Program-made: the position numbers and the translations under genes
NCBI GenBank assembly: GCA_945903705.1
Contig: CAMDOZ010000006.1
Span: 1 to 52,322 of the forward strand
From: Fidelibacterota bacterium
GTDB lineage: Bacteria > Pseudomonadota > Alphaproteobacteria > Rhodospirillales > Rhodospirillaceae
Direction: 5' to 3'
DNA length: 52,322 bases
Part shown: piece by piece, positions 1 through 52,322 of the stretch
Position numbering within the stretch: the stretch's first letter is position 1
How the letters are laid out: each line of letters starts with the position of its first letter
Notes under the pieces: model-generated
Database searches by the model: none
What the model was told of the DNA's origin: nothing
Seen by the model: only the letters and a program-made list of their open reading frames with translations

Positions 1-2
1 CC

Positions 3-806
3 ACCTACGGGCTCAAGGTCATCGGCGCGATCATCATCCTCATTGTGGGATGGATCGTTGCCAACATTACTTATAAGGCGATCCACCGCGCCGGCGTACG
101 CGCGCGGCGCATCGACCAGACGATCACGACCTTCGCCGCATCCGGCGCAAAGTATGTCGTCATCATCTTCACCCTCGTCGCGGTGATGGGCAGCTTTGGC
201 ATACAGACCACGAGCTTCGTCGCGGTGCTGGGTGCTGCCGGCCTCGCCATTGGTCTCGCGCTTCAAGGCACGCTCAGTCACGTCGCATCGGGCCTTCTGC
301 TCATCATCTTCCGGCCATTCCGCGTCGGTGATGTCATTGAAGCTGGCGGTGTGAACGGCACCGTGCGCTCCATCACCCTGTTCGTCACGGAGGTCGACAC
401 CGTCGACAACATCCATGTGGTCGTGCCGAACGGGTTAATCTGGAGCGGGACGATGAAGAACTTCACCCGCAACGCCACCCGCAGGCTCGAGCTCAAGTTC
501 CTTCTCTCATATGTCGACGACGCGACCCTCGCGTTGAAGATGGTGCATGAAATCGTCGCCAGGGACGACCGGGTGCTGGAGGATCCGCCGCCGCAGATCG
601 GGCTTCAGTCCTTCGCCGATGTGGGCATCACGGTCGTCGCGCAGGTTTGGGTCTTGCACGCCAACTTCCAGCCTGTGCAGTTCGACTTGAACCGCGCCGT
701 GAAAGAGGCCTTCGATGCGAAGGGGGTCACCATGGCCTTCTCGCAGCGCAAGGGGCTGTTGACCGCGCCGTTTGGCCACCTTCCGCCGCCGCCCCGGGCG
801 TTTTAG
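3..806 (+). CDS. MscS-family small-conductance mechanosensitive channel (5' end cut by window)
   Basis: The reading frame is open from the first bases of the window, so the N-terminus and first membrane helices are missing. The visible part begins with a hydrophobic helix. A second helix and then a Gly/Ala-rich pore helix (AAGLAIGLALQG) follow, leading into the conserved FRPFRVGD stretch of the MscS beta domain. The VVPNGLIWSGTMKN segment and the C-terminal alpha/beta domain follow. This layout is characteristic of MscS channels, which open under membrane tension to release osmolytes during hypo-osmotic shock. The tail is rich in proline. Inner-membrane location is inferred from the family. 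Confidence in the family is high; the true start is outside the window. Confidence 0.9.
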   Translation, partial: TYGLKVIGAIIILIVGWIVANITYKAIHRAGVRARRIDQTITTFAASGAKYVVIIFTLVAVMGSFGIQTTSFVAVLGAAGLAIGLALQGTLSHVASGLLLIIFRPFRVGDVIEAGGVNGTVRSITLFVTEVDTVDNIHVVVPNGLIWSGTMKNFTRNATRRLELKFLLSYVDDATLALKMVHEIVARDDRVLEDPPPQIGLQSFADVGITVVAQVWVLHANFQPVQFDLNRAVKEAFDAKGVTMAFSQRKGLLTAPFGHLPPPPRAF

Positions 807-866
807 GGATGCGTTCTAACAGCGCAAAATCGGCGCTATAGTCGACGGGCGCAGAGGGGGAGCCCG

Positions 867-1379
867 ATGATCCGACTTTTCAAGGCCGGACTAATTGCCG
901 CGCTGGCGCTGTACTGCATCACGATTGGCAGCGCCTGGAAAGAGTGGCACGCGATCTACCAGCCGGCTCTGATCATCCACGAGATGGGTCACCTCGTGTT
1001 CATCTTCTTTGGGCAATTCATAAATATTGCCGGGGGCAGTATTTTTCAGCTGCTCCTGCCTATCGCCTTCGCGTCGGCCGCTTGGTCGAAGGGTTACAGA
1101 TTCATGGCCGCAGCGATAACGATGACGCTCGGTCCGAGCTTCTTCTACATGGCCAGCTACGCTTCCGATGCGATCGTTATGCAGCTACCCTTAGTCGGCT
1201 TCGGCGACGCGACCTCTCACGATTGGAACTATTTGCTGACGGAGATGGGAGTCCTCGAGAGCACACACTTCATCGCAGGTCTCTTTGTCGTATTGGGTTA
1301 TCTCAGTATTGTCGGGGGCCTTGTGCTGGGAGGTATCGGCTTCATGCGTGAGTCCCAGCGCGAATCTGCTTGGGGATAA
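867..1379 (+). CDS. Unknown multi-pass membrane protein with an HEMGH zinc-protease-like motif
   Basis: A 170-residue hydrophobic protein that I cannot assign to a named family. It has about four membrane segments. The second contains H38-E39-M-G-H42, the HExxH signature of zinc metallopeptidases. It is followed by a conserved-looking GGSIFQLLLP stretch (56-65) and acidic and histidine residues (D101, D114, H118, D119, H134) that could complete a metal site. HExxH inside a membrane helix is typical of site-2-protease (M50) enzymes, but the protein is shorter than usual and no clear LDG motif is visible. A gap of 2 nt separates its stop from the GTG start of comM, so the two are probably co-transcribed. 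Protease activity is inference only. Confidence 0.75.
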   Translation: MIRLFKAGLIAALALYCITIGSAWKEWHAIYQPALIIHEMGHLVFIFFGQFINIAGGSIFQLLLPIAFASAAWSKGYRFMAAAITMTLGPSFFYMASYASDAIVMQLPLVGFGDATSHDWNYLLTEMGVLESTHFIAGLFVVLGYLSIVGGLVLGGIGFMRESQRESAWG

Positions 1380-1381
1380 TC

Positions 1382-2908
1382 GTGGTCGCGCACATCAACA
1401 CCGTTGCGTTTTTAGGGATCGACGTCCTGCCGATTGAGGTACAGGTGGCGATCTCGGGCGGGCTTCCCACCTTTGCGATCGTCGGGCTGCCCGACAAGGC
1501 CGTCGCAGAATCCCGCGAGCGCGTGCGCGCGGCGCTCAGCGCCATCGGCCTCGCGCTGCCGGCCAAACGCATCACCGTCAATCTCGCGCCGGCCGACGTG
1601 CAGAAGGAGGGTAGCCACTTCGACCTGCCGATTGCTCTTGGCGTATTGGTGGCCATGGGCGTCATCGGCCTCGAAGACCTCAGCGCCTATACGGCGCTCG
1701 GCGAGCTGGGACTCGACGGCTCCATCGCGGCCGTCGCCGGTGTGCTGCCGGCGGCCATCGCCGCCAATGCCTCCGGACGCGGACTCGTTTGCCCCGGCGC
1801 TCAAGGCGGCGAGGCGGCGTGGGCCGGCGGCGCCGATGTCATCGCGCCACGCTCGCTCCTCGAGCTCATCAATCACTTCAAGGGAGTCTCGGTGATTGCG
1901 CCCGCCGTCCCCTCCCCTCCCCGCGGCGAGACGTCTTTTCTCGATCTCAGGGATATAAAAGGCCAGGAGACGGCGAAGCGCGCGCTCGAGATCGCAGCGG
2001 CCGGCGGCCACAACCTCTTGATGGTCGGACCGCCAGGCGCCGGCAAGTCATTGCTCGCCAGCCGGCTGCCGGGATTGCTGCCACCGCTCTCGGGAGCCGA
2101 GGCGCTTGAAGTCAGCATGATCCATTCCGTGGCAGGCCAGCTCGAAGGCGGCGCGATCCTCCGCCGGCGGCCCTTTCGCGATCCTCACCATAGCGCTTCG
2201 ACCCCGGCCCTGGTCGGCGGAGGCTTGAAGGCCAGGCCCGGCGAAATCTCGCTTGCCCACCGTGGTGTCCTATTCCTAGACGAGTTGCCGGAGTTCTCGC
2301 GACAGAGCCTCGAGGCTTTGCGTCAACCGCTCGAAACCGGGCGGGTCATGATCGCGCGCGCGAATTCGCACGTGAGCTATCCCGCGCGCTTTCAGCTCAT
2401 CGCGGCCATGAACCCTTGCCGCTGCGGTCATCTCGACGATCCTCAACTCGCCTGCGGAAAGGCGCCCAAGTGCGCGGCCGAATATCAAGGCAAGATCTCC
2501 GGGCCCATGTTTGACCGTATCGATCTGCACGTGGACGTTCCCGCGGTCGATCCCTTGGATTTGTCGGCGCCGCCGTCTTCCGAACGAAGTAAAGTCGTCG
2601 CGGAGCGCGTAGCCCGCGCCCGCGCGGTGCAGCAGCAGCGCTATGGCCAGATCGGTGGCCCTACCTGCAATGCGGAAGCGGACGGCGAAACTCTCGAAGC
2701 GGTCGCAGCGCCCGACGCGGACGGCCGCACGCTTCTCACCCAAGCGGCGGAGAAGATGAAACTCTCTGCGCGCGGGTATCACCGCATCTTGCGCGTTGCA
2801 CGCACCATTGCCGACCTCGACGGAGCGGAGAGCGTCGCGCGCCGCCATATCGCCGAAGCGCTGTCGTATCGGCGCGTGCTTCCCGGAAGGTCCGCACTGG
2901 TCGAGTAA
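1382..2908 (+). CDS. comM: YifB/ComM family Mg-chelatase-like AAA+ ATPase
   Basis: The family typically has an N-terminal Lon-protease-like fold (here residues about 1-165), a central Mg-chelatase AAA+ domain and a C-terminal domain. The Walker A motif GPPGAGKS and Walker B motif VLFLDELPEF are present. The zinc-ligand-like CRCGH...C...C cluster between them and the arginine-finger region are also visible. ComM is a hexameric helicase that promotes branch migration during integration of single-stranded DNA in natural transformation. Start: the frame extends to a TTG at 1370, but GTG at 1382 gives the usual family N-terminus (VVAHINTVAFLGIDV), with GGGGA about 6 nt upstream. Length (508 aa) is normal. 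Confidence 0.93.
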   Translation: MVAHINTVAFLGIDVLPIEVQVAISGGLPTFAIVGLPDKAVAESRERVRAALSAIGLALPAKRITVNLAPADVQKEGSHFDLPIALGVLVAMGVIGLEDLSAYTALGELGLDGSIAAVAGVLPAAIAANASGRGLVCPGAQGGEAAWAGGADVIAPRSLLELINHFKGVSVIAPAVPSPPRGETSFLDLRDIKGQETAKRALEIAAAGGHNLLMVGPPGAGKSLLASRLPGLLPPLSGAEALEVSMIHSVAGQLEGGAILRRRPFRDPHHSASTPALVGGGLKARPGEISLAHRGVLFLDELPEFSRQSLEALRQPLETGRVMIARANSHVSYPARFQLIAAMNPCRCGHLDDPQLACGKAPKCAAEYQGKISGPMFDRIDLHVDVPAVDPLDLSAPPSSERSKVVAERVARARAVQQQRYGQIGGPTCNAEADGETLEAVAAPDADGRTLLTQAAEKMKLSARGYHRILRVARTIADLDGAESVARRHIAEALSYRRVLPGRSALVE

Positions 2909-3075
2909 CCGCGCTCTTGCACGCACCTTTGGCCACTTGAACCTGCATCACGTCCGAACACCGCACGTAACGCGCGGGTTTGCGGCGGAGATGCCATACT
3001 CCAAACAGAAACTAACGGCGGATCATTCCGTTGAGTCTCCGTTCACGTCATTCAGGACGGACGATGGAGGCAGTT

Positions 3076-3312
3076 ATGACGAAACGAATTCTTGCAGCTT
3101 CTCTTATTCTCGCGGCGCTGACCGCCTGCGGCTACAGCCGCGGCGAACGCGCGCTCTCGGGCGCCGGGATCGGCGCGGCGGGCGGTGCGGCGATCGGCGC
3201 CATCACCGGCGGCGATCCGCTGACCGGCGCGGTTATCGGCGGTGCCGCAGGCGCGGCCACCGGCGCATTCACGGATCCGGACGATCTCAACCTGGACCCG
3301 AACCGCGACTAA
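3076..3312 (+). CDS. Small glycine-zipper lipoprotein
   Basis: A 78-residue protein. It has a signal peptide and a lipobox L15-T-A-C18. The body is made of small-residue repeats (GAGIGAAGGAAIGAITGG, GAVIGGAAGAATG), the glycine-zipper pattern of YMGG/OmpA-linker-type envelope lipoproteins. ATG at 3076 is preceded by GGAGG at the right distance, so the upstream in-frame start is not needed. It is expected in the inner or outer membrane, facing the periplasm. Its function is unknown. It is monocistronic, with a strong terminator downstream. Confidence 0.8.
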   Translation: MTKRILAASLILAALTACGYSRGERALSGAGIGAAGGAAIGAITGGDPLTGAVIGGAAGAATGAFTDPDDLNLDPNRD

Positions 3313-3456
3313 GGTTTGCCATAAGCGCTCGTTTTCCGGGACATTCGTGATCCAACGCACGCTGTCCCTCAGGAAAGAACGGCGCTTCTTTCGTTCCGGC
3401 GTCGGTTCCATAACTAGGAACCGCGTCGCGAACGGGAGACTGAGAAACTCTCCACG

Positions 3457-3484
3457 CGCGGACCAACGGGTCCGCGTTTTTTCT
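3457..3484 (+). terminator. Rho-independent terminator
   Basis: A perfect 8-bp GC stem CGCGGACC / GGTCCGCG with an AACG loop is followed by six T residues. It ends transcription of the glycine-zipper lipoprotein gene before the convergent hinT gene. A second inverted repeat lies upstream at 3373-3392 (GAAAGAA / TTCTTTC, 6-nt loop) and may add structure to the same 3' UTR. Confidence 0.85.
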
Positions 3485-3499
3485 ATCTGCTCGATTATT

Positions 3500-3859
3500 T
3501 TATTTAGACGGCACCATGGCGCCGAGCGTCCGTCCGCCCAGCACATGAATATGCAAGTGGGGAACTTCTTGACCGCCTTCGACGCCGGTGTTGGCGATGA
3601 GTCGGTAGCCGCTCGCATCGACGCCCTTGAGCGCAGCGACCTTGCGTACCGCGCGCATGAGCGCGGCAATTTCGGCGTCGGTCGCTTTTTCAGCAAAATC
3701 GGTCGCCGAGACGTACTTGCCCTTGGGGATGACCAAGGTATGCACGGGCGCTTTCGGATTGATGTCCTCGAAGGCCAGCGTGTGATCGTCTTCGTGAACC
3801 TTCTTGCAAGGGATCTCACCGCGCAGAATCCGTGCGAAGATGTTGTTATCGTCGTACAT
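3500..3859 (-). CDS. hinT: HIT-family purine nucleoside phosphoramidase (HinT-like)
   Basis: A 119-residue protein carrying the histidine triad H101-L-H-I-H105-V, whose middle histidine is the nucleophile. It begins with the usual NNIFARILRGEIPCKKV segment. HinT-type enzymes hydrolyse AMP-lysine and other purine nucleoside phosphoramidates. It lies 9 nt downstream of hisE on the same strand, a pairing common in alphaproteobacteria, and is probably co-transcribed with it. Length is typical for the family. Confidence 0.93.
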   Translation of the reverse strand: MYDDNNIFARILRGEIPCKKVHEDDHTLAFEDINPKAPVHTLVIPKGKYVSATDFAEKATDAEIAALMRAVRKVAALKGVDASGYRLIANTGVEGGQEVPHLHIHVLGGRTLGAMVPSK

Positions 3860-3868
3860 GCCGGTCGC

Positions 3869-4198
3869 TCAACCTTTCTTGCGTATTTCCTTGATCGCAG
3901 CGCCCGTGGTGCCGAAGCGGCGCTCGAGTTCCGCCCAGACTTCGCCGGGGGCGATGCCCTTCGCATTCCACAGAACGAGGAGATGGTAGAGAAGATCGGC
4001 GCTTTCGCGGGCGAGGCGTTCGTTGGTCTCCGCGACCGCCGCCACGGCCGTTTCCACGGCTTCTTCGCCGACCTTCTGCGCGATTTTGTGCACGCCCTTG
4101 GCATAGAGGCGCGCGGTATAGGAGGTCTCGGGATCGCCCGACTTCCGGCGTTCGATCGCCTCCAGCATCTCGGAAATGATCCGCTCGTCCTTTGGCAT
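3869..4198 (-). CDS. hisE: Phosphoribosyl-ATP pyrophosphatase
   Basis: A 109-residue all-alpha MazG-like protein. It shows the KVGEEAVETAVAA helix and the ESADLLYHLLVL metal-binding helix (E..D). It hydrolyses phosphoribosyl-ATP to phosphoribosyl-AMP, the second step of histidine biosynthesis. In many alphaproteobacteria hisE closes a hisB-hisH-hisA-hisF cluster. Here the 440 bp upstream hold no his gene, so hisE-hinT stands alone and needs its own promoter. Confidence 0.95.
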   Translation of the reverse strand: MPKDERIISEMLEAIERRKSGDPETSYTARLYAKGVHKIAQKVGEEAVETAVAAVAETNERLARESADLLYHLLVLWNAKGIAPGEVWAELERRFGTTGAAIKEIRKKG

Positions 4199-4638
4199 CC
4201 TTAACCCATGTTTAGTTCGCTGCAGGCGCGAAGGTGCAACAACATCTTCGCGTTGGTTTTATGTCAGCGCTAGGGCAATTGTTGGATGTAGAGCCTCAGG
4301 CCACCATGAATTTGCGTCCGAAGGTTGCCGTCGCTCACGGGTGAATTCCATTCAATCGCGCATGAACGGGTTTTAATGGCCCGTGAGGACTACTCTAACC
4401 CCTCGATATTGCGAAAGTTCTCCTGCCTCTGGTTTTTCTCGGCCACCGGAGATTGCGCCGGTCGATAGACCGGCTACCGCCCGCTGCTTGCGCCTCCACA
4501 ATTTTCAATCCATCTTTGTACGACGGCGAAGGTGTTGATTAATAAGGCGCCACGCCGTGAAAGCAGAAGGGGCAAACGTCGGAAGCGACTTTTGTTCAAC
4601 AATAAACAGAATGGGTAACGGAGTTGACAGTTTTAACA
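4199..4638. other. 440-bp divergent intergenic region between hisE and the XRE regulator
   Basis: No convincing gene. It holds the promoters of hisE (leftward) and the XRE gene (rightward). A small inverted repeat lies at 4458-4473 (CCGGTC GATA GACCGG). The last 150 bp are richer in A+T than the coding neighbours. I could not fix a promoter with confidence. Confidence 0.5.
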
Positions 4639-5103
4639 ATGAAAGCACGCGGCAGAGGGCGACAGCCCGGCACGCGCGGCGGCGGTCCCGACCCGATTGA
4701 TATCCACGTCGGTAAGCGGATCAAACTTCGGCGCACGCTGCTGCATATCAGCCAAGAACAACTTGCCGGCGACATCGGCGTCACTTTCCAGCAGGTCCAG
4801 AAATACGAAAGCGGCCACAACCGCGTCAGCGCAAGCCGTCTTTTCGATATTTCTCGCGTCCTCAACTGTCCGATCGCCTACTTCTTCGAAGACATCGGAC
4901 CGGAAACAACGGGCGATCGTACGACTCCTGCGGCCCGTAGCGCCGTAGAGGGATTGGCGGAAGAAGCGGCCGGCGGGCCCGATGGCGATCCCATGCAGCG
5001 TACGGAAACGCTGGAGCTGGTACGCGCCTATTGGCGTCTGCACAACGCGGATCTTCGCAAGAACGTCCTCGAGTTGCTTGGCAATATTTCGAAGCGCGAG
5101 TAG
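4639..5103 (+). CDS. XRE-family HTH transcriptional regulator (PraR/SinR-like)
   Basis: A 154-residue protein. After a basic, Gly-rich N-terminus comes a Cro/C1-type helix-turn-helix (IKLRRTLLHISQEQLAGDIG, then VTFQQVQKYESGHNRVSASR), followed by RLFDISRVLNCPIAYFFED. This block is highly conserved among alphaproteobacterial SinR/PraR-type regulators. The C-terminal half is acidic and ends in an amphipathic helix. Targets cannot be read from the sequence. The start is uncertain: ATG 4639 is chosen, but an in-frame TTG at 4624 directly follows a GGAG sequence. Confidence 0.88.
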   Translation: MKARGRGRQPGTRGGGPDPIDIHVGKRIKLRRTLLHISQEQLAGDIGVTFQQVQKYESGHNRVSASRLFDISRVLNCPIAYFFEDIGPETTGDRTTPAARSAVEGLAEEAAGGPDGDPMQRTETLELVRAYWRLHNADLRKNVLELLGNISKRE

Positions 5104-5178
5104 TCCTCGCGCTTCGACCGAAGGAACCAACCGGCGCCGGTAACACGGCGACCGGTCCCTTCGGGGACGCGGCCCCAG

Positions 5179-5964
5179 TTACGCGTTCAAGCGATAGCCG
5201 CCGGGCTCGGTAATCAACAGCCGGACGTTGGCCGGATTTTCCTCGATCTTCTGACGCAAACGATAGATGTGCGTCTCGAGGGTGTGAGTCGTCACCGCGG
5301 CGTTGTATCCCCACACTTCGCCGAGCAGGGTTTCGCGCGACACGGTCTTATTCCCGATCCTGTAAAGGTACTTGAGGATCGCGGTTTCCTTTTCCGTAAG
5401 CCTGATCTTCTTCTTTCCTTCGCCGGTGCTCAGCATCTTCGCCGCCGGATGAAATTGATACGGCCCGATGGTGAACACCGCGTCATCGGATTGTTCATGC
5501 TGACGCAAATGAGCCCGGACACGCGCGAGCAGCACGGCGAGGCGGAAGGGCTTGGTGATGTAGTCGTTGGCTCCGGCATTGAGGCCGGTCACCGTATCGT
5601 CCTCGGAATCGAGCGCCGTCAACATGATGATGGGCGAGCGCACGCCTTTCTCTCGAAGCGTCCTGCACACATCGCGCCCGTCCATATCGGGAAGGCCGAG
5701 GTCCAATAGAATAATGTCGAAGACCGTGGCCGCCGCCTGGGCAATACCCGCGGCGCCGCTGGCGGCTTCTTCGATGCGGCCGAATTCGCCTTGCGTCGCA
5801 AGCTGCTCCTTCAGCGATGTCCGCAGGAGGTCATCGTCGTCAACGATGAGAATACTTCGGGTGGATGACAGGGGGCGGCTCCGATCTTGCAGGCTTGCGG
5901 GCAGTCTAAGACGCTTTTGGACAGCGCGTCCCTCCCGATGTAGCGGCGCGTCGGTGACGCACAA
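5179..5964 (-). CDS. OmpR/PhoB-family response regulator, CenR-like
   Basis: The receiver domain has the acidic pocket IVDDDD, the phospho-acceptor aspartate in ILLDLGLPDMDG (D88 counting from the listed start), a threonine in MLTALDS and the switch lysine in ITKPF. A winged-helix DNA-binding domain follows. Its recognition region, VWGYNAAVTTHTLETHIYRL, closely resembles what I recall of CenR, the alphaproteobacterial cell-envelope regulator. No histidine kinase is adjacent. Start problem: the receiver begins near residue 37 of this frame, and only a TTG (5964) or a CTG (5871) is available upstream. The true N-terminus is probably shorter than listed. Confidence 0.87.
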   Translation of the reverse strand: MCVTDAPLHREGRAVQKRLRLPASLQDRSRPLSSTRSILIVDDDDLLRTSLKEQLATQGEFGRIEEAASGAAGIAQAAATVFDIILLDLGLPDMDGRDVCRTLREKGVRSPIIMLTALDSEDDTVTGLNAGANDYITKPFRLAVLLARVRAHLRQHEQSDDAVFTIGPYQFHPAAKMLSTGEGKKKIRLTEKETAILKYLYRIGNKTVSRETLLGEVWGYNAAVTTHTLETHIYRLRQKIEENPANVRLLITEPGGYRLNA

Positions 5965-6022
5965 CTGGTTGTGATCCTTGGGATACGTAGCTGGACAGGC
6001 GAGGGAAGGCTATATATCCCCG

Positions 6023-7162
6023 ATGAGTATGAACGCCAGACCTGAACCGATTGCGCCTCTGTCCCTTCCGGATTTGGAAGCGGTCGACCGCGCCGTTGCC
6101 GAGCTTCGTCGCGGCGGGGCCGTGGTGATCTTGGGGTGCGGCACCAAAGGAATGGGCGCTGCGCTGGTGCGCGCGGCGGAGACCGTCGACCTCTGGCCGG
6201 CGCCGTATTTCACCGAATCAGGCGTCGGCGCGGCGTGCCTTGTCATTACGGGGCGGCGCGCGGCGGTGCTCGGCCTCGCCGCGCCTTCCGCGCAGGCGGT
6301 TCAACTCGGCTGCCATGAACTCAGTCCGGCACGCATTCGCGCCCTGATCGATCCGGATGTCGAGGCGCCGGTTCCGCCGCCGAACGTCGGACCAGCCGAA
6401 ACCGTGGCTGCCTCAGACGCCGGCCACGCCGCCGTGCAACTCGCCAAGATTGCCCGCCTCCTCCCCGCCGTCGTGTTGGCTCCGCTCGTCGACAACCCGG
6501 ATCTCTGGACACGCCGTCATGGACGTCTCGCGGTCAGCGCCGCGGCTATCACTCGCTACGACCAAGATACCGCGGGCGATCTCAGGCCGATCAGCGAGGC
6601 GCGGGTGCCGCTTGCCGATTGCCAGGACACGCGCATCGTCTCCTTTCGCCCGCGCGACGGCGGAGCCGAGCATCTCGCGATCATTCTTGGATCACCGGAT
6701 CCGTCGAAACCGGTTCTCGCCCGCTTGCACTCGGAGTGTTTCACGGGCGACCTTTTGGCTTCGCTCCGCTGCGATTGCGGCGACCAATTGCGCGGCGCAA
6801 TTTCCGCCATTGCCAAGGAAGGTGCGGGCGTTCTGCTCTACTTGGCGCAGGAGGGGCGCGGCATCGGCCTCGTCAACAAACTGCGCGCCTATACGCTGCA
6901 GGATCGCGGCTTCGATACCGTCGACGCCAATGAGCAATTGGGCTTCGACGACGACGAGCGCATCTACCTGCCTGCCGTGAGAATGCTGCGCGTGCTGGGC
7001 TTTACCCGCGTGCGTCTTCTGACGAACAATCCCGCCAAGGTCGGCGCTCTGGGGCGTCACGGCATCGAAATTGTCGAGCGTGTGACGCATGCCTTCCCCT
7101 CCAATGAGCACAATTGGAGCTATCTCCAGACCAAAGCCAAACGTTCAGGCCATCTCTTCTAA
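6023..7162 (+). CDS. ribA: GTP cyclohydrolase II with a degenerate RibB-like N-terminal domain
   Basis: A 379-residue protein. The C-terminal ~200 residues are GTP cyclohydrolase II. They contain the zinc ligands in SECFTGDLLASLRCDCGDQL, the YLAQEGRGIGL motif and LTNNPAKV. The enzyme opens GTP to the pyrimidine precursor of riboflavin. The N-terminal ~170 residues keep the overall RibB (DHBP synthase) scaffold but lack the acidic DDExREnEGD metal-binding motif. They are probably inactive in DHBP formation, a known arrangement in alphaproteobacteria. ATG 6023 is preferred over an in-frame start at 5978. The L,D-transpeptidase gene begins 5 nt after the stop. Confidence 0.93.
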   Translation: MSMNARPEPIAPLSLPDLEAVDRAVAELRRGGAVVILGCGTKGMGAALVRAAETVDLWPAPYFTESGVGAACLVITGRRAAVLGLAAPSAQAVQLGCHELSPARIRALIDPDVEAPVPPPNVGPAETVAASDAGHAAVQLAKIARLLPAVVLAPLVDNPDLWTRRHGRLAVSAAAITRYDQDTAGDLRPISEARVPLADCQDTRIVSFRPRDGGAEHLAIILGSPDPSKPVLARLHSECFTGDLLASLRCDCGDQLRGAISAIAKEGAGVLLYLAQEGRGIGLVNKLRAYTLQDRGFDTVDANEQLGFDDDERIYLPAVRMLRVLGFTRVRLLTNNPAKVGALGRHGIEIVERVTHAFPSNEHNWSYLQTKAKRSGHLF

Positions 7163-7167
7163 AACCC

Positions 7168-7689
7168 ATGGACATTGTCGTAACCCCCATCGCCACCGAC
7201 GTGACGCGCGGCACCTTGCGCTACAAGACCTTCGCCTTTCCGTGCGCGCTGGGGCGCACCGGCGTTCGCGTCGACAAACACGAAGGCGACGGCGCTACGC
7301 CCGTGGGCCGCTATGCACTGAAGCGCGTGTTATACCGCTCCGACAAACTGATGCCGCCGGCGACAAAGCTTCCGATCTCGTCGATTGCGCGGGATGACGG
7401 CTGGTGCGATGCGCCCGAGGATCCGAACTACAACCGTCCGGTCAAACTTCCCTATCGGGCGAGCGCGGAGAACATGTGGCGCGAAGATGCGCTTTACGAC
7501 CTGGTCGTCGTACTGGGGCATAATGACGATCCAGTCGTGCCCCACGGCGGCAGCGCCATCTTCATGCACGTCGCCGCGCCCGATTTCACGCCCACCGCGG
7601 GCTGCATAGCATTAGCGCGCGAGGACCTTCTTTCGATCCTGCGCGCGCTATCTGGTGCTACCTCTATCGAGATTCGTGAGATAGCCTGA
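7168..7689 (+). CDS. YkuD-type L,D-transpeptidase
   Basis: A 173-residue protein starting at ATG 7168. It carries the YkuD catalytic signature: FMHVA (histidine) then TAGCIAL with the nucleophile C146, where SHGCIRL is more usual. It also has the substrate-side motif DGATPVGRYALKRV. These enzymes form 3-3 peptidoglycan crosslinks or attach proteins to peptidoglycan. No signal peptide or membrane segment is visible, which is odd for a periplasmic enzyme. Short stand-alone YkuD proteins of this kind are common in alphaproteobacteria. It directly follows ribA and is probably co-transcribed. Its stop abuts the stop of the convergent cytochrome gene. Confidence 0.85.
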   Translation: MDIVVTPIATDVTRGTLRYKTFAFPCALGRTGVRVDKHEGDGATPVGRYALKRVLYRSDKLMPPATKLPISSIARDDGWCDAPEDPNYNRPVKLPYRASAENMWREDALYDLVVVLGHNDDPVVPHGGSAIFMHVAAPDFTPTAGCIALAREDLLSILRALSGATSIEIREIA

Positions 7690-8637
7690 TTAGCGTGCCG
7701 CTCCGCCGCCGGAGCCGGGTGCCAGCAGATCGGCGATGCCCTCAATGCCGTCCAGCATGAGCGAGCGTTCGAACGCCACATAGTGGAAGCGCTGGTTCGC
7801 ATGTCCAGCGTGGATGGCGAAGCCGACGGTGTATTTCTTGTCCGGCACGATCTTCTTGTAGCCCGGGCCTGCATCCAGCGGACGGCTCAAGGTGACGGTG
7901 TAGACACCCTTCGTGACCGTCGCCGTGGCCTTCACCACCGGCTTCTCGTTGGCGACACGCTTTTCGAGAATGGTGCCGTCGACCGCGACCGCCGGCTTGC
8001 CCGGATTGATTCGCGCCTGCCAGTATTCGAGATAATTTCCGGCCGCACGCAGCTTCGCGAGTTCTTCGGCGGGCTTGATGATATCGCCGCCGCTTTTCGG
8101 AATGCGCGTTTCCGTGAGGTACTTCGTGGTGCCGGTCACGCTCCAGCGCATGCTCTCGACGTCGCTGTGGCAAGTGAGCCAGCAGCCGGCCTGCTTGGCC
8201 TCTTTCACGCCACCGTCGTCCAGGATCATTGTGACCTTAGTTTCGAATTCCTTGTCCATGGCGATATTGGGCTGCTTACCCGGATCGAATTCGATGCGTA
8301 TGAGCAACTCGCCTTTCTCGTGGGCGGTCTTGATCTTCGCCTTCACGAAGGGCGGCTTGCCCGGGATCGGCGACGGCTCTTTGTCCTTTTCCGCATCCAC
8401 GAGACTGTCGCCCAGCGGGCCTTCATCAATGTCGCCGTGGCAACCGACGCAGGTCTTCTCCGGATAACGGCGCTGGCCGCTGTGGCGGCCGGGCGTGAAC
8501 AGCCGGTCCCAAGAAATCTGCGCGGGGTAGAAAAATGTGATGTTCTTCTCAGGCACCTTCGCCCAGTCGACGGCGCCGGCGCGCTCGGGCGCGAGCAGTG
8601 CGGCGCCCGCGACCATGGCTACTCCCAGAGCGCGCAT
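7690..8637 (-). CDS. Periplasmic c-type cytochrome / ethylbenzene-dehydrogenase-like haem-binding protein
   Basis: A 315-residue protein with an N-terminal signal peptide (residues 1-22). A canonical haem c motif C63-V-G-C-H67 is present. A second C152-W-L-T-C-H157 has three instead of two residues between the cysteines. The rest resembles the beta-rich haem-binding domain found in cytochrome c-552 / DMSO-reductase-like and ethylbenzene dehydrogenase gamma proteins (GCW.TCHSD...M pattern, HAGHANQRFHYVAF near the end). It is divergently paired, 69 bp apart, with a cytochrome b561. The two may form a small electron-transfer module: membrane cytochrome b to periplasmic cytochrome c. ATG 8637 is preceded by AGGA. 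The substrate is unknown. Confidence 0.82.
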   Translation of the reverse strand: MRALGVAMVAGAALLAPERAGAVDWAKVPEKNITFFYPAQISWDRLFTPGRHSGQRRYPEKTCVGCHGDIDEGPLGDSLVDAEKDKEPSPIPGKPPFVKAKIKTAHEKGELLIRIEFDPGKQPNIAMDKEFETKVTMILDDGGVKEAKQAGCWLTCHSDVESMRWSVTGTTKYLTETRIPKSGGDIIKPAEELAKLRAAGNYLEYWQARINPGKPAVAVDGTILEKRVANEKPVVKATATVTKGVYTVTLSRPLDAGPGYKKIVPDKKYTVGFAIHAGHANQRFHYVAFERSLMLDGIEGIADLLAPGSGGGAAR

Positions 8638-8706
8638 AATTCCTGATGACACCTCGTTTCTCCCTTGTTTATCGTCCCAGCCCAGGATTCGGGGGTAGCA
8701 TATATC

Positions 8707-9273
8707 ATGTCGCGGCCAGTAGAAAAATTCGGACGAGTGGCGATCACCCTCCACTGGATCATAGCCGCATTCCTGATCCTGTCGGCCATTTCAGGCTTAA
8801 CTACGGTCTATATCGACGATACCCGCACCAGCCGGACCGCCCTGGAGGTCCATCAAACTATCGGATTTGTGATCTTCCTCCTGGCCATCGCCCGGTTGTA
8901 CTGGCGCATTACCCACGCGCCGCCGCCGCCGCCGCGGGGGTACACGCCAGCCCAAAGAATCACGGCCGCTGTTACACATGCGACTTTGTACCTGTTCATC
9001 ATTGGAATGCCGATTTCCGGCTATATCGGCCTTGCGGCCCGCGGCCGTGAAATCCCGGTCTTCGGCCTTTTCAACCTGCCGCATCTCACACCGCGCAGCT
9101 TCGACCTGTCTGCCAGCGCCACGACGCTCCATTTCTACGCCCAGTTTGCGATGTACGTGCTAGTGACGTTGCACGTCGTGGCGGCGCTCTATCATCATTT
9201 CGTTCTGAAGGACGACGTGATGCGTCGCATGCTGCCGGGCGACAAGCCCGCGTTACAGAGCGACATGCCCTAG
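8707..9273 (+). CDS. Cytochrome b561 (CybB-type)
   Basis: A 188-residue inner-membrane protein with four helices. Its candidate haem ligands are H16 (TLHW), the histidine in EVHQTIG, that in TTLHFYAQF, and those in TLHVVAALYHHF. The first-loop motif RLYWRITHAPPPPP is typical of prokaryotic b561. The family transfers electrons from the quinone pool or to periplasmic acceptors. The divergent gene encodes a periplasmic c-type cytochrome, a plausible partner. ATG 8707 gives the standard MSRP..KFGRVAITLHW start. Confidence 0.93.
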   Translation: MSRPVEKFGRVAITLHWIIAAFLILSAISGLTTVYIDDTRTSRTALEVHQTIGFVIFLLAIARLYWRITHAPPPPPRGYTPAQRITAAVTHATLYLFIIGMPISGYIGLAARGREIPVFGLFNLPHLTPRSFDLSASATTLHFYAQFAMYVLVTLHVVAALYHHFVLKDDVMRRMLPGDKPALQSDMP

Positions 9274-9954
9274 TTACGTCGCGTTGCGCTCGCCGAAGAG
9301 CGCGCTACCGACCCGTACATGGGTCGCTCCAAAGCGCACCGCCGTCTCGTAGTCCGCGCTCATACCCATGCTGAGCTGAGTGAGGCCGTTCCGCCGTGCG
9401 AGATCGGCAAGGAAGGCAAAGTGAATCGCCGCCTGCTCGTCGGCGGGCGGAATGCACATCAACCCAACGACCGGCAGGCTCCATTGCCCCCGGCAAGCGG
9501 CGATGAAGCCGTCGGCCTCGCTCGGATCCACTCCGGCTTTTTGCGCTTCGCGGCCGGTATTCACTTGAACGAAGCACGAAGGCCGGCGGTCCTGACGCGC
9601 CATCTCAGCCGCGAGCGCCTCGGCGATGCGTGGCCGATCGACACTGTGAATGACGTCGAACAGCGCAATAGCATCCGCGGCCTTGTTCGACTGCAAAGGG
9701 CCGATGAGATGGAGGCGTAGATCGGGCGCTGCGGCTTTGAGGGCGGGCCATTTCGCCGCGGCCTCTTGCACTCTGTTTTCGCCGAAGTCGCGGTGGCCCG
9801 CGGCGATCAACGGCGCGATGCGCCCGGCCTCGTGTGTCTTGCTGACGGCAATCAGCGTGACATCGGCCGGGTTGCGCGACGCCATCCGCGACGCCGCGGC
9901 AAGGTGCTGCAATACGCTTTCGAGATTTTGCGCGGGTTCGCTAGAGTGCGGCAT
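9274..9954 (-). CDS. YggS/PLPBP family pyridoxal-5'-phosphate homeostasis protein
   Basis: A 226-residue single-domain TIM-barrel protein of the alanine-racemase N-terminal fold. The PLP-lysine lies in LIAVSKTHEAG. FGENRVQEA, HLIGPLQSNK and the phosphate-binding GMSADYETAVRFGATHVRVGSALFG are all present. It binds PLP and balances vitamin B6 and amino-acid pools. Its ATG (9954-9952) overlaps the ATG of the divergent ThiE-like gene (9953-9955) by two bases, so any promoter for one gene must lie inside the other. Confidence 0.93.
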   Translation of the reverse strand: MPHSSEPAQNLESVLQHLAAASRMASRNPADVTLIAVSKTHEAGRIAPLIAAGHRDFGENRVQEAAAKWPALKAAAPDLRLHLIGPLQSNKAADAIALFDVIHSVDRPRIAEALAAEMARQDRRPSCFVQVNTGREAQKAGVDPSEADGFIAACRGQWSLPVVGLMCIPPADEQAAIHFAFLADLARRNGLTQLSMGMSADYETAVRFGATHVRVGSALFGERNAT

Positions 9955-10564
9955 GTCCCTATTGCTATCAAACGGCGCCCGTAAGCTCAAACACCGAGAC
10001 CTGCCTGTCCTGTGGTTTCTCACCGACGAAGCGCGCATGGACGATGCGCTTGGCGTCCTCATGTCGCTGCCGCGCGGGGCCAGCGTGATATTCCGTCATT
10101 ATGGCGCGCGTGACCGGGCCGCGCTCGCAGGCAAGCTGGCAAAGGCCTGCCGCGCGCGCGGGCTCATCTTCCTGGTCGCGGACGATTGGCGCCTGGCGGC
10201 AAGGGTCGGCGCCGACGGCCTACACCTTCCCGAACACGCTGCCGCCCGCGGTCCTGCGAGCGGCGCGCGCCTGTGGCGCAAACAGCGTAGAGCGTGGCTC
10301 ACTGTAGCCGCCCACGGCGCCCGCGGCCTCGCCCGGGCTCGGGGCCTTGCCGCAGACGCCGTTCTGCTCGCGCCGGTTTTTCCGACGCAAAGCCATCCGG
10401 ATCGCATGGCATTGGGGCTTGCGCGCGCCACTGCCCTGGTTCGCCGCACCCGCGTTCCCGTGCTGGCGCTCGGCGGCGCGTCGCCGCACATGCTTCCCCA
10501 CGTACGCGCGGCAGGGTTTGCCGGAATCGCGGGGATCGGTTTTGCTTTAAAGAGAAAAGTCTAG
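9953..10564 (+). CDS. ThiE-like (TMP-TENI) thiamine phosphate synthase family protein
   Basis: A 203-residue TIM-barrel protein. LWFLTDEARMDD, VIFRHYGARDRA, GLIFLVADDWRLAARVGADGLHLPE, AVLLAPVFPTQSHP and VLALGGASPHM follow the TMP-TENI pattern. Canonical ThiE joins HMP-PP and thiazole phosphate. This variant lacks some canonical phosphate-loop residues and belongs to the divergent alphaproteobacterial group, so enzymatic role is uncertain. No thi gene or TPP riboswitch lies nearby. It starts back-to-back with yggS and ends sharing CTAG with the stop of the convergent outer-membrane protein gene. Confidence 0.82.
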   Translation: MSLLLSNGARKLKHRDLPVLWFLTDEARMDDALGVLMSLPRGASVIFRHYGARDRAALAGKLAKACRARGLIFLVADDWRLAARVGADGLHLPEHAAARGPASGARLWRKQRRAWLTVAAHGARGLARARGLAADAVLLAPVFPTQSHPDRMALGLARATALVRRTRVPVLALGGASPHMLPHVRAAGFAGIAGIGFALKRKV

Positions 10565-11283
10565 AAGCGCAGCTGCACGCCGACGCGGGCGCCAGTACCT
10601 TGCGGCGGCTTTGCGGTCGGAGCCGCAAGGAAGAACGGCACGCCTTCGCGGCCGCTGTAGAACGCATCGGCGTTCAAGCTGAAGCGCGGGCTGATCGAGT
10701 AGATGCCGCCGAGAGTGATCTGCTGCGTGTCCCCGGCGCGATTGACCGTCGAGAAACTGCTGCCTTCCGCGGCGTAGGTGAGGCGAAGATCGAACGAGCC
10801 CATGTCGTAGCCGAGGCCGCCGACCCAGCCTTCTCGGCCGACGAAAGGTCCGAACGCAGCGGTGTCGCTCACGCCGCCGAGCACATAGACACCGGCATAG
10901 CCCACGGTCGCGCCGAAGTTCCACGAGGAAACGGGCGAAAGCGAAAGCGTCGAGGGCTGATCAGCGTAGCCGCCGAACACGCCAACGTCGCCGCCGAAAA
11001 GATGGGTGGAGTACCGGGCGCTCACGTCCTGGGCATTGGCGACGCCAAGGCCGCCGATAACGCGGCGGCCCACCACCGGCGCGCCGAGGCTGAAGGCGCC
11101 GACAACGGGACTCTGATAGCCGATACGCAGGCTGCTATTGGAAGACACCGAAAGTTCGGACTTGGGCGGAGGCGCCGTCTCGGCCAGAGGCAGATCCGGC
11201 TGCAACTCGGCTGCCGAGGCGTATGAGCCAATGCCCGCGAAAAGCGCGGCGGCTACACCTATGACTAAACCGAACCGGTTCAT
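10561..11283 (-). CDS. Outer-membrane beta-barrel protein, porin-like, unassigned
   Basis: A 240-residue secreted protein with a signal peptide (cleavage near AYASAAE). Alternating aromatic/Gly strands follow, ending in ...GARVGVQLRF, with the terminal Phe expected of Bam-assembled barrels. Segments such as YSTHLFGGDVGVFGGY and WVGGLGYDMGSFDLRLTYA fit a general porin. I cannot name a substrate. ATG 11283 is selected because it starts the hydrophobic signal peptide. Confidence 0.75.
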   Translation of the reverse strand: MNRFGLVIGVAAALFAGIGSYASAAELQPDLPLAETAPPPKSELSVSSNSSLRIGYQSPVVGAFSLGAPVVGRRVIGGLGVANAQDVSARYSTHLFGGDVGVFGGYADQPSTLSLSPVSSWNFGATVGYAGVYVLGGVSDTAAFGPFVGREGWVGGLGYDMGSFDLRLTYAAEGSSFSTVNRAGDTQQITLGGIYSISPRFSLNADAFYSGREGVPFFLAAPTAKPPQGTGARVGVQLRF

Positions 11284-11445
11284 GACTATTTTGGCGCGCA
11301 CGTACCTGCGCCCTCCTTGGGTATTTGAATTAAATTTGCACCCCAAGTAGAGCCGGTCAACATGATGCGGGTCCAAACCTCCTGAATCGCCCGAGTTGTG
11401 GCAAATTCCGCACAGACTCGGGCTTCGGCACTAGGGAACTGTTGT

Positions 11446-11468
11446 AAAAAAGACTGTATCGGAAGTCT
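11446..11468 (-). terminator. Possible Rho-independent terminator downstream of rimK
   Basis: Read leftward, a 5-bp stem AGACT / AGTCT with an 8-nt loop is followed by a run of six T. The stem is short, so this is a modest call. It would end the rimB-rimK transcript before the next leftward gene, which then needs its own promoter in 11284-11450. Confidence 0.4.
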
Positions 11469-11515
11469 GCTTAAGAGGCTGTGAACCTCATGTGTCAGCG
11501 TACTTTCCGACTCGG

Positions 11516-12421
11516 CTAACCCTCGCCGCGCGTGCGCGTCTTGTTTGGCGCGGCGCTCTTTTCAAGAAACTCGATGACCATGCCGGCGATGTCCTTGCCG
11601 GTGGCCAGTTCGATGCCCTCAAGGCCGGGTGTGGAGTTCACTTCCATTACAACTGGTCCGTGATTCGAGCGCAGCATGTCCACGCCGCAGACGTTAAGGC
11701 CCATGGTCTTGGCCGCGCGGACCGCCGTCGACCGCTCCTCGGGCGTGATCTTTACTTCTTGCGCCTTGCCGCCGCGATGAAGGTTGGAGCGAAATTCCTC
11801 CGGTGCGCCCTGGCGCAACATGGCCGCCACGACCTTGCCGCCGATGACAAAGGCGCGGATATCGGCCCCGCCGGCTTCCTTGATGAACTCCTGCACCAGG
11901 ATGTTCGCCTCAACACCGCCGAAAGCCTCGATCATGCTCTTGGCCGACGAGCGCGTTTCGGCCAGCACCACCCCGATGCCTTGCGTGCCTTCCAAGAGTT
12001 TGATCACGACCGGCGTGCCCCCGACCATGTCGATCAAATCGTCCGGCTGGCTGGTGGCGTGAGCAAAGGCTGTGACGGGGAGTCCGATACCCTTGCGCGA
12101 AAGAAGCTGGAGGCAGCGCAGCTTGTCCCGCGAGCGCCCGATGGCGACCGACTCGTTGAGCGGATAGACCCCCATCATCTCGAATTGACGCAAGACCGCG
12201 AGACCATAGAAGGTGATGGATGCGCCAATGCGGGGGATTACCGCGTCGTAGCCTTCAAGCGCTCGGCCCCGATATCTAACCTCGGGCCGGTGCGAAGCGA
12301 TGTTCATGTAGCACTTCAGCGTATCGACGACGTCGATCTCATGGCCGCGCGCCCGCGCCGCCGCGACCAGGCGCTGGTGGGAATAGAGTTCGGGATTGCG
12401 CGCGAGCATCGCAAATTTCAT
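11516..12421 (-). CDS. rimK: RimK-type ATP-grasp glutamate ligase
   Basis: A 301-residue ATP-grasp protein. The N-terminal domain contains YMNI and [29 protein letters not shown] (ATP grasp) and [24 protein letters not shown] follow, then the metal-binding [14 protein letters not shown]. RimK adds glutamates to the C-terminus of ribosomal protein S6 and can make poly-glutamate. Length matches E. coli RimK. ATG 12421 gives the standard [14 protein letters not shown] start; GTG 12430 is an alternative. The partner rimB-like gene lies 103 nt upstream on the same strand. Confidence 0.95.
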
Positions 12422-12524
12422 CAGGGGCACCGGAACGGAAAGGAAGGAGAATTGAGGTGATGATTGGTTCGGAGGCTTAACTTTAGCCGCCCTTAAACGC
12501 CGTGCAAACGGACTTGATCCACCC

Positions 12525-13022
12525 CTATATCGCGCCTTTTCGTCGTTTCAGTTTGGTGACGAAGGAGCGCGCCGGATCAACTACATAGCGCCGCCGTAAG
12601 GCCTGGCGGCCGATGAGCATCCGAAATCCCAGCTGATCACGATTGGTAAGACTGAGCTCGACCGGCCATTGCGAGTGGCCGATGGCGAGAATCGTGCGCA
12701 CCACATAGCGTTCTTCCGACCGTCCGCCGGAATCCATGATGCGGCGGTGATCGATCACCAACGCCACGCACGTCGCAGTGGGTTTCTTTTTCCGCTGCAG
12801 CGGATGAACCACGAAGCGGACATAGGCCGCACCGTCCTTGGTGAAGGGCGTGATCTTGGACGCATGAAGCGCCGATGTGCGCGCGCCCGTATCGATCTTC
12901 GCCTTGATGCGCTTGATATGAAGATCCGGCAGCGAAACCCACTCGCGCCAACCTGCGACTTTCTTCTTTCGCTTTTCGACCGGCACCGTTTCTGCCGCGT
13001 CGTCGCGGGGGGAGCGGGACAT
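12525..13022 (-). CDS. RimB-like retropepsin-fold (DUF785) protein
   Basis: A 165-residue protein. It carries the aspartic-protease-like motif [13 protein letters not shown] and later [13 protein letters not shown] and [18 protein letters not shown], characteristic of DUF785, once annotated as ATP-dependent zinc proteases. In other bacteria RimB partners RimK in ribosome glutamylation, and the adjacency here fits that. A basic N-terminal stretch (KRKKK) precedes the domain. Its ATG begins 2 bp from a palindromic MITE-like element, so its leader or promoter is provided by, or lies beyond, that element. Confidence 0.85.
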
Positions 13023-13023
13023 G

Positions 13024-13100
13024 CTAGTGGTCCGATTCTACCATTCGCATTCCAGTTCCGTGCGTACTCTTGCGAATGTTAGAATCATTAGGACCACTAG
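13024..13100. repeat. MITE-like 77-bp palindromic element, copy 1
   Basis: Ends are perfect inverted repeats CTAGTGGTCC (13024-13033) and GGACCACTAG (13091-13100). Further matching arms are GATTCTA / TAGAATC and CATTCGCA / TGCGAATG, leaving a short loop. The element is bounded by CTAG on both sides, as expected of IS630/Tc1-type elements that duplicate a TA target. It is non-coding. It lies directly upstream of the rimB-like gene. Confidence 0.8.
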
Positions 13101-13113
13101 AAATATATAGAGT

Positions 13114-13193
13114 CTAGTGGTGCTTATGGATTTGACATTCGCTTCCCAGCCTAGAAGCAAACAGGGTAGCGAATGTCAAATCCGCTCCACTAG
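13114..13193. repeat. MITE-like 80-bp palindromic element, copy 2
   Basis: Ends are CTAGTGG / CCACTAG. Inside are perfect 16-bp arms at 13128-13143 (GGATTTGACATTCGCT) and 13168-13183. It shares the CTAGTGG terminus and the CATTCGC arm core with copy 1, 14 bp away, but differs in between. Its right end lies 3 bp from the stop codon of the leftward porin gene. The 13-bp spacer between the copies is AT-only except for its end (AAATATATAGAGT). Confidence 0.8.
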
Positions 13194-13196
13194 CGA

Positions 13197-14249
13197 TTAG
13201 AAGTCGACCTTGAGGCCGCTCAACAAACCACCGCCGTCCCACTCGAAGCCGGTGGCGTCGGTCTGATCGCCGTAGAATCCGGCGAGGCCGACGCTGATGC
13301 CGGGTCCAAGCTTATAGGCGGACTGCAGCGTGATGCGATCGGTGAACTCAAAGGCATTGAGACCGGCCACGGCCCGGCGCTTGACCTCGCGATAGTCGGC
13401 GGAGAGTTGCACCGGACCGATGGCGTAGAACAACCCGACCGTCCAGGCTTCCTCGTCGAGACCGCTCGCCGGCATGACATCCATGAAAGCAGCGGCGAGT
13501 TCCCATCCGCCGTAGGTCACGCCCGCGGCGACGTTCCACGCTTCGACGCCGTCGTTGCCGCCGGTGCGCGAGTTGGAATGGAAATAGCCTCCGGCCACAC
13601 GGTAGGTGCCGTAGCCGTAGTCGCCTTCATACAGCGCGGTGACGTCCACGGCGTTGGACGGCATCAGCGCTTTGTTGACCGGTCCTTCCCACGAACGCGG
13701 CGTCGCATGATAGGTCACGCCCACCTGTACGCCGGCAAGCTCCGGCGACTGGTATGAAACGCCGAGCGCATTGCCCGTGAACCGTTTGAAGGTGAAGGCG
13801 TCGCGCAGCGTAATGCCGTTGCGTGCCATCACCGCGTCGCCCACCACTTCTTCGTAAGTGGTCAGGAAAGCTTGCGGCACCGGCTCGCCGATAATCGAAT
13901 AGTTGACGCCGGCGCGTTCGCCGGCGCGCACACGGCCCAAGCTGGTGATGATTTCGACGAAACCTTCGTCGAGATTCGCCGTCTCGCGCGGCTCGGCGTT
14001 GAAGCGGAGATAGGCGCGCACCGTCATCCCGTTGTCCAGGATCGTGCGCCCATCCATGGCGATCTTGGCCTCGCTGAACATGCCGGCTGCGTTGAAGTCC
14101 TCGCCCGCTCGCTCGGTCTGATCAGCGACAAAGAAATACTGCCGCACCCAGCCGCCCACACTCACGGTGATGGGGTCGGCGGCATGCGTAGGCAGCGGCA
14201 GCATCGCCGCCGCGGCCAGCACGCTCGTGGCGAGAGGCAGAGTCTTCAT
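13197..14249 (-). CDS. Gram-negative porin (general diffusion type)
   Basis: A 350-residue protein with a cleavable signal peptide (about residues 1-23, ending THAAD). A beta-barrel with repeated aromatic-terminated strands follows, ending in LLSGLKVDF with C-terminal Phe. The early segment ...VSVGGWVRQYFFVADQ and the constriction-loop-like region (SYQSPELAGVQVGVTY) match alphaproteobacterial porins of the Porin_4 type. It forms outer-membrane diffusion channels. The gene stands between the MITE-like pair downstream and the OprP-like gene upstream. Confidence 0.85.
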   Translation of the reverse strand: MKTLPLATSVLAAAAMLPLPTHAADPITVSVGGWVRQYFFVADQTERAGEDFNAAGMFSEAKIAMDGRTILDNGMTVRAYLRFNAEPRETANLDEGFVEIITSLGRVRAGERAGVNYSIIGEPVPQAFLTTYEEVVGDAVMARNGITLRDAFTFKRFTGNALGVSYQSPELAGVQVGVTYHATPRSWEGPVNKALMPSNAVDVTALYEGDYGYGTYRVAGGYFHSNSRTGGNDGVEAWNVAAGVTYGGWELAAAFMDVMPASGLDEEAWTVGLFYAIGPVQLSADYREVKRRAVAGLNAFEFTDRITLQSAYKLGPGISVGLAGFYGDQTDATGFEWDGGGLLSGLKVDF

Positions 14250-14295
14250 CCGCAGGAGATCCCCTGATTCGCCAACACCTTAAGCGAAAAGGGGT

Positions 14296-14311
14296 CGGGC
14301 TGAGAAGCCCG
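14296..14311 (-). terminator. Hairpin downstream of the OprP-like porin gene
   Basis: Inverted repeat CGGGCT GAGA AGCCCG, 3 nt past the stop codon of the leftward OprP-like gene. Read leftward it is followed by ACCCCTTTT, an imperfect U-tract, so it may act as a weak intrinsic terminator or stabilise the 3' end. Confidence 0.5.
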
Positions 14312-14313
14312 CT

Positions 14314-15888
14314 CTAAAACATGAACTGGAACCGTGCCGCGAAGGTGTCGAGCGACAGGCCCAATGGGATGGGAAGTGCGCTGGCGGCGGTGATGGGGTT
14401 CGCCTTGTCGAACTCGGTATGGATGAAGTTGAACTTCCACAGCATGTTCGAGTTCCAGAACCAGTTGAAGCCCAGGGTGTAGTTGGTCTGGCGACCGCCA
14501 TTGACCATAAAGGGCTGATCGGCCGCCAACCGGCTGGAGGTATAGTTGTCCACGAGGTCCATATAGCTCACGCGGGCCGCGAACTCGAAGGCGCCCCAGC
14601 CGTTGTTCTTAGGCGAAAACGGCGTGATGGGATTGACGCTGGAATAGGCGCCCGAGGCAGGCACGTAAGTCCTGCGGCCGCCGATGGTGTAGCTGGCTTG
14701 GACGTAGCCGCCGCCGACATTCACGCTGTCCTGGCGGCGCTTGACCACATCATGCAGATATTCGCCTTGCATGAAGAGGCTGCCGAAAGCGCCGGCGGCT
14801 TCGACACCATAGACTTGCGCGCTGGTCGCCGGATTGGCGGCGGTCCCGAGCGCTCCCGTATTGAGGATGTTGGTGGGATCGATGCGCACTTCCGGGCGAT
14901 CGGAGAGGGTGAAACTTCCCGGCGTGTTCGGACCCGCGTTCGGTGCCTCGAAGATCTGCGCCGAGGACACGCCGAAATGAACTGACGTCAGGTCGTTCTG
15001 GATCGGGTTGAAGGAAATGCGTTCATATGCGCCGAAACCGCGCGTCGTCAGCGCGTGGGCGACGTTTGGTGTCGAGGCGGTGAGATAAGCCCCCGCGAAC
15101 CAGTTGGGGCCCCATCTGCGCACGCCGGCCGAAAACCGCGGATCGCCCGCATTGAAGCTGCTGGCGACGCTGACAGGCGATGACCGCTCGAGGAACATGA
15201 TGTCGTTCGAGCTGTTGGCGTCGTCGAGCGGGAAATACTGCGAGCCGTAGCCGATTTCGAAAATAGTGTTGGGCATCCCGGTGTAGGTGATGCGCGCTTC
15301 GTTGATGGCCGCTGTCGCGTCCTGGGCGCCGCCGGCGTCGAGAATCAGTGAATAGGTGAAATCACTCATCGCCCGGCCGGTAATACCGAGACGCGCACGG
15401 CGCGCGTTCACGCCGTTGGTGAGCTTGCCGCCGGCAATCGTGCCGGGGCCGGTGGTGCCTTCAGGTTTCTGATTGAGATACACGCCCACATCGAAGTGGA
15501 CACGGCCCGTGGGCGCGATTGTCCACGCGCCGTCGGGGCTCGACATGGCAAAGCGGTTGGTGGCGGACTGTGTCACGCGCGGATTGGAGGGCGGGATCAT
15601 GCGCATCGCGCCGCCTTCCATGACGTTGCGCCCGCCGGCCGAAAGATTGGCTTCGCGGGCCGCGCGTTCGGCCGCCTCGCGGGTTTCGACTTCCTTCGCC
15701 AGCGCCTCGCGCGATTCCGCTTCACGGGCCTGCAAGGCTTCGAGTTGCTTTTGCATCGCGCCCAGCTGATCTTTCAGCGCCTGGATCTCCCGGGCGATGT
15801 CGGTGGAGGTTTCGGCGGCGCTTGATGCAAGCGGGGTCAGGGCCGTCGTCATGAGGAGGACGGTCGCTACAACACTGCGAATTTTCAT
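14314..15888 (-). CDS. OprP/OprO-like phosphate-selective porin family protein
   Basis: A 524-residue protein from ATG 15888. It has a signal peptide (residues 1-24), then a coiled-coil segment of about 45 residues rich in Ala, Glu and Gln (periplasmic trimerisation). A large beta-barrel ending ...LDTFAARFQFMF follows. The barrel segments GRVHFDVGVYLNQ, NARRARLGITGRAMSDFTYSLILD and the C-terminal NYTLGFNWFWNSNMLWKFNF are typical of the OprP/OprO family. Phosphate specificity is a family prediction; many relatives transport other anions. It lies upstream of another porin gene on the same strand. Confidence 0.88.
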   Translation of the reverse strand: MKIRSVVATVLLMTTALTPLASSAAETSTDIAREIQALKDQLGAMQKQLEALQAREAESREALAKEVETREAAERAAREANLSAGGRNVMEGGAMRMIPPSNPRVTQSATNRFAMSSPDGAWTIAPTGRVHFDVGVYLNQKPEGTTGPGTIAGGKLTNGVNARRARLGITGRAMSDFTYSLILDAGGAQDATAAINEARITYTGMPNTIFEIGYGSQYFPLDDANSSNDIMFLERSSPVSVASSFNAGDPRFSAGVRRWGPNWFAGAYLTASTPNVAHALTTRGFGAYERISFNPIQNDLTSVHFGVSSAQIFEAPNAGPNTPGSFTLSDRPEVRIDPTNILNTGALGTAANPATSAQVYGVEAAGAFGSLFMQGEYLHDVVKRRQDSVNVGGGYVQASYTIGGRRTYVPASGAYSSVNPITPFSPKNNGWGAFEFAARVSYMDLVDNYTSSRLAADQPFMVNGGRQTNYTLGFNWFWNSNMLWKFNFIHTEFDKANPITAASALPIPLGLSLDTFAARFQFMF

Positions 15889-16293
15889 GTTTTTCTGCCC
15901 TTTGCGATGCGCCTGACGAGGGGCGCCTGGGGTCTTCCCTTGAGACCGGCGAACGGCCGGACCATATGACCGGAGTGCCATCGGTTTCATGACAGTAAGT
16001 TTACGGTTTTATGAAGCCGAGTCAGGAGCTGGCAAGCATGTCTTCCTCCAGATCAAGCCGTCCCGGCGGGGCCTTGGATGGGCCGTCGCGGGCCTGAAGG
16101 AGCGCTATGCGGCTTTCGAGGTCAAAAAACCTCGTATTGGCGGGGAGTTGCGCCATATTCGGAAGGCCTTCGCAAGGGGGCGCGGGTTGGTTATAACGGC
16201 CTCCCCCCGGTCAAAATCAGGACCAGAAATCAGGGGCTAAAAGGTAAGCGCGATGCGGCCCCTCATGGGCCCCCGCGGCAGGAGATACGAGTA
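15889..16293. other. 405-bp divergent intergenic region
   Basis: It separates the leftward OprP-like gene from the rightward DUF3576-leuS-lptE-holA block. A short open frame from ATG 15989 (83 codons, basic composition, no recognisable family) crosses it but looks like chance. It contains the promoter candidate listed at 16169-16197. Confidence 0.5.
16169..16197 (+). promoter_or_regulatory. Candidate sigma-70-type promoter for DUF3576-leuS-lptE-holA
   Basis: TTCGCA (16169-16174), a 17-bp spacer, and TATAAC (16192-16197). The -10 matches the consensus at five of six positions and the -35 at four. It lies about 97 nt upstream of the DUF3576 ATG. Based on motif match only. Confidence 0.35.
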
Positions 16294-16830
16294 ATGAGCG
16301 GTGACGTTTCACGGTTGTTCGGCGCGGCAAGCACTTTGGGGGCGGCCTTCGGCGCGGCCCTTTTGCTTACGTCGTGCACCTCAGGGAAGACCTATGAGGG
16401 CGTGGCCGGGACCGTGACCGAAAACCGCGACACCATTTTCAGCGACGGCGGCGTCGGCCTCACCCTGTTCGGCGCCTCGAAGGAAAACGCGGTCGCAGCG
16501 CCGGTGGTGGTGAACGCCTATCTGTGGCGCGCCTCCCTCGACACCCTCGCGTTCATGCCGCTGGCCTCGGCCGATCCGTTCGGCGGCGTGATCATCAGCG
16601 AATGGTATGCGCCGCCCGAAACCCCGGAAGAGCGCTTCAAGGTCAACGTCTACATTCTCGGGCCGACTTTGCGCGCCGACGGCCTGCGCATTTCCATTTT
16701 CCGCCAGACCCGCTCGGGCGGCGTGTGGAGCGATGCGCCCGTCAACGCCGAGATGACTACGGAATTCGAGAACGCAGTGTTGTCGCGCGCCCGCGATCTT
16801 CGACTTCGTGCCGTGGCAGAAAAAGAATAG
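16294..16830 (+). CDS. DUF3576 family lipoprotein
   Basis: A 178-residue lipoprotein. The signal segment is followed by the lipobox L-L-T-S-C near residue 29. The mature part contains VNAYLWRASLDTLAFMPLASADPFGGVIISEWY, the DUF3576 core, and ends in charged residues. The family is largely alphaproteobacterial and typically sits directly upstream of leuS, as here (80 nt). Its function is unknown. With leuS, lptE and holA downstream, an envelope role alongside LptE is tempting but unproven. AGGAG 9 nt upstream of ATG 16294 supports the start. Confidence 0.88.
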   Translation: MSGDVSRLFGAASTLGAAFGAALLLTSCTSGKTYEGVAGTVTENRDTIFSDGGVGLTLFGASKENAVAAPVVVNAYLWRASLDTLAFMPLASADPFGGVIISEWYAPPETPEERFKVNVYILGPTLRADGLRISIFRQTRSGGVWSDAPVNAEMTTEFENAVLSRARDLRLRAVAEKE

Positions 16831-16910
16831 TTCGGCTCAGCCGCGCAAGCGGCGTTTCAAAACAAGTTTTTGGGTAGGGCCGCCCGGCAACGGGACGGTC
16901 ATGAACTGCA

Positions 16911-19499
16911 ATGGCATCACCGGAAGAGCGCCATAACTTCCGCCGGGCGGAAGCGAAGTGGCAGGACATTTGGTCGGACCGGAAGTGTTTCACGGTCGAA
17001 GAGAATTCGTCGAAGCCCAAGTATTACGTGCTCGAGATGTTTCCCTATCCATCGGGACGCCTCCACATGGGCCATGTGCGCAACTACACGCTCGGCGATG
17101 TGGTCGCGCGCTACAAGAAGGCGAAAGGCTTCAACATCCTGCACCCCATGGGCTGGGATGCCTTTGGCTTGCCGGCCGAGAATGCGGCGCTGGAGCGCGG
17201 CATTCACCCGGGCAAATGGACGCGCGAGAACATCAAAGTCATGCGCGACCAGTTCCGTCCGCTGGGATTTTCGCTCGACTGGAGCCGCGAAGTCGCGAGC
17301 TGCGAGCCCGATTACTATAAGCACGAACAGAAGATGTTCCTCGACTTCCTGAAGGCGGGCCTCGCCTACAGGAAAGAATCTTGGGTCAATTGGGATCCGG
17401 TGGAACACACCGTGCTCGCCAACGAGCAGGTGATCGACGGCAAAGGCTGGCGCTCCGGCGCGGATGTTGAACAGCGCAAACTGTCGCAATGGTTCTTGAA
17501 GATCACCCACTACGCCGAGGACCTCTTGAAGGCGATCGAGGCCTTGGATCGTTGGCCGGACAAGGTCCGCGTGATGCAGCACAACTGGATCGGCCGCTCG
17601 GAGGGTGCTCGCGTCTTTTGGCCCTTGGTGAACGCCGACAAGAAAGACCGCGGAGAATCGCTCGAGGTTTTCACAACGCGCCCCGATACGCTGTTCGGCG
17701 CTTCGTTCTGCGCGATCTCGGCGCAGCATCCTTTGGCCGCGAAGCTGGCGGAGAACAACCCGGGCCTCGCCGAATTCATCGCCGAATGCAGCCGCACGGG
17801 CACGTCCACCGCCGCCATCGAAACGGCGGAGAAGAAGGGCTTCGACACAGGACTTCGCGCACGCCACCCGTTCGATCCGAAGCGGACGGTGCCGGTCTAC
17901 GTGGCCAATTTCGTGCTGATGGAGTATGGCGCCGGTGCGATCTTCGGCTGCCCCGGTCACGACGAGCGCGACATGGAGTTCGCCCGCAAGTACGGGCTCG
18001 GCGTCACGTGCGTCGTGGCGCCGGCGGGTGAAGACCCGAAGGCCTTCGCTGAGAAGCTGGAGGCCGGCAGCGTCGCGTTCACCGACGACGGCGTGCTCGT
18101 GAACTCCGACTTCCTGAACGGGCTCAAAGTCGATCAAGCCATTCGCGCCGCTATCGCGAAGTTGGAAGAGCTGAAACTGGGCAAAGGCACGGTGCAGTAC
18201 CGCCTGCGCGATTGGGGTGTTTCACGCCAGCGCTATTGGGGCTGCCCGATCCCCGTCATTCACTGCACGAAATGCGGACCGGTTCCTGTGCCCGACAAGG
18301 ATCTGCCTGTCACGCTGCCGGAGGATGTGACCTTCGACAAACCCGGCAACCCGCTCGAGCGCCATCCCAGCTGGAAACATGTGAAGTGTCCCAGCTGCGG
18401 CGCCGCGGCGACCCGCGAAACCGATACCTTCGACACCTTCGTCGAATCCTCCTGGTACTTCGCGCGATTCTGCTCGCCGCAAGTAACGGACCGGCCTTTC
18501 GACAAGGCCGAGGCCATGAAGTGGCTGCCGGTCGATCAATATATCGGCGGCGTCGAACACGCGGTTCTGCATCTTCTCTATTCACGCTTCTATACGCGCG
18601 CCATGACCGAATGCGGCTACCTCGATCTGAAGGAGCCGTTCGCGGGCATGTTCACTCAAGGCATGGTCTGTCATGAGACGTACCGCGCCGCCGACGGAAC
18701 CTGGCTGGAACCAAGCGCCGTGCAAATTCAAGGGGACAATGTGACATCCAACGGCCAGCCGGTGACGGTCGGCCGTTCGGAGAAGATGTCGAAATCCAAG
18801 AAGAACACCGTCGATCCGCACCACATCATTGAGACCTACGGCGCGGATGCGGCGCGGCTGTTCATGCTGTCGGACTCTCCGCCCGAGCGCGATCTGGAAT
18901 GGACCGACGCCGGGATTGAGGGCGCCTGGCGTTATCTCAATCGTTTGTGGCGCTTGGCCGCGCAGGCAAGCGCGATACCCGCGCAGGACGTTCCCGCGAG
19001 TGTCGATCCTGCTGCGACCGCCGTGCTGCGCCAGATTCACCGCACCATTGCCGCCGTCGGCGACGATCTCGAGAAGTTCAGGTTTAACTCGGCCGTCGCG
19101 CGTGTACGCGAGCTGACCAACGGCGTTGCGGACATGGACCGGGCCGTCAGCGGCGGCGAGGCCGTGTTCCGGTCCGGCGTGACCATCATCGCGCAGCTGA
19201 TCAATCCTCTGACCCCGCACATTGCCGAGGAAATCTGGGAACTGCTCGGCAACACGGCCATTCTGGCCCAAAGCCCCTGGCCGACCTTTGACCCGGCGCT
19301 CCTGGAAGACAATGTGGTCACCATGGCGGTGCAGGTGAACGGCAAACTGCGGGGCACGATTACCGTGGCCAAAGGCGCCGACGCCAAAACCTGCGAAGCG
19401 GCCGCGCTCGCGCTGCCGACGGTTGCCAAGCTTTTGGACGGCAAGGCGCCGCGAAAAGTCATTGTGGTTCCGGAAAAAATCGTCAACATCGTTGCCTAG
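16911..19499 (+). CDS. leuS: Leucyl-tRNA synthetase
   Basis: An 862-residue class I synthetase that charges tRNA-Leu. HIGH-type motif H52-M-G-H55 and KMSKS motif K-M-S-K-S at about 625-629 are both visible. The CP1 editing domain ([30 protein letters not shown]-type region and the catalytic aspartate in CPGHDERD) is intact. A zinc-binding cysteine pair (CTKCG, CPSCG) is present. Length is standard. It is followed by lptE after a palindromic element and is probably in an operon with lptE and holA. Confidence 0.98.
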
Positions 19500-19500
19500 C

Positions 19501-19596
19501 GCGCGTCCAGGAAAAGTGGAGGCCGCCCGCGGGCGGAAGGCCCGCTAGTATGATAAAAAGCGCGCCTACGCGCGCGCGTCCGCCCGGGACACGCGC
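19501..19596. repeat. Palindromic repeat, GAAAAGTG family, long form (copy A)
   Basis: A 96-bp element between leuS and lptE. Outer arms are GCGCGTCC and GGAC-A-CGCGC with a 1-nt bulge. It contains GGAAAAGTGG, an internal GC-rich inverted repeat (CCGCCCGCGGGCGG) and AAAAAGCGCGC...GCGCGC...CGCCC. The same order of parts is seen in the element at 41845-41937. It overlaps the only in-frame ATG of lptE (19550). Confidence 0.7.
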
Positions 19597-20161
19597 AAAC
19601 AAAAAGGGTGACCCCCTGACCACGCGTTCAGCGAAGCCTCTGCGGACAATCATCGCGGCCGTTGGTCTGACGGCCCTGGCCGGCTGCGGCTTCTCGCCTC
19701 TCTACGGCGAACGCAGCGTTTCGGCGGCGCCGGGCGTCAACGAATCCCTGACCCAGATCGTCATCCGTCCACTGCCGGAACGCCAGGGCCAGAAATTGCG
19801 CCAGATCCTGCGCGAGCAACTTCAGCCGCGCGGCATGGCCAAGCAACCGGCCTTCGACCTCGAAGTCCATCTCACGACACGCATCGAGGAAATCGGTGTG
19901 CGTCTCGACGCCACCAGCTCGCGCGCCAACTACATTCTCACCGCCAACTTCTACCTGAACGAAGGGGCGAACCGCCTGATCGGCGACCGCGTGCAGGCCA
20001 TCGTCAGCTACAACATCCTCGACGAACAGTATGCGACGGTCGCCTCGCAGGCCGATGCCGAGAATCGCGTCATTCGTCGCGTCGGCGAGGAAATCACCGC
20101 CCGCCTTGCGGTCTTTTTCCATCAGCGCGCGGAAAAGCCGGTCGCGCAGGCCGTACCCTAG
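19550..20161 (+). CDS. lptE: LPS-assembly lipoprotein LptE
   Basis: Contains a lipobox L-A-G-C followed by GFSPLYGE, the alphaproteobacterial LptE start. The mature domain (QIVIRPLPERQGQKLRQILREQL, FDLEVHLTT, TAIVSYNILD-type strands) then follows. LptE plugs the LptD barrel and delivers lipopolysaccharide to the outer leaflet. Start: the frame opens at ATG 19550 inside a palindromic repeat, giving a long basic N-terminus before the signal sequence. An in-frame CTG at 19616, 7 nt after AAGGG, would give a normal-length signal peptide of 23 residues. The ATG is listed, but the CTG start may be right. holA follows after 3 nt. Confidence 0.88.
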   Translation: MIKSAPTRARPPGTRANKKGDPLTTRSAKPLRTIIAAVGLTALAGCGFSPLYGERSVSAAPGVNESLTQIVIRPLPERQGQKLRQILREQLQPRGMAKQPAFDLEVHLTTRIEEIGVRLDATSSRANYILTANFYLNEGANRLIGDRVQAIVSYNILDEQYATVASQADAENRVIRRVGEEITARLAVFFHQRAEKPVAQAVP

Positions 20162-20164
20162 TTC

Positions 20165-21190
20165 ATGAAAATTACCGGACGCGCGGATTCTTTCGTCGCT
20201 AAACCCGACCCGAAGATGCGCGCGGTGCTGGTCTATGGTCCCGATATCGGATTGGTTCGCGAGCGACTCAACGGACTGACGAAGGCCGTCGCCGGATCGG
20301 TCGACGATCCATTTCGCGTCGTGGAACTTCCAGCCGACACCTTGCGCGACGATCCGGCACGCCTTCGCGACGAAGCCGCGGCCATGTCCTTTGGCGGCGG
20401 GCGGCGCGTTGTGAGAATCCGAGATGCCGGCGACACCCTTGCCGAATTGTTCGAGTCCTTCGACGAAGATTCGGTCGGCGATGCCTTGGTGGTCGTGACC
20501 GCGGGCGATCTCAGTCCGCGCTCGAAGCTGCGCGCCGCATTTGAAGGCGCCGAGCGCATGGCGGCTCTGCCCTGCTACAGCGACAGCGCCGATGTCGTCG
20601 AATCTGTCGCCCGTGAAATGCTCCGCGCGGCCGGACTGCAGATCGCCCCGGACGCCTTGTCCTGGCTGGTCGATCATCTGGGCGGCGATCGTGAGCTGTC
20701 TCGCCGCGAGCTTGAGAAGCTCATCTTATATAAAGGCAGCAGCGGCACGGTAACGGAAGAAGACGTGCTTGCCTGCGTGGGCGACACCGCGGGCTTCGGG
20801 GTCGACGACCTGGTCTATGCCCTGGGGGACGGCGATCAAGCCACGATCCAACGGGTCTACGGCCGCCTGGTGAACGAAGGCATTTCGCCCATCACAGTCC
20901 TTAGCGCCGTATCGCGGCATCTCATGCGTCTGCATGAAACGCGCGGACGGATGAACGAAGGCAAGAACGCCGACGCGGCGGCGGCCATGCTGCGCCCGCC
21001 GGTGTTCTTCAAGTTCAAGAGCAGATTCACAAGCCAGGCCAACCGCTGGAGCGAGAGCCTTCTCGCCCGCGGGCTCGAGATCGTCACCGAAGCGGAGATG
21101 CAGGCGAAGTCCACAGACATGCCGGCGGAGGCAGTGATCGAACGCGCGTTCATGCAGCTCGCGCGCGTCGGACAAAGTGCTCGTCGCTAA
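20165..21190 (+). CDS. holA: DNA polymerase III delta subunit
   Basis: A 341-residue clamp-loader subunit that opens the beta clamp. It begins MKITGRADSFVAKPDPKM and has the AAA+-like fold with VLVYGPDIGLVRERLN. Conserved helices (GGDRELSRRELEKLILY and GVDDLVYALGDGD) follow, then the C-terminal collar domain (KFKSRFTSQANRW). As expected for delta, the Walker A motif is not functional. It lies 3 nt after lptE. Its TAA overlaps the stop of the convergent secreted-protein gene in the sequence CTAA. Confidence 0.95.
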   Translation: MKITGRADSFVAKPDPKMRAVLVYGPDIGLVRERLNGLTKAVAGSVDDPFRVVELPADTLRDDPARLRDEAAAMSFGGGRRVVRIRDAGDTLAELFESFDEDSVGDALVVVTAGDLSPRSKLRAAFEGAERMAALPCYSDSADVVESVAREMLRAAGLQIAPDALSWLVDHLGGDRELSRRELEKLILYKGSSGTVTEEDVLACVGDTAGFGVDDLVYALGDGDQATIQRVYGRLVNEGISPITVLSAVSRHLMRLHETRGRMNEGKNADAAAAMLRPPVFFKFKSRFTSQANRWSESLLARGLEIVTEAEMQAKSTDMPAEAVIERAFMQLARVGQSARR

Positions 21191-21810
21191 GGAGCGGCGA
21201 GAAGTCCCCGCACGCCTTGCAAGACCAATTCCCGCGCCTTCGCTTCGCGTTCCGCGCCTGTTAGCTTCGCGTCGGCGATGCCAAAGCTCGTCACGCCATA
21301 GTCCTCATTATAGATAAAGTAGACGACCTGACTGGCGAAGGGACCTGCGGGTTCTCCTTTGGCGCGCGGCGCGCAGGCCAGCGTGTCGCCCACCGGCTTG
21401 ACGGACTGACAATCGCCGCTGATGAGCGCGACCTGACAGTGATCGTCTGCCGTGCGCAGACAACTCTCTACCGTGAATACCGTGCCGTTCGCGGTGTAGA
21501 CGCTCGTCGGCTTAAGCTCGGGCGTTACGGCCAATGCGGTGCGGCCCATTGCGATGCATCGATATTCCGCCGTGGAACATTCGGTGAGCGGGCTTCCTTG
21601 GCCATGCTCTTGGTGATCGTGATCGCCGTGAGGCCGCTTCGACTCAATGGGCGCGCCGACGATAATAGCGCCTTGCGCTGAAAACGAATGTGTCCGCTCC
21701 GGGTTCTCATAGACGATCGGGGCTGATCCGGCGGGTTCCGCCGCTTCCGCAACATTGAACATGAGCATCGTCGAGGCGGCGGCGCATACCATGAGCATTG
21801 TCCGCTTCAT
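21187..21810 (-). CDS. Unknown secreted protein with a His-rich loop and six cysteines
   Basis: A 207-residue protein from ATG 21810 (AGGGAG lies about 9 nt upstream). A signal peptide covers roughly residues 1-22. Shortly after comes a histidine/acid-rich stretch (HGDHDHQEHGQG) that could bind a transition metal. The mature part has six cysteines in separate short contexts (TECS, YRC, ESC, DDHC, GDC, LAC), enough for three disulfides. This supports a periplasmic or extracellular location. I do not recognise the family. It sits between holA (convergent) and a histidine phosphatase gene upstream on the same strand. Confidence 0.65.
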   Translation of the reverse strand: MKRTMLMVCAAASTMLMFNVAEAAEPAGSAPIVYENPERTHSFSAQGAIIVGAPIESKRPHGDHDHQEHGQGSPLTECSTAEYRCIAMGRTALAVTPELKPTSVYTANGTVFTVESCLRTADDHCQVALISGDCQSVKPVGDTLACAPRAKGEPAGPFASQVVYFIYNEDYGVTSFGIADAKLTGAEREAKARELVLQGVRGLLAAP

Positions 21811-21823
21811 CGCTGACATCTCC

Positions 21824-22417
21824 CTAAACCCGGGACCCTTGCCCGATGGCAAGCGCCGGTTCGCACGGGCACGCAAGCTGCGCGGCGGTCCAGAACTTTT
21901 GGCCCGCCGCAGGTGGCGCCATCTCGAACAGTGTGCAGTTCTGAACATGCACGGTTTCGCCAAGTAGATCCTCCATCGCCCAGAACGTACCGCCGTGGGC
22001 GACGACGAGGACCGGCGATTCATGCGTGAGTGCGCGAGCAAGGGCCTGGGTGGCCCGCGCGATGTAGTGGGCGCGCCGCTCGCCGCCTTCGATCACGCCG
22101 CCGGCCATCCAGCCGGCACGCCAAGCGCCGCTTGAATCTTCGCCTTCATGGACGCCGAAGCCGCATTCCTTCAGCTCATCGATGATGATGATTGGCACCT
22201 TGTTGACGTTGGCGATCTCGGCCGTGCGCCGGGCGCGCGCGAGCGGGCTTGCGCAGATCGTCTTGATGGGAAGCGCAGCGACGGCCGGAGCAATCTCTTG
22301 CGCCTGACGGAGACCGGTTTCGTTCAATGCGATGTCGGTGTGGCCTTGCATCACGCGCCGGCGGTTCCAATCGGTCTCGCCGTGGCGCAGAAAATAAAAT
22401 GGAACGTGAGGCAACAT
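21824..22417 (-). CDS. Histidine phosphatase (phosphoglycerate-mutase-like) family protein
   Basis: A 197-residue protein. It has the catalytic L-R-H-G-E-T motif near residue 10, the second arginine/region ASPLARARRTAEI, and the second histidine in VVAHGGTFWAM. The fold covers cofactor-dependent mutases and many phosphatases, including alpha-ribazole phosphatase. The substrate cannot be told. ATG 22417 places the RHG motif at the usual distance; a TTG at 22468 is also open but would overlap parB. Confidence 0.88.
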   Translation of the reverse strand: MLPHVPFYFLRHGETDWNRRRVMQGHTDIALNETGLRQAQEIAPAVAALPIKTICASPLARARRTAEIANVNKVPIIIIDELKECGFGVHEGEDSSGAWRAGWMAGGVIEGGERRAHYIARATQALARALTHESPVLVVAHGGTFWAMEDLLGETVHVQNCTLFEMAPPAAGQKFWTAAQLACPCEPALAIGQGSRV

Positions 22418-22457
22418 GCGAGGAGACGCACCGCGATTCAGATCGAGGCGGGCGTGA

Positions 22458-23402
22458 TCAATCGTCAACGACTGAGATCATCTCGTCGGCGCGCATCGGC
22501 TCGCGCCGCGGGCCGCCCGTCGATAGGCGATGCACGATGTCGTCGAGCTGCTCGAGACTTCCATAAGCAATCGTCACGGTGCCACCGGCACCGTCGAAAG
22601 CGATGTTCACTTTGTATCCCGTGGCCTTCGCAAGACTTTGCTCGAGCGCTGCGGTGTCGGTGTCCTTCGGCAGCGTCGCTGATCGCCGTTTGCGGCCGAA
22701 GCTTTTTGCGAAGCGTTCCGCTTGCCGTGCGCTCATCCCCTTCTTCACCACTTCGCGCGCGATGTCTTCGGCGCGCGAGACGCCGATCAGCGGACGCGCT
22801 TGGCCGGCGGTGATCTTTCCTTCCTCAAGCATCTGCAATACGGCGAAAGGCAGATTGAGAAGGCGCAACGTGTTGGCCACGTGTGCGCGCGACTTGCCGA
22901 CGATTTCGCCGACGCGTTCTTGCGTGTGACCGAATTCATCGACCAGCCGCTGATAGCCGCGGGCTTCTTCGACCGACGAGAGGTCCTGACGCTGCAGATT
23001 TTCGATCAGCGCGACTTCCAGCGTCTCGGAGTCGGAAAGATCGGAGACGTGCACGGGAACTTCATGCACCTGCGCGCGCTGAGCAGCGCGCCAGCGCCGT
23101 TCGCCGGCAATGATTTCGTAGTGTCCCGGCTTCGCGCGGTCGGGGCGTACGAGGAGCGGCTGCAGCACGCCCTTCTCACGCACCGAGTCGGAAAGTTCGT
23201 TCAGCGCGGTCTCATCGAAGTGACGGCGCGGCTGATAGGGCGACGGCGAGAGGAGATCGACAGGAAGGCGCGAGATCGGACCGGCCGTGGCGGCCGCCAC
23301 CGCGGGCGGCGCCGGCGCGGGTGCGGGCTCGTTGCTCGGCTCCTGATCGCCGAACAGCGCGTTCAGTCCGCGGCCGAGCCGCTTCGGGCTGTCGGCATTC
23401 AT
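22458..23402 (-). CDS. parB: Chromosome-partitioning protein ParB
   Basis: A 314-residue ParB CTPase-clamp protein. The N-terminal GRGLNALFG motif (ParA-activating) is followed by an Ala/Pro linker. The CTP-binding N domain has GERRWRAAQ and ENLQRQDLSSVEEA. A helix-turn-helix domain recognises parS (HTQERVGEIVGKSRAHVANTLRLL), and a C-terminal dimerisation domain ends the protein. Its ATG overlaps the parA stop by 4 nt (operon). Two perfect parS sites are 1.4-1.5 kb upstream, near rsmG. It loads on parS and spreads to link the origin region to ParA. Confidence 0.97.
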   Translation of the reverse strand: MNADSPKRLGRGLNALFGDQEPSNEPAPAPAPPAVAAATAGPISRLPVDLLSPSPYQPRRHFDETALNELSDSVREKGVLQPLLVRPDRAKPGHYEIIAGERRWRAAQRAQVHEVPVHVSDLSDSETLEVALIENLQRQDLSSVEEARGYQRLVDEFGHTQERVGEIVGKSRAHVANTLRLLNLPFAVLQMLEEGKITAGQARPLIGVSRAEDIAREVVKKGMSARQAERFAKSFGRKRRSATLPKDTDTAALEQSLAKATGYKVNIAFDGAGGTVTIAYGSLEQLDDIVHRLSTGGPRREPMRADEMISVVDD

Positions 23403-24241
23403 GCGGCGGGCCTTTCGATGATCGCGCTTTCGCGCTTCAAGACTTCGCCGGCCAGATCGAGATAAGCGCGCGAGCCTGAAGACTTGAAGTCATAGAGCAG
23501 CACCGGCTTGCCGTGGGACGGCGCTTCGGAGATCCGCACATTGCGGGGAATGGTCGTGGTGTAGACTTTCTGACCGAAGAACTCGCGCACGTCGTTCTCC
23601 ACCATCACCGACAGCGAGTTGCGCTTGTCGACCATGGTCAGGACAATGCCTTGGAGTTCGAGGACCGGATTGAAGCTCTTCCTCACCCGGTCGATGGTCC
23701 GCACAAGTTGGCTAACCCCTTCTAATGCAAGGAATTCTGCCTGTAGCGGCACTAAAACGGCGTCGGCGGCGACCAGGGCGTTGAGGGTGAGAAGGCCGAG
23801 CGACGGCGGGCAGTCGATCAGGACGAAATCCCACTGATGACCTTCGGGCGCGAGGCCATCCTTGAGGCGCGCATGGCGGTTTTCCATGTCGACGAGCTCG
23901 AGCTCGGAACCGGCGAGGTCTACCCCTGACGGAACGATGCTGAGATTAGGGATCGCCGTAGGGACGACCGCGGACTTCATATCCGCGCTCCCGGTCAGGA
24001 CATGGTAGGCATTGATAACGCGGTGCTTTTGGTCGATCCCAAAGCTCGTGGACGCATTGCCCTGCGGGTCGAGATCGATCACCAGAACGCGCTTGTTCAC
24101 CGCGGCCATGGCGGTGGCAAGATTGACGGTCGTGGTCGTTTTTCCAACGCCGCCTTTCTGATTCGAAATTGCGATAACCCGCGGGCGGTGCGGCTTATTT
24201 TCGCTGGTTGGAGGGGTCTCGGACGGGTTCGTCTCGGACAC
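23399..24241 (-). CDS. parA: Chromosome-partitioning ATPase ParA
   Basis: A 280-residue deviant-Walker ATPase. KGGVGKTT at residues 29-36 contains the signature lysine. VLVIDLDPQGNAS and FVLIDCPPSLGLLTLNAL complete the ATP site. A basic-tipped, proline-rich N-terminal tail (residues 1-20) precedes the fold. ParA forms the nucleoid gradient along which ParB-parS complexes move. Its start lies inside rsmG: the coding regions overlap by 47 nt in different frames, implying translational coupling. parB follows with a 4-nt overlap. Confidence 0.97.
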   Translation of the reverse strand: MSETNPSETPPTSENKPHRPRVIAISNQKGGVGKTTTTVNLATAMAAVNKRVLVIDLDPQGNASTSFGIDQKHRVINAYHVLTGSADMKSAVVPTAIPNLSIVPSGVDLAGSELELVDMENRHARLKDGLAPEGHQWDFVLIDCPPSLGLLTLNALVAADAVLVPLQAEFLALEGVSQLVRTIDRVRKSFNPVLELQGIVLTMVDKRNSLSVMVENDVREFFGQKVYTTTIPRNVRISEAPSHGKPVLLYDFKSSGSRAYLDLAGEVLKRESAIIERPAA

Positions 24242-24854
24242 GGCGGACCTCGCGAAGGGCCAATATGGTTCCTGTGGGATCGGTCAGGCTTTTCTGACGA
24301 TCAAGAACCATTGTCCATTGCTTGTGTGCATCCGTCAATTCGGCCTCTACCGTTTGACCCTTTAAAAAGAGGCTGACCGTCTCGGGGCCGCGGAAGGGCT
24401 CGGTCCAGTCCAGGAGCTTGTCGAGGGGGGCGAGGGCCCGGGCCGTAATGACCCCCGCTGCGAAAGGCGCCAGCTTTTCGATCCGTTCGGGGTGGAGGCT
24501 GACCTGAACACCGGCCGCGCGCGCGGCCTCCCGCATGAACGCCACCTTCCGCTGGTCCGATTCCACTAGGTGGACGTCGCGGGCACCCATGATCGCCAAA
24601 ACCAGGCCCGGAAACCCCGCTCCCGAACCCACATCCAGTAAATTGGGGGTATTCTGGGGAATAAACCGAAAAAGTTGCGCTGAATCAGCGAAATGGCGAT
24701 CCCATAAATTGGGGATGGAATCGGGGCTAACCAGGTTGATCTTGAGGTTCCACTTGACCAGGAGGTCGGCATAGGACGTGAGCCGGTCCAATGTTTCACG
24801 TGAAACACCGAAGGCGGTCTGGAAGGCCTCCGGCCCGGAAAAAGACTGTTTCAC
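24195..24854 (-). CDS. rsmG: 16S rRNA (guanine527-N7)-methyltransferase RsmG (GidB)
   Basis: A 219-residue Rossmann methyltransferase. NLLDVGSGAGFPGL is the SAM-binding loop. VHLVESDQRKVAFMREAAR and ARALAPLDKLL are also visible. It methylates G527 of 16S rRNA, and its loss gives low-level streptomycin resistance in other bacteria. It starts at GTG 24854, which lies inside a parS site. Residues GVSRETL (about 16-22) are encoded by a second parS. This embedding of parS in the rsmG N-terminus is known in several bacteria. The gene lies 9 nt downstream of the mnmG stop. Confidence 0.96.
   Translation of the reverse strand: MKQSFSGPEAFQTAFGVSRETLDRLTSYADLLVKWNLKINLVSPDSIPNLWDRHFADSAQLFRFIPQNTPNLLDVGSGAGFPGLVLAIMGARDVHLVESDQRKVAFMREAARAAGVQVSLHPERIEKLAPFAAGVITARALAPLDKLLDWTEPFRGPETVSLFLKGQTVEAELTDAHKQWTMVLDRQKSLTDPTGTILALREVRRVRDEPVRDPSNQRK
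24792..24807. promoter_or_regulatory. parS: parS centromere site 1
   Basis: TGTTTCACGTGAAACA, a perfect 16-bp palindrome identical to the bacterial parS consensus. It lies within rsmG, where it encodes part of GVSRETL. ParB binds it and loads onto DNA as a clamp. Confidence 0.95.
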
Positions 24855-24862
24855 GTGAAACA
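24847..24862. promoter_or_regulatory. parS: parS centromere site 2
   Basis: A second perfect TGTTTCACGTGAAACA, extended to an 18-bp palindrome by flanking C and G. It fills the mnmG-rsmG junction, and its GTG serves as the rsmG start codon. It is 55 bp from site 1, centre to centre. Confidence 0.95.
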
Positions 24863-24863
24863 G

Positions 24864-26759
24864 TTAGCCGGCCGCGGCGACCTCGGCGTCTCGATCCCGC
24901 CGGACATGGCGGAGGAGAGCCGTGAGGGCCGCCGGCGTGACACCGGGGATTCGGGCTGCGGCCCCAAGGGTGGCCGGACGAGCGGCCTTCAGCTTCTGAC
25001 GGGCCTCATTGGACAGGCCGCCGATGCTGTCCACGTCCAGATCCGCAGGCAAATGCAAAGCTTCGTCCCGGCGGAAGGCCCGGATGTCGGCGGTCTGCCG
25101 GTCCATATAGCCGGCATAGCGAGCTTCGATCTCGACTTGCTCGACCACGGCCGGCGCCGCTCCCGGAAAGTCCGGGAACAGCACCCGCAGCCGGGCATAG
25201 TTCATCTCCGGCATTGCCAATAGACTCAAGCCATTACGCCGCACGCCATCCTGATTGACCGTCAATCCGCGCTTCTGGAGCTCGGCCGGCGACTGCGAAA
25301 GAGCGAGGAGCTGGTTGCGGAGGGCTTCAAGGGCGGCCTTCTTCTGGCCAAAGCGCTTGGCCCGCGTCGATCCGACACAGCCGGCCGCCACACCTTTCTC
25401 CGTCAGGCGAAGGTCCGCGTTATCGGCCCGGAGTTTGAGCCGGTACTCGGCGCGGGAGGTGAACATCCGATAGGGCTCAGTCGTGCCGAGGGTGGTCAGA
25501 TCGTCAACCATCACCCCGAGGTAACCCTCTGCCCGGTCAAAGGTAATCGGGCTGCTGCCGGCCACCTTGCGGGCGGCATTGAGGCCGGCAATCAGGCCCT
25601 GGGCGGCCGCTTCCTCGTATCCCGTCGTGCCGTTGATTTGGCCGGCGAAGTAGAGGCCATTGACCTTCCGGGTTTCCAGGGTCGGGTGCAGCTCGCGGGG
25701 GTCCACGTAGTCGTATTCGATGGCATAGCCCGCCTGCAGCATGACGGCATGCTCGAGGCCGGCAATGGTCTTGAGGAGCGCCAGCTGGACGTCCTCGGGC
25801 AGGGAGGTGGAGATCCCGTTCGGATAGACGGTATGGTCGTCAAGCCCTTCAGGCTCCAAAAAAATCTGGTGCCGCTCGCGGTCCGAAAACCGGACCACCT
25901 TGTCTTCGATGGACGGGCAATAGCGGGGGCCGGCGCTCTGGATCTGGCCATTGTACATGGGCGCCCTGCCCTTATTAGCCAGGATCAGAGCGTGTCCCGC
26001 CGGGGTCGTGTAGGTGACGCCGCAATGGACTTGAGGGGTCGTGATCCGGTCGGTTAGGAACGAGAACGGCTCTGGTGGATCATCTCCCGGCTGGAGCTCG
26101 AGACCTTTCCAGTCGATGGTCCGGCCGTCGAGGCGCGGCGGCGTCCCGGTCTTGAGCCGGCCGACACCAAAGGCGAGCCGCTTCAGGGTCTCGGAAAGCC
26201 CGAGCGCAGGAGCTTCACCGATGCGCCCGGCGGGAATCCGGGATTCGCCCCGATGAATCAAGCCGTTGAGGAACGTGCCTGTGGTCAGAACGACGGCGCC
26301 GGCGCGGATTTCCGTCCCGTCGCCGGCCGCCACGCCGGAAATGCGGTAAGTCTCTGAATCTACTAGTAAATCTTCGATACCGCCGGCCCGAATCTCGAGA
26401 TTCGGCTGGTCCGCCAGCAGGGCTTGAACCGCATTCCTATAGAGCTTGCGATCCGCCTGGGCGCGGGGTCCCCGAACCGCGGGGCCCTTGGATTGATTCA
26501 GCATCCGGAACTGGATGCCGCCCAAGTCGGTCGCCCGTCCCATAATGCCGTCGAGGGCGTCGATCTCGCGGACGAGATGACCCTTGGCCAATCCGCCAAT
26601 GGCCGGATTGCAGGACATCTGGCCTATCGTCTCGATCTTGTGGGTAACCAGCAGCGTCCTCGCGCCGACCCGCGCCGCCGCGGCCGCGGCTTCACAGCCG
26701 GCATGCCCGCCGCCAACGACGATCACATCATATGAGGTGGCGGCCCGAGTCGGGGGCAT
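24864..26759 (-). CDS. mnmG: tRNA uridine 5-carboxymethylaminomethyl modification enzyme MnmG (GidA)
   Basis: A 631-residue FAD enzyme. The dinucleotide-binding motif V-V-G-G-G-H-A-G lies near residues 14-21. The family signature [17 protein letters not shown] (with C in SCNPAIGG) and TGTFLNG follow. The C-terminal helical MnmE-binding domain is also present. With MnmE it builds cmnm5U34 in several tRNAs. Length is typical. It is the second gene in the leftward mnmE-mnmG-rsmG-parA-parB series. Its ATG is 1 bp from a palindromic repeat that fills the start of the mnmE-mnmG gap. Confidence 0.97.
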
Positions 26760-26760
26760 A

Positions 26761-26808
26761 CGGCGTGTCCCGGAAAAGTGGGTCCCGGTTTTCCGTCAGG
26801 GCACGCCG
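26761..26808. repeat. Palindromic repeat, GAAAAGTG family, short form (copy B)
   Basis: Arms CGGCGTG / CACGCCG enclose CCCGGAAAAGTGGGTCCCGG and TTTTCCG (CGGAAAA pairs with TTTTCCG). It lies between mnmE and mnmG, directly in front of the mnmG start. Same architecture as the element at 30646-30693. Confidence 0.8.
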
Positions 26809-26898
26809 AAAACAAGAATCAATCCCGGGAGTCCTGTGGAAAACCGCGGTCCTTATATCGCGAGAGGCCGGGAGGGCCCAAGGATTTTGGGGGAGGGA

Positions 26899-28224
26899 TT
26901 ATTTCCCGATGCAGAAGTCGCGGAAGACGACGTCCAGGATTTCGTCCACGTCGACCCGGCCGGTGAGGCGCCCCAAGGCACGGGCGGCGAGTCGCAGGTC
27001 TTCGGCCGCGAGCTCGGAGAGGGCCGCGGCTTTCGCGCGGTCGAGAGCGTCGCGGCATTCTCCGAGCGCGACTCGGTGGCGCTCCCGCGTGAGCGGGGCG
27101 CCGGCGCCGGCATCGCTTTCGTCGCGCACGCGGGCTTCCAAGGCCGCGAGGAGTTCCGCGACTCCGAATCCCGTTCTCACCGAGATGAAGTGAAGCGCAT
27201 CATGCGCATCGAAGATTTTCGGACTCTTGATAAGGTCGGCTTTGTTCACCACCGCAAGCGTACGCGCATCGCGCAGTGCTTCCGTTGAAGCGTCGCGCAG
27301 CGGAAATCGCGCGCCGTCGAACAGCGCGATTTTGAGATCGGCGTCTGAGGCTCGCTTATGCGCGCGGCGGATTCCCTCGTTTTCGATCGCGTCGCCAGCG
27401 TCGCGTAACCCCGCCGTGTCGGCGATCGTCACGGCGTAGCCGCCGAGATCGAGATGAACCTCGATCACATCGCGTGTCGTTCCGGGAATCTCAGAAACAA
27501 TCGCGGCGTCGCGGCGCACGAGAGCGTTGAGCAGGCTCGACTTGCCGGCGTTGGGTGGTCCAATGATCGCCACATGCACGCCGTCTCTGGTTCTTTCGCC
27601 GCGATGTTTGTCGTCGAGATGCGCCGTGATGTCGCGCCGCAGATCCGCGACTTCATCCCACAAACGCGCGGCGACATGGGGTGGAAGATCCTCGTCTGGA
27701 AAATCGATCACCGCCTCGAGATGAGCGAGCGCTTGAACGAGCCGGTGACGCCAGTCGTCATAGAGTTCTTTCAGCGCACCGCCCATTTGCCGCAGTGCCT
27801 GGCGTTGCTGCGCCCGCGTCTCCGCGTCAATGAGATCGGCGAGCGCCTCGGCCTGGGTGAGGTCGAACTTTCCGTGCTCAAAAGCCCGGCGCGTAAATTC
27901 TCCTGGTTCCGCCGGCCGCACGCCTTTGAGGGACGCGAGCGTTTCGGAAAGATGCGCGATGACCGCGCGGCCGCCGTGGATGTGAAGCTCCGCGACATCC
28001 TCGCCCGTGAAACTTTGCGGCGCGGGAAACCAGAGAAGAAGTCCGTCGTCGATCAGTGCGCCGGCGGAGTCGCGGAATCTCGCGCGAGTCGCCCGGCGGG
28101 GCTCAGGCTTGCTGCAGCCAAGCGCCGCAAGCGCGGCGCCCGCGCCCGGGCCCGAGACGCGCACAACCGCGATGCCCGCGCGCCCCGGAGCCGAGGCCAG
28201 CGCGAAGATCGTCTCAGCGATCAT
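26899..28224 (-). CDS. mnmE: tRNA uridine modification GTPase MnmE (TrmE)
   Basis: A 441-residue protein. It has an N-terminal tetrahydrofolate-binding domain (MIAETIFALASAPGRAGIAVVRVSG, ending PGEFTRRAFEHGKFDLTQAEAL) and a helical domain. A G domain is inserted in it (GPPNAGKSSLLN near residue 220, GTTRD, DTAGL, NKAD). The protein ends in the catalytic C-terminal FCIGK. With MnmG it modifies U34 of tRNAs. It starts at ATG 28224, overlapping the DUF6489 stop by 4 nt, although the frame is open much further upstream. Confidence 0.97.
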   Translation of the reverse strand: MIAETIFALASAPGRAGIAVVRVSGPGAGAALAALGCSKPEPRRATRARFRDSAGALIDDGLLLWFPAPQSFTGEDVAELHIHGGRAVIAHLSETLASLKGVRPAEPGEFTRRAFEHGKFDLTQAEALADLIDAETRAQQRQALRQMGGALKELYDDWRHRLVQALAHLEAVIDFPDEDLPPHVAARLWDEVADLRRDITAHLDDKHRGERTRDGVHVAIIGPPNAGKSSLLNALVRRDAAIVSEIPGTTRDVIEVHLDLGGYAVTIADTAGLRDAGDAIENEGIRRAHKRASDADLKIALFDGARFPLRDASTEALRDARTLAVVNKADLIKSPKIFDAHDALHFISVRTGFGVAELLAALEARVRDESDAGAGAPLTRERHRVALGECRDALDRAKAAALSELAAEDLRLAARALGRLTGRVDVDEILDVVFRDFCIGK

Positions 28225-28463
28225 TTCCCTTTTGAGGATCCCGAGAACTGATTCCAAAACGCTTTTTGCATTTCGGCCATGCCTTCGGACTGCATCGGAA
28301 ACAATGTCTTGAGCATCGTTTCCGGATCCATGGCCGCCGTCGCCTTTTGAATACGGCCCTTCATCTCGTCCATCATCATGTTCTGGAACGGCGCCACATC
28401 CGGCAGCCCCATGAACGACCGCGCCTCTTCCGGCGTACACTCGACATTGATGGTAATTTTCAT
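28221..28463 (-). CDS. DUF6489 family small protein
   Basis: An 80-residue protein, MKITINVECTPEEARSFMGL then PDVAPFQ, rich in methionine (MMMDEM, MLKTLFPMQSEGMAEMQ). It matches a short alphaproteobacterial family of unknown function that travels with mnmE. It contains no signal or membrane segment. It is translationally coupled to mnmE through an ATGA overlap and heads the mnmE transcript. Its C-terminal amphipathic helix with FWNQF suggests a protein-interaction role; this is inference. Confidence 0.82.
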   Translation of the reverse strand: MKITINVECTPEEARSFMGLPDVAPFQNMMMDEMKGRIQKATAAMDPETMLKTLFPMQSEGMAEMQKAFWNQFSGSSKGK

Positions 28464-28600
28464 GACGGATCTTCCAATCAGGAGGGCGAGTAAAGAGGAT
28501 GGAACGGGAGGAAACGGACGCCTAAGGTACCGGCTTCAATTTAGCCGCTCCAAATTAAGGCCCTCCGTCACCGCTGTCCATGAAGCCTCTCCCTTAGACA

Positions 28601-30646
28601 ATGTCCGGCTCAGATCGAAATCGCCTCGGCGAAGAAACGAGCCCCTATCTGCTCCAGCACAAGGACAATCCCGTCCACTGGTGGCCGTGGACGGATGCGG
28701 CCTTCCAGGCGGCGCGGGAACGGGGCGTTCCCGTGTTGCTTTCGGTCGGCTACTCGGCCTGTCACTGGTGCCATGTCATGGCGCACCAGTGTTTTGAAGA
28801 TGAGACCATCGCGGCCGAGATGAACCGCGGGTTCGTCAATATAAAGGTAGACCGGGAGGAGCGGCCCGACGTCGATGCGGTCTACCAGAAAGCCCTGGCG
28901 CTGATGGGCGAGCAGGGCGGTTGGCCGCTCACCATATTCGTCTCGCCCGATGGGAAACCGTTCTTCGGCGGCACCTATTTTCCGCCGGAGCCGGCCTATG
29001 GCCGACCAAGCCTTCCCCAGGTTCTCGCGCACATCAATCGCGTGTGGCGCGAGCGGAAGGGCGAGGTCGATGCCCACAGCGAAGAGCTCATGGCCGCCAT
29101 CGGCGCCGCCCATCACGAGCGCCTGCGGGACGGGCTTTCGCTGAACCTCCTCAACGACGCCGGCGAGCGGTTGCTCGACTACATCGATTTTTCTTCGGGA
29201 GGAATGAACGGCGCTCCCAAGTTTCCCATGCCCTTCGTATTCGAGTTCCTATGGCGCGCCTTTATCCGCACCGGCAACGAGCGTCTCGAAAAAGCGGTGA
29301 CCATCACGCTCACTCACCTTTGCGAAGGCGGCATCTACGATCACCTCGCCGGCGGCTTTGCCCGTTACTCCACCGATGCCGACTGGCTGGTCCCGCACTT
29401 CGAGAAAATGCTCTACGACAATGCGCAGCTTATCGATCTCATGACACTGGTGTGGCGGCACACCAAGGATCCCCTGCTTGCGCGCCGCGTCCATGAAACC
29501 ATCGACTGGCTGAAGCGCGAGATGACGGGCGAGAACGGCGCGTTCACCGCCGCCTTTGATGCGGATTCCGAAGGCGAAGAGGGAAAGTACTACGTCTGGA
29601 CCGAGGCAGAGATCGATGCCCTGCTCGGCGTCGAGTCCGCCTTCTTCAAGGACGCCTACGACGTCACCTCGCAAGGAAATTGGGAAGGCCACACGATTCT
29701 GAACCGGACGAGGCGCATCGGCATAGCGCTGACGGAGGACGACGAAGCGCGGCTCGCGCGCGCGCGGGCTAAACTCCTCGCCGCCCGCACGACCCGCGTC
29801 GCGCCGGGCCGTGACGACAAGGTCCTTGCGGATTGGAACGGCCTTGCTATCGCGGCGCTTGCGCGCGCCGGCGTTGCGTTCGGGAAGGAGGCGTGGGTCG
29901 CGCTCGCCCGCGACGTGTTCGAGAACATCTGTGGCACCATGACCTGGACCGACGCCGACGGACGCAAGCGTCTCGGGCATTCTCTCTGCCGCAGCCGTCT
30001 GCAGACGGCCGCGATGCTCGACGACTACGCCAACATGATCAACGCGGCCCTCGCCCTTCACACGGCGACCGGCGAGGCCTCCTATCTCGGCCAAGCGGAG
30101 CGATGGGCCGAACTTGCCAACGCGCTTTATTGGGACGACGGCGATGGCGGATATTTCTTCACCGCCGCCGATGCACACGATCTTATTCTACGCACGAAGA
30201 CAGCCAACGACAGCGCGGTACCGTCCGGAAACGGCAGCATGGTCTTCGCTCTTGCGCGTCTCTTTTATCTCACAGGGAAACAGGTCTACCGCATGCGCGC
30301 CGCCTCGACGGTCGGCGCCCTCGAGGTGGAGTCCATGAAAAGCTTTCCCCACGGCGTTACCGTCTTGAACGGCTTTGAACTTATGGAAAGCGGCGTCCAA
30401 GTGGTGATCATCGGAGACCGCGGGCGCGAGGACACGAAGGCGCTTCTTGCGGCCCTCAATGACGCCTCCGCGCCTAACCTGGTGCTCGACGTCATTGCGC
30501 CAGGAACGGTTCTACCGGATATGCATCCGGCGCATGGCAAAACCGCTGCAGGACCCGTCGCGACGGCGTATGTTTGCCGCGGTCCGACCTGTTCTCCGCC
30601 GCAGACGACCGGCGGCGGCTTGGTGCAGGCTCTGCGATCTCCCTAG
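28601..30646 (+). CDS. DUF255 thioredoxin-domain protein (YyaL/SSP411 family)
   Basis: A 681-residue protein. The N-terminal thioredoxin-like domain carries LLQHKDNPVHWWPW and the active-site-like C54-H-W-C57-H-V-M. A long (alpha/alpha)6-barrel domain follows, resembling N-acylglucosamine 2-epimerases (GGIYDHLAGGFARYSTD, WLVPHFEKMLYDNAQL, AAFDADSEGEEGKYYVWTEAE). The C-terminus has a Rossmann-like end. The biochemical function of the family is not established. Its stop codon overlaps the first base of a palindromic repeat. Confidence 0.93.
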   Translation: MSGSDRNRLGEETSPYLLQHKDNPVHWWPWTDAAFQAARERGVPVLLSVGYSACHWCHVMAHQCFEDETIAAEMNRGFVNIKVDREERPDVDAVYQKALALMGEQGGWPLTIFVSPDGKPFFGGTYFPPEPAYGRPSLPQVLAHINRVWRERKGEVDAHSEELMAAIGAAHHERLRDGLSLNLLNDAGERLLDYIDFSSGGMNGAPKFPMPFVFEFLWRAFIRTGNERLEKAVTITLTHLCEGGIYDHLAGGFARYSTDADWLVPHFEKMLYDNAQLIDLMTLVWRHTKDPLLARRVHETIDWLKREMTGENGAFTAAFDADSEGEEGKYYVWTEAEIDALLGVESAFFKDAYDVTSQGNWEGHTILNRTRRIGIALTEDDEARLARARAKLLAARTTRVAPGRDDKVLADWNGLAIAALARAGVAFGKEAWVALARDVFENICGTMTWTDADGRKRLGHSLCRSRLQTAAMLDDYANMINAALALHTATGEASYLGQAERWAELANALYWDDGDGGYFFTAADAHDLILRTKTANDSAVPSGNGSMVFALARLFYLTGKQVYRMRAASTVGALEVESMKSFPHGVTVLNGFELMESGVQVVIIGDRGREDTKALLAALNDASAPNLVLDVIAPGTVLPDMHPAHGKTAAGPVATAYVCRGPTCSPPQTTGGGLVQALRSP

Positions 30647-30693
30647 GGCATGTTCCGGAAAAGTGTGAGCGGTTTTCCGATAAGAACATGCCC
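30646..30693. repeat. Palindromic repeat, GAAAAGTG family, short form (copy C)
   Basis: Perfect 10-bp arms GGGCATGTTC / GAACATGCCC enclose CGGAAAAGTGTGAGCGG and TTTTCCG. It starts on the last base of the DUF255 gene's stop codon and lies 65 bp before ogt. Similar elements are widespread in Rhizobiales-related genomes (recollection, not searched). Confidence 0.85.
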
Positions 30694-30757
30694 GAAAAAG
30701 AGAAAGCGTCATACGCCACTGATTCCGTTCCGCCGAAACCGACCCTAGGATGATTCA

Positions 30758-31210
30758 ATGCCGCAGCTCTCCATGCATTCTCCCATCGGGGACATCACCA
30801 TCAGCGAGGAAGACGGCAAGATCGTCTCCATCGACTGGGGCTGGGCCCGCGACCAGAAAGCCACGCCGCTTTTGAAAGATGCAAAGCGCCAACTCGACGC
30901 TTACTTCGACGGCACGTTCGATAAATTCGATCTGCCGCTTAAGGTGGAAGGCACGCCGTTCCAGAAACAGGTCTGGCGCGAGATGTGCAAGATTCCGGCC
31001 GGCAAGACCCTCACTTACGGCGATATCGCGCGGCGCCTCAAAGCCAGCGCGCAGTCTGTCGGCACCGCCTGCGGCCGCAACCGTTTCCCTGTGATCATCC
31101 CCTGCCACCGCGTCGTCGCCGCCAACGGTCTCGGCGGTTACTCCGGCGCCGGCGGCGTGGAAACCAAGATCGCACTCCTCGAACTCGAAAAGGCCCTGAT
31201 GTCCCTATGA
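30758..31210 (+). CDS. ogt: Methylated-DNA-protein cysteine methyltransferase
   Basis: A 150-residue protein. It has FQKQVWREMCKIPAGKTLTYGDIA and the acceptor-cysteine motif IIPCHRVVAANG with GGYSGAGG. It transfers the methyl group from O6-methylguanine to its own cysteine. The N-terminal domain is short, as in Ogt-type enzymes. Its stop overlaps the ATG of the next gene (ATGA), so the two are co-translated. Confidence 0.95.
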   Translation: MPQLSMHSPIGDITISEEDGKIVSIDWGWARDQKATPLLKDAKRQLDAYFDGTFDKFDLPLKVEGTPFQKQVWREMCKIPAGKTLTYGDIARRLKASAQSVGTACGRNRFPVIIPCHRVVAANGLGGYSGAGGVETKIALLELEKALMSL

Positions 31211-32205
31211 CCAAAGCAATCCTTGTCCAGAGCTACGGCGGCCCCGATGTCATGCAGCTGGCGGACGTTCCTGTCGGCGAACCGGGCCCCGGTCAGATTC
31301 GTATCGCGCAGACCTATGCCGGCGTGAATTACATCGACACCTATCACCGCACCGGCCTTTACAAACTTCCGGTCGCCGTGCCGGGGAAGGGCGATATCGC
31401 CTTCATTCCCGGCTCCGAAGGGGCCGGTAAGGTCACGGCCGTCGGACCGGATGTCACGGACTTCAAAGTCGGCGATCGCGTCGCCTATGGAAACGGTCCC
31501 GTCGGCAGCTACGCCGCCGAGCGCGTTTTCCCGGCCGAGCGCACGGTCAAGATTCCCGACGGGATCACCGACGAGCAAGCCGCGGCGATGATGCTGCGCG
31601 GTCTTACGGTTTGGTACCTGCTCCTCGAGATCCGCAACATCAAGGCCGGCGAAACAGTGCTCTGTCACGCGGCCGCGGGCGGCATCGGTCTTCTCCTCGC
31701 CCAATGGGCGCGTCATCTCGGCATCACGGTCATCGGCACGGTGGGCTCGGAAGAAAAGGTGAAGCTCGCCAAGGACGCCGGCTGCTCTCACGTCATTCTT
31801 TATAAGAGCGAGGATTGGGTCGCAAAGACCCGCGAGCTCACCGGCGGCAAGGGTGTGTCGGTGGTCTTCGACGGCGTCGGCAAAGACACCTTCATGAAGT
31901 CGCTCGATTGCCTGAAGCCGCGCGGCCTGCTCGTCACCTTCGGCAACGCCTCCGGCCCGCCGCCGGCTTTCGAGCCTCTAGTTCTTGCCGCCAAGGGATC
32001 GTTGATGGTGACCCGGCCGACCCTGGGCCACTACACGGCCACGCGCGCGGACTTGCTGCGCGGCTGTGAGGCGCTCTTCTCGGTCGTGAAATCAGGGGCG
32101 GTGAAAATCGATATCGGCCAGACCTATCCGCTGGCCGACGCGGCAAAAGCTCACATCGCGCTGGAATCGCGCCAGACGACGGGGTCGACCGTTCTAAAAA
32201 TCTAG
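31207..32205 (+). CDS. NADPH:quinone oxidoreductase (zeta-crystallin-like MDR family)
   Basis: A 332-residue zinc-free medium-chain dehydrogenase. YAGVNYIDTYHRTGLYKLP and GSEGAGKVTAVGPDV begin the catalytic domain. HAAAGGIGLLLAQWARHLG is the NADPH-binding loop, and VVFDGVGKDTF follows. The family reduces quinones, usually by one-electron transfer, and protects against redox cycling. Overlaps ogt by 4 nt. It is convergent with rho. A short stem AGGCC TCGC GGCCT (32221-32234) in the gap may end transcription weakly. Confidence 0.92.
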   Translation: MTKAILVQSYGGPDVMQLADVPVGEPGPGQIRIAQTYAGVNYIDTYHRTGLYKLPVAVPGKGDIAFIPGSEGAGKVTAVGPDVTDFKVGDRVAYGNGPVGSYAAERVFPAERTVKIPDGITDEQAAAMMLRGLTVWYLLLEIRNIKAGETVLCHAAAGGIGLLLAQWARHLGITVIGTVGSEEKVKLAKDAGCSHVILYKSEDWVAKTRELTGGKGVSVVFDGVGKDTFMKSLDCLKPRGLLVTFGNASGPPPAFEPLVLAAKGSLMVTRPTLGHYTATRADLLRGCEALFSVVKSGAVKIDIGQTYPLADAAKAHIALESRQTTGSTVLKI

Positions 32206-32232
32206 AGTCGAGGGAAGAGCAGGCCTCGCGGC

Positions 32233-33495
32233 CTATTTGTTCATCCGGTCGAAGAAGTCGCCGTTGTTCTTCGAATCGCGGAGCTTGTCGAGCAGGAACT
32301 CCATACCGTCCTGAACGCCCATCGGATCGAGGATGCGGCGCAGCACCCACATCTTCGACAGGTCGCTCTGCTTGACCAGGAGCTCTTCCTTGCGGGTGCC
32401 CGACTTGGTGATGTCGATGGACGGGAACACGCGCTTGTCGGAGAGCTTGCGGTCGAGGACGATTTCCGAATTACCGGTGCCCTTAAACTCTTCGAAGATC
32501 ACTTCGTCCATGCGGCTGCCGGTGTCGATCAGCGCGGTCGCGATGATGGTCAGCGAGCCGCCTTCTTCGATATTACGCGCGGCGCCAAAGAAACGCTTCG
32601 GGCGCTGCAGCGCGTTGGCGTCCACGCCGCCGGTCAGCACCTTGCCCGACGAGGGCACGACGGTGTTATAGGCGCGGGCGAGACGGGTGATGGAATCCAA
32701 GAGGATCACCACGTCACGCTTGTGTTCGACCAGGCGTTTCGCCTTTTCGATGACCATTTCGGCCACCTGGACGTGGCGCGAGGCCGGCTCGTCGAAGGTT
32801 GAGCTGACAACCTCGCCCTTCACCGTCCGGTCCATATCGGTGACTTCTTCCGGCCGCTCATCGATCAGAAGTACGATCAGATAGACTTCCGGATGGTTGG
32901 CGGCGATCGCATTGGCGATGCTCTGCAGCATGATGGTCTTGCCGGTCCGGGGCTGCGCCGTGATCAGCGCGCGCTGTCCCTTGCCGAGCGGTGAAACCAG
33001 CTCGATGACGCGTCCGGTCAAGTCCTTGTTCTTGGTATCTTTCTGCTCGACCTCCATCGTCAACTTTTCGTCGGGATAGAGCGGCGTCAGGTTGTCGAAG
33101 TTGATGCGGTGGCGAACCGCGTCTGGATCTTCGAAATTGACGCGGTCGACCTTGAGCAGAGCGAAATAGCGTTCCCCATCCTTCGGCGCGCGGATCTGGC
33201 CCTCGACCGTATCCCCGGTCCGGAGGCCGAAACGCCGCACTTGGCTGGGCGAGACATAAATATCGTCGGGGCCCGGGAGGTAGTTTGCCTCCGGCGAGCG
33301 GAGGAACCCGAAGCCGTCCTGCAGGATTTCCAGCACACCGTCGCCGTCAATGGACGTGTCCTTTTCCGCGAGGCTTTTCAGGATCGCAAACATGAGATCC
33401 TGGCGCCGCAGATTTGAGGCGTTTTCGATGCCGTATTCCTCCGCGAAGGTAAGAAGTTCGGCGGGGGATTTGCGCTTCAGTTCCTGAAGATGCAT
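32233..33495 (-). CDS. rho: Transcription termination factor Rho
   Basis: A 420-residue hexameric RNA helicase. The Rho-N domain starts [15 protein letters not shown] and is followed by the primary RNA-binding (cold-shock-like) domain with [19 protein letters not shown]. The ATPase domain has [21 protein letters not shown] and the Q/R-loop regions. ATG 33495 gives the length of E. coli Rho; the frame extends 30 codons upstream without family support. It borders the putative replication origin and reads away from it. Confidence 0.97.
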
Positions 33496-33737
33496 GGGTG
33501 CTGAAATAATGTGAGGGGTGAAGGAATAGCTGGGGAGCCGAGGGGAGAGGGAGGTCTTGAAGGAGCCGGTCACGACTGGCGGCAAGTCTTCAGTCGATGG
33601 ACGATCTTGCGACGGGGGCGAATTGGAAAATCGAGAGGGGCGAACACCCCGTTCTGATAGTCAGAAGCGATACCTGAGGGGCCCGGGTGAGTCAATATTT
33701 GAATTCAAGCACGGACTTACATGGAAGGAAAACTATC

Positions 33738-33772
33738 CAACCTTAATCCTAAGAGGACTTAGGTGAAGGTTG
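33738..33772. repeat. Stepped inverted repeat within the origin region
   Basis: CAACCTT-AAT-CCTAAG-AGGA-CTTAGG-TG-AAGGTTG: two matched arm pairs (7 and 6 bp) around a 4-nt loop. No T-run follows on either strand, so it is not a standard terminator. It may form a cruciform in the origin or a hairpin in the rho leader RNA. Confidence 0.6.
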
Positions 33773-33952
33773 TTAGTTGGGCCTGTGAGTCACGAGAATC
33801 ATAACTCCTCCTTTTCCATCCCGTGAAGTGCACACACCTATCGCGTCTGAAAGCTCGGGTGTGGGAATCATTTCGGAAAATGCGGTGCTGTGCCGCGTGC
33901 GGAGTGAAATGTCATAATCGTGGAAAACGGGTATTGTGACGATTGCCGGGTT

Positions 33953-33980
33953 TCATCCACCTGATTCACACTGACTCACA
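33953..33980 (+). promoter_or_regulatory. Tandem DnaA-box-like array
   Basis: Three same-orientation 9-mers lie nearly end to end: TCATCCACC (33953), TGATTCACA (33962) and TGACTCACA (33972). The second fits the general DnaA-box form TTWTNCACA except for G at position 2, as in Caulobacter G-boxes (TGATCCACA). The last two each contain a GANTC methylation site. The 9-10 bp spacing would place DnaA protomers on one helix face. Confidence 0.6.
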
Positions 33981-34136
33981 TGATGGGGGCCGCTGTTCGC
34001 AAAGTTGCTGGTCGATTCAGGCACTGCGTGCACCCTTTGACGGGAGAGCGGTGATAACCGTACTTATCCCCGGGAAAAGATTTTTATCCCGCTCGCCTGT
34101 GAGTCGTGATTTTCGCCTCTTCGGAGCTTCTTTTCG

Positions 34137-34967
34137 GTGACCGACCGCTCTCCCTATAACCTCCACCTCGTCTCCGATTCGTCCGGCGAAACGGTCACCA
34201 ACATTGCTCGAGCCTGCTTAGTGCAATACGAGAATGTCCAGGTCACTGAGCACTTCTGGTGGCTGGTACGTACACCCGGCCAGATGAACCGGGTCATCGA
34301 GGGAATTCGCAGCGCGCCAGGCCTTGTGATCTTTACCCTCCTGGACGGGAAAATCCGTGTCCTTCTCGAGCAAGCCTGCCGTGAGATGAAAGTCTCCTAT
34401 GTCTCGGCCCTCGATCCGGTGATGGGCGCCCTCTCACAATTCTTCGAACGCCGGGCCGGCACCGAGATCGGTCGTCAGCATGCTCTCGATGACGAATATT
34501 TCCACCGGATCGACGCCATGCACTTCGCGGTTGCGCATGACGACGGCCAGTCCATGTTGGGCATGCTGGAAGCCGACGTCATCTTGATCGGAGTCTCGCG
34601 TACATCAAAAACGCCGACGTGCATGTACCTCGCCAACCGCGGACTCAAAGCCGGAAATATTCCGCTGGTCCCGAATGTGGCGTTGGCGCCGGACGTCATC
34701 GCGGCCAAGAAGCCGCTGATCGTGGGACTCACGCGCGAACCAAAGAGTCTCTCCGACATCCGCCAGAGCCGGCTGCGAATCATGAACGAAGATCGCAACG
34801 AGGGGTACGCCGACCTCGAGACCGTGCGCGAGGAAATTGCCGAATCCCGCCGCCTATTCGCAAAACACGGGTGGCCGGTGATCGATGTCACCCGGCGCTC
34901 CATCGAAGAAACCGCGGCGACCATTATTCAGCTCTATACCCAACGTCAGTCGGCGGCGTCATCATGA
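34137..34967 (+). CDS. ppsR: DUF299 bifunctional kinase/phosphorylase regulating PPDK or PEP synthase
   Basis: A 276-residue protein starting at GTG 34137. It has NLHLVSDSSGETVTNIARA and the P-loop-like GVSRTSKTPTCMYLA. GLTREPKSLSDIRQSRL and DVTRRSIEETAATI follow. Family members phosphorylate and dephosphorylate pyruvate phosphate dikinase or PEP synthase using ADP and phosphate. It is the first gene rightward of the putative origin and heads a tight operon (overlaps maf by 4 nt). Which of the two enzymes is the target cannot be told. Confidence 0.93.
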   Translation: MTDRSPYNLHLVSDSSGETVTNIARACLVQYENVQVTEHFWWLVRTPGQMNRVIEGIRSAPGLVIFTLLDGKIRVLLEQACREMKVSYVSALDPVMGALSQFFERRAGTEIGRQHALDDEYFHRIDAMHFAVAHDDGQSMLGMLEADVILIGVSRTSKTPTCMYLANRGLKAGNIPLVPNVALAPDVIAAKKPLIVGLTREPKSLSDIRQSRLRIMNEDRNEGYADLETVREEIAESRRLFAKHGWPVIDVTRRSIEETAATIIQLYTQRQSAASS

Positions 34968-35566
34968 CGAACCACAGACTAATTCTTGCGTCTGCCAGCA
35001 AGAGCCGCGCGAGCCTCATGCGCGCGGCCGGCCTCAATTTCGAGCAGATCCCCGCTCACGTCGACGAAGATGCGATCAAGGCTTCACTGAAGGCCGAAGG
35101 GGCCACGTCGGCCGACTGTGCACTTGCGCTCGCAGAATTCAAGGCCGGCACGGTCTCGCAGCGCCATCCCGAAACCCTCGTGATCGGCGCCGATCAAATG
35201 CTGGAGTGCGAGGGCGCCTGGTTCGACAAACCCAAGGATATGGCGGGCGCGCGCAACCATCTGCTCGCATTGCGCGGCAAGACCCACACCTTGTCGAATA
35301 GCGCCGCGGTTGCGCTCAATGGGGCGCCGATCTGGCATCACACATCGGTCGCAAGACTTACGGTGCGGCCTTTCAGCGACGCCTTTCTCGATGAATATCT
35401 CGCCGCCGTTGGGCCGGCGGCCATGTCCTCCGTCGGCGCTTATCAACTCGAAGGCCATGGTGCGCAGCTGTTCAGTAAAGTCGAAGGCGACTTCTTCACT
35501 ATCCTGGGCCTGCAGATACTGGAGCTCCTCGCTTTCCTGCGCGAACACCAGGTGGTGAGCCGATGA
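34964..35566 (+). CDS. maf: Maf-like nucleotide pyrophosphatase
   Basis: A 200-residue protein with the Maf signature LILASASKSRASLMRAAG. VIGADQMLECEG (catalytic aspartate) and VGAYQLEGHGAQLF follow. Maf proteins hydrolyse non-canonical or modified nucleoside triphosphates to monophosphates. It overlaps ppsR upstream and aroE downstream, each by ATGA. Confidence 0.92.
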   Translation: MTNHRLILASASKSRASLMRAAGLNFEQIPAHVDEDAIKASLKAEGATSADCALALAEFKAGTVSQRHPETLVIGADQMLECEGAWFDKPKDMAGARNHLLALRGKTHTLSNSAAVALNGAPIWHHTSVARLTVRPFSDAFLDEYLAAVGPAAMSSVGAYQLEGHGAQLFSKVEGDFFTILGLQILELLAFLREHQVVSR

Positions 35567-36396
35567 AGCCCCCCAAAGCTGGAGTCATGGGCTGGCCGGT
35601 GGACCATTCGCGTTCGCCCGTCCTGCATGGTTTCTGGCTAAAGACCTACGGCCTCGAAGGCAGTTATCTCCGCCTGCCCGTCGCACCCGAGCAGTTGGGC
35701 GCTGCGCTCGGCGAGCTGCATGAGAAGGGATTTTCCGGCGTCAGCCTTACGGTTCCCCACAAGGAGACGGCGATCGCCTTCCTGAACGGCATCACGGCGG
35801 AAGCGCGCCATATCGGCGCCGTAAATACGGTGTTTCTGACGGCGGACGGAAAGCTCCTTGGGACGAACACCGATGCTTATGGGTTCATCACCAACCTCGC
35901 CACCGCCGCGCCGGCCTGGCGGCCCGATGCGGGCCCGGCTGTGGTGCTCGGTGCCGGCGGCGCCGCGCGCGCGGTCTGCTATGCGCTTCAGAATGCCGGC
36001 GTTCCGGAGATTCGCGTGATCAACCGCACCCTTCCCCGCGCCGAAGTCCTCGCGACGGCTCTTGGTCCGCCACTTCGTCTGTTGCCGTGGGAGAAGATGA
36101 CGGGCGCGCTCAAGGATGCGGCGCTGCTCGTCAATACGACCACCCTCGGTATGAAGGGGCAGCCGGCGCTCGAGATCGACCTCGGCCCCTTGCCGCCGTC
36201 GGCGGTGGTCAACGACATCGTCTATGTCCCGCTGGAAACGCCGCTCCTTGCGGCCGCCCGGGCCCGCGGCAATCCGGTGGTCGACGGGCTGGGGATGCTG
36301 CTCTATCAGGCGCAGCCGAGTTTCACGGGCTGGTTCGGCGTGCGGCCCGAGGTAACCCCGGAGCTGCGCGCTCATGTTCTTGCGAGCATGCCGTGA
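35563..36396 (+). CDS. aroE: Shikimate dehydrogenase (NADP+)
   Basis: A 277-residue enzyme reducing 3-dehydroshikimate to shikimate. The shikimate-binding DHSRSPVLHGFWL is followed by the catalytic lysine in SLTVPHKETA and NTDAYGF. The NADP-binding domain has VLGAGGAARAV and INRT, and the C-terminal motif is GMLLYQAQPSFTGWFG. Start ATG overlaps the maf stop; its own TGA overlaps the GTG of coaE. Confidence 0.96.
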   Translation: MKPPKAGVMGWPVDHSRSPVLHGFWLKTYGLEGSYLRLPVAPEQLGAALGELHEKGFSGVSLTVPHKETAIAFLNGITAEARHIGAVNTVFLTADGKLLGTNTDAYGFITNLATAAPAWRPDAGPAVVLGAGGAARAVCYALQNAGVPEIRVINRTLPRAEVLATALGPPLRLLPWEKMTGALKDAALLVNTTTLGMKGQPALEIDLGPLPPSAVVNDIVYVPLETPLLAAARARGNPVVDGLGMLLYQAQPSFTGWFGVRPEVTPELRAHVLASMP

Positions 36397-37025
36397 CCCC
36401 GCTTGCCTCGCGTAAGGTCCGGCCGCGCCGCTGGCCCTCACGTATTGTCGGGCTGACGGGATCGATCGCCATGGGCAAGTCCACCGCCTCGGCCTTCCTC
36501 GCAAGGCAGCGCATTCCCGTCTTCAGCGCCGACGCGGTTGTTCACGACCTGCTGGGACCGCATGGGCTCGCCGTCGGGCCCGTGAGCGCGCGCTTTCCGG
36601 GCGTGTCGGGACCAAAGGGAATCGATCGCGCCGCATTGGGCAAGGCCGTGTTCGAAAACCCCAAAGTGCTTGCCGCCCTCGAAGCCATACTTCATCCGAT
36701 GGTGAAATCCGCACGCGCGCGTTTCTTCCGGGCGGCCGCCTTGCAACGGCGGGCCATCGTCGCGGTGGAAATTCCGCTCCTGTTCGAAACACCGCAGAGC
36801 GACCTGTTCGATATGATCATCGTCGTTTCGGCGCCGGCATTCCTGCAACGCCAGCGTGCGTTGCGCCGGCCCGGCATGACGCCCGCGCGGCTCACCGCGA
36901 TCTTGGCGCGCCAGATGCCCGATTCAAAAAAGCGCCGCCTCGCCGACGCGGTCATTCCGTCCGGGCTAGGAAAACGCGAAACCTTGCGCCGCCTGAACCG
37001 AACCCTCAAAATACATTCAGGCTGA
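36393..37025 (+). CDS. coaE: Dephospho-CoA kinase
   Basis: A 210-residue P-loop kinase: GLTGSIAMGKSTASAFL, then FSADAVVHDLLGP, AILHPMV and VVEIPLLFET-type core. It phosphorylates dephospho-CoA in the last step of CoA synthesis. GTG 36393 overlaps the aroE stop (GTGA), giving a slightly longer, basic N-terminus (RKVRPRRWPSR) than usual; a later start is possible but none is better placed. Confidence 0.95.
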   Translation: MTPLASRKVRPRRWPSRIVGLTGSIAMGKSTASAFLARQRIPVFSADAVVHDLLGPHGLAVGPVSARFPGVSGPKGIDRAALGKAVFENPKVLAALEAILHPMVKSARARFFRAAALQRRAIVAVEIPLLFETPQSDLFDMIIVVSAPAFLQRQRALRRPGMTPARLTAILARQMPDSKKRRLADAVIPSGLGKRETLRRLNRTLKIHSG

Positions 37026-37039
37026 GGGCGGAAAACAAG

Positions 37040-37735
37040 ATGCGCGAGATTGTTCTAGACACCGAAACCACCGGGCTCGATCCCACGAGCGGGCATCGCG
37101 TGGTGGAAGTCGGCTGCATCGAGCTCCTCAATCACATGCCCACGGGGCGCGAGTTCCATTTCTATGTGAACCCCGAGCGTGACATGCCCGCAGAAGCCGA
37201 GGCGGTCCACGGGCTTTCCAGCGCCTTCCTCTCCGACAAGCCGCTGTTCTCCTCGCTGGCCGACGAGCTCCTGGGCTTCATCGGCGACTCACCGATCATT
37301 GCCCACAACGCTGGCTTCGACATGGGCTTCATAAATGCCGAGCTAAAACGCGTCGGCAAAGCGCCGCTTGGGTCCGACCGCACCATCGATACGGTGATGC
37401 TCGCCCGGCGCAAGTTTCCCGGCGCCCAGGCTAGCCTCGATGCCTTGTGCCGGCGCTTCTCGATCGATCTCTCCGGGCGCGGCAAGCACGGGGCGCTCCT
37501 GGATGCGAAGCTGCTGGCGAAAGTCTATTTGGAACTGGTTGGCGGCCGCGAACCCGGCCTTCTGCTGGCAACGGCCACCGAAGTCGCCACCACGGGCCCG
37601 GTCGAAGTCGTGACGCGTACGGCCCGCCCGCCGCGGCCCCATGAGGCGAGCGCGGAGGAACTGGCGGCTCATGCCGCCTTTGTCGCCACGTTAAAGAATC
37701 CGATTTGGTTGAAGGATCAGCCGGATCCGGCCTAG
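37040..37735 (+). CDS. dnaQ: DNA polymerase III epsilon subunit (3'-5' proofreading exonuclease)
   Basis: A 231-residue DEDDh exonuclease. ExoI is D7-T-E9-T-T-G, exoII is AHNAGFDMGF, and exoIII contains H-G-A-L-L-D-A-K. A flexible Pro/Thr-rich C-terminal segment for binding the polymerase alpha subunit follows (VVTRTARPPRPHE). It proofreads replication errors. It ends the ppsR-maf-aroE-coaE-dnaQ run, 14 nt after coaE. Confidence 0.96.
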   Translation: MREIVLDTETTGLDPTSGHRVVEVGCIELLNHMPTGREFHFYVNPERDMPAEAEAVHGLSSAFLSDKPLFSSLADELLGFIGDSPIIAHNAGFDMGFINAELKRVGKAPLGSDRTIDTVMLARRKFPGAQASLDALCRRFSIDLSGRGKHGALLDAKLLAKVYLELVGGREPGLLLATATEVATTGPVEVVTRTARPPRPHEASAEELAAHAAFVATLKNPIWLKDQPDPA

Positions 37736-37744
37736 CCGGATCCG
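37722..37744. terminator. Bidirectional hairpin between dnaQ and secB
   Basis: A perfect 10-bp stem CGGATCCGGC / GCCGGATCCG with a 3-nt loop spans the dnaQ stop codon, in the 10-bp gap to the convergent secB stop. No T-run follows, so it more likely stabilises both 3' ends or acts with Rho. Confidence 0.5.
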
Positions 37745-37745
37745 C

Positions 37746-38261
37746 CTAATGCACCGCCGGCTGCGGTTGCGGCTGGCCCGGCACCCCGAACTTCTGGCGA
37801 TACAGAAGCCCGAAATCCACCAATTGAAGTTGAAGCGGCGGGAAGCCGCCGTGGCCGGTGCAGTCCGACACGATCTGGCGGGCAAACGGGAACAGCTGGC
37901 GCGGGATTTCGATCATGAGCAGCGGATGGATGTGCTCTTCCGCAACGATCTGCTTGTTCACATCCACGGCCGCGCAGTAGGTGAGCTCCAGGATGAAGGC
38001 TTTACGGTCCGAAAGGGTCGCTTCCAGGTGAATGGTCAGAGCGACCTCGTAGGCCGTCTCATTGATGCCGCGGGCGGCAACGTCGATGCTGATGGGAATC
38101 TCGGGCGATTCACGCTGGAGCTGTGCGTAGATGTCCGGCGCACCCGGCACTTCAAAGGAGAGGTCCTTGATATACTGGCCCGCGATCCGAATGGGCGCGA
38201 GCGGCGGCGGTTGATCTCCGTCGGTTGCGGAGTCAGGGGGTAAATCGCTCGGCTCGCTCAT
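37746..38261 (-). CDS. secB: Protein-export chaperone SecB
   Basis: A 171-residue chaperone that keeps preproteins unfolded and hands them to SecA. It has a proline/acid-rich N-terminal extension, then IAGQYIKDLSFEVPGAPDIY. YEVALTIHLEA follows, then HPLLMIEIPRQLFPFARQIVSDCTGHGGFPPLQLQ, the SecB core. It is convergent with dnaQ and divergent from timA. Confidence 0.96.
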   Translation of the reverse strand: MSEPSDLPPDSATDGDQPPPLAPIRIAGQYIKDLSFEVPGAPDIYAQLQRESPEIPISIDVAARGINETAYEVALTIHLEATLSDRKAFILELTYCAAVDVNKQIVAEEHIHPLLMIEIPRQLFPFARQIVSDCTGHGGFPPLQLQLVDFGLLYRQKFGVPGQPQPQPAVH

Positions 38262-38315
38262 GGTCTTCTCCGTTATTCCGCGCCGGCTGTCGACGCGCCG
38301 GGGCAGGTAACATGC

Positions 38316-38363
38316 TTCGGCGGGCCATACAAGCAGGCCCTACAAGGCCTTAAGCCCGCCGAA
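38316..38363. repeat. 48-bp palindrome in the secB-timA intergenic region
   Basis: Perfect 10-bp outer arms TTCGGCGGGC / GCCCGCCGAA and inner arms AGGCC / GGCCT around a short loop. It lies in the 256-bp divergent gap, upstream of secB. It matches the short GAAAAGTG-type elements in size but not in core sequence. It may be a separate repeat family or an RNA hairpin in the secB leader. Confidence 0.65.
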
Positions 38364-38517
38364 TAAAGTCTCATGCCTCTTTGAGAATTCGGACCCCTTC
38401 GCTTGCCCTTTGGGAGGCGAGAGCCTATTTTTGAGAAATGGCCGACGTAGTTCCTCGGCTGGCTAGTCCGGCCGAGATTTCCTTGGGGGCTCCCTCCAAC
38501 CAAGCGACGGCGACACG

Positions 38518-39213
38518 ATGGAAGGCTTTCAGTTTATCGACATTATAATCCTCGCAATGGTCGCGGGGTTTATTGTCCTGCGCCTGCGCAGCGTTCTGGG
38601 ACGCCGCACCGGACATGAGCCGGGCCGCGACAGCCGCCCGGAAGAAGGCTTTGCGCGCGAGGCCGCCAATTCTCCCGACAATGTTGTGCCCCTGCCCGGC
38701 GCCGGCAAACGTCGCGCCCGCGAGGGCGCTTTGGATATCGAGCCCGCCTATCAGGGCACGCCCATGGAGGCCGGTCTCGTGCAGATCAAAATGGCCGACC
38801 CCGCTTTCAGCGTCGGCCGCTTTCTTGAAGGCGCCGCCAAGGCTTTCGAAATGATTGTTGCCGCCTATGCCCGCAACGACACCGACACCTTGAAGCCGCT
38901 CTTGAGCGCGGACGTCTATGCGCGGTTCGCGAGCGCCATCCAGGAACGCGAAGAGCGCGGCGAAACCATGGAGACCGAACTCGTGGTGCTGAAGCCGCCC
39001 AAGGCCGAAGCCATTATCGTCGACGAGACTCGCGCCTCAATCGATGTCCGCTTCCAGAGCGAGCAGGTCAACGTGATCAAGAACCGCTCGGGCGAAGTGA
39101 TCGACGGCGACCGCGAGCACGTCGACAGCGTTACCGACATCTGGACCTTCGCGCGCGATCTTGCGAGCCGCGATCCCAACTGGGTTCTGGTCGCCACCCG
39201 GAGCGTCGAATAA
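38518..39213 (+). CDS. Tim44/TimA domain protein
   Basis: A 231-residue protein. One N-terminal membrane segment (residues 6-22, DIIILAMVAGFIVLRLRSVLG) is followed by a low-complexity linker. The Tim44-like domain then follows (FLEGAAKAFEMIVAAYARNDTDTLKPLLS, and VTDIWTFARDLASRDPNWVLVAT). The domain is homologous to the mitochondrial import component Tim44, and alphaproteobacterial TimA is its bacterial counterpart, with an unsettled role at the inner membrane. Its position between secB and mltA is conserved in the class. Confidence 0.92.
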   Translation: MEGFQFIDIIILAMVAGFIVLRLRSVLGRRTGHEPGRDSRPEEGFAREAANSPDNVVPLPGAGKRRAREGALDIEPAYQGTPMEAGLVQIKMADPAFSVGRFLEGAAKAFEMIVAAYARNDTDTLKPLLSADVYARFASAIQEREERGETMETELVVLKPPKAEAIIVDETRASIDVRFQSEQVNVIKNRSGEVIDGDREHVDSVTDIWTFARDLASRDPNWVLVATRSVE

Positions 39214-39228
39214 CCCCCGCCTGAACAC

Positions 39229-40599
39229 GTGGCTGATCCGGACGAACCCCCTCCGCGCCCGCGCTCGACCGTCGCCCTTGTGGCGGCTCTGCTTGTCGGA
39301 GCCGTGATCGGCGCGGCGGCCGCTCTCAGTTTTATACGCCAACAAGCGCCCGATGAAGCGGCGCCCGAGCAGCCGCCGGTCGCAGCGGCGCCAAAACCCG
39401 ACACCTCTGTTCTCTACACGCCTGTCGCGGTCGATACCTTGGCGGGCTGGCAACAAGATTCCATGGCCGAAGCGCTGCCCGCCTTGCATCGGTCCTGCGG
39501 GCGCTTGAAAGCAATCGCCGCCGACAGAATCATTGGCATCGGCAACATCGCCCGCCCCGCGGCCGCCTGGCACGAAGCGTGCGATGCGATTCTACGGGTG
39601 AACGGCGGCGACGCCGCCTTACGCGCGGCGCTGACCGACATGTTCGTTGCGTTTCGCGTCGCCTCCGGCGCCGAGACCAAGAATGAACACGGCCTTTTCA
39701 CCGGCTACTACGAAGCCGACTTGCGCGGCTCGCTCGAGCAAGGCGGAGCATTTCAGTATCCGATCTATGGAATGCCGCGCGATCTGGTGAGCGTGGATGT
39801 GCGCGACTTTGCCGGGGCCGCCAATCTGCCCACGGGCGTGCCGACCAACATCGTCGGCCGTGTTATCGACAGCGGCCGCGGCATGCGCATGATGCCCTAC
39901 TACACGCGCACCGAGATCGATGCGCAGCGCGTCCTCGCAAATTCCGCGGATGTCCTGGTGTGGTCGGACGATCCGGTGGCGATTCACGTCCTGCACATTC
40001 AAGGCTCGGGGCGCGTCACCCTGCCCGACGGCAGCGTGATGCGCATCGGCTTTGCCGGATCCAACGGCCGCCAGTTCAAGGGCATCGGATCCATCCTTCT
40101 GGAAGCCGGCGCGCTCAAGCCGGGTGGAGCCTCCATGATCGCCGTGCGCGACTGGCTCAGGTCCCATCCGGACGAAGCGGCGAAGTACATGAACCTCAAC
40201 AACCGCTACATCTTCTTCCGCAAGCTCGATCCGTCGGAAACCGAAGACGGCCCGGTTGGAGCCTCCAACGTCTCGCTGACGCCGGGACGCTCCCTTGCGG
40301 TCGACCCCCGGTTCATTCCCATGGGTGCGCCCTTGTGGCTGGATACCAAAGACCCCGACGAGATTGCTATTCAACGCCTGGTGGTAGCGCAGGATACGGG
40401 TGCCGCGATCACCGGCCCCGTCCGCGGCGACTATTTCTGGGGCCCCGGCGAAGACGCTTTCATGAAAGCTGCGCGCATGAAAAGCACCGGCGGCTACGTC
40501 GTCTTCGTGCCCAAGGCTCCTGAGTCCCTCTCCTCGCCTGTTCCACCGCCGGTCGAGCCCGAAGAAGACAGCGAAACCGGCACGGAAGCGCCCCAGTAA
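39229..40599 (+). CDS. mltA: Membrane-bound lytic murein transglycosylase A
   Basis: A 456-residue protein starting at GTG 39229. An N-terminal membrane anchor (residues about 14-36) replaces the usual lipobox. The MltA domain includes FTGYYEADLRGS and the 3D domain with catalytic aspartate follows (VAQDTGAAITGPVRGDYFWG). It cleaves peptidoglycan glycan strands to 1,6-anhydro ends. The C-terminal tail is Pro/Glu-rich. It lies 15 nt after timA, probably in one operon. Confidence 0.93.
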   Translation: MADPDEPPPRPRSTVALVAALLVGAVIGAAAALSFIRQQAPDEAAPEQPPVAAAPKPDTSVLYTPVAVDTLAGWQQDSMAEALPALHRSCGRLKAIAADRIIGIGNIARPAAAWHEACDAILRVNGGDAALRAALTDMFVAFRVASGAETKNEHGLFTGYYEADLRGSLEQGGAFQYPIYGMPRDLVSVDVRDFAGAANLPTGVPTNIVGRVIDSGRGMRMMPYYTRTEIDAQRVLANSADVLVWSDDPVAIHVLHIQGSGRVTLPDGSVMRIGFAGSNGRQFKGIGSILLEAGALKPGGASMIAVRDWLRSHPDEAAKYMNLNNRYIFFRKLDPSETEDGPVGASNVSLTPGRSLAVDPRFIPMGAPLWLDTKDPDEIAIQRLVVAQDTGAAITGPVRGDYFWGPGEDAFMKAARMKSTGGYVVFVPKAPESLSSPVPPPVEPEEDSETGTEAPQ

Positions 40600-40702
40600 G
40601 CCCTTCTGGCGTCCCTCATTTAGAATCGGTAAACACTCCTCATCTAACTTCACAGGTTGGGGACCTGCGGGCTCGACCCTTTCGAGTCCGCCTGGAGTGA
40701 AG

Positions 40703-41290
40703 ATGAATACGACGCCCAAAGCGCCGCCCGGAGAAAAGAGACGCGATCGCGCCCTCTATGCGCGTCTGGTGGAATCCTATCACGCCGATCGCGTCGGCAT
40801 TTTCGTCGACTTCGATCGCCTGAACACCCCACGGTCTCCCCTCTGGAACGCCTGGGAGAACGTCGCCCCGCTCCTTCTCGTTTTCCTTGCCTCCCTGGGG
40901 CTGATGTTCTTTGTCAATCTTATCCTCGGCACCGCCGTGATGGTGCTGGGCGTCTTCTTCTACCTCTTCATCGTTCGCCCGTGGATCGCCCAGCGCGTCT
41001 ATCGGCGTGCCATCGCCGCGGCGACCGAGAACTTGCACAACTGGAATCTCCTCTGGAAACTGGGCGGCCTCGTGCTCACGCTCAACTTCATGAACAAGAC
41101 ACGCTGCGTTTCGCCGGACGGCGACTGGCGCGCCTTCGTGACCCGCTATCTGCCCGAGATGGAAGTCGAAGGCGTCGAGGCCTATCACGCCTTCAATCGC
41201 CTGGGCCGCGGCGAAGAAGCTGACGACGGAAAGGGCGCCAAGGGCGGAAAAGACAAAGACGAGCCGCGCCTTCAAGATCTCCATATGTGA
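40703..41290 (+). CDS. Unknown two-helix membrane protein
   Basis: A 195-residue protein from ATG 40703 (GGAG 5 nt upstream). The basic N-terminal part is followed by a hydrophobic hairpin at about residues 57-95 (LLLVFLASLGLMFFVNLIL; VMVLGVFFYLFIVRPWIAQ). A cytoplasmic-looking domain then follows (NWNLLWKLGGLVLTLNFM, CVSPDGDWRAFV) with a charged, Lys/Gly-rich tail. I do not recognise it. It stands between mltA and Smr, a neighbourhood otherwise linked to envelope and DNA/RNA quality control. Confidence 0.7.
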   Translation: MNTTPKAPPGEKRRDRALYARLVESYHADRVGIFVDFDRLNTPRSPLWNAWENVAPLLLVFLASLGLMFFVNLILGTAVMVLGVFFYLFIVRPWIAQRVYRRAIAAATENLHNWNLLWKLGGLVLTLNFMNKTRCVSPDGDWRAFVTRYLPEMEVEGVEAYHAFNRLGRGEEADDGKGAKGGKDKDEPRLQDLHM

Positions 41291-41333
41291 TCACGCCATC
41301 TCGTAATGGCGGGCGCACACCTATATCTCCCTC

Positions 41334-41852
41334 ATGAAAGACAGTGATCTCTGGCGCTACGTGACGCGCAATGTTACGCCGTACCGCGCGCAGCGCCACC
41401 CGACGGAAGAGCCCGTTGCGCCTCCGCGATCGGGCAAGGCCGCTGCGGAACGGGACATCGATTTCTCCGCACCCTCGCCGCCGTCGGCCAAGCGCGCGCC
41501 GCTGCCCTTGAAGGTTGGCGCGGTAAGCGCCATGGACAAGCGCACCGCCCAGCGCTTCAAGCGCGGCGACATGCATGTCGACGGGCGTATCGATCTTCAT
41601 GGCCTCACCCTCGATCAGGCCCACAGCGCCCTCATCGGATTCATCCGCCGCTCTCATGCGCGCGGCTCGCGCTGCGTGGTCGTGGTGACGGGAAAGGGCG
41701 GCGAAAAGGGTATCGGCAAGATCCGCCGCGAAACGCCCGAGTGGCTTGCCCGTCCTGACGTCCGGCCCTTGATCCTGGCTGTGACGGAGGCGCGCCCCCA
41801 GCACGGCGGCGGCGGCGCGCTTTATGTACTCTTGAAGAGAACTAGAGAGTGA
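41334..41852 (+). CDS. Smr-domain endonuclease-like protein
   Basis: A 172-residue protein. A disordered, proline-rich N-terminal half (residues 1-75) precedes the Smr domain: RIDLHGLTLDQAHSAL, VVVVTGKGG and the C-terminal GGGGALYVLLKR. Stand-alone Smr proteins are nucleases; in other bacteria they rescue collided ribosomes or cut branched DNA. The stop codon (TGA 41850-41852) is inside the left arm of a palindromic repeat. Confidence 0.92.
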   Translation: MKDSDLWRYVTRNVTPYRAQRHPTEEPVAPPRSGKAAAERDIDFSAPSPPSAKRAPLPLKVGAVSAMDKRTAQRFKRGDMHVDGRIDLHGLTLDQAHSALIGFIRRSHARGSRCVVVVTGKGGEKGIGKIRRETPEWLARPDVRPLILAVTEARPQHGGGGALYVLLKRTRE

Positions 41853-41937
41853 TCCCGAAAAGTGGCCTTCCGCCGGCCGGCGAAGGCCGGCCATAAATTA
41901 GAAAGCGCGCTTCGCGCGGGCGGATAGGATCACTCTC
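41845..41937. repeat. Palindromic repeat, GAAAAGTG family, long form (copy D)
   Basis: Perfect 11-bp arms GAGAGTGATCC / GGATCACTCTC bound a 93-bp element. Inside are CGAAAAGTGG, a GC hairpin GGCCGGC GAAG GCCGGCC (41875-41892) and GAAAGCGCGC...GCGCGGGCGG, in the same order as in copy A near lptE. It provides the Smr stop codon and separates the convergent Smr and hslU genes, where it may act as a bidirectional transcription block. Confidence 0.85.
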
Positions 41938-41943
41938 AAATAA

Positions 41944-43254
41944 TCAAAGTATAAAGCGCGAGAGATCGCCTTTCTTGGCGAGCTCACCCACCTGCGTACG
42001 CACATAATCCGCGGTCACGGTGAAAGTCTCACCGGAGCGGTCTGTAGCGGTGAAGCTGATGTCTTCCAAAAGCTTCTCCAGAACCGTGTGCAGCCGGCGC
42101 GCGCCGATGTTCTCGACACTGGTGTTGATCTCGGCCGCCAGGTCCGCGACGGCGCCGATGGCCTCGTCCCCGAACACGAGCGTCACGTTCTCTGTCCCCA
42201 GCAGCGCCTTATACTGTTTGATCAGGCTCACTTCGGTTTCAGTGAGGATGCGCACAAAGTCGTCGCGCGTCAGCGCCTTCAGTTCCACGCGGATGGGAAG
42301 ACGGCCCTGCAGTTCCGGAAGAAGATCCGAGGGTTTGGCGAGGTGAAACGCGCCGGAGGCGATGAAAAGGATATGGTCGGTCTTCACCGGGCCATGTTTG
42401 GTGGACACGATCGTCCCCTCGATCAGCGGCAAGAGATCCCGCTGCACGCCCTCGCGGCTCACATCGGCGCCGCGGGCATCTTCGCGGCTCGTGATCTTGT
42501 CGATCTCATCCAGGAATACGATGCCGTCGTTTTCCACCAGCGAGATCGCTTCGCGAACCAGGCTTTCCTGGTTCAAGAGCTTGTCCGACTCCTCGCGCAT
42601 CAAGACTTCGTAGGATCGCGCCACGCTCATCTTTCGGGGGCGGCTGCGTCCGCCGAACATCCCGCCCAACATTTCGCTTAAGTTTACCATGCCCATTTGC
42701 GCGCCGGGCATTCCGGGAATGTCCATGGTCGGCATCGAAGCGCCGGCGGACTCCTGCACATTCACTTCGATCTCGCGTTCATTGAGCTCGCCCTCCCGCA
42801 ACATCTTGCGGAATTTCTGACGGGTCTCGGGACTGGAGTTGTCGCCCACCAGGGCGTCGAGCACGCGTTCTTCGGCCGCGAGTTCGGCCTTGGCCGTCAC
42901 TTCCTTGCGCAGGCGCTCGCGGGTCATGTTCATCGCGATCTCGGTCAGGTCGCGCACGATGCTCTCTACGTCGCGGCCCACATAACCCACCTCGGTAAAC
43001 TTGGTGGCCTCCACCTTCAGGAAGGGCGCGTTGGCGAGTTTCGCAAGCCGCCGTGCGATCTCGGTCTTGCCCACGCCCGTGGGGCCCACCATCAGGATAT
43101 TTTTGGGCAGCACTTCTTCGCGTAAGCCTTCGGGAAGCTGCTGGCGCCGCCAGCGATTTCGCAAAGCAATGGCAACAGCGCGCTTGGCGTCGGCCTGGCC
43201 GATGATGAAACGATCCAGCTCGGAAACGATCTCGCGCGGCGAAAACGACGTCAT
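41944..43254 (-). CDS. hslU: ATP-dependent protease ATPase subunit HslU
   Basis: A 436-residue AAA+ unfoldase. Walker [10 protein letters not shown] lies near residue 56, with Walker [11 protein letters not shown], an inserted I-domain and the pore loop GYVG. The family C-terminus LSRFIL is present and activates HslV. It unfolds substrates for the HslV chamber. Its ATG overlaps the hslV stop by 4 nt. Confidence 0.98.
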
Positions 43255-43799
43255 AAGGTTTCGACGACCAGTTCGTTGTTTGTGTAGATGCAGATATCGG
43301 CGGCGATCTTCATGGCCTTGCGCGCGATGGCTTCGGCGTCCATGTCCGGCCGGTCCGCGAGGGCCCTGGCCGCGGCCAGCGCGAAGGATCCGCCCGAGCC
43401 TATGCCGATCAATCCATCCTCGGGTTCCAGCACGTCGCCCGTTCCCGACAGGATCAAGGAGACGTCTTTGTCCGCGACCGCCATCATCGCCTCGAGGCGC
43501 CGGAGATAGCGGTCGGTCCGCCAGTCCTTCGCCAGCTCGACGCAGGCGCGCATCAACTGTCCCGGATGTTTTTCGAGCTTCGCCTCGAGGCGCTCGAAGA
43601 GCGTGAAGGCGTCGGCGGTCGCACCCGCGAAACCGCCGACCACCTTTCCGTCGGAAAGCCGCCGCACCTTGCGGGCATTGGATTTCAGAATCTGATTACC
43701 GAGGGTGACTTGTCCGTCGCCGGCCACCACCACTTTGCCGTTCTTGCGCACCGCGAGAATGGTCGTGCCGTACCAAGTGGCGGGATCGTGTTTCGTCAT
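43251..43799 (-). CDS. hslV: ATP-dependent protease peptidase subunit HslV
   Basis: A 182-residue proteasome-like subunit. The nucleophile is T12 after processing at G11 ([11 protein letters not shown]). GDGQVTLGN and [14 protein letters not shown] follow. It forms the double-hexamer peptidase that works with HslU. First gene of the leftward hslVU operon; the upstream neighbour xth is 57 bp away on the same strand. Confidence 0.98.
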
Positions 43800-43856
43800 G
43801 GTTGTTCCGGGAAAGTCGTCAGGAGAAGGTGAGGATGGGGTGAGTCAGAAGCCGTT

Positions 43857-44660
43857 TCAAGGCTTGAGAGTGAGCACGACAGGTACATGGTCCGACGCGG
43901 GCGTCCAATGCCGCACATCCATGAGAACGTCGACGTCTGCAATCCGGTCCTTCAGCGCCGGCGTGACCCAGATGTGATCGAGGCGCCGGCCCTTGTTGGC
44001 GGCCAGCCAGTCGGCGGCGCGGTAGCTCCACCAGGTGAACACCGGATTTTCGGCCGGGTGCACCTCGCGAAGCGCGTCGATGAAATAAAGCGCGCGTTTC
44101 ATACGCTCGAGGGCGGCGATCTCGATAGGCGTATGGGTCACCGTGCGTGTCATGCGCATGTGGTCCCACACATCTGTGGGCAGCGGCGCGATATTGAAAT
44201 CGCCCGCTACAACTGCTGCGTCCGAAAGGCCGTGGTGGGCCGCGAAAAAGTCGGCGATGGCGTCGACGAACTTGAGCTTGTGATCGAATTTCGGGTTGAG
44301 CTCCCGGTCCGGAACCTGCCCGCCCGCTGGCACATAGAGACTGTGGATCTTCACGGCCGCATCGCCCTCGCCCACCACGGCGCTCACATGGCGCGCATCG
44401 TCGCGGCCGCAGTGCCGATGAAGGTCGATATTCGACAACGGGAATTTCGAGAGAATCGCAACGCCGTTGTAGGCTTTCTGCCCGGCATAGGCCTGATGCA
44501 CATAGCCGAGGTCTTCCATCTCCTTCTTCGGAAACAGCGCGTCCGCGCACTTGGTTTCCTGCAGGCAGATCACGTCGGGCGCGGCCAGATCAACTAGGCG
44601 GTCGAGCTGCGCAATGCGCTTGCGGATGGAATTGATGTTCCAGGTGGCGATGGTCAGCAT
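43857..44660 (-). CDS. xth: Exodeoxyribonuclease III (AP endonuclease)
   Basis: A 267-residue exonuclease-endonuclease-phosphatase fold enzyme. ATWNINSIRKR and ICLQETKC (metal-binding Glu) come first, then LYVPAGG, AGDFNIAP, RLDHIWVTP and the catalytic ASDHVPVVL. It nicks DNA at abasic sites and trims 3' ends in base-excision repair. ATG 44660 gives the usual MLTIATWNINS start; ATG 44672 adds four residues. Confidence 0.95.
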   Translation of the reverse strand: MLTIATWNINSIRKRIAQLDRLVDLAAPDVICLQETKCADALFPKKEMEDLGYVHQAYAGQKAYNGVAILSKFPLSNIDLHRHCGRDDARHVSAVVGEGDAAVKIHSLYVPAGGQVPDRELNPKFDHKLKFVDAIADFFAAHHGLSDAAVVAGDFNIAPLPTDVWDHMRMTRTVTHTPIEIAALERMKRALYFIDALREVHPAENPVFTWWSYRAADWLAANKGRRLDHIWVTPALKDRIADVDVLMDVRHWTPASDHVPVVLTLKP

Positions 44661-44688
44661 GCACGTGGACATCTAGCACAAAAGAAAT

Positions 44689-44718
44689 GGCGCCCGATGT
44701 GGGGGGACATCGGGCGCC
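44689..44718 (-). terminator. Strong hairpin with U-rich tail, leftward terminator
   Basis: A perfect 12-bp stem GGCGCCCGATGT / ACATCGGGCGCC with a loop of six identical bases (G6 on the + strand). Read leftward it is followed by ATTTCTTTTGT. It would end a leftward transcript coming from 44720-45060, supporting a small gene or RNA there. A weaker stem (AACGGT / ACCGTT, 44732-44749) lies just before it. Confidence 0.7.
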
Positions 44719-44748
44719 GTAGCGTCTGCCGAACGGTAGGGGGACCGT

Positions 44749-44895
44749 TTATTCGGCGCGGCGTTTGGTCTTTGCGACCACCGCCGTATGCCACCTGATA
44801 TATGTCGCGTTTTCCGAATTGCAAATTGATCGGCCGGAATAGCGGCCATGCAAAACCGCATGGGAGTTATTACGTGGAATCAGGCCTTTACGCAT
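44749..44895 (-). CDS. Possible 48-codon small protein gene
   Basis: An open frame ATG 44895 to TAA 44749 encodes a basic 48-residue peptide beginning MRKGLIPRNNSHAVLHGRYS and ending HTAVVAKTKRRAE. No family is recognised and no clear ribosome-binding site is seen. In its favour, it ends just before a strong leftward terminator, and a long hairpin directly precedes its start codon. The alternative is a small non-coding RNA with the same terminator. The first half is AT-richer than the last. Confidence 0.3.
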   Translation of the reverse strand: MRKGLIPRNNSHAVLHGRYSGRSICNSENATYIRWHTAVVAKTKRRAE

Positions 44896-44929
44896 TTAAG
44901 GACCATGACGCGAACGTCATGATCCTTAA
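44896..44929. repeat. 34-bp near-perfect inverted repeat
   Basis: 15-bp arms TTAAGGACCATGACG / CGTCATGATCCTTAA with one mismatch and a 4-nt loop (TTCG when read leftward). It abuts the ATG of the possible small gene at 44749-44895. No T-run follows. It may be a leader hairpin or an operator. Confidence 0.7.
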
Positions 44930-44998
44930 CGATCACGCACCTGTGAGAGGTAAGGCTCCGCGAATCGAAAAGCCTAATTTTGCTTATTCCGTGCAGCC

Positions 44999-45016
44999 GG
45001 CCGGCGAAGGCCGGCC
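44999..45016. repeat. GC hairpin shared with copy D element
   Basis: GGCCGGC GAAG GCCGGCC, identical over 18 bp to the inner hairpin of the palindromic repeat at 41875-41892. Read rightward it is followed by CTTCAAAAG. It lies 46 bp past the lolA stop codon. It may be a 3' hairpin for lolA or a fragment of the repeat family. Confidence 0.6.
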
Positions 45017-45062
45017 CTTCAAAAGAAGTAGTGCGGCGCAGTCCCGCTTGAATGTTTTTGAG

Positions 45063-45680
45063 CTAATTCTGCTTGTTGCGCGCCGCACGGGCGTCGTAGC
45101 GGAACAGTTTGCCGTCGAGGCTAACGCCCTTCTGCGCATTTTCGAGGGTCACGACGACCTCTTTGTTTTGCGCGTCGACCACACGCCATTGGCGCAGCTC
45201 GAACGGCCCTTCGCTGAACACCAGGGTCAGCTTTCCGGCGCCGGGATCTTTGGCCATGGCCGCGGTGATCTCCAGCGTGCCGGGCCCGCGTTTTACACCG
45301 AGAAGTTTTACGCTCGGATCGGAGAAGGAAAGATTCTCCTTCAGAATCAGGCCCGCCGGCGTTTCGTTGAGGTCCAGATGGCTCGCGTCGTTCATCTGGG
45401 TGTCGACATAGATCAGGAACTTCCCGTCGGCCACCATCAGCATCGGCGTGGGCGGGTCATAGACCAGACGCATGCGGCCGGGGCGCGAGATGTAAAGGTC
45501 GCCGTCGTAGTTGCCGCCATCCGGGTTCACCTGGACGAAGCGGGCTTTCAAGGTGGTGACGCTGTTGAGATAGGCCTCGGCCTTCTTCAAGGCCTCGGCG
45601 TCGGCGGTATCGGCCGCGAAGGACGGAACCGCGAACACAACCGCAGTGAGCAGGGCGAAGAGTCTGAAAAGTTTAGCCAT
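45063..45680 (-). CDS. lolA: Outer-membrane lipoprotein carrier protein LolA
   Basis: A 205-residue periplasmic protein. A signal peptide (residues 1-22, cleavage after SFAA) precedes the LolA fold (LNSVTTLKARFVQVNPDGG, SRPGRMRLVYDPPTPMLMVADG). It receives lipoproteins from LolCDE and ferries them to the outer membrane. It follows ftsK on the same strand (86 nt), and the ftsK-lolA-xth order is common in alphaproteobacteria. Confidence 0.93.
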   Translation of the reverse strand: MAKLFRLFALLTAVVFAVPSFAADTADAEALKKAEAYLNSVTTLKARFVQVNPDGGNYDGDLYISRPGRMRLVYDPPTPMLMVADGKFLIYVDTQMNDASHLDLNETPAGLILKENLSFSDPSVKLLGVKRGPGTLEITAAMAKDPGAGKLTLVFSEGPFELRQWRVVDAQNKEVVVTLENAQKGVSLDGKLFRYDARAARNKQN

Positions 45681-45766
45681 AGCGTCCTCACGAAAGAGCC
45701 TTAGCGCTCAATGTGGGAGGACACTATGGCGGCACAAGGGCCAAGTCCATCGAGAGGACCGCCCGA

Positions 45767-48220
45767 TTACATATCCTGCGGTTCGGGCAGCAGAATCTCG
45801 CGTTTTCCAACATGGTTCGCGCGGGAAATCATGCCCTGCTTTTCCATGTCCTCGATTATCTTGGCGGCGCGGTTGTAACCGATGCCGAGGTGGCGCTGGA
45901 TGAAACTGGTGGAGGCCTTCCGCTCGCGGGCCACGATGGCTACCGCCTGGTCGAACAGGCCGTCGCCGGTCGAGGTATTGCCGCCCGATTGGCCGGAGAA
46001 GCCGGGCACGTCTTCGAGGTCGTCTTCTTCGGTCACCGCTTCGAGGTAATCGGGCTGCGCTTGCGAGCGCAGGTGGTTCGTAACCTCCTCCACTTCCTTG
46101 TCGCTCACGAAGGGACCGTGCACGCGGGTGATGCGCCCGCCAGCGGCCATGTACAGCATGTCCCCCTGGCCCAGGAGCTGTTCGGCGCCCTGTTCACCAA
46201 GGATCGTGCGGCTGTCGATCTTCGAGGTCACCTGGAAGCTGATGCGGGTCGGGAAGTTCGCCTTGATGGTACCGGTGATCACGTCCACCGACGGGCGCTG
46301 CGTCGCCATGATCACGTGGATCCCGGCCGCACGGGCCATCTGCGCCAGGCGCTGGACAGCCGCTTCGACGTCCTTGCCCGCGACCAGCATCAGGTCGGCC
46401 ATTTCGTCGATGATGACAACGATATAGGGCAGCGGCGTCAGATCGAGCGCCTGCTCCTCATAGATCGGTTTACCGGTGCCCGGATCGAATCCGGTTTGAA
46501 CGGTGCGCGTCAGCGTTTTGCCGGTCTTCGCGGCTTCGCTGAGGCGCTGGTTGTAGCCCAGGATATTGCGCACCGAGAGCGTCGACATGGCGCGGTAGCG
46601 GTTCTCCATCTCGCGCACGACCCACTTCAACGCCATGACCGCCTTGCCCGGCTCTGTCACGACGGGAGCGAGCAGATGGGGGATGCCGTCGTAGACGGAA
46701 AGTTCCAGCATCTTTGGATCGATCATGATCAGGCGCACGTCTTTGGGCGTGTTGCGGTAGAGCAGCGACATGATCATGGTGTTGATCGCCACCGACTTTC
46801 CCGAACCGGTGGTGCCTGCGACGAGAAGATGCGGCATGCGTGCGAGGTCCGCGAACACCGGCGCGCCGCCGATGTCCTTGCCAAGGGCGAGTACGAGCTT
46901 CGTATCGCTGCGCTCGAATTCTTCCGTGGAAAGCTGCTCGCGCAGATAAACGGTTTCGCGATGCGCATTGGGCAGTTCGATGCCGATGACGCTGCGCCCC
47001 GGCACGACCGCGATACGCACCGCCACCGCGCTCATGGAGCGCGCGATATCGTCCGCCAGCGAAACGACGCGAGAGGTTTTGGTTCCCGGTGCGGGCTCCA
47101 GTTCGTAAAGGGTGACCACGGGTCCCGGGCGTACCTTGGTGATCTGGCCTTTGATGCCGAAGTCGTCCAGCACCGATTCCAGCATGCGCGCATTGGCTTC
47201 AAGCGCGTCCTTGCTCACGACCCGTTCCACGCGGGTCGAGGGCGGCGTCAGGATGTCGAGATGCGGAAGCTCGAAGTCCTTGCTCTTCTCCGGGAGCAGC
47301 GAGCCTTGGCGCGCGGCCATCTCGCGCTTCGACTGTTTCGCAGGCTTGGCGCGGGTCTCCACCACCGCCGTTTCACGGGCGCGCGGCGCTTCTTCGATGT
47401 CTTCGTCCTCGTTCTCTTCGAGGATGGCCCGCGCCTGCGCCGGCGCCTCATCCTCGTCGTCCGCTTCGAGTGCGGACTTGGGTTCGGGTTCGATGCGCTC
47501 GCGCTTGGCTTTCACAGGTTTCGGCGCCGGAGCCGACTTCGGCATCCGGTCCAGAATCCACATCGGCGCGCGGGCAACGATGACGGCGCCGCGTGTGAGC
47601 CCACGGGCCAGGACGATGCAAGCCGCGCCTGCGACGGCAAAGCGTACGGTCATGGACCACAGCAGAAGGCCGACGCCGATGGCCGCGGCGGAAACGCTGG
47701 TGACCGCGCTCAAGGCTGTGACCACCGGTTCAAGCCCGAGAGTCGGTCCGCTATGTACGGCCAACAACCCGAGCAGGATTTCACCAGCCGATCCTCCGAG
47801 CCCGGCGTCGATCGGCCAGGCGGCGAAGGCGGGCACGAAATCGAGTGCGATGGCCAGCAGCAACGCGGCAGTAATCACCACAACAGTGCGCAGCCAGAGC
47901 CAACTGACGAGCTCACCCTTCATCAGCCGCACGCCCCAGGCGCCGGTGGCCAACAGGAAGGCCAGCGCGCCGAGACCCGCGGTCTGCAACAGTGCGTCGG
48001 CCATGATGGCGCCCGTGAAACCCAAGGCGTTCTGCGGTGTCAGGCTGGTTGCTGTATTGAGCGATGGATCGTCGGGCGAATAGCTCACGAGAGCGAGCAG
48101 CACCGCCGTGCTCAAAAGCACGACGCTAAGCCCTGCGGCGAAAAGTGCTGCGCGCTTCAGCATCGCGGCCCACGCGGGCGGCAGGAACGGCACGTTCTGG
48201 GTGCGGGCGGCGGCGGTCAT
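45767..48220 (-). CDS. ftsK: DNA translocase FtsK
   Basis: An 817-residue protein. The N-terminal domain has four membrane helices (about residues 25-185). A charged, low-complexity linker of about 150 residues follows. The alpha/beta motor domain has Walker A GTTGSGKS near residue 470 and Walker [14 protein letters not shown]-terminal gamma winged-helix domain ([23 protein letters not shown]) reads KOPS-type sequences. It pumps chromosome termini through the septum and helps resolve dimers. The linker is shorter than in E. coli, as usual for this class. Confidence 0.97.
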
Positions 48221-48251
48221 GACATGTCCTCGCGGATGAAATGAACTGGGC

Positions 48252-49442
48252 TCATAGGGTCTCGAGTATGGGAATCATGCGCTCAAAAGCTTCGGCCACC
48301 TGGGCGCGCTCATGCACCATGGCCACGCGGATGTAGGAACGTCCCGGATTCTCGCCCCGTTGCTCGCGGGCCAGATAAGCGCCGGGCAGAACTTTGAGTC
48401 CGCCGCGCTGCCACAAGGCCTTGGCGGCGGTTTCGCCGTCCTTCACATCCAGCCACAGGAAAAATCCACCGGCGGGACGATGGAATCCGAAGCGTGTTCC
48501 AAAGGCATTGGCCGCGTCGTCGTTCTTGGCGCGGTAGAGCGCGCGGTTTTGCGCGACATGATCCTCGTCGCTCCAGAGCGCCGTAGCGGCCGCCATCACC
48601 GGCAGCGGCTGCACCGCGCCGCCATGGGCGCGAAGCTTCGAAAGCTTGGCGATCAGGTCCGGATCGCCCGCGACAAAACCGGCGCGCAGGCCCGGCACAC
48701 TTGAACGCTTCGACAGCGAGTTGAAGACCAGAACATTCCTCAATCCTTTGCCGAGTTCCGCGCAAGCCTGGAGCGCGCCGGCGGGCGGAGCGTCGTCGTA
48801 GATTTCCGAGTAGCACTCGTCGCAGGCCAGAACGAAATCGTGTTTGCGCGCGAGACCGATGACGGCCTTCAACTGCGCAAGCGTGGCGATGGTGCCTTGC
48901 GGGTTCGACGGCGTGCAGAGATAGGCCAGCGCCGCGCGGTCGAGATCGGCGCGCGCAACACTCTCATAGTTCGGCTGAAAGTCGGTCTCGCGCGTCGCGG
49001 CCACGAACACCGGTTCCGCGCCGTTCATCACGGCGGCGCCGAAATACACTTGGTAGAAGGGGTTCGGCATCAAGACCGCGGGCGCGCGGCCGTTTTTCTC
49101 GGGCGGAATACAAAGCTGCGCGGCCATGAACAGGCCCTCACGGCTGCCCGCCAGCGGCAGGACGTGGCGCTCCGAGTCGAGGAACCCGGCGGGAAGCTTG
49201 AATCTCTCGGTGCACCAGGCGGCGACGGCACTCCGATACGCCGGTGTCCCGGCCGTGGGCGGATACTTTCCCCAATCGGCTTGGGCTTTCGCCAGGGCCG
49301 TATGGAGCAGCGCCGGGGGCGCATGCTGCGGCTCGCCGATGGACATGATCAGCGCATGCGACGGGGGCGCGACCCCGGCCAGCAAGGCGGCCAGGCGCTG
49401 AAACGGGTACTCCGTCAGCCCATCCAATCGCGCGTTATACAT
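48252..49442 (-). CDS. Class I/II aminotransferase, succinyldiaminopimelate aminotransferase-like (DapC)
   Basis: A 396-residue fold-type I PLP enzyme. [10 protein letters not shown], the aspartate in [11 protein letters not shown] and the PLP-lysine in [17 protein letters not shown] are present, with the substrate arginine near the end ([10 protein letters not shown]). Overall it resembles DapC, which makes N-succinyl-LL-diaminopimelate for lysine and peptidoglycan synthesis. Related aminotransferases are hard to separate by sequence alone. It lies 31 nt upstream of ftsK on the same strand. Confidence 0.88.
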
Positions 49443-49661
49443 AGACCCTGTCGAAACAAAAAAACGCCGGGTTCATCCTCGCCCGACAGGGTATACAAAC
49501 CGTAAATAAAAGGCAAAAATCTTCGCAGTGTCAGTGCGATCGGAGTTAGTCTTCAGATTCTCCCTGAGGAGACTTTTGGGGCCGTATAACGTGAGATTTA
49601 TGTTTTATATCAATATCTTACTAACATTAATCAATGTTAAAAGAGAGCACGAGGCTGTAAG
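49443..49661. other. 219-bp AT-rich intergenic region, dapC promoter and hemW 3' end
   Basis: Clearly AT-richer than the coding DNA around it. A leftward promoter candidate for the aminotransferase gene is TTTGCC (complement of 49512-49517), a 16-bp spacer and TATACC (complement of 49490-49495). Two hairpins lie towards the hemW side: TCTCC CTGA GGAGA (49559-49572), followed rightward by CTTTTG, and AACATT AATC AATGTT (49623-49638). They may form the hemW 3' end. Confidence 0.4.
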
Positions 49662-50837
49662 TTAAGCCAGGAGCTCCCGCAGGACGGCGTTCAAGGCCAT
49701 TCGGCCCGATGCCGTGGCCCGCACCGCTGTGGCGTCGAGCTCCAGAAACCCTCCGGCCATCAGTTTTTCCACCGATCCCGGGTTGGCGACCTCTTCGAAG
49801 GGGCGCCCCGCGAGCCGGATGAAACGGGCGCGGTCGACGCCCTCCGTCACCCGAAGCCCCATCAGGATCAGCTCCCGCTCCCGCTCGTCCGGCGCGATGC
49901 CTGTTTCTTCCTGCGTACCGGCGCCGGCAGCCTCCACTTTTTTCAGCCACAAGGCCGGCGCCTTGATCTGGCGCGTGGCGCGCGGGGTCCCGCCGATCGT
50001 CAGGCGCCCGTGCGCGCCGGGCCCGACTCCGACGTAATCGCCGCCGCGCCAGTAGGTGAGATTGTGCCGGCAGGCAGCACCCTCCGCGGCGTGATTGGAA
50101 ATCTCGTAAGCGGGAAACCCTGCCTCCGCGCACAAGGCTTGTGTGTCTTCAAACAAATTCGCCGCGGCGTCTTCGTCGGGCAAAGCGAATTCGCCGCGCG
50201 CGTGCGCCTCGAACATCGCCGTGCCCGGCTCCATGGTGAGCTGGTAGAGCGAGAGGTGCGTGATGCCGTTGTCGTGCACTTCCTTCAAGGCTTCGCCGAG
50301 TTCCCTGCGCCATGCGGCCGGCTCCTGACCGGGCCGCGCATAAATAAGATCGAACGACACACGCGGAAAAATCTTTGCCGCCGTGCGCCAGGCGCGGCGC
50401 GCCTCCTCGACTCCATGACGGCGCCCGAGGAACTTGAGATCCGCATCCTTCAGCGCTTGCACACCCATGGAGAGGCGGCTGACGCCCGCTGCGCGGATAG
50501 CGGTGAAGCGGTCCGTGTCCACCGTCCCCGGATTTGCCTCCAGCGTGATTTCGAGGTCGTTGGCCGTGCGCCAGGATGCGCGCGCCGCTTCGATGATCGC
50601 CGCGGCGGTCGCGGGATCCATCAGCGAGGGCGTGCCGCCCCCGAAAAAAATACTGGTGAGAATTTTATCGGGCGTGCGCGCGGCGAAATGGGCGAGCTCG
50701 GTCAGGAGGGCTCTCCGCCACGCCGCTTGATCGACCGCTTGGGCGACGTGACTGTTGAAGTCGCAGTAGGGGCACTTCGAAATACAAAACGGCCAGTGGA
50801 CGTAAAGGCCAAAGCCTTCGTCGCCTTGAATGGTCAT
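49662..50837 (-). CDS. hemW: Radical-SAM heme chaperone HemW-like
   Basis: A 391-residue radical SAM protein. The 4Fe-4S cluster motif is C18-I-S-K-C22-P-Y-C25, followed by FFGGGTPSL, TLEANPGTV, SMGVQALKDADLKFLGR and the C-terminal HemW domain. HemW binds haem and delivers it to respiratory enzymes. It was long confused with oxygen-independent coproporphyrinogen oxidase (HemN). ATG 50837 starts 7 nt after rdgB; the longer frame overlaps rdgB. Confidence 0.94.
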   Translation of the reverse strand: MTIQGDEGFGLYVHWPFCISKCPYCDFNSHVAQAVDQAAWRRALLTELAHFAARTPDKILTSIFFGGGTPSLMDPATAAAIIEAARASWRTANDLEITLEANPGTVDTDRFTAIRAAGVSRLSMGVQALKDADLKFLGRRHGVEEARRAWRTAAKIFPRVSFDLIYARPGQEPAAWRRELGEALKEVHDNGITHLSLYQLTMEPGTAMFEAHARGEFALPDEDAAANLFEDTQALCAEAGFPAYEISNHAAEGAACRHNLTYWRGGDYVGVGPGAHGRLTIGGTPRATRQIKAPALWLKKVEAAGAGTQEETGIAPDERERELILMGLRVTEGVDRARFIRLAGRPFEEVANPGSVEKLMAGGFLELDATAVRATASGRMALNAVLRELLA

Positions 50838-50844
50838 TGGGGCA

Positions 50845-51441
50845 TTACGAAAAACACGCCGCCACAAGCCGCCGGAACGCATCGGCGCGGTGGCTCATGT
50901 CGTGCTTCTTGGCGGGGTCCATCTCGCCGAAGGTGATGTCGAAACCCGTCGGAATAAAGATGGGATCGTAGCCAAATCCGTGCGGCCCCCGCGGCGGAAA
51001 GGTCAACGTCCCTTCGACTTTGCCTTCAAAGGTTTCGCAGTGCCCGTCGGGCCACGACAGCGAAAGAGCGCATATAAACTGCGCATTTCTGTCGGGATTA
51101 TCGCCCATGGCGTTTTGGATCTTGCGCATGGCGAGATCGAAATCCTTCGTCGGTCCCGCCCAGCGCGCGGAATAAATTCCCGGCGCGCCGTTCAGCGCAT
51201 CCACCGCAAGACCGGAGTCGTCGGCCAACGCGATGACGTTCGCGCCGAGGGACGCGGCAAGGGCTTTGAGCTCGGCATTGGCGATGAACGAAAGGCCCGT
51301 CTCTTCCGGTTCGGGAAGTCCGAGCTCGCCCGCGGACACGACGTTGGCCTTGAACGACGCCAGGAGTTCGCGGATCTCGCGCAGCTTGCCCGCGTTGTGG
51401 CTCGCGAGAACGAGTTTTCCGCCGGGGAAGCGACGCGGCAC
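50845..51441 (-). CDS. rdgB: RdgB/HAM1 non-canonical purine NTP pyrophosphatase
   Basis: A 198-residue enzyme that hydrolyses XTP, ITP and dITP to monophosphates, keeping damaged purines out of DNA and [39 protein letters not shown] and [10 protein letters not shown] are all present, with the C-terminal [12 protein letters not shown]. It lies 5 nt after rph and 7 nt before hemW, in an operon typical of the class. Confidence 0.97.
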
Positions 51442-51446
51442 GTTTC

Positions 51447-52172
51447 TTACAATCCGATCTTCGCAAGCGCCGCGCGCTGCAGCACCACCAACTCGCCGAT
51501 GCCTTTTTTCGCAAGCTCGAGCAGTGCCTGGAATTCGGCTTCGGTGAAGGGATGTTCCTCCGCCGTGCCTTGCACTTCGACAATGCCGCCCGACGCGGTC
51601 AGCACGAAGTTCGCGTCCGCCTGTGCGGTCGAGTCTTCGGCATAATCGAGATCGAGCACGGGAGTCCCGTTGAAAAGTCCCGCGCTCACGGCGGCGACCG
51701 GTTCACGGAGCGGAATGCGGTGGATCGCGCCCAGCTTTTTCATCATGCCGAACGCCTGATGAAGCGCCACATAGGCGCCAGTCACGCTCGCGGTCCGGGT
51801 GCCGCCGTCCGCCTGGATCACGTCGCAATCGAGCCGGATCTGAATCTCGCCGAAGGTGCGAAGGTCGGTCACGGCCCGGAGTGCCCGGCCGATGAGCCGC
51901 TGGATTTCCTGGGTCCGGCCCGATTGTCCGCCCTTGGCCGCTTCGCGCGGCGTGCGGGTATTGGTCGCCCGCGGCAGCATGCCGTATTCGGCCGTCACCC
52001 AGCCTTTGCCGCCGCCTTTCAGCCAGGGCGGCACCTGCTCTTCGACACTCGCGGTGCAAAGCACGTGCGTGTCGCCGAATTTCACCAGACACGACCCCTC
52101 GGCGTGCTTGCTTACCCCGGTTTCGAGGCTGATGGCGCGAAGGGTATTGGGGGTGCGACCGGACGGTCTCAT
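51447..52172 (-). CDS. rph: Ribonuclease PH
   Basis: A 241-residue phosphorolytic exoribonuclease that trims tRNA 3' ends. [12 protein letters not shown] is followed by [27 protein letters not shown] and the catalytic/phosphate-binding region ([36 protein letters not shown]). DLDYAEDS contributes metal ligands. First gene of the leftward rph-rdgB-hemW operon. Confidence 0.97.
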
Positions 52173-52322
52173 GGGGGAAACTCAAAGCTGGGGCGGGAGG
52201 CGGTCCGTCTAACACCGTGAGGAGGACGGGTAAAGCCAGGGAATCCTTCAGATTCACCCGCCGGAGCTCGAAAATCCCCAGGAAAATCAACGGTAGAGCG
52301 CATTGACGCCCCCGGAACGCCG
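52173..52322. other. Upstream region of rph, no gene seen
   Basis: 150 bp to the window end. It would hold the rph promoter and, in many alphaproteobacteria, the start of a divergent hrcA gene further out. I see no coding region or clear promoter here. Confidence 0.4.

Follow-up and report, generated by a model that had tools for sequence, protein, structure and literature searches.

The intergenic gap between rho and the gene for a kinase-pyrophosphorylase (PPRP) carries eight copies of GANTC, the target of the methylase CcrM, and several of them are embedded in 9-mers that resemble DnaA boxes. The locus raises the question of whether a bacterial origin of replication may hold methylation sites inside its own initiator boxes, where replication itself would change the mark. 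This was the original prediction, made from the letters of the window (the whole stretch of 52,322 nucleotides that was analysed). Here we examine the locus, the conservation of its sites in the genus and in the wider class, and the different readings that these observations allow.

A predicted chromosomal origin between rho and PPRP

The gap is 641 bp long (33496–34136) and is flanked by rho (32233–33495, minus strand; Pfam Rho_N, Rho_RNA_bind and ATP-synt_ab) and by PPRP (34137–34967, plus strand; Pfam Kinase-PPPase PF03618, E 3.8e-91). On the downstream side Pfam identifies maf, aroE and a dnaQ-like exonuclease, and on the upstream side mnmE and, farther out, mnmG, rsmG, parA and parB. Two perfect parS sequences are found by sequence match at 24792–24807 and 24847–24862 (both plus strand), about 9 kb from the gap. 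With the rho/hemE side to one side, PPRP-maf-aroE to the other and parABS nearby, the gap has the location of the chromosomal origin in alphaproteobacteria such as Caulobacter, and Cori of C. crescentus lies at the same syntenic position. The order rho-gap-PPRP is common to the genus and its nearest genera, with gaps of 549–684 bp; the gap measures 411 bp in one further member of the family, and in other alphaproteobacteria rho, where seen, is about 2 kb away. Judged from synteny and parS, the gap is very probably the chromosomal replication origin of this bacterium, in agreement with the alphaproteobacterial origin context assumed at the outset.

Seven sequences in the gap match the DnaA consensus with at most two mismatches, against 3.71 ± 1.73 in shuffled sequences, and one matches with a single mismatch (0.31 in shuffles). 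The canonical box TTATCCACA has 26 exact copies in the genome and none on the contig with the gap. A scan for rival origins was confined to the surroundings of these 26 canonical boxes; none of the 26 had more than three boxes (at most one mismatch) within 250 bp, none had a triple TAG repeat, and other DnaA-box clusters around them were rejected as origin. An origin at dnaA was also rejected, with no box of at most one mismatch in the 2,982 bp around that gene. GC skew over the 52 kb is uninformative on the origin, and a structured RNA in the gap was discarded as a candidate (no Rfam match up to E 1). Around dnaA and the 26 canonical boxes we saw no better origin candidate than the rho-PPRP gap. 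Elsewhere in non-coding DNA of the genome, canonical TTATCCACA boxes occur in pairs, one with starts 23 bp apart (L297, at C3:50961) and another 64 bp apart and inverted (L315, at C104:4909), and these are possible DnaA-regulated or titration sites.

The original prediction depended on the presence of ccrM, and the gene was found downstream of rnhB. Its product of 366 aa scores 552 bits to the CcrM of 6pbd and 629 bits with the NCBIfam CcrM model; although the latter value lies under the equivalog cut-off of 830, we count the methylase of a CcrM-methylated origin as present. The genome also has gcrA and dnaA, and domain IV of its DnaA is similar to 1j1v, a solved domain of the E. coli type (E 9.8e-29). 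The SeqA model PF03925, searched for as the mark of SeqA-type sequestration, has no match in the genome (93% complete), the E. coli control being positive. Similarly, the CtrA-like sequence TTAA-N7-TTAA, expected of a CtrA-repressed origin, is absent from the gap at up to two mismatches.

GANTC sites of the gap and their conservation in the genus

All eight GANTC sites were confirmed at 33689, 33787, 33796, 33865, 33963, 33973, 34014 and 34101. About 1.6 had been expected by chance, which is too few: when the dinucleotides of the 641-bp gap are shuffled 200 times, the expectation is 3.65 (p 0.02). When the window's 166 sites were placed uniformly, eight sites within 417 bp arose somewhere in 4.7% of 3000 placements. 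The whole window is poor in GANTC (166 vs 267 expected), owing to its coding part (135 vs 240); its other gaps are neutral (20 vs 18.3), the last two figures resting on crude gene calls. An excess over chance thus appears in this gap and not in the other intergenic regions of the window. The eight-site count by itself is a modest excess and no more than suggestive, and it was rejected as proof, since clusters of like or higher density are present elsewhere in the genome. Seven GANTC start within about 240 bp between the end of rnhB and ccrM (L294 990–1231), denser than in the origin gap; the first overlaps the rnhB end and the group spans 990–1235, a position at which CcrM could act back on the promoter of its own gene. 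Eight further sites lie within 200 bp on either side of a TGAATCACA on another contig (C220, L291 300–708), mostly upstream of a short frame that starts MIARFCAAHLGLARDEKGATAIEYG (translated by eye) and looks like a Flp-type pilin. Despite the coding-wide depletion, seven sites also fall in 266 bp of mnmG coding sequence (26234–26499).

Five of the eight sites lie within one 9-mer or its near variants, as originally noticed. The exact 9-mer TGANTCACA occurs three times, at 33784–33792 (minus strand), 33962–33970 and 33972–33980, and the one-base variants are GGTGAGTCA at 33686–33694 and TGTGAGTCG at 34098–34106. The genome of 3.41 Mb has 30 copies of the exact 9-mer, three of them in the gap, and 10 of the reversed pattern. 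The remaining 27 copies are spread over 26 stretches, 21 apparently coding and five apparently non-coding, so the 9-mer is not a common promoter motif, and a concern that it might be frequent at unrelated promoters is thereby answered.

The first GANTC (33689) is explained by a probable rho promoter, TTGACT-N17-TATCGC (33667–33695, minus strand), because it belongs to the -35 box; elsewhere in the genus, in 14 of the 18 genomes, this region reads TTGACTT and has no GANTC. The promoter was recognised by a pattern match and the genus columns, and the promoter consensus scan, which demands a final T in the -10 hexamer, cannot list it. The most A+T-rich part of the gap (33686–33780; 50-mers of 60–64% A+T) is a putative DNA unwinding element, and many relatives carry a AAGAATCTTA-like sequence in this region. 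It is joined at 33760–33783 (plus strand) by DnaA-trio-like repeats with a G+C-rich spacer. The adjacent site A, or box1, is TGACTCACA at 33784–33792 (minus strand), a putative unwinding-proximal DnaA box with the CcrM site GAGTC inside (33787–33791). The box2 position that follows (33793–33801, minus strand) reads CGAGAATCA in the window, holds GANTC 33796, and is NGGGGATTA-like (W-box-like) in many relatives. Farther on, TGATTCCCA at 33862–33870 (minus strand) has two mismatches to TTATNCACA and holds GANTC 33865. Site B is TGATTCACA at 33962–33970 (plus strand), which comes closer to the DnaA consensus than any other sequence in the gap (one mismatch) and contains GATTC at 33963; immediately 5' of it stands TCATCCACC (33953–33961, plus strand; two mismatches to TTATNCACA), and a second TGACTCACA at 33972–33980 (plus strand) holds GANTC 33973. 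The remaining elements, all on the plus strand, are GANTC 34014–34018, a weak DnaA/W-box-like TTATCCCCG at 34064–34072 that is rather well conserved among relatives, and TGAGTCG at 34100–34106, 30 bp before PPRP and found only in the window within the genus. The last one fits YGAKTCG, named as the extended GcrA motif (PMC7987155). Measured against the Caulobacter G-box TGATCCACA, site B (TGATTCACA) is one position off and site A (TGACTCACA) two, so that both appear G-box-like only. The 13-mer of site A, CCTGTGAGTCACG, is also present elsewhere in the genome, in DNA that looks non-coding (L289 499–511).

Conservation was followed in 18 genomes of the genus, namely the window and 17 others; one further congener had no PPRP match. 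GANTC 33787 and 33963 are each kept in 16 of the 18. The others are found in six (34014), four (33689), three (33865, and 33796, the latter confined to the window and its two nearest relatives) or in the window alone (33973 and 34101). The eight-site cluster was rejected as a meaningful unit, as six of its sites are kept in one to six of 18 genomes: one belongs to the probable rho promoter and two are private to the window. The conservation expected of the prediction is high for two sites and low for the other six. A third conserved GANTC lies 31–33 bp before site A in the putative unwinding region of 13 of the 18 genomes, and is missing from the window and its two closest relatives. Together the 18 gaps contain 87 GANTC, compared with 54.4 ± 6.4 in shuffles, and seven control pentamers are without enrichment. 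Sites A and B and the third site account for about 45 of the 87 (16+16+13), so the excess rests on these positions.

In all but one of the 18 genomes, site A differs from TTATNCACA at two to three positions; in the genus it is held as TGTGAGTC, more than GANTC alone would require, with the off-consensus bases being the fixed ones. Setting aside the two nearest congeners, the 9-mer of site B differs from the DnaA consensus at two to five positions in the other 15. In ten congeners that have GANTC at site B it is three to four mismatches away, and may thus be something other than a DnaA box in these genomes. That GANTC is kept while the 9-mer drifts favours a reader other than DnaA at site B. 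The proposal that the 9-mers are DnaA boxes divides: the copy at 33784 does hold a DnaA-box position, as discussed below, and the copy at 33962 may not correspond to such a box in the ten congeners.

The box1 module in alphaproteobacteria

In relatives, site A is preceded by an A+T-rich stretch, TAG-type trinucleotide repeats and GGNCC, and followed by a second box of GGGGATTA type. This 42-bp module was turned into an HMM in which the six variable columns of box1 are masked. The model was applied to stretches upstream of PPRP from 116 of the 191 PPRP-positive genomes of the class (mostly one per genus, ccrM-minus genomes preferred) and from 67 of the family's 68 PPRP-positive genomes, 183 in total. 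The PPRP start was recognised in 117 of the 183 fetched stretches, and the orientation of the others was taken from the assigned strand. The module was found in 123 genomes at E<=20, a permissive threshold at which some of the weakest matches are probably wrong, and 60 had no match. The DnaA-trios beside the box are degenerate in the window and clearer, as TAG repeats, in relatives; a strict regular expression for trios matched nothing in the window and few sequences elsewhere, the pattern being too strict.

Eight of the 123 genomes have the canonical TGTGGATAA as box1, and in two of three Zavarzinia loci box1 is TGTGGATCA, which lacks GANTC and equals the Caulobacter G-box on the other strand. 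Both forms identify box1 as the unwinding-proximal DnaA-box position, and by this alignment the window's TGTGAGTCA is its local form. At E<=20, box1 has a GANTC in the same register in 38/123 genomes, 17/82 genera and 11/54 families, and the feature recurs outside the family of the window. The figures are 25/84, 9/52 and 6/35 at E<=1, and at E<=0.1, where the spread is narrow, 20/61, 4/31 and 2/18. Denitrobaculum tricleocarpae (L033) has the box1 GGTGAATCA with GANTC, on a weak HMM match (E 6). Six loci of Caulobacteraceae were included. Three of them (L041–L043) have TGTGAAAAC or TGTGAAAAG as box1, two (L047, L078) have other candidates without GANTC, and one (L048) has none; a GANTC in the unwinding-proximal box is thus absent from all five Caulobacteraceae loci with a candidate box, C. 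crescentus itself not being among them.

Taking one genome per genus, box1 has GANTC in 16 of 82, whereas permuting the columns gives 4.8 (never more than 11 in 5000 permutations), kinship being ignored. Among genera whose box1 has TGTG and T7, A5 is found in 10 of 10 with C8 and in 4 of 22 without it (p 1.6e-5, kinship again ignored). On a PPRP tree of 60 loci, a quick tree with 13 of 57 inner branches well supported, the box1 state changes at least nine times. Independent pairs on this tree are too few: six were supported, with 3.1 in the expected and 0.2 in the opposite direction (median p 0.25). Pairing GA vs TC instead gave seven pairs, 2.4 vs 1.1, with median p 1.

The enrichment is not confined to box1. 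In 300 nt around the module, 82 genera together have 193 GANTC vs 109.9 ± 9.9, and seven control pentamers are flat (largest z 1.5); in the putative unwinding region there are 29 vs 12.9 expected. A GANTC in a AAGAATCTTA-like element of the unwinding region is widespread upstream of PPRP (e.g., L102, L110, L112–L117), reminiscent of the GATC in the 13-mers of E. coli. The contrast by ccrM status comprised 16 ccrM-minus genomes, with nine genomes of doubtful status left out, and is underpowered: 33 GANTC vs 31 in ccrM-minus genera (ratio 1.06) and 335 vs 241 in ccrM-plus genera (1.39), p 0.20. Box1 GANTC is seen in one of eight ccrM-minus and 14 of 73 ccrM-plus genera. Some ccrM-minus calls may be assembly losses, because two such genomes (G134 and G246) each have a ccrM-positive congener and both congeners of a third (G163) carry ccrM.

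Possible roles of a methylation site in box1

Methylation sites at origins are known from several systems. In E. coli, SeqA blocks the DnaA sites R5, I2, I3, tau1 and tau2, which overlap GATC, and does not alter the occupation of the high-affinity boxes R1, R2 and R4 (PMC4285127); GATC is also found in the 13-mers of the DUE (PMC4451416). The present locus is similar in that methyl sites are enriched in the origin and overlap weak DnaA sites, but differs in using GANTC and CcrM instead of GATC and Dam, in the absence of a detected SeqA, and in placing the site at the unwinding-proximal box position. The claim that such an overlap had not been described therefore needs restricting. It does not hold for methyl sites overlapping the weak DnaA sites of E. 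coli, and for an unwinding-proximal DnaA box with GANTC we found no description in the literature searched, subscription papers aside. In V. cholerae oriII, GATC lies inside the 11- and 12-mers of RctB, and full methylation is required for efficient binding (PMC2865523). There too the methyl site is within initiator boxes, but the initiator is RctB and not DnaA, and the methylation effect was measured, whereas our case is built on sequence. The basal unwinding system consists of trio repeats, a short spacer and one or two adjoining DnaA boxes (PMC8287927); the module shares the order and orientation of these elements, except that box1 is replaced by a weak GANTC-bearing box and the trios are degenerate in the window.

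Within the class, Cori of C. crescentus has G-boxes with a weakening T-to-G change, as well as W-boxes (PMC4468827 and PMC4285127). The gap resembles it in the T-to-G weakened box and in TCCCCA-like second boxes, but has no CtrA-like TTAA-N7-TTAA, and the Caulobacteraceae box1 candidates are without GANTC. PMC3973325 reports several GANTC in the C. crescentus origin and extra chromosomes when CcrM is over-expressed. In A. tumefaciens, depletion or over-expression of CcrM had no significant effect on ori1 focus counts (PMC11514494). The repABC origins such as ori2 of A. tumefaciens are dense in CcrM sites (PMC11514494 and PMC6090056), and RepC binding in vitro is reported as methylation-independent (PMC6090056). 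Density of CcrM sites is thus common to ori2 and our putative oriC, but ori2 is a RepC-dependent secondary origin.

The locus, its anatomy, the presence of ccrM and the conservation are established in this analysis. We give a probability of about 45% to the reading that box1 serves both as a weak, G-box-like binding site for DnaA and as a CcrM site, and that the mark tunes DnaA occupancy and helps prevent re-initiation. DnaA would bind 33784–33792 beside the A+T-rich, DnaA-trio-like region and load from there onto the unwinding strand. In the genus, box1 would be a weak G-box-like TGTGAGTC(A/C) and simultaneously the CcrM target GAGTC. Passage of the fork would leave it hemimethylated until the return of CcrM, which, given a timing like that in Caulobacter, would come late in the cycle, and so the key box of the origin would bear a once-per-cycle mark. 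The methyl groups would sit in the major groove of box1 itself and could tune DnaA occupancy of this low-affinity box, directly or via a reader protein, which would help to stop re-initiation. We infer DnaA binding, methylation of the site, the timing of CcrM and the effect on initiation. A box1 GANTC is shared by most of the close relatives and occurs in some alphaproteobacteria beyond them, and replication itself would change its mark. The extra chromosomes of C. crescentus over-expressing CcrM speak for this reading. Against it stand the small phylogeny-corrected pairing, the non-significant ccrM contrast, the narrow spread at strict HMM cut-offs, the normal DNA content of C. crescentus without ccrM, the A. 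tumefaciens ori1 counts, the mismatches of site A, degenerate trios in the window, and a site B that conserves GANTC but not the box. A bolder form of it, which we find rather unlikely, is a SeqA-free switch: several alphaproteobacterial lineages would have rebuilt the unwinding-starting DnaA box as a CcrM target, DnaA itself would read full versus hemimethylation of this key box, and CcrM would license the origin once per cycle.

The main rival is a reader other than DnaA at site B. More generally, the origin GANTC could be read by a SeqA-like binder of hemimethylated GANTC, or CcrM could occlude the box, the overlap with box1 being steric; this is unlikely, though the readiest of the alternatives. 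The enrichment covers the unwinding region and other parts of the origin besides box1, and the GATTC of site B is kept even in genomes whose 9-mer departs widely from the DnaA consensus, both as such a factor would predict. With no SeqA found, it would have to be another protein, the literature searched names no protein that reads hemimethylated GANTC at an origin fired by DnaA, and site A is fixed as TGTGAGTC, beyond a bare GANTC. That the methyl mark has no function at all is, in our judgement, improbable. The boxes would then be weak G-box-type boxes (TGATNCACA) in which a T at the free fifth position makes an accidental CcrM site, and kinship would explain the recurrence. Indeed TGATTCACA and the G-box TGATCCACA (PMC4285127) differ at the free position only, the Zavarzinia TGTGGATCA does without GANTC in two of three loci, the tree-corrected tests are not significant, and ccrM-less C. 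crescentus has normal DNA content (PMC3973325). An accident, however, sits poorly with the strong C8-A5 association across genera, with a GANTC excess over the whole origin while control pentamers stay flat, and with bases held fixed in the genus that are the off-consensus ones. A role in transcription, through CcrM/GcrA control of the rho and PPRP promoters, seems quite improbable: it could draw on 33689 inside the probable rho -35 element, on YGAKTCG at 34100–34106 near PPRP, on the presence of gcrA and on the seven GANTC upstream of ccrM, but sites A and B do not fit YGAKTCG, the promoter-like site near A is a minus-strand 9-of-12 match, and the two promoter-fitting sites are kept in only four and one of 18 genomes.

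Returning to box1 as a DnaA box that is also a CcrM site, its meaning lies in the unsettled question of whether CcrM gates DnaA-dependent initiation. A model of the Caulobacter cycle assumes such gating (PMC2217572), yet C. crescentus without ccrM has the DNA content of the wild type (PMC3973325). As the five Caulobacteraceae loci with a candidate box1 lack GANTC there, that result may not carry over to lineages with GANTC in box1, and the survey pinpoints which box, and what sort of lineage, would allow a test of gating by CcrM.
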